From Pseudomonadota bacterium (GTDB lineage: Bacteria; Pseudomonadota; Alphaproteobacteria; Acetobacterales; Acetobacteraceae), in NCBI GenBank assembly GCA_021798575.1, contig JAJZGI010000018.1, forward strand, positions 1-38,275: a stretch of DNA of 38,275 bases, given 5' to 3'. Both the position numbers and the translations under genes were made by a program. The notes under the pieces were generated by a model. The model did not search any database. It had not been told where the DNA came from and saw only the letters and a program-made list of their open reading frames with translations. Shown here piece after piece: positions 1 through 38,275 of the stretch (its first letter is position 1; every line of letters starts with the position of its first letter).

Positions 1-67
1 CCAGCTTGGCACGGTCCTTGGCAGTGACTTTAACTTGAATACCATCGAGCATGCCCCAGAATCGCAT
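1..67 (-). CDS. IS630 family transposase, N-terminal fragment at window edge
   Basis: Reading leftward from the ATG at 65-67, the frame gives a short N-terminus with the motif GIQVKVTAKDRAKL. It resembles the start of IS630-type transposases, which open with a short beta strand followed by a D-R-x-x-L helix before the helix-turn-helix. Only about 22 codons are inside the window, so the DDE catalytic domain cannot be checked. A second in-frame Met at residue 6 could also be the start. The gene points away from the peptidase it interrupts, in the same direction of transcription. Confidence 0.6.
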   Translation of the reverse strand, partial: MRFWGMLDGIQVKVTAKDRAKL

Positions 68-121
68 CTCAGACGCAAAATGGGAATCCTAAATTGGACT
101 CAAATGTATGATTTTATCCAC
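1..121 (-). mobile_element. End of an IS630-type insertion sequence (rest lies left of the window)
   Basis: The reading frame of the M16 peptidase gene stops resembling its family at about position 123 and runs on for about ten unrelated codons before a stop, while a transposase-like frame starts at position 67 on the same strand. IS630/Tc1 elements insert at TA dinucleotides, and a TA sits exactly at 122-123, so I place the element end at 121. The terminal inverted repeat cannot be verified because the other end is outside the window. The boundary is an inference; the presence of an element is well supported by the truncated neighbour plus the transposase start. Confidence 0.55.
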
Positions 122-1930
122 TAGCAGCGTCTTTTTTTGCAGATTGACGAGCTGACTGAATAAGGGTTCGGCCAGCCTGGGCCGCAGCACGACATCGCCC
201 AGGAGATTGAGCGCAGAGACCAACCCGTCCGCCAGTCCGGTTATTTGAATCACGAATGAAGCCGGACCAGCAGAGATACTCAACGACAAACCGGCGGCCT
301 GAAGCGCAGCCGCCAGGCCGGCCGGATCATGCTCCCCGGCGCCGAAACGGGGTAGTTGCCCGAGTAGCGTGGTAGCGCCAGCCAATGAGTCGGGCTCGTC
401 CGCATAGCCGGAATCGACGCTGAAACGAACCACCAGCCCAGGCTCGCCGGGGCGGGACACATGAACGATCTTCAGACCACTATCCAGCGTGGTATTCTGG
501 ACAGGAATAACCGACAAGGCAGCGACCGCGCTTTTAATCGCGGGCACGGGCCGCGACGTGGCTGGCAATGCGGTGAATGTTTCTTTGACCGGCACCACAT
601 CGATGACGCAGGGCGGCGCGGTAAGCCAGGGCCGGGCTGCGTCGATAACATCCTGTGCGCTTGCCTCCGCCATACGTGTCGCGGCCAGCAGATAGTCACC
701 TGGATTTCCCGCATCGACCTCGCCCGATGACAACAGCCAGGCTTTGGTCTCGATATTTTCCAGGGCGCGCAGCATGCCCGACATGGAATTGCGACGAAAA
801 CGGTCGAATTCGGCCTCGGGCGCGGCGACCGCCAAAAACCGGGAGATCTCATCCTGGATCCTGCACTCAACATCGCGTGGCGTGGCGCCTGGCGCGAGCC
901 CTGTGTCAATCCGCAACTGACCGGAGATCATCCCCTGGTGCAGCATGGCCGAAACCTGACGCGCCGCCGCCTCGCCACCCTGCGGGCTGATCTCGACCAG
1001 GGCACGGTATAGAGGTGAGACGGCACCGCCGCCGAGCAGGCCGGCCGCGGCTGCGACAAGGTCGCACGCTCTGTCGGCCTGGTCAGGCGCCGACCACGCC
1101 ATGCTATGATGCGGCAGCATGGCACCGCGATCCTGCAGGGTAGCGCGCCTGCCGGATGGCGCCGGCACCCATCGTCCGGCTTTGAAATGCGGTCGGCAAG
1201 GCGCAATACCTCCGAAATAATCGGCGACTTTGCCGCGCATCTCCGCCATATCCACATCGCCGGCGATCACCAGCACCGCATTCGACGGCCCATAGAAATC
1301 CGCCGCCCAAAGCTGCGCCTCCTCAACGGTCGCGGAACGCAGGTCCGCGACACTACCGATGACCGAATGCCGGTAAGGATGCTCCGCCGGGTAGAGCAGT
1401 TCGTTCATACGATCGGTGAGCAGCCCGAAAGGCCGGCCCTCGCGTTCAAGCTTTTCCTGCAGCACGATCTCGCGCTGCTGATCGAATAATTCCGGGTCGA
1501 GCGCCTGCCTGAACCAGCCCATTCGGTCGGCTTCCGCAAACATCGTAAAATCCAGCATGCCGGACGGCACGAGCTCATGGTAGCGGGTGATGTCCGGCGA
1601 TGTCTGCGCATTTGCACGCACCGCCCCGGCTTCCAGGAGCCGGGCGATATAAGGGCCGGACAAAGTCGGCGTACCGCTGAACATAAGATGCTCGAACAGA
1701 TGCGCAAACCCGCTACGCCCTGGCGGATCGTCCTTGGCGCCCACCAGATAGGTGAGTGAAACCGCGACCAGCGGCGCCCGCCGATCCTCGTGCACAATCA
1801 CCCGCAAACCGTTATCAAGCTGGAAGCGGTCCCAGGACAGCGCAAGCTGATCCAACAAGCCGCGTGTTTTCCCGGCTGGCGGGCTGGCAGCCTGCTGCCC
1901 GCCCGCAAGCGTCCGTGCTACCATCCGCAC
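89..1930 (-). CDS. M16 family zinc metallopeptidase (pitrilysin/insulinase type), C-terminally truncated by an IS
   Basis: The N-terminal half is a catalytic M16 domain. The inverted zinc motif HLFEH lies at residues 77-81, with a downstream Glu in the LQEK segment at about 159, at the spacing expected for the third ligand. Residues from about 200 to 440 match the M16C partner domain, and from about 485 a second M16 half begins. Two-half M16 enzymes are usually around 900 residues; this one is 613, and its last ten or so residues are read from insertion-sequence DNA. The catalytic half is intact, but the clamp formed by the two halves is probably broken, so activity is doubtful. No signal peptide is visible, so a cytoplasmic protein is inferred. 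The start overlaps the AAA+ gene by 13 bp, which indicates translational coupling. Met3 at 1924 is an alternative start. Confidence 0.85.
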   Translation of the reverse strand: MRMVARTLAGGQQAASPPAGKTRGLLDQLALSWDRFQLDNGLRVIVHEDRRAPLVAVSLTYLVGAKDDPPGRSGFAHLFEHLMFSGTPTLSGPYIARLLEAGAVRANAQTSPDITRYHELVPSGMLDFTMFAEADRMGWFRQALDPELFDQQREIVLQEKLEREGRPFGLLTDRMNELLYPAEHPYRHSVIGSVADLRSATVEEAQLWAADFYGPSNAVLVIAGDVDMAEMRGKVADYFGGIAPCRPHFKAGRWVPAPSGRRATLQDRGAMLPHHSMAWSAPDQADRACDLVAAAAGLLGGGAVSPLYRALVEISPQGGEAAARQVSAMLHQGMISGQLRIDTGLAPGATPRDVECRIQDEISRFLAVAAPEAEFDRFRRNSMSGMLRALENIETKAWLLSSGEVDAGNPGDYLLAATRMAEASAQDVIDAARPWLTAPPCVIDVVPVKETFTALPATSRPVPAIKSAVAALSVIPVQNTTLDSGLKIVHVSRPGEPGLVVRFSVDSGYADEPDSLAGATTLLGQLPRFGAGEHDPAGLAAALQAAGLSLSISAGPASFVIQITGLADGLVSALNLLGDVVLRPRLAEPLFSQLVNLQKKTLLVDKIIHLSPI

Positions 1931-3510
1931 TGCCCGGACATGGCGTTCATTGGGTAGCGTCCGCCCTTCAGACGCAGCCGTTCATCCCCCATCCCGTCGG
2001 CCATTCTGTTGCGTACCGCGACGATCTCCGCCACCGCGCGTTCCAGATATGCCGCCGCCAGGGCGGGCGGGCGGGCGGCCACCAGGTCGCTGGCGTAGAG
2101 CGCCTTGGCATCCCCGATGAGGCGCCGCAAATCCGCAGGCGTAAAACCTTCCGTGATGCTGGCCACGGCAGCAGGATCAACGGCCTCCCTGCCGGGAAGC
2201 TCCTCGCCCATCCAGCGTTGAATGATCCGTGCCCGCGTCGGTTCATCGGGAAGCGAGGTCTCCAGCCAGAGCTCAATCCGTCCGGAGCGCAGCAACGCCT
2301 CGGGGATCGGCCGCAGGCTCATCGCCGTCATCATCACGCAGACATTGCTGGAGGTGCCGCTCTCCAGACCATCGAGCAGACTCAGCAGATAGCGCGATAG
2401 CCCGGCGATATGGTCGATCTTGAACAGCACATCCGCGTCGTCGATGAACAAAACCGATGGCGCATGGTCTTTGGCCTCCTGCACGACACTCTGGAATTTA
2501 CCAAAAAACGCCGCCGGCGGCTCACTGACGATCGAGCCGTCGATGAGAAAAAACTTTCCACTCATTCGGTGCGCCAGAGCCCTGCCGATACTTGTTTTGC
2601 CGGTACCGGGCGGCCCGAACAGCAATACGCCACGTTTGGGCCGCAACCCCAGTCGATGCGCCAGCTCGCGGTTTTCCAGCGGCAAAATGATATTAGCCTC
2701 CAGAGACTCGATGATATGCTCATGGCCAGGCAGTTGGGCAAAACTGATATTCTCTACCTCGCTCACCCGCGTGTTCGAGGTCACGACATGGGCCTCCAGC
2801 ACCTGGATGACGCTGTCACAATCGGGCGCCGCCTGCTGGTCCACCAGGGCCGCGGCGAGGCTGAGTTGATAGCCATTGAGGTAGGAGCTGTAGCGATAGA
2901 GCATGCCAAAATTTATTCCGTCGGCCTTTTCCGCGCCCAGAACCGTCTCGAAAAGCGCTGCGTAATCCGCCTGGGTGAAGCTCGACAGGGTGACAAGCGC
3001 GGCCTGATCGCCAAATTGCTGCGCGGCGCTCTCCCACGATTCCGGCGGACGGCCGCAGAGCACCAAGCTTTTGCCCGCTGCCAAGGTAAGCATGACGATG
3101 CGGCGCAGCACGGTGCGGTAGTAGCCCGGGCGGATTGAATTATTGTTGCCCGAACGCGACCAGTATTGCAGGTCATCGACCACCACCAGATCAGACTCCT
3201 GGATCGCCTGGATGATCCGTGCGCCGATCGCATCCTCGAACTGGTCGGCCGGCATATGGCTCGCCGCTTCGGCCATGTCGAGGGCCGTGATGATGGTACC
3301 GCCATGCCGGGCGGCAAGGGCGCGCAGAATCCGTGTCCGCCCGCTGCCGGTCGCGCCGGCCAGTGCGACGATCGGGGCGACGCGCAGAATTTCCTCCAAC
3401 TTGGCAAAGGCAATGGCCTGGGTCGGGGTCAAGGTCGGTATCGCATGATCTGACTGTGTCAACGTATTCATTGCAACCCCGGCAGGTGCCTTCGTTGTGC
3501 TCAAATTCAT
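1918..3510 (-). CDS. Two-module AAA+ family ATPase coupled to an M16 peptidase
   Basis: This 530-residue protein has two P-loop modules. Module 1 has a Walker A-like GATGSGRT (about 52-59) and a Walker B DLVVVDD (about 107-113). Module 2 is a standard AAA domain of the CDC48/proteasomal-ATPase class: GPPGTGKT (289-296), FIDDAD (about 335-340), a sensor-like segment and an arginine-finger region LLRSGRIE (about 397-404), followed by a helical lid. No membrane segment or signal peptide is seen. It overlaps the M16 peptidase gene by 13 bp, so the two were probably made together. The family role is ATP-driven remodelling or unfolding, but the substrate is unknown. I do not recognise a named orthologue. 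The start at 3510 has a poor ribosome-binding site; Met14 (3471) is possible. The 187 bp upstream (3511-3697) hold no gene I can support. Confidence 0.8.
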   Translation of the reverse strand: MNLSTTKAPAGVAMNTLTQSDHAIPTLTPTQAIAFAKLEEILRVAPIVALAGATGSGRTRILRALAARHGGTIITALDMAEAASHMPADQFEDAIGARIIQAIQESDLVVVDDLQYWSRSGNNNSIRPGYYRTVLRRIVMLTLAAGKSLVLCGRPPESWESAAQQFGDQAALVTLSSFTQADYAALFETVLGAEKADGINFGMLYRYSSYLNGYQLSLAAALVDQQAAPDCDSVIQVLEAHVVTSNTRVSEVENISFAQLPGHEHIIESLEANIILPLENRELAHRLGLRPKRGVLLFGPPGTGKTSIGRALAHRMSGKFFLIDGSIVSEPPAAFFGKFQSVVQEAKDHAPSVLFIDDADVLFKIDHIAGLSRYLLSLLDGLESGTSSNVCVMMTAMSLRPIPEALLRSGRIELWLETSLPDEPTRARIIQRWMGEELPGREAVDPAAVASITEGFTPADLRRLIGDAKALYASDLVAARPPALAAAYLERAVAEIVAVRNRMADGMGDERLRLKGGRYPMNAMSGQCGW

Positions 3511-3697
3511 TGTTCTGGCTTTCAGTTATTCATTCAATTATCTACGTCATTTCTGAAGTAGTCACTTCGTCGGCCCGGCGCATCCAACGAAAGTTGGTAA
3601 ATGCGCCGTTCCGGACAGGTCTATCGAAGCTGATCCTCAGAGTGCGATGACATGAAGATAACCCGCGGGCGGATCATCGTCATGTCTGAATCCGGCT

Positions 3698-6319
3698 CTA
3701 GAGCGACGCATGCAGCGTAAACAATACGCTGAGCGGCACACCATAATAGCTTCCCCCACCAAGATCACCAATGGTTTGATAATATTTGCGGTCGAAAATA
3801 TTCGTGACATTGAGCTGCGCGCTCACACGCGGGTTGATCTGGTATTTTGCGAAACCGTCGAAAATCGCGTAACCGCCTTGGTTAAGGTGCTCATCGGCGC
3901 AGGAGGTAAAGTTGGCATTGCAGACATAGCCGCTGGCGTTCGTGGTGCTTTGCGCATGGATGCCCACACCTGCCTGCAACCGGCGTAGCCAGGGTGCCCC
4001 GGCAAACTGATAGGTCGCAAACAACTTGGCCAGATGCTTCGGCGCAAGCGTCGTCAGGGGCACTCCCGGCCCGCTCCCCGACGCACCCGGGTCGAACCGA
4101 TTTTCATTATAGGTATAGCTCGCCGCGATTTGTAGTTGTGGCGTGATCGCGCCGTCGATTTCAACATCGACACCTTCACTGGTCTGGGTTTCACCCTCAT
4201 TCAGGTAACATCCATTCTGCGCGTTGCAAACCGGGTTTGAAAAACCGGCAAAGTTCAACACGGCAAGATTGACTTGCTTGGAATGATAGACAGAAATCGA
4301 GGAGTTCAGCGTGCCGTTGAAGTCCGATCGCTTGAGGCCTAATTCATAACTGGTGCCGGTTTCCGGGCCGATTTGTCGGCCACTCAGCGTGCGGTCCACG
4401 GATTGAGAATTATAAATGCCGGTATAGCTGAAATAGGCGGTCATACGCGGCGTCAGGTCCAGCGTCGCGCCGACATAAGGCGGCACGAATGTATGATCCG
4501 ATGTTCCGCTACGCTGGAATGGCGGGGTTGCAAAGCTCAGGATCTGCTCGAATCGGGTCTGGTAAACATTATAATGAAAACCCAACAGGATATGCAGCGG
4601 CGCCCATGGGCTGAGACGCAGCGTACCATAGAGACCATATTGCGCGGAATTGCTCTTGAGAACCTCGCTGCCGTTGGAGGAGTTAAGTGTATAACCTCCC
4701 GGCTGGGGAACCTGCGAGGGAGAGTAGGTAAAAATATCAATCGCCCCGTAATTCGGCGGCTCATTGAACGGATTGTTATAATAACCATTTTCCGCATTTG
4801 CCGAGGGGTAGGCAGTGTTCAAATACGCGTAATTCCCGCCAAAATCGACAGATTGCTCATGTCCAAATATGTCAAACTTACCGTTAATGGAACTGTCCGC
4901 AGAATATTGCGTCGATTGTGCCGCAAAACGAACGCCTGACAGATTATCGCCTGAACCGTTGGCCCGGTTAATCCCGCTGAAACCCAGCGCCTGCACTTCC
5001 ACACCGGACGAAGTCTGCTGCAAGCCGGAGAGATTAACCAGCCAGTTCCAGTGGCTGCCCAGCGACTGATGCAACTCGGCAAAATATTCGAGCGAGTGAA
5101 CGCCTTCATGCGTATAATCCGAGCACAGGCAGGTATCGCGCGGCAGGTTGATATTCGAGCCGTCGCTATAGCGCGGCAATACCCCCAGGAAGGGCAGCGT
5201 ATTCTCGTCGCTGAAATCAGAGCCGATATTGATCTGCGTGCCCAGGAACGGATCGAGCTCCAGGTTTTCGTAGATGGAATTCTGGTGTGCATAAGCGTAT
5301 TTATAGAAATAATCATGGTCTTCATGCGTAAAAATAGTGCGCAGGCGGATTTTTTTGTTGCCAAATAGCGGCGTCGAACCGTCCAGAACCAGGCGATGCT
5401 CATTATAGGAGCCGATGCTGGCACTGATATTAAGCTGCACGCCCTGCACCGGGCGCTTGCGCTGTAGGCTGATAACCCCGCCCGGATCACCCGAGCCGGA
5501 ATACAGGCCATCCGCGCCGCGGATAATCTGCACACTGTCGAATTCAGAAGAGTCAAAATCCGGCGTCAGATTCGGGGAGATGCCGGCGGTATTCGTACTG
5601 ACATAGCTGATGGGCGCCCCGCCATCGATCTGGAACGTATCGATCTGATACCCCCGTGAAAAATATTCAGGCTGCAACGGATTGGTCGGGTTCTGCACAA
5701 CCGTAATGCCCGGCGCCTGGTTGAGCACAGCCGTGATGCTGTGTAATTGCTGGTCCTCGATTTGCTGGCGTGTGACGACACTCACGCTTTGCGGCGTCTC
5801 ACGCATGCTCAACGGGGTTTTGGAGCCGATTGTCAGCGCATTGCTGGTGTAGCTCCCGGTACCCTCGGTGGCATCGGGGTCGCTGCTGCCATTGGCCCCC
5901 ACATTTGGCCCATAGGCAGGTGTTGCATTCTCCGTGCCGCTCGCCGCCTGAACTCTTACCGTACCGATGACTCCGGCCGCGGCGGGTGATGCAGCGCCAA
6001 CGACGACCTGATCAGGATCGGTGAAATGATAGCTCAACCCGCTTCCCGTCAACATCGCAGAGAGCGCCGTAGCGGGCGTCAAATTGCCCTGTACGGACGG
6101 CACGCTCACATCCGCATCGCTGGCGCCAACCACCTTAATCGACGTGACGCGCGAGAATGCGGCAAGCGCGTCAGCCAAATCCTCCGACGGAAGATTAAAT
6201 TGATAGGTCGCGGATGGCGCCGCGTGGAGTACGGACGGCATGGCTGCGCTGGCTGTAAAGACGACACAGGAGGCAAACAACGCGGTTCGCCGGCGGCGGG
6301 AATGAATATGGATCGACAT
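3698..6319 (-). CDS. TonB-dependent siderophore-type receptor with N-terminal STN signalling domain
   Basis: An arginine-rich N-terminus and hydrophobic core ending in LHAA (cleavage near residue 34) form a signal peptide. Residues about 39-110 are a secretin/TonB short N-terminal (STN) domain, as in FecA, FpvA and FoxA. The plug follows at about 165-285, with the family hallmark SMRETPQSVSVVT and the GADGLYSGSGDPGGVI segment. The rest is a 22-strand type barrel. These receptors import ferric siderophores or similar ligands across the outer membrane, and the STN domain passes a signal to an anti-sigma factor. No FecI/FecR pair is in the window, so the partner must be elsewhere or lost. The C-terminus ends in HASL rather than the usual final aromatic residue. 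A good AGGGGG ribosome-binding site precedes the start. The ligand cannot be predicted. Base composition is lower in GC than the flanking xseA/purD. Confidence 0.92.
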   Translation of the reverse strand: MSIHIHSRRRRTALFASCVVFTASAAMPSVLHAAPSATYQFNLPSEDLADALAAFSRVTSIKVVGASDADVSVPSVQGNLTPATALSAMLTGSGLSYHFTDPDQVVVGAASPAAAGVIGTVRVQAASGTENATPAYGPNVGANGSSDPDATEGTGSYTSNALTIGSKTPLSMRETPQSVSVVTRQQIEDQQLHSITAVLNQAPGITVVQNPTNPLQPEYFSRGYQIDTFQIDGGAPISYVSTNTAGISPNLTPDFDSSEFDSVQIIRGADGLYSGSGDPGGVISLQRKRPVQGVQLNISASIGSYNEHRLVLDGSTPLFGNKKIRLRTIFTHEDHDYFYKYAYAHQNSIYENLELDPFLGTQINIGSDFSDENTLPFLGVLPRYSDGSNINLPRDTCLCSDYTHEGVHSLEYFAELHQSLGSHWNWLVNLSGLQQTSSGVEVQALGFSGINRANGSGDNLSGVRFAAQSTQYSADSSINGKFDIFGHEQSVDFGGNYAYLNTAYPSANAENGYYNNPFNEPPNYGAIDIFTYSPSQVPQPGGYTLNSSNGSEVLKSNSAQYGLYGTLRLSPWAPLHILLGFHYNVYQTRFEQILSFATPPFQRSGTSDHTFVPPYVGATLDLTPRMTAYFSYTGIYNSQSVDRTLSGRQIGPETGTSYELGLKRSDFNGTLNSSISVYHSKQVNLAVLNFAGFSNPVCNAQNGCYLNEGETQTSEGVDVEIDGAITPQLQIAASYTYNENRFDPGASGSGPGVPLTTLAPKHLAKLFATYQFAGAPWLRRLQAGVGIHAQSTTNASGYVCNANFTSCADEHLNQGGYAIFDGFAKYQINPRVSAQLNVTNIFDRKYYQTIGDLGGGSYYGVPLSVLFTLHASL

Positions 6320-6554
6320 GGAAAACCCCCTGATAACGCGTTATGGGTACAGTTTGTGGGAACAAGCGGAATGAGCCGGCAATGGCGGAGTTCCTGTTGG
6401 TCGGCATATGTCCGCGCGCGGTAAAAACTTAGAACTGAAAAGATGCATCAACTTAGCTTTCCTAAATTGTGCAACCAGCAGCCCACCCTGAATTTTGTTA
6501 CCAATTTATTACCGCAAATCGCGGTTTCTTTAGTACCCCCCGAAAGTCGGGAAA
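6320..6554 (-). promoter_or_regulatory. AT-rich upstream region of the TonB receptor gene, with a weak dyad
   Basis: This is the first part of a 365-bp stretch without a gene. It is clearly richer in A and T than the coding DNA around it and must contain the receptor promoter. A small dyad, TTAG-CTTTC-CTAA, lies at 6453-6465. In alphaproteobacteria iron-responsive operators have TTAG/CTAA half-sites, so this might be an iron-control site, but the spacing is not the classic one and I hold it weakly. No convincing sigma-70 boxes were picked out by eye. Confidence 0.25.
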
Positions 6555-6689
6555 TAGAGTCTGATCGTTTGAGGTTGGCGCGTCTTGCGCGGCAACCGAG
6601 AGCGTTGATCAGCCTCTAAACAAGAGAGTCTGATCGTTTGAGGTTGGCGCTTCTTGCGCGGCAACCGAGAGCGTTGATCAGCTTCTAAA
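6555..6689. repeat. Two tandem copies of a 65-bp hairpin-forming element
   Basis: Copy 1 (6556-6620) and copy 2 (6625-6689) have a period of 69 bp and differ at only two positions by my reading. Each copy is itself a dyad. In copy 1 the outer arms TAGAG-t-CTGATC (6555-6566) pair with GATCAG-c-CTCTA (6607-6618), and the inner arms GGTTG/CAACC and GCGC/GCGC form the tip. Copy 2 overlaps the end of xseA, and the xseA stop codon (6685-6687) is formed by the arm of the element. It could act as a bidirectional terminator or mRNA-stabilising structure, or be a REP-like or MITE-like mobile repeat. There is no long T-tract on either side. Confidence 0.8.
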
Positions 6690-8037
6690 AAAGCGTCCCC
6701 TGGCTGGGCGCGGCCTTCACCGCCACATCGCCATCGGCGAACTTGACCACCAAAGCAGCACCTGGGGCGATCCGGGCCGCGCTCGATACCGGGGCACCCG
6801 CCGCGTTGGTCACCAGCGCAAAGCCGCGCGCCAGCACGGCAGCGTACGATACCGCCTCAAGCCGGGCCGCCAGATGCTCCAGTTTCACCCGCTTCTCGCG
6901 CAGCCTGCCGGGTAGCCCGCCCTCCAGCCGGCGCGCCGAGAGGTCCAGCGCGTTGCGTCGATGCGCGAGTATCTCTCGCGGGTGGCGCAACCGTGCGGAG
7001 AGCCGCTCCAGCCCGGCGCGGCGCAGGGCGGCATAATTGGGCAGCGCCAGGCCCAGCCGCTCGCCCCGGTCATCCAGCCGCTGCCGCGCCAGGCCCAGAA
7101 TCCCCGGCAAATCCGGTAGCTTCCCACCGGCCCGGCTGAGCAGCAGGCGGGCAAAGCCGGTTCTGCGCAGCACCGCACCCTCCAGCCGCGCGGTCTTCTG
7201 CGCCAGGTCCGCCAGCAGCTCCAGCCGCGCCGGAATCGCCATCTCCGCCGCCGCGGTGGGGGTGGGTGCCCGCCGGTCGGAGACAAAATCGATCAGCGTC
7301 GTGTCGGTCTCGTGCCCCACGGCGGAGATCAGCGGTATGGTACAAGCCGCCGCCGCACGCAGCACCGCCTCATCGTTGAACGCCATGAGGTCTTCCAGGC
7401 TGCCGCCGCCGCGCGCCACAATCAGCACATCCGGGCGTGGCACGCCGCCGCCCGCCACCAGGGCCGAGAATCCATTGATCGCGGCGGCGATCTGCCCGGC
7501 CGCCGCCTCGCCCTGCACCGCCACCGGCCACAAAATGATAGGCCGGGGGAAGCGCCGGGCGATGGTGGTCTTGATATCCTGGAGCACCGCACCCTGGGGG
7601 GACGTCACGACGCCGATCACCCGTGGCAGCATCGGCAAGGGCCGCTTGCGCGTGAACAACCCCTCCGCCGCCAGGCGCACCCGCAGCGCCTCGATCCGCG
7701 CGAGCAGCGCCCCGGCCCCGGCATATTCCAGCCGCTCGACGATGAGTTGATACTCCGAGCGCTCCGGGTAGGAGGTCAGCCGCCCGGTGGCGATCACCTC
7801 CACGCCGTTCTCCGGCTTCAGCCCGGCCCGTGCTGCGGCACCCTTCCAGATAATCGCGCGGATCTTGCCGCCCTCGTCCTTTAGCGCGAAATATTGGTGC
7901 CCCGAGGCATAGGCCTTGAACTCGGTGATCTCGCCGCGCACCCGCACCCGTCCAAACGCCCCCTCCAGCGTTTTTTTCACCGCGCCCGCGAGCTCGGATA
8001 CCGAAAATTCAGGCGTGTTCGCCAGCAGGTCGCTCAT
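6685..8037 (-). CDS. xseA: Exodeoxyribonuclease VII large subunit
   Basis: This is the large subunit of ExoVII, the bidirectional single-strand exonuclease that works with XseB. The N-terminal 100 residues form the OB-fold domain (VRVRGEITEFKAYASGHQYF and the following KDEGGKIRAIIWKG). The central catalytic domain contains the family markers LPRVIGVVTSPQGAVLQDI, RGGGSLEDLMAFNDE and SAVGHETDTTLIDFVSD. The C-terminal third is the long arginine-rich coiled-coil arm. At 450 residues it is full length. It diverges from purD, with 47 bp between the start codons. The stop codon is supplied by a repeat element, so the last few residues may be strain-specific. Confidence 0.96.
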   Translation of the reverse strand: MSDLLANTPEFSVSELAGAVKKTLEGAFGRVRVRGEITEFKAYASGHQYFALKDEGGKIRAIIWKGAAARAGLKPENGVEVIATGRLTSYPERSEYQLIVERLEYAGAGALLARIEALRVRLAAEGLFTRKRPLPMLPRVIGVVTSPQGAVLQDIKTTIARRFPRPIILWPVAVQGEAAAGQIAAAINGFSALVAGGGVPRPDVLIVARGGGSLEDLMAFNDEAVLRAAAACTIPLISAVGHETDTTLIDFVSDRRAPTPTAAAEMAIPARLELLADLAQKTARLEGAVLRRTGFARLLLSRAGGKLPDLPGILGLARQRLDDRGERLGLALPNYAALRRAGLERLSARLRHPREILAHRRNALDLSARRLEGGLPGRLREKRVKLEHLAARLEAVSYAAVLARGFALVTNAAGAPVSSAARIAPGAALVVKFADGDVAVKAAPSQGTLF

Positions 8038-8084
8038 GCGCCGACTCTATGATAATGCGCGCCCCGGTAACAATGGGGGCGGGC

Positions 8085-9371
8085 ATGAAAATACTCATCA
8101 TCGGCGGGGGCGGGCGGGAGCACGCGCTGGCCAGCGCCATTGCGCGCAGCCCGCTGCTGGAAAAACTCTATGTCGCCCCCGGCAACCCCGGCACCGCTTC
8201 CATCGCCACCAACATCCCCCTGCGCGCCACGGATATCGCTTGCATCGTCAGCTTCGCCATCGAACATCAGGTCGATCTCGTCATCCCCGGCCCGGAGGCA
8301 CCACTCGTCGCGGGCATCGCGGATGCCTGTGCGCGCGCCGGCATCGCCTGTTGCGGCCCCAGCGCCGCCGCCGCCCAGCTCGAGGGCAGCAAGCGCTTCA
8401 CCAAGGAGCTGGCGGACGCGGCAAACATCCCCACCGCGGCGTGGGACGTGTTCGACGATGCCGACGCCGCGCATGACTATATCGAGGAAATGGGCGCGCC
8501 CATCGTCATCAAGGCGGATGGCCTGGCCGCTGGCAAGGGCGTGGTGGTCGCGCTCACGCTGGAGGAGGCGCACGCCGCCATCACCGCCATCATGGAGGAT
8601 AAAATCCACGGCGCGGCGGGCGCGCAGGTGGTCATCGAGGAGTGCCTGGAGGGCGAGGAGATCTCCCTCTTCGCGCTGTGCGACGGGCTGGACGCGCTCT
8701 ATCTGGGCGTTGCCGCCGACCATAAGCGCGTGGGCGATGGCGATACCGGGCCCAATACCGGCGGCATGGGGGCGATCTCGCCGCCACCCTGGGCCACGCC
8801 AGCCATCATCGCCGACACCATGGCGCGCATCATCCGCCCGGCATTGGCCGAGATGGTGGCGCGCGGCACCCCGTTCCGTGGCTTCCTGTTCGCCGGGCTG
8901 ATGCTGGAGCCAGACGGCCCCAAGCTCATCGAATTCAACGTCCGCTTCGGGGACCCTGAGTGCGAGACGATTCTGCCCTTGCTGAACAGCGATCTGCTCC
9001 CCGCCCTGCGCGCCGCCACCAACGGCACGCTGGCAACCGCCTCGCTCACCTGGCAAAATGCCGCCTCCGCCACCGTGGTGCTGTGCTCCAGGGGCTACCC
9101 CGGCGCCTACGCCACCGGCGGCGAGATTTATGGGCTGGAGGAAGCCGCGCGCCTGCCCGGCGTGAGCATCTTCCATGCGGGCACCATGGCGGACCAGGGC
9201 GGAATCCTCGCCAATGGCGGCCGCGTGCTCGCCATCAACGCCACCGGCGTCGGCCTGCCCCAGGCCGTGGCGCGCGCCTACGCCGCCGTCGATACAATAG
9301 AATGGAGCGACGGTTTCTGCCGCCGGGACATCGGCAAACGCGCGATATTTCTCAGTGAAAACCTATCCTAG
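8085..9371 (+). CDS. purD: Phosphoribosylamine-glycine ligase (GAR synthetase)
   Basis: This enzyme joins glycine to 5-phosphoribosylamine with ATP in purine synthesis. It has a typical ATP-grasp layout: the N-terminal [16 protein letters not shown] motif, the [10 protein letters not shown] segment, the ATP-binding [14 protein letters not shown], the [19 protein letters not shown] loop, and [11 protein letters not shown] near the metal site. The frame stays open upstream to 8049, but the start at 8085 gives the canonical N-terminus at 428 residues and has a GGGGGCGGG purine run before it. It is convergent with the ABC transporter gene, and the ends overlap by 9 bp. Confidence 0.97.
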
Positions 9372-11105
9372 CGCCTGCGCCCGCACCAGCCGGGCGAACG
9401 CACCCTCCGCCGCCATCAGCTCCGCGTGCGTGCCCGCCTCCACGGCGCATCCATCTTCCATCACCACAATCAGGTCCGCATCCCGCACCGTGCTCAGCCG
9501 GTGCGCCACCACAATGGTCGTGCGCCCCTGGCGCAGCCTGGTCAGCGCCGCCTGCACCGCCGCCTCGCTCTGCGTATCCAGCGCGCTGGTCGCCTCATCC
9601 AGCAGCAGAATCCTCGGGTCCCGCAAAATCGCCCGCGCCAGTGCCACCCGCTGCCGCTGCCCGCCCGAGAGCCGCTGCCCATTCACCCCCACGCGTGTGT
9701 TGAACCCCTCTGGCATCTGCGCCGCAAAGCCGCACGCCGCCGCCTGCGCCGCCGCCAACACCTCGGCCTCACTCGCCTCCGGCCGCCCCAGCAATATATT
9801 CGCCGCGATACTGTCATCGAACAACAACGCATCCTGCCCGACATACGCCACCGCCCCACGCAGGGAGGCGAGCGTCACCCCGCTCACCACCACGCCGTCG
9901 ATGCGTATCTCCCCGCCCGTCGGCGTATACAGCCGGGGGATCAGCGCCAACGCGGTGGATTTCCCGGCCCCCGACGTGCCCACCAGCGCCAGCATCCTGC
10001 CTGGTGCTGCGGTAAAGCTCAGGTCCCGCAGCCCCGGCCTGCCATCCGGATAGGCAAACGCCACATGGCGGAACACCACCTCGCCCGGCCCATGGGTGAG
10101 CGCCACCGCGCCCGGCGCATCGGCGATCGCGGCTGGCTCGTCGATCACGTTGAACACCCGCGCCAACCCGGCCAACCCCTCCTGCACCGCGGAATTCATC
10201 GTCCCCAGCGCGCGCAGCGGGCGGGAGGCCAGCAGCAGCGCCGACACAAACCCCATGAAGCTCCCCACCCCGCCGCCGCCGGTCGCGTTGCGCCATCCCT
10301 CAAACCCGATCACCATGGCCACCGCCAACCCGCCCAGCACCTCCAGCATCGGGTCCAGCCGGGCGCGCACCCGCACCATCCGTATCAGCGACTGATACAG
10401 CGCGTCGAACGTCCGCTCCGCCCGCCGCCGCTCATGCGCCTCCAGCCCGTAGGCGCGCACCGTCCTGGCCTGGGCAAAGCTCTCATTCAGCATCGCCGCC
10501 GCCTCGCCCATGCGCTCCTGCATCCCGCCCGAGGCCCGGCGCATCCGTTTGCCGATCTTCTGCACGGGGATCCCCGCCAGCGGGTACAGCACCGCCGCGA
10601 TCACGCTCAGCTTCCAGTCGATCACGATCATCGTGATCACCAGCCCAAACACCGTCGCCACATCCGCCACCGCGTTCACCGCCCGTGTCATCGCCTCGCG
10701 GATCACGGTCGCGTCCGTCGTGAATCGCGCCGCCAGCGTCGCCGGCGCCTCCCGCTCCACCCGGGCCAGCGCCGCATCGCTCAAATGCCCAAACATCCCC
10801 ACCTGCAACCGGCGGATCACCAGCAGCACCATGTCCTGCGTATACACGGACTGGAAATACATGGAGAATCCCTTCACCGCCGTTACGCACAGCACCAAAA
10901 TGGGCACCTGATACAAAATCCTCGGGTCCTTATGCGCGAACATCGTAAACGCCCAGTCGATCAACGCCGGATACAGCGCCGTGGTGCCGGACATCACAAG
11001 CGTCGCCACCACGATCAGCCCAATCCGCACCCGGTAGTGCCGCACATAGTCCCGCCACAGCCGGGCGATGAGGACTCGGGTCGAAAATTCATGCTCCATG
11101 CGCAA
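9363..11105 (-). CDS. MsbA-type ABC exporter (fused membrane and ATPase domains)
   Basis: This is a 580-residue half-transporter. Residues about 1-320 carry six predicted membrane segments of the type I exporter fold, with the intracellular-loop segment preceding the linker. The ATPase domain has Walker A GTSGAGKST, a Q-loop VGQDALLFDD, the signature LSGGQRQR, Walker B ILLLDEATS, and an H-loop AHRLST. The family flips lipid A, other lipids or drugs across the inner membrane as a homodimer. MsbA is the best guess because the next gene on the other strand is a phosphatase and a glycan gene block follows, but a general multidrug role cannot be excluded. Only 49 bp separate it from the divergent phosphatase gene, so the two promoters must share that space. 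Confidence 0.88.
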   Translation of the reverse strand: MRMEHEFSTRVLIARLWRDYVRHYRVRIGLIVVATLVMSGTTALYPALIDWAFTMFAHKDPRILYQVPILVLCVTAVKGFSMYFQSVYTQDMVLLVIRRLQVGMFGHLSDAALARVEREAPATLAARFTTDATVIREAMTRAVNAVADVATVFGLVITMIVIDWKLSVIAAVLYPLAGIPVQKIGKRMRRASGGMQERMGEAAAMLNESFAQARTVRAYGLEAHERRRAERTFDALYQSLIRMVRVRARLDPMLEVLGGLAVAMVIGFEGWRNATGGGGVGSFMGFVSALLLASRPLRALGTMNSAVQEGLAGLARVFNVIDEPAAIADAPGAVALTHGPGEVVFRHVAFAYPDGRPGLRDLSFTAAPGRMLALVGTSGAGKSTALALIPRLYTPTGGEIRIDGVVVSGVTLASLRGAVAYVGQDALLFDDSIAANILLGRPEASEAEVLAAAQAAACGFAAQMPEGFNTRVGVNGQRLSGGQRQRVALARAILRDPRILLLDEATSALDTQSEAAVQAALTRLRQGRTTIVVAHRLSTVRDADLIVVMEDGCAVEAGTHAELMAAEGAFARLVRAQALG

Positions 11106-11154
11106 GGGCGTTAGCCTATTTTCGTGGCCCGAGAAACTGCGCTAAGCTATCGTT

Positions 11155-11829
11155 ATGGATACGATCTTCAAGGGCAGCCTCACCACCCCATCCGGCCGGC
11201 GCAACGCCTGGATGGACGCGCTCTTCATCGACCACGCGGTCCTGCGCATCCTGTGGACCAACTTCGCCGTGGTCCGCCCCGGCGTCCTGTACCGCTCCAA
11301 CCACCCCACACCGGGCAACCTGCGCGCCTTCACCCGCAAGCACGGCATCAAAACCCTCATCAACCTGCGTGGCCAGGCCAAAAACGGGTCGGACGCCCTC
11401 TCGCGCGAGAGTGCTTCCCAACTCGGGCTGGATTTCCACGACATGGCAATGGAATCCCGCGGCGCCCCGCACCGCGAACGTATCCTGCGCCTCGCCGACA
11501 TTTTTGCCGGCATGCGCGCCCCCGCACTCATCCATTGCAAATCCGGGGCGGACCGTGCTGGTCTGGCCGCGGGCATCTTTCTACTCCTGCAAGGGGAGCG
11601 CGCTTCGGTGGCCCTGCAACAACTCTCCTGGCGCTACGGCCATATCAAACAGGCCAAAACCGGGATCCTGGACGCCTTCTTCCTCACCTACCAGCGGGAC
11701 GGCGAGGCGAGGGGCAAAAAATTCCTGGACTGGGTACAGGAGGACTATTCCGAGAATTCGCTGCGCGCCGCGTACAAGGTAAACGCCCTGGCCGGGTTCA
11801 TCAACGATCACGTACTAGGTCGAGAGTGA
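11155..11829 (+). CDS. CX5R protein phosphatase (dual-specificity/tyrosine phosphatase family)
   Basis: The phosphatase loop IHCKSGADRAG places the catalytic Cys at 128 and Arg at 134 (CX5R). The upstream YRSNHPTPGNLRAF and IKTLINLRGQ segments match the bacterial dual-specificity phosphatase fold. The general-acid Asp would lie in the LDFHDMAM stretch. At 224 residues it is slightly longer than the minimal domain, with an alpha-helical C-terminus. No signal peptide is seen, so a cytoplasmic protein is likely. It sits directly before the methyltransferase/glycosyltransferase block (40 bp gap) and divergent to the ABC exporter, which suggests a job in envelope-polymer control. The substrate is unknown, and a phosphoinositide-like or lipid phosphatase is possible. 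Confidence 0.8.
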   Translation: MDTIFKGSLTTPSGRRNAWMDALFIDHAVLRILWTNFAVVRPGVLYRSNHPTPGNLRAFTRKHGIKTLINLRGQAKNGSDALSRESASQLGLDFHDMAMESRGAPHRERILRLADIFAGMRAPALIHCKSGADRAGLAAGIFLLLQGERASVALQQLSWRYGHIKQAKTGILDAFFLTYQRDGEARGKKFLDWVQEDYSENSLRAAYKVNALAGFINDHVLGRE

Positions 11830-11869
11830 GAAATATTTTAATAGCATCAAGCGAGCAAAGACCCTGCAA

Positions 11870-12958
11870 ATGAGCCAACCTCAAGCGGCTACCCCGGTTA
11901 AGCGTGACCCAGTGGATGCCCTTTGGCTCGCCGATGAACTCGAAACATTGGGAGCCTGCCCAATTTGTGGTTCCAGCGAGCGTACATTGGCCTACGAGAA
12001 CAAGCGTGACCGGGTTTTTTTCTGCGCCCCAGGGGCCTGGACAGCCTGGACATGCGCGGCCTGCCATGTCGCCTACCTCGATCCGCGCCCCACACCGCAG
12101 TCGATTCACGCTGCTTATGCGAGCTATTATACGCATGGTGCGCCTTCATTATCCTTCACGGGGAGGTTGCTTGCAAAATTGCAGATCGGTATTCGCCACA
12201 GCCACCTCAAGCGACACCTTCACTACCGCTTGCCCGGCGCACTTCCCTTGGGCTGGCTTGTTTATAAAATCATGGCGTCGCAGGCGATCGTTACCAACCA
12301 TACCATCAGGCATTTACCGCCAACCCGCCCAGGCCAGAACCGGCTCCTTGATATCGGCTGTGGCGACGGTGATTTTCTCATCATTGCTCGCGATATCGGC
12401 TTCAATGTCGAAGGTCTCGAAGTCGATCCAATATCCCGCGCGGTAGCGCACAAGGCTGGGCTGACCGTTCATCCCGGCCCATTCCCCGGCTCGATTTTGC
12501 AGCCCAGTAGCTATGATCATATTACCATGAGCCATGTCTTGGAACATTTTCACGATCCCGTCGCGGCGTTGCATGATGCCTTAAAGCTACTCAAACCGGG
12601 CGGTCGAATCTGGGTGAAAGTGCCCAACCTCGCGGCCCTTTCACATCGTTATTTTAAGCAAAATGCCTTCCTGCTGGACCCACCCCGGCACTTGGTTATG
12701 TTCGATGGTGCTTCCCTGGCGGCTTTGCTTAGCAAAGTCGGCTTTACCGGGGTTACGACCTTGCCGCCTAGCCTGCTTGACCAGAAAAACTTTTACGGCG
12801 GTGGCTGGATGATATCGCAGGGCTTTGACCCTATGTCGGCGTCGCCGCTGAATGTCCCCTCTTCGGTCAAAGCAGACGTTCTAAAAACCTATTCGCAAGC
12901 AACAGAATTTTTTAATGATGCGGAGGTGGTCACAATCATCGCGACCAAACCGGTTTGA
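11870..12958 (+). CDS. SAM-dependent methyltransferase with N-terminal zinc ribbon
   Basis: The N-terminus has two CxxC pairs, C30-x2-C33 and C62-x2-C65, a zinc-ribbon arrangement common in sugar methyltransferases. The class I Rossmann domain follows: motif I LDIGCGDGDF at about 160-169, the acidic end of strand 2 in VEGLEVDP, and the MSHVLEHFHDP and LLKPGGRIWVKVPN segments of motifs III and IV. Relatives modify nucleotide-linked sugars or polysaccharide chain ends in the cytoplasm. At 362 residues it is full length. It overlaps or abuts the GT2 gene downstream, which supports a shared glycan pathway. Composition is more AT-rich than purD or glyA, suggesting a transferred block. Confidence 0.85.
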   Translation: MSQPQAATPVKRDPVDALWLADELETLGACPICGSSERTLAYENKRDRVFFCAPGAWTAWTCAACHVAYLDPRPTPQSIHAAYASYYTHGAPSLSFTGRLLAKLQIGIRHSHLKRHLHYRLPGALPLGWLVYKIMASQAIVTNHTIRHLPPTRPGQNRLLDIGCGDGDFLIIARDIGFNVEGLEVDPISRAVAHKAGLTVHPGPFPGSILQPSSYDHITMSHVLEHFHDPVAALHDALKLLKPGGRIWVKVPNLAALSHRYFKQNAFLLDPPRHLVMFDGASLAALLSKVGFTGVTTLPPSLLDQKNFYGGGWMISQGFDPMSASPLNVPSSVKADVLKTYSQATEFFNDAEVVTIIATKPV

Positions 12959-12960
12959 CA

Positions 12961-14013
12961 ATGGTGACAAATCGCGGAAACACCGACATGGTTTTGCCAA
13001 GTCGTCTGACCATCGGCATACCCACACTCAATCGTGCGGATCTCGTAGCCAAACTCGTGCAGGTTTGCCTATCGCAAACATTGGTGCCGTATGAAATCAT
13101 CGTGTCGGATGATGCCTCAGATGATACAACATTAGCAAATCTCGACGCGCTGGCTCATCCACGGCTGAAAATCCTCAAGCAACACCCCAGGCTGGGCATG
13201 ATCGCGAACTGGAATGCCTGTCTTGATTCCTGCACCAGTGAATATTTTGTGCTGATTTCAGATGACGATATGATCTGCCAGGATTTTGCCGAACAAGTGG
13301 AGGCGACCTTGGCCAAAGCGCCAGGCGCAGACCTGCTTATCGTCCGGGGCCGGATTGTGGACAGGCTGACTGGCGAAACAAATACCAATCATCCACCCAT
13401 CATGGCCGCCGGTAGCGCAGATTTTGTCCGTGACATCCTGCCTGCCTGGCTGGATTGCTCATTTGTACTGCCGTTCGCAAGTATGGTTTTCAAGGTGGCC
13501 GCGCTGCGCGCTGCCGGCGGTTTCGTGACAAATTTCCCTTACGCGTCGGATGCCGCGACATGGCTGCCTATCGCCATGCGGGGTCATTGTGCCTTCTTCC
13601 CCGAGGCCAAGGTTGACTGCATCGTGCATGAGGGCATGGCGACGCGAACCTTTAATGTCGAGACACTGATCGAAGATATCGTAAAATTGATGGCGCTGGT
13701 CAATACCGAAGTCAAAGCGAAATCCGCGATACCATCCGAACTTGCAGGAAAAATTCAAAAACTCTCACGAATCTATCTCCGTCGGACTTTTGGTCACGTG
13801 ATGATCACCTCAGCACGACGCGGAGTTGGCAAGGGCAAGCTGCTCCGGGCCTGGTTACACTATGCGGCAAAACTTCCGCTTTATGGTGTGGGGGCACTCA
13901 GTCTTGGCGCCGTTCTTGTACCGCTTGGGTCTATCCAGATTATCGGCTGGCCCTACCGAAAATGGGTCAACCTGCGACGCTATTCTAACAGAGTACGGCG
14001 AGATGAACGATAA
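12961..14013 (+). CDS. Family 2 glycosyltransferase
   Basis: This is a GT-A fold transferase. The N-terminus RLTIGIPTLNRADLV is the nucleotide-binding strand, SDDASDDTT is the first acidic motif, and LISDDDMI is the DxD-like motif that binds metal and the nucleotide-sugar. A hydrophobic C-terminal stretch (PLYGVGALSLGAVLVPLG) may lie at the membrane. It transfers a sugar from a nucleotide donor, but acceptor and sugar are unknown. The start is uncertain: a TTG at 12955 overlaps the preceding stop, an ATG lies at 12961, and an ATG at 12988 has a GGAAA purine run at about the right distance. The gene overlaps the following GT4 gene by 11 bp. Confidence 0.87.
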   Translation: MVTNRGNTDMVLPSRLTIGIPTLNRADLVAKLVQVCLSQTLVPYEIIVSDDASDDTTLANLDALAHPRLKILKQHPRLGMIANWNACLDSCTSEYFVLISDDDMICQDFAEQVEATLAKAPGADLLIVRGRIVDRLTGETNTNHPPIMAAGSADFVRDILPAWLDCSFVLPFASMVFKVAALRAAGGFVTNFPYASDAATWLPIAMRGHCAFFPEAKVDCIVHEGMATRTFNVETLIEDIVKLMALVNTEVKAKSAIPSELAGKIQKLSRIYLRRTFGHVMITSARRGVGKGKLLRAWLHYAAKLPLYGVGALSLGAVLVPLGSIQIIGWPYRKWVNLRRYSNRVRRDER

Positions 14014-15184
14014 AGCCAGAATAAATGCAGGCTTGGTATTGGACAATCTTGATCTCAGTGGCGCAGAAAAAATTGCGGTCAACCTCCTGCGCCATGCCGG
14101 GCGCATGCAATCGATCAATCTGCAAGGGTTTATCTGCATGGATGACCGCCTAGGCTGCACAAAGGTCGCAGAGAATCTCATGCATCTGACGCCGGATATG
14201 CCAAATTTTGGTAGCTTGTTATTCCGGCTGAAAAAAGCTCTGATCGCAACGGTGAGACTCCGTCGCTCCGCGAAATCTTTTGACGTCCTGATCGCGGTGA
14301 CACCTCCGGCAGTTATTTTTGCTTTTCTAGCCACCATTTTCATGCCCTGCCAAATCATTCCTTGGGTGCATTATGACCTGGATGGCATCTCGCGCAGCCG
14401 ACTGACGAAAGGTCGAGGGCTGCGCGATAGTCTGCAACAAATCCTCTATATGAATTTTGTTCCCGCCTTTCGTATCATTATCTTCGTCAGCGAGAACACA
14501 CGGGCTTCCTTCAGCAGGCACAAGGGTTCAACGCGGCCCGCTTGGTATGTATTGCCGAATACTTTAGATGAATCGTCTTTCTTGCCTGCGACCGAGTCCG
14601 AGACCTCCATCAAAGCAACGATATTGGCAAACGCTGGGGTGCCGCTGTTGCTTTTTCTTGGTCGAATTTTTCCACAAAAGCGCTGGCAGGATGCCATAGC
14701 TGTGGCCGAATACCTGGCTGCGAAAGGCTGGAAATTTAATATGGCCTTTGTCGGTGATGGGATCGAGCGCGAAGCTTTTATAGAGCGGACTAGGGCCTCG
14801 CCCGCTGCATCTCATCTGCATTATCTCGGGTCAGATACAAATCCATTGCCCACCGTAAAATGCGCCGCAGCGCTGATTATCACTTCACTTTATGAGGCTT
14901 GGCCAACCGTTATTCTGGAAGCTAATTTGGCCGACATTCCAGTGTTATCTTACGACTGTCCTTCTGGTCCCAGAGAAATGCTCGGCAAAAATGAACGAGG
15001 CATCGTGACCAAAGAATCACCAGAAGCTCTTGCCGACGGGATTATTTACTATTTTTCTTTGGATAAAACTTTAAGAACGCTCATGTTGGTTCGTGCGCAT
15101 GACTTTGCCACGAGCTTCTTACCAAAAACGACATTGTCACAATGGGAGGCAACACTTACTAAAATTGTCCAAGACGGTCGATGA
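14003..15184 (+). CDS. Family 4 glycosyltransferase (GT-B fold)
   Basis: The C-terminal Rossmann half carries the GT4 pattern: LLFLGRIFPQKRWQDAI (donor-site Arg/Lys), AFVGDGIEREAF, a YLGSDTNP segment, and the E-x7-E type motif in SLYEAWPTVILEANLA. The N-terminal half, with VLDNLDLSGAEKIAVNLL, is the usual acceptor-binding domain with the GGAE-like glycine loop. The frame is open far upstream, inside the GT2 gene, but the ATG at 14003 gives the expected N-terminus (393 residues) and an 11-bp overlap with the GT2 gene. It probably adds a sugar to the same polysaccharide as its neighbour. AT-rich composition is shared with the previous two genes. Confidence 0.87.
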   Translation: MNDKARINAGLVLDNLDLSGAEKIAVNLLRHAGRMQSINLQGFICMDDRLGCTKVAENLMHLTPDMPNFGSLLFRLKKALIATVRLRRSAKSFDVLIAVTPPAVIFAFLATIFMPCQIIPWVHYDLDGISRSRLTKGRGLRDSLQQILYMNFVPAFRIIIFVSENTRASFSRHKGSTRPAWYVLPNTLDESSFLPATESETSIKATILANAGVPLLLFLGRIFPQKRWQDAIAVAEYLAAKGWKFNMAFVGDGIEREAFIERTRASPAASHLHYLGSDTNPLPTVKCAAALIITSLYEAWPTVILEANLADIPVLSYDCPSGPREMLGKNERGIVTKESPEALADGIIYYFSLDKTLRTLMLVRAHDFATSFLPKTTLSQWEATLTKIVQDGR

Positions 15185-15242
15185 ATTATGTTTGGCGATC
15201 TAAAAACGGATGATGTCCCGCTGCGAGGTGAAGGAGCGTATC

Positions 15243-15356
15243 ATGAATACGCCACCGTTCGATCCACCCTATTACCCATCCCCCCGACTGATTACAACGC
15301 CACCCCCAACCCCCAAATTCCCCCTTGACTCCCCCACAAATTGTCACTATAACTAA
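15243..15356 (+). CDS. Possible 37-residue proline-rich small protein or leader peptide
   Basis: An AAGGAG ribosome-binding site lies seven bases before the ATG at 15243. The short frame encodes about ten prolines, including a PPP run, and ends at 15356, just before the hypothetical gene at 15361. A second small frame in another phase (ATG at 15188, stop near 15328) has no ribosome-binding site. The small frame spans the strong promoter at 15325-15353, so it could be a leader peptide, a fortuitous frame, or an old gene remnant. I recognise no family. Coding status is not established. Confidence 0.3.
   Translation: MNTPPFDPPYYPSPRLITTPPPTPKFPLDSPTNCHYN
15325..15353 (+). promoter_or_regulatory. 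Strong sigma-70-like promoter giving an apparently leaderless mRNA
   Basis: A -35 box TTGACT at 15325-15330 and a -10 box TATAAC at 15348-15353 are separated by exactly 17 bases, each five of six against consensus. The predicted start point, six to eight bases after the -10 box, falls on or next to the ATG at 15361, leaving no room for a ribosome-binding site. The transcript would therefore be leaderless. Confidence 0.65.
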
Positions 15357-15360
15357 CTTC

Positions 15361-15957
15361 ATGTCCGGCTCCACCATCTCTCAGCGCCTCACCCGCATCG
15401 TGGCGACGCTCAGTCAGAGCCTCACCATCTATGCTCCGCGCGTTAAAATGCCGGTTTCATTGTGCCAGTCGATCTCCCGCCGCTTAACCCGCCTGATGGA
15501 CCGCCTGCGTGTCCTCATCGCGCGCGGCTCACTCCCACCCCGCCCGGCGCGCGCCACACCCCGCAACCCACCCACCAACCCAAAACCCAGCACGGATGAA
15601 CTCTACCCGCCCACCAATTTCGGCTGGCTCTTCCATATGTTCCCGGACACGGATATCCGGGCCATGCGCGGCCATCTGCTCAACCTGCTGAATGAACCCG
15701 AGACCCAATCCCTCATCACGAGCCACCCCATGCTCGCCCGCAGCCTCCGGCCCTTGTGTCACATGCTGTGCATCAAACCGCCCGCCTGCCTCAAACTCCC
15801 CTCAAGGCCGCGCATAAAACGCGCGCCATCACCCACACCACCACCCACAAAACCACTACGAAAAATCTGGCGCCCAACCCCACCCAGAATCATGACGCCC
15901 TTCGAGGCCCAACTCGCCGCCCGGCAATTCTTCAACCCGCGCGATTTTTACCAATAA
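15361..15957 (+). CDS. Conserved-type hypothetical protein, proline- and arginine-rich
   Basis: This is a 198-residue basic protein. An amphipathic N-terminal third rich in Ser, Arg and Leu (about 1-60) is followed by a Pro-rich linker. A compact segment begins STDELYPPTNFGWLFHMFPDTD and runs to about residue 140, a second Pro/Lys/Arg-rich linker follows, and the tail has EAQLAARQFFNPRDFYQ. Small proteins with this central motif appear familiar from Acetobacteraceae as unannotated genes, but I know no function. No signal peptide or membrane segment is evident. The start at 15361 lies immediately after a strong promoter, which argues for leaderless translation. Start sites at 15448 or 15496 lack ribosome-binding sites too. 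Confidence 0.7.
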   Translation: MSGSTISQRLTRIVATLSQSLTIYAPRVKMPVSLCQSISRRLTRLMDRLRVLIARGSLPPRPARATPRNPPTNPKPSTDELYPPTNFGWLFHMFPDTDIRAMRGHLLNLLNEPETQSLITSHPMLARSLRPLCHMLCIKPPACLKLPSRPRIKRAPSPTPPPTKPLRKIWRPTPPRIMTPFEAQLAARQFFNPRDFYQ

Positions 15958-15981
15958 ACACCACCCCGCCTTTGCACGCCC

Positions 15982-16007
15982 ATTTTATTACGATATCGTA
16001 ATAAAAT
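15982..16007. promoter_or_regulatory. Perfect 26-bp AT-rich palindrome between convergent genes
   Basis: Thirteen bases, ATTTTATTACGAT, are followed at once by their exact reverse complement. The site lies between the end of the hypothetical gene (15957) and the end of the MBL-fold gene (16011). It is very AT-rich in GC-rich surroundings. As RNA it would fold into a stem ending in a U- or A-rich arm in both directions, so a compact bidirectional terminator is the simplest reading. A protein-binding site is the alternative. Confidence 0.6.
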
Positions 16008-16010
16008 CAG

Positions 16011-16982
16011 CTACAACCCCATGCTCTCGCCCACTCCCAGCGTGGTGAAGGCCGCAGGCGTCACACCGGCGGCGGCCCGCGCCACCGCCAGCTCCCGCTC
16101 CGGCGCGTCGATCGGCTCAGCGGTCAAATGAAACGTCCCAAAATGCATCCCCACCGCGCGCGCCGCCCCCAGCGTGATAAACGCCTGCACGGCCTCAATG
16201 GGGTTCATATGCACCGGCGCCATGAAGTCGCGCGGCTCATACGCGCCAATCGGCAACAGCGCCAGATCCGGCGCGCCCAACCGGGCGTTGATCTCGCCAA
16301 AAAACATCGTCGCCCCGGTATCCCCCGCAAAATAGATGCGCAACCCGCCGTGCGAGATAAAAAAACCGCCCCACAGCGTCTCGTTGCGGTCCCACGGCGT
16401 GCGCGCGGCAAAATGCCGCGCCGGCGTCGCGGTCACATGCCCCTGGCCGATAGCCGCCGTCTGCCACCAATCCAGCTCCACCGCGCCGGGCAGCCCCTTT
16501 TTGGCGAGGTAAGCCGCATTCCCCAGCGGTGCCACCAGCGTCACGGCGGGGAATCGCCGGCGCAACGCCCGCAGCGCCAATATATCCATATGGTCGTAAT
16601 GATTATGCGAGAGCAATATCACATCCGTGTTCGGCAGCGCCTCCAGCGCCAGGCCGGATGCCCGCACCCGCTTTGGCCCCAGCCACTGGGTGGGCGAGCA
16701 CCGAAGGGAGAACACCGGGTCGGTCAGAATATTCAGCCCCGGCAGGCGGATCAAAAAACTGCTGTGCCCGATAAAGGTGAGGGTGGGCGGCGGCGCAATC
16801 GGCGGATCATAAGGCCTGTTCTCAACCCAGGCGGGCCAGGCGGGCCATTGGCGCTCATCCCGCCGCAGCCGGGCTGCCAAAAAACTGAGAATGCCAAAGC
16901 GCCGACCATTACGCTGGCGGTTCATCGGCTCCGGGTTGAAAAAATGCTCGCCGTCAAAATGGTCGGAAATCGGATAGGTCAT
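16011..16982 (-). CDS. MBL-fold metal-dependent hydrolase (UlaG / NAPE-PLD-like)
   Basis: The domain opens with LTFIGHSSFLIRLPGLNILTDPVFS, the usual first strands of this subfamily. The metal motif HxHxDH is present as SHNHYDHMD, and later ligands are visible in TPARHFAARTPWD, YFAGDTGAT and GMHFGTFHLT. Relatives hydrolyse phosphodiesters of N-acyl-phosphatidylethanolamine or lactones such as L-ascorbate-6-phosphate, so lipid hydrolysis is a guess only. The start at 16982 gives a 323-residue protein; a GTG at 17018 would add 12 residues. Neither start has a well-placed ribosome-binding site (AGGGGG directly abuts the 16982 ATG). It is divergent from the NRAMP-like gene. Confidence 0.82.
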   Translation of the reverse strand: MTYPISDHFDGEHFFNPEPMNRQRNGRRFGILSFLAARLRRDERQWPAWPAWVENRPYDPPIAPPPTLTFIGHSSFLIRLPGLNILTDPVFSLRCSPTQWLGPKRVRASGLALEALPNTDVILLSHNHYDHMDILALRALRRRFPAVTLVAPLGNAAYLAKKGLPGAVELDWWQTAAIGQGHVTATPARHFAARTPWDRNETLWGGFFISHGGLRIYFAGDTGATMFFGEINARLGAPDLALLPIGAYEPRDFMAPVHMNPIEAVQAFITLGAARAVGMHFGTFHLTAEPIDAPERELAVARAAAGVTPAAFTTLGVGESMGL

Positions 16983-17048
16983 CCCCCTATATGGGCGGCA
17001 AACGGCGGGTTGACACACCCAAGAGCGGCGGGTAATTTGATCTATATT

Positions 17049-17069
17049 TGCGACTAATTCTTAATTGCA
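17049..17069. promoter_or_regulatory. Imperfect dyad upstream of the metal-transporter-like gene
   Basis: The 21-bp sequence TGCGACTAATTCTTAATTGCA has matching outer ends TGC/GCA and TAA/TTA inner elements. It lies 21 bp before the ATG of the transporter and in front of the divergent hydrolase gene. Alphaproteobacterial Fur/Mur operators have TGCAA...TTGCA type arms, so a metal-responsive repressor site is possible. The match is partial and found by eye. Confidence 0.3.
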
Positions 17070-17090
17070 TCTAGCGAGAGCGAGTCATTC

Positions 17091-18359
17091 ATGCCGTTGA
17101 AGTCCGTGAACGAGACCGCTCCGCCCGCCCAGGGTAATTTTTTCACACGCCTGCCCTTCGTCGCGGTCTTTGGCCCCGGCATCGTGGTGATGCTGGCGGA
17201 TACAGACGTCGGCTCCATCATCACCGCCGGGCAGAGCGGCGTGCAATGGGGCTATAAACTCCTGCTGGTGCAGGTCCTGCTCATGCCGGTGCTCTACATC
17301 GTGCAGGAGCTCACGGTGCGCCTCGGCATCTTCACCGGGCGCGGCCACGGCGAGCTGATCCGGGACTGTTTCGGCCCCGGCTTTGCCTGGGTCTCGGCCG
17401 CCGGCCTCTCGGTCGCCACCATCGGCGCATTGCTCACGGAATTCTCGGGCGTGGCCGGCATCGGGGATCTCTACGGCGTGCCCCAGCCCGTGTCGCTCTC
17501 GCTCGCCGTGGCAGCACTGCTGGCGGTGGTGCTCACCGGCTCCTACCGGCGGGTGGAGCGCGTGGCCATCATCATCGGCCTGTTCGAGCTGGCGTTTTTT
17601 TTCGTCGCCTGGGCGGCCCGGCCAAACCTCACCCAGATGCTCCACCAGGCCGCCGCCGTCCCGCTCTTCAATGCGCATTTTGAATATCTGGTGGCGGCCA
17701 ATATCGGCGCGGTCATCATGCCCTGGATGATCTTCTACCAACAATCCGCCGTCGCCGATAAAAAACTCACACCACAGCATTACCGATACGCCAAATGGGA
17801 TACGGCGGTCGGCGCGGTGATAACCCAGCTTGTCATGGCGGCGGTGCTCATCGCCGCGGCGGCCTCCATCCGCCCGCATGCGCCCCACGCAAGCCTCGCC
17901 ACCGTCGGCCAGATGAGCCAGGCGATGACACCCTATCTCGGCGCGCAGATGGGCCGGCTCATCTTCGGGCTGGGCGTGGTGGGTGCCGGCATGGTCGCGG
18001 CGATCGTCGCCTCACTGGCGCTGGCCTGGGGCCTGGGTGAGGTCGCGGGCTACAAGCGCTCGCTGGAATATAAGCCGTTGCAAGCGCGCTGGTTCTATGC
18101 CGTGTATGCGCTGTGCGTGGTGGGCGGCGCGGTGCTGGTCGGGCTGGCGCCCAACCTGGTCACGTTGAATGTCGGCGTACAGGTGATGAACGCGCTGCTC
18201 CTGCCGCTCGTGCTGGGCTTTCTCGTGCGGCTGGCCGTGGTGGCGCTGCCGGAGGCCAACCGGCTGCGCGGGTCGTATAAAATCCTCGTCATCACGGTCT
18301 GCGTCATCACCTGCCTGTTCGCGGTGCTGGGCGGGCTGGGCGGGTTCTTTATCTCTTAA
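17091..18359 (+). CDS. NRAMP-related membrane transporter with non-canonical metal-site motifs
   Basis: This 422-residue protein has about eleven hydrophobic segments and the LeuT-fold layout of NRAMP (SLC11) proteins. Where classic NRAMP has DPGN in helix 1, this protein has ADTDVGSIITAGQSG (about 36-50). Where helix 6 usually has MPH, it has GAVIMPWMIFYQQSA (about 216-230). The first Asp is kept but the Asn and the His are not. Classic members import Mn2+ or Fe2+ with protons. Related non-canonical branches carry other ions, including Mg2+, so the substrate is open. A purine-rich AGCGAGAGCGAG stretch precedes the ATG. It is convergent with the following outer-membrane protein gene (4-bp overlap of the ends). 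Confidence 0.82.
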   Translation: MPLKSVNETAPPAQGNFFTRLPFVAVFGPGIVVMLADTDVGSIITAGQSGVQWGYKLLLVQVLLMPVLYIVQELTVRLGIFTGRGHGELIRDCFGPGFAWVSAAGLSVATIGALLTEFSGVAGIGDLYGVPQPVSLSLAVAALLAVVLTGSYRRVERVAIIIGLFELAFFFVAWAARPNLTQMLHQAAAVPLFNAHFEYLVAANIGAVIMPWMIFYQQSAVADKKLTPQHYRYAKWDTAVGAVITQLVMAAVLIAAAASIRPHAPHASLATVGQMSQAMTPYLGAQMGRLIFGLGVVGAGMVAAIVASLALAWGLGEVAGYKRSLEYKPLQARWFYAVYALCVVGGAVLVGLAPNLVTLNVGVQVMNALLLPLVLGFLVRLAVVALPEANRLRGSYKILVITVCVITCLFAVLGGLGGFFIS

Positions 18360-19237
18360 AAGCTATACGTCGCCCCGACATTGACGCCAAACTGCGTCGT
18401 GGTGCTGAGCGGCTCATAAAAACCGTTCGAGCTGAGCGTGCTCTTGCTGCCCGCATAATTAAAATGCTCCCAGCTGACCGAGACAAAACCATGCAGCGGC
18501 CCGGCGATGGCATAATCCGCTCCCAGGGCCACGCGCTCCTCGGCGGAGCCGCCGAGCCCATGGCTGAAGCCCAGGCCATGGGCGACGATATGCCCGGCGA
18601 ACAGCGCGAGCATCTCGCCGGTGCCAGAGAGCACGAGCCGCTGCGTCACCGGCACGTCCAGCCGCACCCCGCCGCCCAGCAGGCCGCTGGTGTATTGCTC
18701 ATCCGTGCCGATCTGCCCGCGCAGGTCGATGTTGCGGTTCCAGCTCTGGTAGCCACCGGCGAGGAACGGGATCAGCTCAACCCCCTGGCGCAGCGCGATG
18801 CCCATGCCAAGCCGGCCCTCGATGCGCAAGAACACCGCCCGGTCGGTCGCATCCACTGGCTGGCCGGTGAACAGATGATGCCCGCCGTAGCGCAGGTTCC
18901 CGGCCGAGAGGTTGAGCGACAGGGCGGAATAGAACCCCGCATCGCGGAACAGCCCGGGCTCGGGCATGAGCACGCTGGCGCCCACCCCGCCGCCGCCGGT
19001 AAAGCCGTTCTCATCGTCGCCCGAGCCCGGCGCGGCATTCTCATGGTATTGCGTGTGCATCGCGCTCAGGCTGATATTCAGGTTGGTCTCCGCCGCCTGC
19101 ACCGCGCGCTGTTTGGCTGCCAGTGCGCTGAGCGCGCCATAGGGGTCATTGGCCGAGAAGTCCTGCGCCCAGGCGGGGCAGGCGCCCAGCGCCAGGATGG
19201 TCGTTACCGTAATAGCCGTATCTCGCAAGCGCATCAT
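18356..19237 (-). CDS. Predicted outer-membrane beta-barrel protein
   Basis: A signal peptide is clear: MMRLRDTAIT followed by a hydrophobic core and cleavage near CPAWA-QD. After a short helical, Gln/Ala-rich region, alternating hydrophobic/polar strands run to the C-terminus, which ends TYSF with the terminal Phe expected of barrel proteins. I count ten or more likely strands. The start at 19237 is chosen because GGAGG lies four bases upstream and because it leaves the signal peptide at the N-terminus (293 residues); the frame is open 21 codons further. No named family is recognised. It could be a small porin or surface protein. It diverges from rpiB. Confidence 0.7.
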   Translation of the reverse strand: MMRLRDTAITVTTILALGACPAWAQDFSANDPYGALSALAAKQRAVQAAETNLNISLSAMHTQYHENAAPGSGDDENGFTGGGGVGASVLMPEPGLFRDAGFYSALSLNLSAGNLRYGGHHLFTGQPVDATDRAVFLRIEGRLGMGIALRQGVELIPFLAGGYQSWNRNIDLRGQIGTDEQYTSGLLGGGVRLDVPVTQRLVLSGTGEMLALFAGHIVAHGLGFSHGLGGSAEERVALGADYAIAGPLHGFVSVSWEHFNYAGSKSTLSSNGFYEPLSTTTQFGVNVGATYSF

Positions 19238-19394
19238 TCTGCCTCCATCATAAACGGTTGATAGAATGAGAAGGCGGGGTTCTGCAACCATGATCTGCAT
19301 ATTCGTGGGCCCCTGGCCGAACCGCGCCCGCAGAGCAGCCCAGATGTCATTTCATGCCGTTTCCCTCGCATCCCTGCCCATGGTAAGCAGCGTC

Positions 19395-19853
19395 ATGACT
19401 CGTTCCCTCATCGTGGCTCTGGGCGCCGACCATGGCGGCGTCGCTTTAAAGGACCGCCTGGCCGCCGAGCTGGCGCAGGCCGGGCATCAGGTGCGGGACT
19501 ACGGCACCTCCGGCACGGCCAGCGTGGATTATCCGGACTATGCCCAGGCGGTCTGCGCGGCGGTGGGCACCGCGGCGGCGGATCTGGGCGTTCTGGTGTG
19601 TGGCACCGGCATCGGCATGTCCATCGCCGCCAACCGCCACCCCGCCATCCGCGCCGGGCTGGCGCATGATGTCACCTCCGCCCGGCTCACCCGCGCGCAC
19701 AACAACGCCAATGTGCTGGTGCTGGGCGCCCGGATGATCGGCGAGCAGGTGGCGCTCGATATTCTGTATGCATTCCTCACCACGCCATATGAGGGCGGGC
19801 GGCACGACCGCCGCCTCGCCAAACTCAACCCGCAAACGGAACCTCAACCATGA
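19395..19853 (+). CDS. rpiB: Ribose-5-phosphate isomerase B
   Basis: RpiB interconverts ribose-5-phosphate and ribulose-5-phosphate, which also feeds the riboflavin pathway's ribulose-5-phosphate substrate. Motifs: VALGADHGG (phosphate-binding Asp12/His13), the DYGTSG turn, the catalytic Cys69 in [33 protein letters not shown] and the GARMIG segment. At 152 residues it is standard length when started at the ATG 19395; upstream in-frame Met codons at 19344 and 19380 would add non-family residues. The stop overlaps the glyA start in an ATGA arrangement, so the two are translationally coupled. Confidence 0.93.
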
Positions 19854-21148
19854 ATGATCACCACGTCAGCCCCAGCCTCACCCGTTTTTTCAACGCTCCC
19901 GTGGCGGAGACCGACCCGGAGCTGGCCGCCATCCTCGGCCAGGAGCTGGTGCGCGAGCAGGATGGGATCGAGCTGATCGCCTCGGAGAACATCGTCTCGG
20001 CGGCGGTGATGCAGGCGCAGGGCTCGGTGCTGACGAACAAATACGCCGAGGGCTATCCCGGCAAACGCTATTACGGTGGCTGCGGCCCGGCGGACCTCGC
20101 GGAAACCCTGGCGATCGAGCGCGCCAAAAAACTCTTCTCCGCCGGCTTTGCCAATGTGCAGGCCAATTCCGGCTCGCAGGCCAATCAGTCGGTGTTTCTC
20201 GCCCTGCTGAACGCGGGGGATACGATCCTGGGCATGTCGCTCGCCGCCGGCGGTCACCTAACCCATGGCGCCGCGCCCAACATGTCCGGAAAATGGTTCA
20301 ACGCCGTGCAATATGGCGTCCGTCGGGACGATGGGTTGCTGGACTATGACGAGCTGGAGGCCCTGGCGCACCAGCATAAGCCCCGGCTCATCATTGCGGG
20401 CGGCTCGGCCTACCCACGCTTTATCGACTTCGCGCGCATCCGCGCCGTGGCGGATGCGGTGGGGGCGTATTTCATGGTGGACATGGCGCATTTCGCCGGG
20501 CTGGTCGCGGCCGGAATCTTCCCCTCGCCATTGCCGCACGCCCATGTCGTCACCACCACCACGCATAAAACGCTGCGCGGCCCGCGCGGCGGCATGGTGC
20601 TCACCAACCATGAGGACATCGCGAAGAAGATCAATTCGGCGATCTTCCCTGGCCTGCAGGGCGGCCCGCTGATGCATGTTATCGCCGCCAAGGCGGTGGC
20701 CTTTGGCGAGGCCCTGCGGCCGGACTTCATCACCTACCAGAAATCCGTGGTGGCGAACGCCAAAGCCCTGGCCGCCACACTGGTCGAGCAAGGCCTCGCC
20801 ATCGTCACGGGTGGTACGGATTCGCATCTGCTGCTGGTCGATCTGCGGCCCAAGAACACCACCGGCAAGGCCGCCGAGGCCAGCCTGGAGCGAGCCCATA
20901 TCACCGCCAATAAAAATGCGATCCCGTTCGATCCGGCGAAACCCGCCATCACCTCCGGCATTCGCCTGGGCACGCCGGCCGCCACCACGCGCGGCTTCGG
21001 GCAGGAGGAGTTTCGCGCGGTCGGCGTGATGATCGGGCAGGTGCTAGATGGCCTCGCCCGCTCCAATGACGGCACCAACACGCTGGCCGAGCAGCAAGTG
21101 GGTGCGCGCGTGCAGGCGCTGTGCGCCCGCTTCCCGATTTATCGTTGA
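19850..21148 (+). CDS. glyA: Serine hydroxymethyltransferase
   Basis: This PLP enzyme converts serine and tetrahydrofolate to glycine and methylene-tetrahydrofolate, supplying one-carbon units. The schiff-base lysine is K240 in [15 protein letters not shown]. Other signatures are [27 protein letters not shown], and [15 protein letters not shown]. Its 432 residues match the family. It shares the ATGA junction with rpiB and is followed six bases later by nrdR, so the operon continues. Nothing in the sequence is odd. Confidence 0.97.
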
Positions 21149-21154
21149 GCCGCC

Positions 21155-21625
21155 ATGCGCTGCCCATTCTGTGGTGAGGCCGACACACAGGTAAAGGACA
21201 GTCGGCCGACGGAGGATGGCGGCGCGATCCGCCGCCGCCGCAACTGCGCGGGCTGCGGCCAGCGCTTCACCACCATCGAGCGGGTGCAGTTGCGCGAGCT
21301 CTTTGTGCTCAAATCGGACCAGCGGCGCGTCGCCTTCGACCGCGACAAGCTCGCCCGTTCGGTGCGGATCGCGCTGCGCAAGCGCCCGTTCGACGATGAG
21401 CGGATCGAGCGGATTGTCAATGGCATCGTCCGCCAGCTCGAGGCCGGGGGCGAGGCCGAGGTGAACAGCCGGGACATCGGCGAGCTGGTGATGGAGACAT
21501 TGAAGGCTATCGATACCGTCGCCTATGTGCGCTTCGCCTCGGTCTACCGGGATTTCCGCGAGGCCAAGGATTTCGCAGCATTTCTGGATGACATGGACCC
21601 TCCCGCCGCCCCGGCGCATGACTGA
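21155..21625 (+). CDS. nrdR: Transcriptional repressor NrdR
   Basis: NrdR senses nucleotides and represses ribonucleotide reductase genes by binding tandem NrdR boxes. A zinc ribbon has C3, C6, C31 and C34 (CPFCGEAD...CAGCGQRF). The ATP-cone domain follows with [20 protein letters not shown] and the [14 protein letters not shown] end. Length 156 is typical. No NrdR box was spotted nearby. The gene ends inside the ribD start region (8-bp overlap). The glyA-nrdR-ribD order is a known alphaproteobacterial arrangement. Confidence 0.97.
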
Positions 21626-22724
21626 CCAGGCGACTGACCAGGCCCATATGCGCGCCGCCCTGGCGCTGGCCAGGCGCGGGCTGGGGGAATGCGCGCCAAA
21701 CCCCAGCGTCGGCTGCGTCATCGTGGCGGCGGGCCGGGTGGTCGGCCGTGGCCGCACCGGCATCGGCGGGCGTCCACATGCCGAGGTCCAGGCGCTTGCC
21801 ATGGCGGGTGCGGCGGCGCGCGGGGCCACCGCCTATGTCACGCTGGAGCCATGCTGTTTCACCGGCAAAACCGAGCCCTGCACGCAGTCCCTCATCGGCG
21901 CGGGTATCGCCCGCGTCGTGCTGGGCGCCACCGACCCGCACGAAAAAGTAAATGGCGCGGGTGTGCGGTTGCTCCGCGCCGCCGGGGTCGAGGTGCAGGA
22001 GAACATCTTGGCGGCGGAATGCCAGGCGCTGATCAGCGGCTTTGCCATGGTCGTTGCCCACAAGCGGCCTCTGCTGCGCCTGAAAATCGCCGCCACGTTG
22101 GATGGCAGAATCGCCACCAGCACGCGAGAGTCGCAATGGATCACCGGCGAGCCCGCCCGCCGCGCCGCCCATGCCATGCGTGGTCGGCACGATGCGGTGG
22201 TGGTGGGCGTTGGCACCGTGCTGGCCGACGACCCCGAGCTCACCTGCCGGATCGAGGGCTTCCGCAGCGCTCCGCTGGTGCGCATCGTGGTGGACAGCCA
22301 TCTGCGCACCCCGCTGATGAGCCGGCTGGTGCGCGGTGCGGCGGCGCATCCGCTCTGGCTGCTGCATCGCAACGGTGCCGATGCCAATCGCAAACAGGCG
22401 CTCGCGGGGGCCGGGGTAAAACTCGTCGAGTTGCCCGCAGCGGCGGCGGGGATCGATCTTTCCGCCGCTTTGCAAAAACTGGCCGGGCTCGGCCTCACGC
22501 GCATTCTGGCGGAGGGCGGCGGCACGCTCGCCGCCGGGCTGCTGCGCGCCCAACTGGTGGACCGCCTGGCCTGGTTCCACGCGCCGGGCATCCTGGGCGC
22601 GGACGGCTGGCCCGCCGCCCAGGCTTTTGGTATCACCAGCCTGGCCGACATGCCGCGCTTCATCCCCGTGGCGCAGGAGCGCTACGGGAATGACATGCTC
22701 ACCACCTACCGAAAGCCTGTTTGA
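21618..22724 (+). CDS. ribD: Bifunctional riboflavin biosynthesis deaminase/reductase
   Basis: RibD deaminates the pyrimidine produced by GTP cyclohydrolase II and reduces its ribosyl side chain. The deaminase half has the zinc ligands H54 (HAE, with Glu56 as proton shuttle), C79 and C88 in [12 protein letters not shown]. The reductase half starts near residue 145, with [16 protein letters not shown], and has the [16 protein letters not shown] loop. Started at 21618 it is 368 residues, the usual size, and overlaps nrdR by 8 bp. The upstream extension to 21525 is out of family and is dismissed. The stop overlaps the ribE start. Confidence 0.96.
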
Positions 22725-23338
22725 TGTTCACTGGTCTGATCACCGGCCTGGGCGAAATCCGCGAAGTCGAGCCGATCGGCGGCGGGCGGGACGCGCGGTT
22801 CGTCATCGCCACGCCCAATAACGCAGCCTGGCGCGGCACTCCCCCGGCGCTCGGCGCCTCCATCGCCTGCTCGGGCTGCTGCCTCACCGTGGTCGCGCAT
22901 GGCGCGGATTTTTTCAACGTCGAGGTCTCGGCGGAGAGCCTCTCGCGCACCACGCTGGGCGCCTGGCGGCGCGGCAGCGTAGTGAACCTTGAGGCGTCGC
23001 TACGCCTGGGCGACGAGCTGGGCGGCCATCTCGTCTCCGGCCATGTCGATGGGCTGGCCAAAATCGTTTCCCGCACGCCCGAGAATGGCTCCACCCGCTG
23101 GACGTTCGCGTTGCCCGATGCGCTGCTGCCCTTCGTTGCGCCCAAGGGCAGTATCGCCATCAACGGCGTCTCGCTCACGGTCAATGAGGTCCAGGGCGCG
23201 CATTTCGGCGTCAACATCATTCCCCACACCACCGTGCACACCAATTTCAGCACGCTCGAGGTGGGGGATGACGTGAATATAGAAATCGACATGCTGGCGC
23301 GCTATGTAGCCCGGCAGATGCATTTTAAGCATGTGTAA
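22724..23338 (+). CDS. ribE: Riboflavin synthase alpha subunit
   Basis: This enzyme dismutates two 6,7-dimethyl-8-ribityllumazine molecules to riboflavin. The MFTGLI N-terminus is diagnostic, and two lumazine-binding repeats of about 95 residues each follow, the first with ACSGCCLTV and the second with INGVSLTVNEV. The SGHVDG motif and the IPHTTVHTN end are present. The 204-residue length is normal. The first base of the ATG (22724) is the last base of the ribD stop codon. The frame also allows a TTG one codon earlier, which would give a Met-Met start. A 64-bp gap to ribBA follows. Confidence 0.96.
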   Translation: MFTGLITGLGEIREVEPIGGGRDARFVIATPNNAAWRGTPPALGASIACSGCCLTVVAHGADFFNVEVSAESLSRTTLGAWRRGSVVNLEASLRLGDELGGHLVSGHVDGLAKIVSRTPENGSTRWTFALPDALLPFVAPKGSIAINGVSLTVNEVQGAHFGVNIIPHTTVHTNFSTLEVGDDVNIEIDMLARYVARQMHFKHV

Positions 23339-23402
23339 ATAATCTAATGGTTTTGAATTGCTACCGGTGGCCGCAAGCTCCGGTGTTTAAAGGAATTGCC
23401 TG

Positions 23403-24538
<1,136 letters not shown>

Positions 24539-24542
<4 letters not shown>

Positions 24543-25018
24543 GCACCGCCGACGCGCCCGCACCCAAGGCCCCACCGTTCAGCGGCCCGCCGCCCAGCAT
24601 CCTCATCGTCAGCGCGCCGTATTATTTTCATGTGGTGGATGGCATGTTGGCCGCCGCGCAGGAGATTCTGGCGCATGTGCAGGCGCGCACCACCATCGTC
24701 GAGGTCTCCGGCGCGTTCGAGTTGCCGCAGGCGCTGGCGCTGGCCGCCCGCAGCGGCCAGCCGTTCGATGGTTTTCTGGCGCTGGGCTGTGTCGTGCGCG
24801 GCGAGACGGACCATTATGAGTTCATCTGCGCCGCCACGATGGACGGGCTGATGAAGGTGGCGCTGGACCATGCCTTGTGCCTCGGCACCGCCGTGCTCAC
24901 GGTGGATACCCTGGCCCAGGCCGTGGCCCGCAGCCACGAGACCGGCGCCAACAAGGGCGCCGAGGCCGCAGTCGCCTGCCTCAAACAGATCAACCTCGCG
25001 CGTCAGTTCGCGGCATGA
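24539..25018 (+). CDS. ribH: 6,7-dimethyl-8-ribityllumazine synthase
   Basis: It condenses the RibD product with the four-carbon unit from RibBA to make lumazine. The N-terminal strand ILIVSAPYYFHVVDGML, the EVSGAFELPQAL loop, and LGCVVRGETDHYEFICAA are classic. The catalytic His is the one in GETDHYEF. Here 159 residues include a short Pro/Ala-rich N-terminal extension. It overlaps ribBA by 4 bp and nusB by 4 bp. It probably assembles as an icosahedral or decameric particle, as usual for the family. Confidence 0.96.
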
Positions 25019-25485
25019 AACAGCGTCCGCGTACCCTCTCGCGCGTTGCCGCCGTGCAGGCGCTCTACCAGGCCGAGCAGGGCGCGCAGAGCCCGGAGAG
25101 CGTGATCGACCAGTTCGTCCGTCATCGCATCGGCGATACGCCCGGCCACGGCGGCCTCGATGACGGCCATCTGACAGAGGCCGACGTGCCGCTGTTCTCC
25201 CGTATCGTGCGCACCGCCACGCAGCAGCAGGATACGCTCGATTCCATGCTGGTCGCCGCCCTGCCGGAGAGCTGGCCGCTGGCCCGGATCGACCCCGTGC
25301 TGCGCGCCGTGATGCGTGCGGGTGGCGCGGAGCTATGGGCGGCGGATGGCCCGCCCGCCCGGGTCGTGATCAATGAATATCTCGACGTCGCGCATGGGTT
25401 TTTCGATGGTGAGGAGCCTAAGATGGCCAATGGCGTGCTGGACCGGCTGGCGCATCTGCTGCGCCCGGCGGAATTTAGCGCATGA
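25015..25485 (+). CDS. nusB: Transcription antitermination factor NusB
   Basis: NusB pairs with NusE (S10) at boxA in rRNA leaders to prevent premature termination. The all-helical protein starts MKQRPRTLSRVAAVQALYQAEQG, the typical first helix, and has the ARVVINEYLDVAHGFFDGEEPKM signature with the NGVLDRLA end. It is 156 residues when started at the ATGA overlap with ribH (25015). Upstream in-frame codons read into the ribH gene and are rejected. The stop codon is part of the left arm of the terminator stem. Confidence 0.95.
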   Translation: MKQRPRTLSRVAAVQALYQAEQGAQSPESVIDQFVRHRIGDTPGHGGLDDGHLTEADVPLFSRIVRTATQQQDTLDSMLVAALPESWPLARIDPVLRAVMRAGGAELWAADGPPARVVINEYLDVAHGFFDGEEPKMANGVLDRLAHLLRPAEFSA

Positions 25486-25522
25486 TTGCTTTGAGGCATT
25501 CATGCGCTAATCTTTGTTTTTT
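25475..25522 (+). terminator. Intrinsic terminator of the glyA-to-nusB operon
   Basis: An 11-bp perfect stem pairs 25475-25485 with 25500-25510 (TTAGCGCATGA and its complement) around a 14-base loop, followed by a T-rich stretch including six T in a row at 25517-25522. The left arm includes the nusB stop codon. Confidence 0.8.
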
Positions 25523-25579
25523 GATCAATTTCACCGGCTTGAATCGAATCCGTCGATTCGATTCAAGCCGGTATTGATC
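25523..25579. repeat. Large near-perfect palindrome (57 bp) in the nusB-thiL gap
   Basis: The 17-base arms at 25533-25549 and 25556-25572 are perfectly complementary around a 6-base loop. Outer arms GATCAAT (25523-25529) and ATTGATC (25573-25579) also pair, with a 3-base bulge on the left side. No T-tract follows, and thiL begins ten bases later. It could be a mobile palindromic element, an mRNA-stability structure or a 5' leader hairpin of thiL. Confidence 0.75.
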
Positions 25580-25589
25580 TAGCGGTGTA

Positions 25590-26528
25590 ATGGCCGACGA
25601 ATTCTCCCGAATCGCCACCTATTTCGCGCCGCTGGCGGGCATTGAGGGCAGGGGCCTCGCGGACGACGCCGCGGTGCTCACCCCACCACCCGGCCGCGAG
25701 CTGGTCCTCACCGTGGACCAGATGTTGGAGAGCGTGCATTTCCTGCCGGGTGACCCACCCGACCTCGTCGCCCGCAAGCTGCTGCGCCGCAACCTCTCAG
25801 ATCTCGCGGCGATGGGCGCCACGCCGCTTGGCTATCTCCTCACCACCGCGCTGCCCGCCACCACGCCGGAGACCTGGCTGGCGGGCTTCGCCCATGGCCT
25901 GGCACAGGACCAGAAAATCTACGGCATCAAACTATTCGGCGGGGATTCATCCGCCACACCGGGCAAAATCTCACTCAGCGCCACCTTGCTCGGCCACGTC
26001 GCCCCGGGTGCAGCACTTGGACGCAACGGCGCGCAGCCGGGGGATAATATCTGGGTGACCGGCACCATCGGCGACGCCGCACTCGGCCTGCAGGCGAGGC
26101 TGGGTAAACTGGCGGACCCTGGGGGCTATCTCACGTCCCGTTCCATGCTGCCCACGCCGCGTGTCGGGCTGGCGCTGGCCGGGCTGGTCCGCGCCGCCAT
26201 TGATATCTCCGATGGGCTGGTCCAAGACCTCGGGCATCTCTGCGCGGCCTCCGGCCTGCGCGCCGTAATCCGCGCCGGCCTCATTCCCGCTTCAGCCCAG
26301 GCGCTGGCGCTGGGCCCAGCCTGGCTAGAATCCCGCCTGACCGGCGGCGATGACTACGAGCTGCTGCTGGCCGTGCCGCCGGGCGGCGGCCCCGCGCTGA
26401 GGCTGGCCTGCGGGGCGGTGCCGGTCAAAAAAATCGGCGTGTTCCAGCCGGGTTCCGGAGTGCACGTGCTGGACGATAATGGGGGGGGGCTACCCCTTCA
26501 AACGCCGGGCTGGCGGCATTTCGGATAG
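25590..26528 (+). CDS. thiL: Thiamine-monophosphate kinase
   Basis: ThiL phosphorylates thiamine monophosphate to the active diphosphate with ATP. The PurM/ThiL family markers are clear: GLADDAAVL near the start, VDQMLESVHFLPGDPPDLVARKLLRRNLSDLAAMGATP, the FGGDSSATPGKISLS loop, AIDISDGLVQDLGHL, and TGGDDYELLL. Length 312 is typical. A run of nine G at 26481-26489 lies within the last 20 codons, so slipped-strand changes would swap only the final dozen or so residues. It follows the nusB terminator, so its own promoter or readthrough is needed. The end is 3 bp from the convergent HPP gene. Confidence 0.94.
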   Translation: MADEFSRIATYFAPLAGIEGRGLADDAAVLTPPPGRELVLTVDQMLESVHFLPGDPPDLVARKLLRRNLSDLAAMGATPLGYLLTTALPATTPETWLAGFAHGLAQDQKIYGIKLFGGDSSATPGKISLSATLLGHVAPGAALGRNGAQPGDNIWVTGTIGDAALGLQARLGKLADPGGYLTSRSMLPTPRVGLALAGLVRAAIDISDGLVQDLGHLCAASGLRAVIRAGLIPASAQALALGPAWLESRLTGGDDYELLLAVPPGGGPALRLACGAVPVKKIGVFQPGSGVHVLDDNGGGLPLQTPGWRHFG

Positions 26529-26531
26529 TCC

Positions 26532-27596
26532 TTATCCCAGAGCCGCCAGTAAATCCGTCTGCGTGAGCAGGCCCAGCACATGCGAGACGTCATCCACGAT
26601 CACCACGGCGTGGGTCCGGCCATTGGTCAGCGCCTCGACCTGGCTGAAAGCCGACGCGCTTGGGCTCGCGGTCACAGCGGGCACCATCGCGTCGGCGATC
26701 CGCGTTTTGCCGCTGGCGATGTCGCGCAGCCCGACGGTCCCCAGCAGGCGCTGCGATGCGTCGATCACCGGCAGGGTGCGGATATTATGCTCCAGCAGCA
26801 GACCCCGCGCAGCCTGGATATCGGCATCCGGCCCGATGGAGACGACATCGCGGGACATGATATCCCCGCAGATCAGATCGCCATGGGTACGGACGCGGGC
26901 GTGCCGCTCGATATGGCGGAGCAACTGCTCGAGGTCCTTGCGGTGGATATCGAAACTCTCGCCCAATTCGAGCAATGCCGCGTCGATATCCTCGTCCCGG
27001 AAGCGGGTTCGAAGCCCCGGTGCGGGGTCTTGGGTGGCGTGCGCGCTGGCGGGCTGGGGGGCCGGCACATGCGGGTAGCTATGCCGGGACACGCGATGAA
27101 AAACCCAGCCCAATGCGACCAGGACCACGCAGTTGAGAGCGACCGGAACAAAGGCGAAGGAGAATCCCGCCGCCGTTACGGCCGGGCCGCCGATGACGGC
27201 GGTGAGCGCCACGGCGCCGCCCGGCGGATGCAGCGTGCGGGTGAGGGACATGACGGCGATGGCGAGCCCGACACCGAGGCCGGAGGCGAGTACGGGGTCG
27301 GGCACCAGGCGGTGGGCCAGAATGCCGCACAGCGCCGAGAGCGTGTTGCCGCCGATGATCGGCCAGGGCTGCGCCATGGGGCTGGCGGGCGTCGCGAAGA
27401 GCAGGACCGAGGATGCGCCCATCGGCGCCACGATCAAAGGCAGCGCCGGCCCGTGCCCGAGGGCGAGCGCGCAGATCAGCCCGGTCAGGCTGATGCCGAC
27501 GAGCGCGCCCAGGCAGGCGATCATCCGGTCGCCCAGGGTCGCGCCTGCGATGATCGGCACGAACAGCTTGAAGGAGGGCCTTGGCATCAGCGACAA
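26532..27596 (-). CDS. HPP family membrane protein with C-terminal CBS domain pair
   Basis: The N-terminal half (about 25-170) has four or more hydrophobic segments and the signature TLHPPGGAVAL that names the HPP family. After a cytoplasmic linker with Pro/Gln and charged residues, two CBS motifs follow from about 240 (GDIMSRDVVSIGPDADIQ and IADAMVPAVTASPSASAFSQ), a module that usually binds adenosine nucleotides. HPP proteins have been linked to nitrite and similar anion transport in plastids, but bacterial functions are poorly known. At 354 residues it matches HPP-CBS proteins. Its end is separated by 3 bp from thiL on the other strand. Confidence 0.85.
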   Translation of the reverse strand: MSLMPRPSFKLFVPIIAGATLGDRMIACLGALVGISLTGLICALALGHGPALPLIVAPMGASSVLLFATPASPMAQPWPIIGGNTLSALCGILAHRLVPDPVLASGLGVGLAIAVMSLTRTLHPPGGAVALTAVIGGPAVTAAGFSFAFVPVALNCVVLVALGWVFHRVSRHSYPHVPAPQPASAHATQDPAPGLRTRFRDEDIDAALLELGESFDIHRKDLEQLLRHIERHARVRTHGDLICGDIMSRDVVSIGPDADIQAARGLLLEHNIRTLPVIDASQRLLGTVGLRDIASGKTRIADAMVPAVTASPSASAFSQVEALTNGRTHAVVIVDDVSHVLGLLTQTDLLAALG

Positions 27597-27672
27597 CCGC
27601 GCGGCTTATGGGCTGGCATGTTCATCCTTCCGGGCGGATTATCTCATTTGAAGAATACACATGATCCGTTGA

Positions 27673-28728
27673 TCAGCCAAGCGGGTGCAGCAGCTCATGG
27701 ATGAACCCGAGCTTGCCGATCACCGCTTCGCTCAGCACGAAGGGATATAGATCAGCCAGCCCCATGCTGCGGTTCAGGCTGTTCATCGCAAAAGTGAGCG
27801 GCAGCCATGCTTCGATCAGTTGGGCGATTGATTTTGCATGATGCGGGTTGAAGTCGATATCCGCATGGAGATCATGGTTGCTGGTGCTGGCCGGGTGGAT
27901 TTGCAGCCCGAAGGAGCTGGCGGTCTCCAGCGTATCGACAATATGCAGATAATGCGCCCAGGTCTCGGCAAAATCCTCCCAGGGGTGCGCGCTCGCATAG
28001 GCGGAGATAAAGCGGTCCTGCCAATCCGCCGGCGCGCCTTTCGCATAATATTGCTGGAGCGCCGTGGCATAATCCGCGCGTTCATCGCCGAACACGGCGC
28101 GGCATTGGGACAATTTCTCGCCATCCTGCACTAGTATATCCCAGAAATAATGCCCGACCTCATGGCGGAAATGCCCGAGCAAAGTGCGGTAGGGCTCGCG
28201 CATCTGGGCGCGCAGTCTCTCCCGTGCCGCGTCATCGGCCTCGGCCAGATTGATGGTGATCAGCCCATCCTCATGCCCGGTGAGAATCCTCGGCCCGGCG
28301 CCCGGCGCATCGGCCAGAAAATCGAAGGTCAGCGCGTGAGCCGGATCGTCATTGAAATTGGGAAGTTTCAGGCCGAGGGCGATGAGGCTGTAGAACAGCC
28401 GGTGCTTGGCGGCCTCCATCCGCTGCCAGCGCGGCAGGTTCTCCCCCTGCGTCAGGTCCGGGATGGTGTGGTTGTGCCGGCACGCGGCGCAAAAATCATC
28501 GCTCCCATCCGCCGCCACCAGCCAGTTACAGGCATCCCGCCCGGCATTGCGGCAGAACCGCAGGCGGGTGGGCTCGCCCACCACGGGCAGGAAAACCTCG
28601 CTGTCCGCGCGCAGGGTGATCAATTTTAGGTGATCAGCCAGAAAACCGAGAGTCTGGCCGCATTTCTGGCAGAGACGATTCTCAAAAAAAATCGTCTGTC
28701 CGCATTCCTGGCATTTGAAGAGGCGCAT
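27673..28728 (-). CDS. Zinc-ribbon putative zincin metallopeptidase
   Basis: The N-terminus carries CxxC pairs at 6/9 and 20/23, and further Cys pairs near 59-83, so it is likely to hold structural zinc. The catalytic signature is HEVGH at 189-193 (RHEVGHYFWD). The third ligand is probably the Glu of DFAETWAHYLHI further on. This fits the family of putative zinc-binding peptidases with an N-terminal ribbon and no signal peptide. Substrates are unknown to me. Its only ribosome-binding site, AGGG, lies inside the stem of the upstream terminator and six T separate it from the ATG, so translation may depend on readthrough. Length is 351 residues. Confidence 0.82.
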   Translation of the reverse strand: MRLFKCQECGQTIFFENRLCQKCGQTLGFLADHLKLITLRADSEVFLPVVGEPTRLRFCRNAGRDACNWLVAADGSDDFCAACRHNHTIPDLTQGENLPRWQRMEAAKHRLFYSLIALGLKLPNFNDDPAHALTFDFLADAPGAGPRILTGHEDGLITINLAEADDAARERLRAQMREPYRTLLGHFRHEVGHYFWDILVQDGEKLSQCRAVFGDERADYATALQQYYAKGAPADWQDRFISAYASAHPWEDFAETWAHYLHIVDTLETASSFGLQIHPASTSNHDLHADIDFNPHHAKSIAQLIEAWLPLTFAMNSLNRSMGLADLYPFVLSEAVIGKLGFIHELLHPLG

Positions 28729-28761
28729 AAAAAACCCTGCACACGAGATACCGCGTCAGGG
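28729..28761 (-). terminator. Intrinsic terminator after rpmG, containing the ribosome-binding site of the next gene
   Basis: On the minus strand a stem CCCTG-ACGCG pairs with CGTGT-g-CAGGG (one bulged G, one G-U pair) around a 6-base loop, followed by six T. The T-run ends directly at the ATG of the peptidase gene at 28728. The 3' arm CAGGG is the only sequence that could bind the ribosome for that gene. Confidence 0.75.
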
Positions 28762-28805
28762 TCATATGGGGCAAAATCATGCCCAACCAAGCTGAAATAA
28801 GTGGA

Positions 28806-28973
28806 TTATTTGATCTTGGCTTCCTTGAACTTCACGTGTTTGCGCACGATCGGGTCGTATTTGTTCAATTCCAGCTTCGTGGTCTGCGCGCGCGCGTTCT
28901 TTTTGGTCACATAAAAATAACCAGTGTCGGCGGTGGACACGAGCTTGATCTGAACGACGTTAGACTTTGCCAT
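28806..28973 (-). CDS. rpmG: 50S ribosomal protein L33
   Basis: A 55-residue frame reads [19 protein letters not shown] and ends KFKEAKIK, matching L33. It contains no cysteine pairs, so it is the zinc-independent form. A GGAGAGAG ribosome-binding site lies upstream of the start. L33 sits near the E site of the large subunit. It follows the S41 peptidase gene by 77 bp and is followed by an intrinsic terminator. Confidence 0.95.
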
Positions 28974-29050
28974 GATAACTCTCTCCAGGAATGCGCCCTA
29001 TGCCGCATTTCGCCCGCCATCGTCAAGCCGGGTTTTGCCGCATAGCTATC

Positions 29051-30568
29051 TCAGGGCAGCAGCGCCGCCTGGTAGGCGGTGTTGTTTTTCAGCAAAAACG
29101 CCGCCGCGGTCATGTCCAGCCCGCCGCCGATATCCGCCGGGCAATGGTCCCGTACGGCGAGGATATTCTCCACATTCGCGCCGGGGCGCATGGCCCGGGA
29201 CTGCGCCAGCACCGGGCCCATCAGGTTCTTGCCTTGTGCGAGTGCGGCGAGCTGGCTCTCCAGCGCCAGGTCTCCCAGGCTGGTGCACACCTGTGGCATC
29301 ACCCCCAGCGTTTGCAGCGGCCAGCCGAGCGGTGCCAACACGCGGCTCCAGGTGATGAATAATTCCCCGCCGTCGGGCAGGGTGGTGACCGTCTGCACCA
29401 GCCCCTTGCCCAATGTCTCGGAGCCCACCACCACGGCGCGCCGGTTGTCAGACAAGGCAGCGGATAGAATCTCCGCCGCGCTCGCGGTCTGGCCGTCGAC
29501 CAGCACGATGATCTTCACGCCGTCCATCAGGTCCGAGCCCTCGGCCACGAAATTCCGGTCGGCGTCGGGGTCGCGCCCGGCAGCCTCCGCGATTGGCCCG
29601 GAAGGCATGAGCGTATCGGCCACCAGCACCGCCTGGCGCAGCACGCCGCCCCGGTTGCCCCGCAAATCCAGCACCAGCCCGGCGGGCGCGCCGCCCTGCA
29701 TGGCGGCGGCCAGGGCGGACGAGAACTGGTCGCTGGTGCCCTTGTTGAACTCGGTGATCTTGAACGTAACCGTACCCGGCGCCAGTGAGGGCTCGGCGAA
29801 CACGCTCTGCGGCGGGATCAGCGCGCGCACCAGGGTCACGGTCTGCGGCGTGGGGTCAGGCGGGATAAGCAGGTCCAGAGACACGCTGCTGCCGTAAATG
29901 CCGGGCATCGCTGCATTCATGCGGGCAACATCGCCGGGGTAGGCCGGCTGGTTGTTCCACTTCAGCACCTGGGTGCCTGGCACCAGCCCGGCATTCTCCG
30001 CCGGGCTGTCGGCCGCCACGGCGGAGATGATCACCTGCGGCCCCTGTGCCGCGAAGGTCAACCCGCTGCCAGCCAGGCCGGTGATCATGAGCTGGTCCTG
30101 CGCCGCCTGGATCGGCGGCTCATAGCGCGAATAGGGGTCGAAATGGTTGAATAATTCATCGAAAAAACTGCTGATGACGCCTTGCGTTCCGGCCTGCTGC
30201 AAGGCGGGTGAGGCGTTGAACGCGGCGGCGGCGATCTGCGCCGCAGCGTGGCCCCAGCCCTGCGCATCGCCCGCCGGCGGGGCGGCCAGCGCCATGATGA
30301 GCTGGTTGGGCCCATAGAGCCTGATCTGCCCGTCCTGTAGGGTGGCGTTCAGGTCCGGGTCCAGCGCCGCCAGCCCGTTCAAGCCCCAGATCGTCATCTG
30401 CGGAATCGTGAGCGGTTGGAGTGAGCGCGGCGCGATGTACGACAATGCCGCACCCCACACGGCGGCGGCGGTCGCCGTGCCAAAAGCGGCAGGCGGAACC
30501 ACGGCCTGGCTCCAGGCCGCCAGCGGCATGAGCACACAGACCACGAATATAACCGCCGCCCGCCTCAC
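29051..30568 (-). CDS. S41 family C-terminal processing-type serine peptidase
   Basis: A signal peptide (MRRAAVIFVVCVLMPLAAWSQ) exports the protein to the periplasm. The family element NHFDPYSRYE is at about 141-150, a PDZ domain at about 155-225, and the catalytic core follows. The nucleophile Ser363 is in DGQTASAAEI and the general base Lys388 is in SETLGKGLVQ, 25 residues apart as in CtpA. The oxyanion segment LDLRGNRGG is at about 310-318. Relatives degrade or process C-termini of envelope proteins. It overlaps rnr by 4 bp and lies upstream of rpmG, an order seen in related alphaproteobacteria. Length 505. Confidence 0.88.
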   Translation of the reverse strand: MRRAAVIFVVCVLMPLAAWSQAVVPPAAFGTATAAAVWGAALSYIAPRSLQPLTIPQMTIWGLNGLAALDPDLNATLQDGQIRLYGPNQLIMALAAPPAGDAQGWGHAAAQIAAAAFNASPALQQAGTQGVISSFFDELFNHFDPYSRYEPPIQAAQDQLMITGLAGSGLTFAAQGPQVIISAVAADSPAENAGLVPGTQVLKWNNQPAYPGDVARMNAAMPGIYGSSVSLDLLIPPDPTPQTVTLVRALIPPQSVFAEPSLAPGTVTFKITEFNKGTSDQFSSALAAAMQGGAPAGLVLDLRGNRGGVLRQAVLVADTLMPSGPIAEAAGRDPDADRNFVAEGSDLMDGVKIIVLVDGQTASAAEILSAALSDNRRAVVVGSETLGKGLVQTVTTLPDGGELFITWSRVLAPLGWPLQTLGVMPQVCTSLGDLALESQLAALAQGKNLMGPVLAQSRAMRPGANVENILAVRDHCPADIGGGLDMTAAAFLLKNNTAYQAALLP

Positions 30569-32631
30569 CTCTGGCGTTTCGCTTTAGGTCTGCGTGGCGC
30601 GGGCCTGGCGCGTGCGGCATCACGCGGCGCGGGCGCGTCCTGCCGTGCCAGAGCGAACAACAGCCCGCCTGTCACCGGGCGTGCTTCCATCAGCCGCACT
30701 TCCAGGCGCTGCGCCAACTGGTAGGTCTTGCGGCTGCGTTTGCCGATCAGGCTCTGTGTCGCCTCGTCATGCATCCAAAAATCATCAGGCAGGCTCGCCA
30801 TGCTCAGGAATCCACTGGCACCATTCTCGGGCAGGGTGACAAACAGCCCGAACTTCGTCACGCCCGAAATGCGGCCGGTGAAGGATTCTCCCACGCAGTG
30901 TTGCAGAAACAGCGCAAGATAACGGTCGGTCGAATCGCGTTCGGCCAGGGTCGCACGCCGCTCGGTCGCGGTAATCTGTTCGGCGGCGTCGGCAAAGCGG
31001 GCGATATCGTCGGGCGAGAGCCCATCGTTACCCAATTTGAGGGCGCTGATCAGCGCGCGGTGTACCAGCAGGTCGGCGTAGCGGCGGATCGGCGAGGTGA
31101 AATGCGCGTAGCGCGTGAGCGCCAGGCCAAAATGCCCGATATTGTCGGGGGAGTATTCCGCCTGGCTCTGGCTGCGCAGCACGGTCTCGTTCACCAGCTG
31201 CGCCATCCCGGTCCCCGCAACCTGTTTCAGCACCCGGTCCAGGTCGCGCGGGTGTAGCTGGTCGCCCGGTTGCAGGGAGATGTCGAGCGTACCCAGAAAG
31301 GCGCGTAGGTGATCCAGCTTCTCGGCGCTCGGCGGCGCGTGCACCCGGTACATGCAGGGCTGGTGGTGATGCTCCAGCGCCTCGGCGGCGCAGACATTGG
31401 CGAGGATCATGAACTCCTCGATCAGCCGGTGGCTGTCCAGCCTGGGGCGCGGTGCGATATTGCGCACCTGCCCGTCCTCGCCCAGCTCCACCTTGCGCTC
31501 CGGCAGGTCCAGGTCCAGCGTGCCGCGCGCCGTGCGCGCCGCCTGCAACGCGGCAAAAGCGGCGTAGAGCGGCGCATGGCTGGCCGGGTCACGCTCGAAT
31601 TCCTCCTGCACCTGCTCATAGGTCTTGCGCGCCGCCGAGCGCATCAGCCCGCGCCCGAATCTATGGGACTGTTTTGTTCCGTGCGCGTCGATATGCATCT
31701 CCACGAACATGCAGCCGCGCGGCTCGCCGGGCTTCAGGCTGCACCAGCCGTTGGAGAGCGCCTCCGGCAGCATGGGGATCACCCGGTCGGGGAAGTAGCA
31801 GGAGTTCCCACGCTCACGGGCGGCTTTATCCAGCGCGGAGCCGGGCTTCACATAATGCGCGACATCGGCGATCGCCACGATCAGCCGGTAGCCATGCCCG
31901 GCGGGTTCGGCAAACACCGCATCGTCAAAATCCCTGGCGTCCGCGCCATCGATGGTGATGAGCGGCACTTCGCGCAAATCCATGCGGCGGCCCAGCGGCG
32001 TGGCTCTGGCGGCCTGCGCCTCGCGCAACGCCGATTCCGAGAAGTCGATCGGGATACCGTGCGTGGCGATGGCGATCAGGCTGACCGAACGCGCGTCGCT
32101 CGCCAAGCCGAGCCGTTCCGTGATGCGCGCGGGTTTCGGCCCCATGAATTTTCCGCCCGGCAGCGGCTCAGCCCGCACGATCTCATCGGCCTGCGCGCCC
32201 ATGCTCTCACCCGGCGGGACGGTCCATTCGGCTTTTTGCCGCCGGTCGGTCGGCTCGATCCGCCCGCCTTGGGGATGCGCGCGAAACACGCCGACGATGC
32301 TGCCCATTTGCTCGGCCAAGCGCCGGAGCGTGCGGCCCTCATATTTATCCGCGCCGATCGGCTTCAGCCGTGCCAGCACCCGCGCACCGGGCGCCAGCGC
32401 CGCCTGGCCACGCGCCTCGGCCGCCATGAAAATAATCGGCGGGCGGCCTGGGCCACCCCACGCCACAGGCCGGGCCAGCGCCTCACCGTCGCGGCCGATC
32501 CCCGTGACCTCCACCACCGCCGTCTCGGGCAGTCTGCCGGCCTGGCGGCGGTCGATGAATTTTGCATCCCGGCGGGGTAGCGCTTTCGGCTTCGGCGGCT
32601 TTTTACGGGGCTTTTTAACAACGGACTTCAT
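30565..32631 (-). CDS. rnr: Ribonuclease R (RNB-domain 3'-5' exoribonuclease)
   Basis: It degrades structured RNA from the 3' end. After a Lys/Arg-rich start, cold-shock/OB domains occupy about 35-170, and the RNB catalytic domain has IDGADARDFDDAV at about 228-239, with the metal-binding Asp residues. YFPDRVIPMLPEALSNG and the HFTSPIRRYADLLVH motif complete it. An S1 RNA-binding domain (SFTGRISGVTKFGLFVTL) lies near 590-660, then a basic tail. At 688 residues it is shorter than E. coli RNase R (about 813), because the N-terminal helix-turn-helix domain is absent. A GAAGAGAA purine run precedes the start. The gene continues into the S41 peptidase gene with a 4-bp overlap. Confidence 0.93.
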   Translation of the reverse strand: MKSVVKKPRKKPPKPKALPRRDAKFIDRRQAGRLPETAVVEVTGIGRDGEALARPVAWGGPGRPPIIFMAAEARGQAALAPGARVLARLKPIGADKYEGRTLRRLAEQMGSIVGVFRAHPQGGRIEPTDRRQKAEWTVPPGESMGAQADEIVRAEPLPGGKFMGPKPARITERLGLASDARSVSLIAIATHGIPIDFSESALREAQAARATPLGRRMDLREVPLITIDGADARDFDDAVFAEPAGHGYRLIVAIADVAHYVKPGSALDKAARERGNSCYFPDRVIPMLPEALSNGWCSLKPGEPRGCMFVEMHIDAHGTKQSHRFGRGLMRSAARKTYEQVQEEFERDPASHAPLYAAFAALQAARTARGTLDLDLPERKVELGEDGQVRNIAPRPRLDSHRLIEEFMILANVCAAEALEHHHQPCMYRVHAPPSAEKLDHLRAFLGTLDISLQPGDQLHPRDLDRVLKQVAGTGMAQLVNETVLRSQSQAEYSPDNIGHFGLALTRYAHFTSPIRRYADLLVHRALISALKLGNDGLSPDDIARFADAAEQITATERRATLAERDSTDRYLALFLQHCVGESFTGRISGVTKFGLFVTLPENGASGFLSMASLPDDFWMHDEATQSLIGKRSRKTYQLAQRLEVRLMEARPVTGGLLFALARQDAPAPRDAARARPAPRRPKAKRQR

Positions 32632-32800
32632 ATTCTCTTCATATGGGCAAAAGCCGCGTCGCCGCCACTGGCATAATTCATCCTCTACCCCGCGTGGCGC
32701 AGAAGATCAGTTCCGAGCTTATACAATTTCAGAGAGATAAAATCTACGATCGAAATAATCCAAGGTTGTTTTCATCTCAGCATCTGTGTAGCCTTTTTGG

Positions 32801-35800
32801 GTGAGCAGGCCACCCGAAATTCTCAACCCCGCGACCCTCACCGTGCTGGGTGGTAACCCCACGCTCTCCTCGCTGGCCGTGTTGCCGCCGGGTGGCATTT
32901 CGCTCAGCGGTTTTCCGGGTCAGCTCAGCCTGCAAATCATCGCGGGCAACGCCGCGGCTTTGCTCTCCGCCAGCGCCATTGGCGGGGCTGTGGTGACGGG
33001 CAACGGCAACACGCTCAGCCTGAGTGGCTCGGCGCTCCAGGTGAACGATGCGCTGGCCAGCCTGGAGCTGACCGAGCCGACCGGCGCCGGTTTTGATGTC
33101 CTCAGCCTGTCCGCCACGGCACCCGGCCTGGCGGCGCAGACCGCCATCGCGGTGGATATCATTCCACCCACCGGCCCGGCTTTTGTGGCACCGGCCACGC
33201 TCGTCACCATCGCCCCCAACGCGCTGGACAGCCTGCCGTATCTGTACCTCAGCGACCCGATCGCCAGTGGCCTGGCACAGATGGGCCTGGGCCAGCAGGA
33301 GACTCTCAACCTCACCCTGGCCGTGCCCTCGGGCGTATTGTTTTTGCCCGGCTATTCGGACACCAGCCCGATTGCCGCCACCGGCCTTGGCACCGGGGAG
33401 ATCATCCTCAACCTCACCGCCGATGATATCGGCGCGCTCAACAGCCTGCTCTCGGGCCTGGAATTTGCCGGGCCGAGCCTGGCCGGCGGGGAGGAGCTGA
33501 GCTACGCACTGCGTAACCTCGCGGGCGTGCTGCCCGGCGCGCTCAGCTTTGGCAATATATTTCTCAACGTGGCGGGACCACCCGGGCCGGGTGGCACGCT
33601 GGCGGCTGGCAGCCAGACCGCCATTCTGGGGGATGCGACTTTCAGTGGCGGCGCGCCCATTACCGGCACGACCAGCGTGCTGGGCAATGTCGAGGCCGCG
33701 AGCGGTGTGGCGCTCACCCCCACGGGTAATCTGGAGTTGCCGGATAACACGCTCTTCCTTGGCGGCACGAGTCTGGATTTTGGCAGCCTTGGCGCCAACG
33801 CGCTGGGGCTGGGCGGGGCGCTGGTCATCGGCGACGGCGCGGATCTCTCCGGCCCACTCTCGCTAGGGCCTGCGAGCAGCCTGGATTTCAACGGCGTGCT
33901 CACCAGCGGCGGGGCGGAGACGCAAAACTACCAACAGGCCGTCACGTTGGCCGCGGGGGCGATTCTCAGCGGCAATGGCACGCTGCTGGCGGGCAATTTC
34001 TCGGAATCCGGCCTTATCTCCGGCCCTGGCACGCTGGCCGCTTTGGGTGGGGAGAGTCTGTTCGTCTCGGCGGGCAGCATCGGCGGTGGCGCGGACCTCG
34101 CGGTCGGCCCTGGCGGTGTGATGGTTCTGGGGCCTGTCACCCCGCTGTTTGGGGTGTTCGATTCCACGCCGCTGACCATCGATAGTTCCGTCACGCTCAG
34201 TTTTCTCAGCAATGCCGGAGCCACGCCCATCACCGGCGGTTATGCGGGCACGCTGGGCGGTGCTGGCGGGGCCTTCGTCATCAACGGGCCGCAGGTCTTC
34301 TCAGGCCACATCACCGGTTTTGCGCCGGGGGACGCGCTCATCTTCCCCGGGCTTGCGAATCTCACCCTGCTGAATGAAACCCCAGGCTCCTTCACCGTCG
34401 CCGGGATCGATAATGCCGGCTCCACGGTGAGCTATATCATCGACGCCAGCACGCCTGCCGGGGCGAGCCCCGCGGTTGCGTATGACGCCGCGGGCGACGC
34501 CGAGGTAGTGCTGCGTCCGGCGGTCACCGTGCTCACGCAGGCGGTAGGTTTTGTCGAGACCTCAGGCGTCGCCCAGCCGCTGCCCGGGCTCAGCCTGGAG
34601 CTCGCCTATGCCACCACCCAGAGCCTCGCGTGCACGCTTTCCACCGCGCATGGGCTGCTCAGCGCCAGCGGCGTTGCGCCCGCCGGGAGCATCACGCTCT
34701 CCGCCGGCGGCATCGCGGCGCTGAACGCGCAGCTTGGCAGCCTCACCTACACCGGCACCGGTGTGGCGGATGTGCTCACCCTCACCAGCGCCAGCGGCGC
34801 GCTCATGGGTTTGTCCGCGGCGGTTGGCATCGGCGTGGTTGTGCCTGGAATCGTGGATGGCAACACCGCAACCGAGTTCAGCGCGGCGCAGAGCGTCACC
34901 TTTGGCAACACCGGCTCGCTCGCCTTGTTCAGCACCCCGGCGGCGCTGGGTGAGCTGCTGATCGGCGGGGCCACCGAGTTTGCCGCCCCGATACAGGCCA
35001 GCGGCGTCGCGGGCACCGCGCTGGTGGTGGACGGCGGTGCTACCGCCATTTTCAACGCCGCCGCAACGGCGAGGCTCGGCGGGAATATTATCATCGGCGA
35101 CAGCGCCGGGGCGGGCACGCTGGCTATTCTCACCACCGGCTTTTCCGCCAGCGGCGACCTCACGCTGGCCGTGGGCAGTGCGGCGGATGTTCTGGGCAGC
35201 CTGGGGCTGGGTGGCACGTTGGATATCGGCACCGGGCAGATGGACCTCACCGGGGAATTCAGCGCCTCGGGGCTGAGCCTGGGCAGCGCGGGCGGCTTTT
35301 TCGCGGGCGGGAACGCCAGCGCGCAGCTGGGCAATACGGCGGATTCCGGCACGCTGGTGCTGGCCGGGGCCGCGCAGGCGCAGGGCGGGAATTTTCTGCT
35401 CGTCGGCGGCGGCATGCTGGATCTGGGCGGTACCTCCAGCCTTGGCCTGGGCGGAGCATTGCAGGCGCAGGCCGGTGGGCAGGCGCAGATCGGCGCCGAT
35501 GCCACACTCCAGACCTCCCTGGCGGTGCTGGGCGGTGCGATGACCGATTCCGGGCTGATATCGGCTGAAAATTCGACCATCACGGGGCAGTTCAGCCTGG
35601 CGGGCGGCACGTTTGTAAGCCAGAGCCTCAATCTGGCGGGCACGCTGGCGGGGTTCGGCGTGCTGGATGCCGCCAGCCTCAGCGGCGGTGGTGTGTTGCG
35701 GGCGCAGGATGGTGCCCTGCGGGTTGGCGGCAGTGTGAGTGGCAGTATTGGCATCGAACTGGCGGGCGGTTCCGCCCTCGAGCTTACCCAGGGCTTCGCG

Positions 35801-37012
35801 CCCGGCACCATCAGCTTCCAGGGACCGGATGCACTCCTCACGCTGGACACGCTGCCCCAGGGCAGCTCGGGCATCGCGAATTTCAGCGCGACCGACGCGG
35901 TCGATCTGGTCGGCATCGCGCCCAGCCTGGTGAGCTATTCCAGCGCAACCGGGCTCGTGGATATTTTCAACAGCCAGGGCAGTCTCGCTGCCAGCCTAGC
36001 CATGCAGGTCGCCCAGGGGCAGCCCACGCTCAGTATCGGCTCAGACCCTGCGGGCGGCACGCTGCTCACGCTGGGGAATGAACTGCCCTGTTTCGCACGT
36101 GGCACCGGCCTGCTGACCCCGCATGGCTACCGCCCGGTGGAAAGCTTAAAACCCGGAGACCCGCTCATCACGGCATCGGGTGTCAGCCGCGCGGTGCGCT
36201 GGATCGGTAGGCGAACGCTCGACCTGGCGCCGCGTGCCGCCCGGGCTGCGCTGCCGGTGCGGATTCTGCCCGGCGCGTTCGGCCCCGGCCTGCCCGCCAG
36301 AACGCTGCGGCTCTCGCCGCTGCATTGCGTGTATGTCGACGGCGTGCTGGTGCCGGTCACGCATCTGGTCAATGGCGCCACCGTCCTGCGGGAATCCGCC
36401 GTTGCGATGACCTATTACCATGTGGAGTTGGACCGGCATGATATTCTGCTGGCCGAGGGGCTGGCGTGCGAGTCCTATCTCGACTCCGGTAATCGCGGCG
36501 GGCTGTACCAGGAGGTTGGCCGCCGCAGCCCGGCGCGGCGGGCCTATGCCCCAACCATCACCCGTGGCGCGCGGCTGACACGCCTGCGCCAGCGCCTGCA
36601 CGCCATCGCGCTGGCCGCCGGTTTTGCACCCGCCTATTGGCCGGTGCTGCGCGCGATGGCGCCCGTGGGCGAGGTGGTGGCGCGCATCTCCCGGGTCGGC
36701 CACTGGCGCGTGGCGCGTTTTAATTTCGCCGCGCCAGTGCGCGGCATAACCCTGCTGTCCAGCACAGCCTGCCCGGCGGATACCGACCCCGCCTCAGAGG
36801 ACCGCCGCGAGCTCGGCGTGTGCCTGGAGTGCCCGGGCGGTGTGCGGCTGGGTCAGGGGTTCTTCCCGCGCGCGGCGGCGGACGCCGGGCATTGGATGGG
36901 CGCCGTCGCGACGCTGGCGCTGGATTTGCCAGCCGATGAGCTGGTATTGCCGCTCGCCGCCGTCGTGCAGAGCTGGGTTCGCCCGGTTGACGGCTTAGCA
37001 CCCGGCCGCTAA
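32801..37012 (+). CDS. Large adhesin-like repeat protein with C-terminal Hint_2 domain
   Basis: This 1403-residue protein is rich in Gly, Ala, Leu and Ser. Two cadherin-like modules occupy about 10-265 and a third diverged copy about 585-690, each with a G-x-I-x-LS and L-x-x-L-x-YTG type core. Repetitive LGG/SGxL strands at about 270-520 and 700-1090 look like a beta-helix of the autotransporter type. Cys1097 in LPCFARGT starts a Hint_2 domain (to about 1240) with [11 protein letters not shown] and the family end [10 protein letters not shown]. Hint domains can self-cleave or splice, using this Cys as nucleophile. No signal peptide is visible and the only possible start near the N-terminus is the GTG at 32801, with a stop codon four codons upstream and no ribosome-binding site. 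Secretion route is unknown; type I or V are guesses. Confidence 0.82.
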
Positions 37013-37040
37013 AGCCCAGCCTCAATGCCGGGAACGTGGA

Positions 37041-37093
37041 CAGGCGGTGGTCGCCTGCGCCCGCGCTCTTGTATGTGAGAGCATACAAAAGCG
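37041..37093 (+). promoter_or_regulatory. Pair of hairpins in the Hint-rpsD gap, likely the rpsD leader
   Basis: Hairpin A pairs CAGGCG (37041-37046) with CGCCTG (37052-37057). Hairpin B pairs CGCT-c-TTGTATG (37064-37075) with CATACAA-a-AGCG (37082-37093) around a 6-base loop, an 11-bp stem with one mismatch. They lie 37 bp or more before the rpsD ATG. S4 autoregulates its own operon in other bacteria by binding leader RNA, so this could be such a site. Alternatively hairpin A helps end the Hint transcript. Confidence 0.5.
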
Positions 37094-37130
37094 ACTACTG
37101 GTGGAATTTTTAACAAGAAAGGTGAGCGCC

Positions 37131-37745
37131 ATGACCAAGCGCACCGAGAGCAAATATAAGATCAACCGCCGGTTGGGCGTCAACCTGTGGGGCCGCGCCA
37201 AATCGCCGGTTAACAAGCGTGAATATGGCCCCGGCCAGCATGGCCAGCGCCGCAAAAAACCGTCCGACTATGGCGTGCAGCTCATGGCGAAGCAGAAGCT
37301 CAAGGGCTATTACGGTAATATCTCCGAGAAGACCTTCTATAAATATTATGAGGACGCGGTGCGCCGCAAAGGCGACACCTCGGAGAACCTCATCGAGATC
37401 CTGGAGCGCCGGCTGGATGCCGTGGTGTACCGGCTGAAATATGCGTTGACGCCGTTTGCCGCCCGCCAGCTCGTCAGCCATGGTCACCTCATGGTCAACG
37501 GCCAGAAGGTGAACATCCCGTCCTACCTCGTGAAGGACAACGACGTGATCGAGGTGCGGGAGAAGTCCAAGCAGCTCGCCGTGGTGCTGGACGCCGCCCA
37601 GAGTGGGGAGCGCGACGTGCCGGAATATATGGAGGTCGACCACCGCGCCATGAAGGGCCGCTTCCTGCGCGCGCCGAAGCTGGCTGATGTGCCATTCCCC
37701 GTGCAGATGGACCCGAACCTGGTGGTGGAATTTTATTCCCGCTGA
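37131..37745 (+). CDS. rpsD: 30S ribosomal protein S4
   Basis: S4 starts assembly of the small subunit and can act as an rRNA antitermination factor. The N-terminus [20 protein letters not shown] and the S4 RNA-binding motif [26 protein letters not shown] are diagnostic. It is 204 residues when started at 37131, with AAAGGTGAG just upstream. The frame is open back to 37047 but that part does not belong. It is transcribed alone here, not with rpoA/rpsK. Confidence 0.98.
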
Positions 37746-37768
37746 GTTGTTCATCCCAGCCGGGAATC

Positions 37769-37798
37769 AACGGCGCCGCGCAACCGGCGCCGTTTTTT
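37769..37798 (+). terminator. Intrinsic terminator of rpsD
   Basis: A 10-bp perfect stem AACGGCGCCG (37769-37778) pairs with CGGCGCCGTT (37785-37794) around CGCAAC and runs into six T (37793-37798), about 24 bp after the rpsD stop codon. Confidence 0.92.
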
Positions 37799-37843
37799 AT
37801 GGCATTGTCGAAATCTGTGTAGTGTCCTGCTTCTGAAGAGCAA

Positions 37844-38170
37844 TTAGGACGGAATATTTTTCACGAGCCACTTGCCATTTTCATGAGACGCAATCAGGTC
37901 AAGACTAAAACGCATACTGTTTGCTGAAAACGCTTCAACAGTAATTTTGTGTGTGCCCGGCAACAATACATTGCTGAAACTCCTGCCCCACCCATCCTGG
38001 TCCTCCGCAAAACAAACTGTCGATAAGTAATCACTACCTCTGGAGAATTCTGGGTAAGCGATAGAGAGGATGTGAATTAGTTTGGCGTCTTCTGGCAGCA
38101 GTGAAAAAGGCTCACAGCTTAATCTACTGGAAAATATTGTGCTAAATCTTGATCTAAGGAACCTCTGCAT
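37844..38170 (-). CDS. Hypothetical protein, AT-rich orphan
   Basis: A 108-residue frame with mixed composition and no signal peptide or membrane segment. Its second half, with SFSNVLLPGTHKITVEAFSA and SLDLIASHENGKWLVKN, has alternating strands that look like a small beta-sandwich domain. I recognise no family. A possible AGGGAA ribosome-binding site is about 14 bases upstream, which is rather far. Composition is much more AT-rich than rpsD, and an insertion sequence begins just beyond it, so this may be a recently acquired or broken gene, or part of a longer one cut by the element. Confidence 0.5.
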   Translation of the reverse strand: MQRFLRSRFSTIFSSRLSCEPFSLLPEDAKLIHILSIAYPEFSRGSDYLSTVCFAEDQDGWGRSFSNVLLPGTHKITVEAFSANSMRFSLDLIASHENGKWLVKNIPS

Positions 38171-38234
38171 AACATTATGATTCCCTGTTCGTTTTGAATT
38201 TTGTACACTACTCCTGCATGGGCAGGGGGCAGCA

Positions 38235-38275
38235 TTGAAGCAGACGACATTTTCGACGGCTGGGTTTGATCGCTA
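38235..38275 (+). CDS. IS5-type transposase, first codons at window edge
   Basis: From a TTG at 38235, preceded by GGGGGC, the frame reads MKQTTFSTAGFDR and runs out of the window. IS5-family transposases commonly start with this K-Q-x-T-F-x-x-A-x-F/Y pattern. The inverted repeat of the element would lie between about 38190 and 38234, but I cannot mark its edge. The fragment is too short to confirm further. Confidence 0.6.
   Translation, partial: MKQTTFSTAGFDR

Follow-up and report, generated by a model that had tools for sequence, protein, structure and literature searches.

A TonB receptor, a tandem AAA+ ATPase and a broken M16 peptidase gene as the possible remnant of a peptide uptake-and-dismantling operon

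Do the genes for a TonB-dependent receptor, an AAA+ ATPase and an M16 peptidase that lie in one block serve a common function, and if so, which? The question is raised by the window considered here, i.e., the whole stretch of DNA that was analysed (38,275 nucleotides, positions 1 to 38,275 of contig JAJZGI010000018.1; coordinates below refer to the window). We give a probability of about 0.55 to the reading that it holds the remnant of an operon for the uptake and dismantling of peptides. TonB receptors are seen mainly as importers into the periplasm, and the route from such a receptor to the cytosol is best known from Trojan-horse peptides. If the reading is true, clusters of this kind take protein-like cargo on to the cytosol, where an unfoldase driven by ATP dismantles it; the Trojan-horse route would then serve nutrition or detoxification, which would give the known protein-import systems a new twist.

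The coordinates and strands of the three genes (Table 1), as given in an earlier note on this DNA, were re-checked and hold, and so do the 187-bp gap between the receptor and AAA genes (3511-3697) and the 13-bp overlap of the AAA and M16 genes (1918-1930), the latter shrinking to 7 bp with the ATG at 1924 as the M16 start. Between 1800 and 6800, promoter-like sites number 4 versus 2.8 expected (sd 1.6, from shuffles) and terminator-like sites 1 versus 5.1 expected; the minus strand of the receptor-AAA gap, where the earlier note would have taken a stop of transcription as contrary evidence, has no terminator-like site and one promoter-like match (3565-3537), these counts not exceeding those of the shuffles. 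A scan of positions 1-7000 against Rfam returned nothing at gathering score.

Table 1. Features of the gene block and its surroundings, in window coordinates.
Feature	Position	Strand	Description
M16 peptidase gene, N-terminal two thirds only	89..1930	-	613 aa; HLFEH zinc motif at residue 77; frame runs out within the insertion sequence end
Multi-copy insertion sequence end (1-120) and CTAG at the junction (121-124)	1..124	-	Breaks the M16 gene; doubles as contig end
Tandem AAA+ ATPase	1918..3510	-	530 aa; divergent N-terminal module (Walker A GATGSGRT), classic C-terminal AAA module (GPPGTGKT, FIDDAD, RSGR)
TonB-dependent receptor	3698..6319	-	873 aa; STN, plug and barrel; FauA/FhuE/FpvA-like; signal-like N-terminus
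Spacer upstream of the receptor	6320..6684	.	Contains most of a 69-bp tandem repeat (6552-6693, 2.1 copies)

As to the M16 peptidase (domains Peptidase_M16 and M16_C, E 7e-17 and 4e-17), the earlier note had its place right and missed its truncation by an insertion sequence near position 124. Relatives of the protein measure 860-928 aa versus 613 aa in the window, whose copy aligns with the M16 protein of a related locus, L034, through residue 602 of 613; the L034 protein, the sole full-length chain scanned with Pfam, carries two M16_C stretches, and the window copy is without approximately the last third. The insertion sequence end at the contig terminus is found in 12 places at 99-100% identity (the window's included) and in 4 more at 75%, and CTAG adjoins the element at all eight junctions read (the window's again included), all of which lie at a contig end. 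It had no match in a plasmid search, and the missing C-terminal third had none in its own genome at E 0.1, in a search run without a positive control. The window copy of the cluster looks like a broken, relic-like remnant, and the system in this genome is probably dead or decaying, as the insertion breaks the M16 gene and no transporter of the type described below was found. The zinc motif HLFEH (HxxEH) is present in all seven AAA-linked M16 chains. An N-terminal signal peptide, judged from hydropathy and by eye with start codons from our own gene finder, is visible in none of the 12 cluster M16 chains (seven from clusters with the AAA gene, five from clusters without), but is present in Escherichia coli PqqL; hydropathy peaks are 0.79-2.30 in the M16 chains versus 2.74 in PqqL, with some overlap, and the M16 peaks fall within the first domain strand. 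The window AAA and M16 chains likewise show no signal-like N-terminus by hydropathy, in agreement with the earlier note, and from their sequences the cluster M16 proteins look cytosolic, as that note had apparently rightly supposed.

The AAA+ protein is recognized by a classic AAA domain at residues 295-414 (E 4e-24), preceded by an N-terminal P-loop module, probably an AAA+ module of divergent type. Built from 34 of the 41 full-length AAA sequences, a profile of this module aligns with the greater part of the AAA domain in proteins of the Cdc48/p97, Rix7 and Msp1 types at approximately 1e-8 to 1e-10, its top score being midasin (5e-19), but over short stretches only; as single sequences, 13 of the 34 members match AAA_22/AAA_16 at this module, and some match NACHT/STAND models instead (NACHT in 7 of the 34). 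The C-terminal module possesses all of the catalytic motifs of a tandem AAA+ protein, with the Walker A lysine and threonine, the two Walker B aspartates, F335 at the place of the pore loop, R408 and R411 invariant in 41 of 41 sequences, while the first-module Walker A lysine is kept in only 21 of the 41. The invariant F335 is suggestive of ATP-driven substrate threading, and no more firmly than that. An FtsH-like protease was considered and set aside: the AAA core is alike, but an M41 domain is not listed in the domain scan. Both AAA proteins scanned fall below every NCBIfam cut-off, and homologues were recognized neither in plasmids (at 1e-30) nor in viral contigs. The 41-row alignment and the tree were drawn from the 35 loci found, leaving out L064, L066, L067 and L068 (fragments or AAA core only), L060, L061 and L065 (incomplete gene models) and the first L056 copy.

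Evidence for a functional unit comes from its recurrence. The AAA branch of the window is also found in six other proteobacterial clusters, the seven being represented by records of Rhodanobacter, Pseudomonas, Peristeroidobacter, Sphingomonas and Novosphingobium, one Sphingomonadales MAG and the window. All seven possess a TonB receptor, and thus the grouping is more than chance; the receptor directly adjoins the AAA gene in six, so that its independence, which the earlier note had allowed for, is contradicted. A YddA-type ABC transporter (PF06472) is encoded in six of the seven (the exception being the window, whose contig ends too early), and M16 and an ECF/FecR or LuxR regulator in six each (ECF sigma/FecR in L036, L037, L038 and L057). 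ExbB, ExbD and TonB are present in five, whereas neither the window contig nor the 14.6-kb contig of L035 showed them; thioredoxin genes are present in L035, L037 and one plasmid cluster. The proposed partnership of AAA and M16 stands as a frequent association and falls as an obligate one: five further clusters possess the core kit, M16 included, without AAA, which marks the AAA+ protein as an add-on, dispensable for the core job (among plasmid records, 29 had an M16 match and 5 an ABC match, and the 4 that had both were read), and in L037, which encodes six AAA genes, the stretch read contains no M16. The TldD/TldE and thioredoxin genes of L037 are some 25-30 kb distant from the AAA array, and the link may thus be due to chance. 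Most AAA homologues do occur without M16 or receptor neighbours (26 solitary-type loci), which the earlier note had named as evidence against the association, but these loci lie across a branch of the AAA tree from the 19 import-type rows, which form one side of it (support 100/99). No description of this gene combination was found in the literature searched.

The window receptor is most similar to FauA, FhuE and the pyochelin and pyoverdine receptors, and its 30 PDB matches are siderophore, B12 and like receptors, none named FusA; the L034 and L038 receptors score above the TIGR01783 siderophore-receptor cut-off, and the window's scores below it (205.7 versus 223.5). The ABC transporter of L034 is 26.6% identical to E. 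coli YddA over 572 aa, and the cluster transporters are 40-51% identical to that of L034 and 22-27% to YddA, two of them scoring slightly below the SbmA_BacA cut-off. The solved structures most like them belong to the ABCD family and similar transporters, a number of which carry non-peptides. A transporter of the cluster type is absent from the window contig and has no match in its genome at 1e-110; the YddA-like gene G000:C40 was considered for this role and rejected (33% identity with E. coli YddA and 28-32% with seven cluster ABCs). One source places the BclA peptide transporters within the YddA clade and gives the function of YddA as unknown (PMC13316013).

What was observed is gene content, linkage, active-site motifs and no obvious M16 signal peptide. 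On the preferred reading, a siderophore-type receptor, with a dedicated ExbB-ExbD-TonB set to power it and an ECF sigma/FecR or LuxR regulator to control it, would bring peptide or mini-protein cargo to the periplasm, from where the YddA-type transporter would pass it to the cytosol; there the tandem AAA+ ATPase would unfold it, with the thioredoxin of some clusters possibly reducing disulfides at this step, and the M16 peptidase would cleave the unfolded chain. The place of BclA within the YddA clade and the entry route of microcin J25 (see below) speak for this reading; the clusters that do without AAA, the YddA function given as unknown, the solved relatives of the transporter and the siderophore-type receptor speak against it. 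From gene content we infer the direction and nature of transport, the substrate class, the threading and the cooperation of AAA+ with the peptidase. ATP-driven unfolding, suggested in the earlier note, remains a likely job of the AAA+ protein.

One alternative, possible but clearly less probable, is metal or iron acquisition, in which a peptidic siderophore or small metalloprotein is imported and then broken by the peptidase to release its metal, in the manner of Fus and ferredoxin, with the AAA+ protein as an aid. It draws on the siderophore-type affinities of the receptors (two above the TIGR01783 cut-off, the window's not), on the ECF sigma/FecR genes of four clusters and on the precedent of FusC, described as cutting ferredoxin in the periplasm (PMC7593965). 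However, the M16 proteins have no visible signal peptide and each of the six clusters without a contig end close to M16 has an inner-membrane YddA-type transporter, so that cutting seems cytosolic, and the genes scanned, a subset of the neighbours, include none named as an iron reductase or siderophore hydrolase. Detoxification, i.e., destruction in the cytosol of antimicrobial peptides (lasso, defensin-like or plant cysteine-rich) that enter this way, is an unlikely reading: thioredoxin genes in three clusters would fit disulfide-rich peptides, and the route resembles that of microcin J25, whose entry is attributed to a TonB receptor, TonB-ExbB-ExbD and SbmA (PMC3652737), but a dedicated importer and ExbBD-TonB would be superfluous for defence, and the signalling genes linked to the receptor would suit scavenging better.

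Still less credible is the maturation of a RiPP-like peptide made by the cell, a substrate that the earlier note had allowed for, with AAA+ and M16 processing the precursor, the ABC transporter exporting it and the receptor retaking it. In favour of such a role, PqqF, an M16 protein, takes part in making PQQ, and lasso clusters can contain sets of a receptor plus ECF/FecR. The processing of microcin B17 by TldD/E (PMC5810440) likewise speaks for it. Yet the transporter is of a family related to the SbmA importers, and no precursor ORF shared by the clusters was found among 463 small ORFs in the 15 regions compared, the matches being overlaps of the same DNA, uncalled gene fragments at the two Pantoea loci, and two faint ones located at receptor gene ends on the other strand. 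Finally, the three genes of the window might be chance neighbours with no functional unit, and AAA homologues of other phyla do stand alone (neither receptor nor M16 at 1e-5 in any of the 14 loci flanked by 3 kb or more on each side). This reading, the least plausible of all, is largely refuted by the repeated linkage of receptor and AAA in seven clusters, six with the transporter and six with M16.

If peptide uptake and dismantling is the function, how does it relate to known systems? The closest are the Fus operon (FusA receptor, FusB TonB, FusC M16 and FusD ABC) and YddA-YddB-PqqL of E. coli, which share a kit of a TonB receptor, a TonB-like protein, a two-halved M16 and a fused ABC transporter. 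The parallel with Fus drawn in the earlier note gains from the relatives, which add the ABC transporter and TonB and so complete the kit: a fused transporter of the YddA/FusD type, homologous to YddA, is present in six of the seven clusters and a dedicated TonB in five. In contrast, the receptors are of the FauA/FhuE type and not of the FusA/YddB family (YddB gave no blastp match against seven cluster receptors at 1e-3), and the M16 proteins are 25-29% alike to PqqL over 201-234 residues only and, without a visible signal peptide, do not appear periplasmic; the clusters also bring their own ExbB/ExbD, the added AAA+ and, in some, thioredoxin. Thus the AAA clusters would work like Fus/YddAB-PqqL and yet are not members of that group, as the receptor is of another type and the M16 looks cytosolic. 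The AAA+ protein resembles Cdc48/p97 in its two modules per chain and in the classic second one (Walker A, pore-loop phenylalanine, conserved arginines), but the window protein has no Pfam-detectable Cdc48 N-domain, its first module is degenerate and Walker B is DD throughout. As for SbmA/BacA/BclA/YddA, the cluster transporters carry PF06472 and match YddA, against which identities were measured, but are linked to M16 and AAA+. Another candidate is the anti-phage pair IetA/IetS, which has a distantly similar AAA module beside a protease; here the protease is M16, the neighbours are import genes, and IetA scores 43.8 versus a cut-off of 510 and is a weak match only in PADLOC, so that membership in this defence system was rejected.

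The preferred reading would bring a testable role for YddA-type transporters and an unfoldase partner for M16 peptidases, and the six-paralogue AAA arrays would allow mixed AAA+ rings to be tested in a tractable bacterial setting. A bolder version, which we hold to be rather unlikely, is that Gram-negative bacteria possess a self-contained line for the import and destruction of folded or disulfide-bonded mini-proteins. In it, an AAA+ ring in the cytosol would feed an M16 peptidase (or TldD/E) lacking its own unfoldase, and the six tandem paralogues of Sphingomonas and Peristeroidobacter would make one ring of six different subunits. The base of the eukaryotic proteasome is such a ring. AAA copies per genome across the seven clusters are 1, 1, 1, 2, 2, 6 and 6, each of these numbers dividing six. 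Orthology of the six L037 genes with the six of L038 was rejected, the sets grouping mostly by genome (with weak support), and L037 contains two AAA pairs at 68% and 61% identity.

As to whether the receptor, the AAA+ ATPase and the M16 peptidase belong together, as the earlier note had proposed, the block proves to be real and to be part of a recurring cluster (see table). A search for AAA homologues returned 35 loci, six of them, all proteobacterial, lying inside import clusters, with the window as the seventh. Receptor and AAA genes are direct neighbors in six of the seven clusters, the Rhodanobacter cluster being the exception, while the M16-AAA overlap recurs only in part, in the window and the Sphingomonadales cluster (2/7), the genes adjoining in Pseudomonas cuatrocienegasensis, and not in the others. 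From such gene content, we infer an import-and-dismantle system; what it carries, which way the ABC transports it and whether AAA and M16 act as partners are read in the same tentative way.

Gene orders and coordinates of the features discussed (ABC, YddA-type PF06472 transporter; TldD/TldE, peptidase pair; ECF/FecR and LuxR, regulators)
Feature or source	Location	Size or gene order
TonB receptor	window 3698-6319, leftward from 6319	873 aa
Two-module AAA+ ATPase	window 1918-3510, leftward, after receptor	530 aa
M16 peptidase	window 89-1930, leftward, after AAA+	613 aa
IS end, interrupting M16	window 1-124	multi-copy sequence with CTAG beside it
Sphingomonadales MAG	L034	receptor-AAA-M16-ABC-ExbB-ExbD-TonB-LuxR
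Rhodanobacter MAG	L035	receptor-ABC-LuxR-AAA-AAA-thioredoxin-M16
Pseudomonas cuatrocienegasensis	L036	M16-receptor-AAA-M16; opposite direction: ABC-ABC-ExbB-ExbD-TonB-ECF-FecR
Sphingomonas MAG	L037, dispersed across ~45 kb	thioredoxin, aminotransferase, TldE (opposite strand), TldD, hydrolase, transglutaminase/rhamnosidase, lipoprotein-like gene; then ABC, ECF, ExbB, ExbD, TonB, FecR, other genes, receptor-AAAx6
Peristeroidobacter soli	L038	ExbB-ExbD-TonB-ECF-FecR-receptor-AAAx6-lipoprotein-like-ABC-GH2-M16-M3 peptidase
Novosphingobium	L057	M16-ABC-receptor-AAA-AAA-ExbB-ExbD-TonB-ECF-FecR
G810 (genome, Sphingomonas family)		receptor-M16-ABC-ExbB-ExbD-TonB-ECF-FecR
Plasmids, Klebsiella pneumoniae and two Pantoea agglomerans strains		receptor, M16, ABC, ExbB, ExbD, TonB, ECF, FecR
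Klebsiella plasmid cluster	L106 8179-26496	receptor-ABC-ABC-M16-thioredoxin-M16-ExbBD-TonB-ECF-FecR, without AAA
Methylobacterium bullatum replicon		ABC, receptor, two-chain M16, ExbD, ExbB, weak TonB match

The second module of the AAA protein is a classic AAA domain, nearest to Cdc48/p97, whereas its first module has probably diverged from the AAA+ type. When a first-module profile (34 sequences) was compared with AAA domains of Cdc48/p97, Rix7 and the Msp1 type, the matches spanned the greater part of these domains (~1e-8 to 1e-10), its best score, to midasin (5e-19), covering short stretches only; the 34 members taken singly matched AAA_22 (13), AAA_16 (13), AAA (11) and NACHT (7). The second-module Walker A K and T and Walker B D-D are kept in 41/41 aligned full-length sequences, as are arginines 408 and 411 and phenylalanine 335, assigned to the pore-loop place by a by-eye alignment with FtsH-type proteins. 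Since these motifs are invariant and the first-module Walker A lysine is found in only 21 of the 41 (R in 15, window included; V, N, C, H and T in one sequence each), the second ring is likely the motor. At 1e-40 the genomes carry one AAA copy (Sphingomonadales, Pseudomonas), two (Rhodanobacter, Novosphingobium) or six (Sphingomonas, Peristeroidobacter), each multi-copy set being confined to one cluster; the window genome has one full-length copy. Both larger sets consist of exactly six tandem genes, which group in trees mostly by genome, with weak support, two Sphingomonas pairs being closer (68% and 61% identity). In the multi-copy genomes the first-module lysine is replaced by V, N, C or H in four copies, with second-module motifs kept in all, and lysine loss in some paralogues would fit unequal subunits in an AAA ring.

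The receptor, ABC and M16 are the apparent core of the cluster, with the AAA as an accessory, since the kit occurs without AAA in G810 and on plasmids. A search with the Peristeroidobacter transporter at 1e-120 (397 genomes, Sphingomonas family) matched two genomes, G318 and G810. The latter did not come up when a same-sized draw from its family was searched for the AAA at 1e-50, a search in which any genome left unlisted is one without a match. The plasmid records gave no AAA match at 1e-30, a result that applies to the plasmids rather than to these strains' chromosomes; the Klebsiella pneumoniae cluster additionally carries a thioredoxin-domain protein. Perhaps the accessory serves tougher substrates. 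AAA genes of a solitary type are found at 26 loci of unrelated surroundings, mostly in Acidobacteriota, Verrucomicrobiota, Planctomycetota, Gemmatimonadota and Armatimonadota. Neither the cluster receptor nor the M16 was found at 1e-5 in any of the 14 such loci flanked by 3 kb or more on each side (an ABC match in one, a thioredoxin match in one), and a looser threshold gave a single weak receptor match (E 2e-4), at solitary-type locus L050. In an unrooted tree, the 19 import-type AAA rows form one side of a branch with support 100/99; a midpoint root places the two Novosphingobium copies on the solitary side, and the import type thus need not be a clade. The sequence from L055, a 4.8-kb contig titled Nevskia, groups with the solitary ones. 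Overall the AAA gene is rare, being present in the window genome and one other (G318) of 398 phylum genomes and in 1/397 genomes of G318's family, counts based on three scored candidates per genome, which could hide some copies; contig coordinates of G318 are identical to those of the Sphingomonas MAG. Since G318 is assigned to the window's class and that MAG bears a Sphingomonas title, the window's host is an alphaproteobacterium.

As to known systems, Fus and the Escherichia coli genes YddAB-PqqL also bring receptor, M16 and ABC together, Fus adding a TonB-like protein (as described in parts of PMC7593965 and PMC5095587). The parallel with Fus drawn earlier would stand as to the way of working, but not as to membership: YddA and the cluster ABC are homologues, whereas the receptor has no detectable relation to YddB, and the M16 is only distantly similar to PqqL and differs in apparent location. 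YddA itself is of unknown function, with BclA peptide transporters placed inside its clade (part of PMC13316013). A full-text search of open-licence papers found no cluster of such composition described, the papers returned dealing with Fus, meat spoilage and Tat tail-anchored proteins. The M16 peptidase domain begins at most about 36 residues from the chain start in seven AAA-cluster and five AAA-less chains (two Klebsiella, two Pantoea, one G810), and no signal peptide was seen by eye in these 12, whereas Escherichia coli PqqL has one. Hydropathy peaks are 0.79-2.30 in the cluster chains versus 2.74 in PqqL, so hydropathy alone gives no clean separation; the higher cluster peaks fall in the first domain strand. 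With no visible signal peptide and a YddA-type ABC in 6/6 clusters readable beyond M16, the simplest reading would be cutting in the cytosol. In the Sphingomonas MAG, M16 is absent from the stretch read, the genome's two M16 genes lying elsewhere. TldD/TldE take unfolded peptides only (part of PMC5810440), and their substitution for M16 here is only a suggestion, because TldD lies ~25 kb from the AAA array (the ABC ~18 kb).

In the window, the measured receptor-AAA gap of 187 bp agrees with the one proposed, as does the 13-bp AAA-M16 overlap if a GTG start is used (7 bp with the ATG at 1924). Third-position GC is 0.64-0.75 in the three genes versus 0.81-0.87 in nine other measured window genes, and a full-length AAA homologue is absent at 1e-20 from the other 99 genomes compared (37 of the same genus), where every listed match, the window's own excepted, starts no earlier than query residue 238 and thus covers the classic AAA module only; together, the divergent GC and this absence point to lateral acquisition. 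Full-length M16 chains in AAA clusters measure 860-928 aa, and the window chain aligns with the Sphingomonadales M16 through residue 602, followed by ~11 residues of foreign sequence. Across the genome, 12 sites carry the interrupting IS end at 99-100% identity (M16 site included) and four more a diverged form (75%); in all eight junctions read (M16 site included), CTAG immediately precedes the element and a contig ends there. The last third of the Sphingomonadales M16 had no match in the window genome at E 0.1, in a search without a positive control, and the cluster-type transporter had none at 1e-110, the best looser match being a YddA-like gene on contig C40 (34%, E 2e-66). The missing parts may lie on a contig absent from the assembly (2.37 Mb, 96.4% complete, in 95 contigs, one of which, C86, is the window in its entirety); loss of the M16 C-terminal third and of the transporter from the genome is the likely explanation, and the cluster is probably inactive here.

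The lipoprotein-like gene is common to the Sphingomonas and Peristeroidobacter clusters. Glycosidases stand beside two AAA import clusters (L037 14166-16700, L088 6701-9373, L091 3136-4914), GH116 and GH2 being Pfam assignments and the rhamnosidase likeness of the L088 gene a judgement by eye alone; they are perhaps a hint of a glycosylated substrate. A 1224-aa protein with transglutaminase-like/EDR1-type peptidase domains and an alpha-L-rhamnosidase (L097 12586-16260) lies near TldD/TldE in the Sphingomonas cluster, and an Asp/Glu racemase gene (L095 7648-8394) immediately follows the LuxR gene of the Sphingomonadales cluster. In the window, the stretch that separates the end of xseA from the start of the receptor gene holds a 69-bp tandem repeat (6552-6693; 2.1 copies, 93% match), one 16-mer of which occurs once in another contig of the genome (L002). 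An ARAGORN tRNA-Ala call of 98 bases (9800-9897), within a long same-strand ABC-type ORF, is probably a false positive, and a long ORF of 1403 aa (32801-37012) has a strong coding signal.
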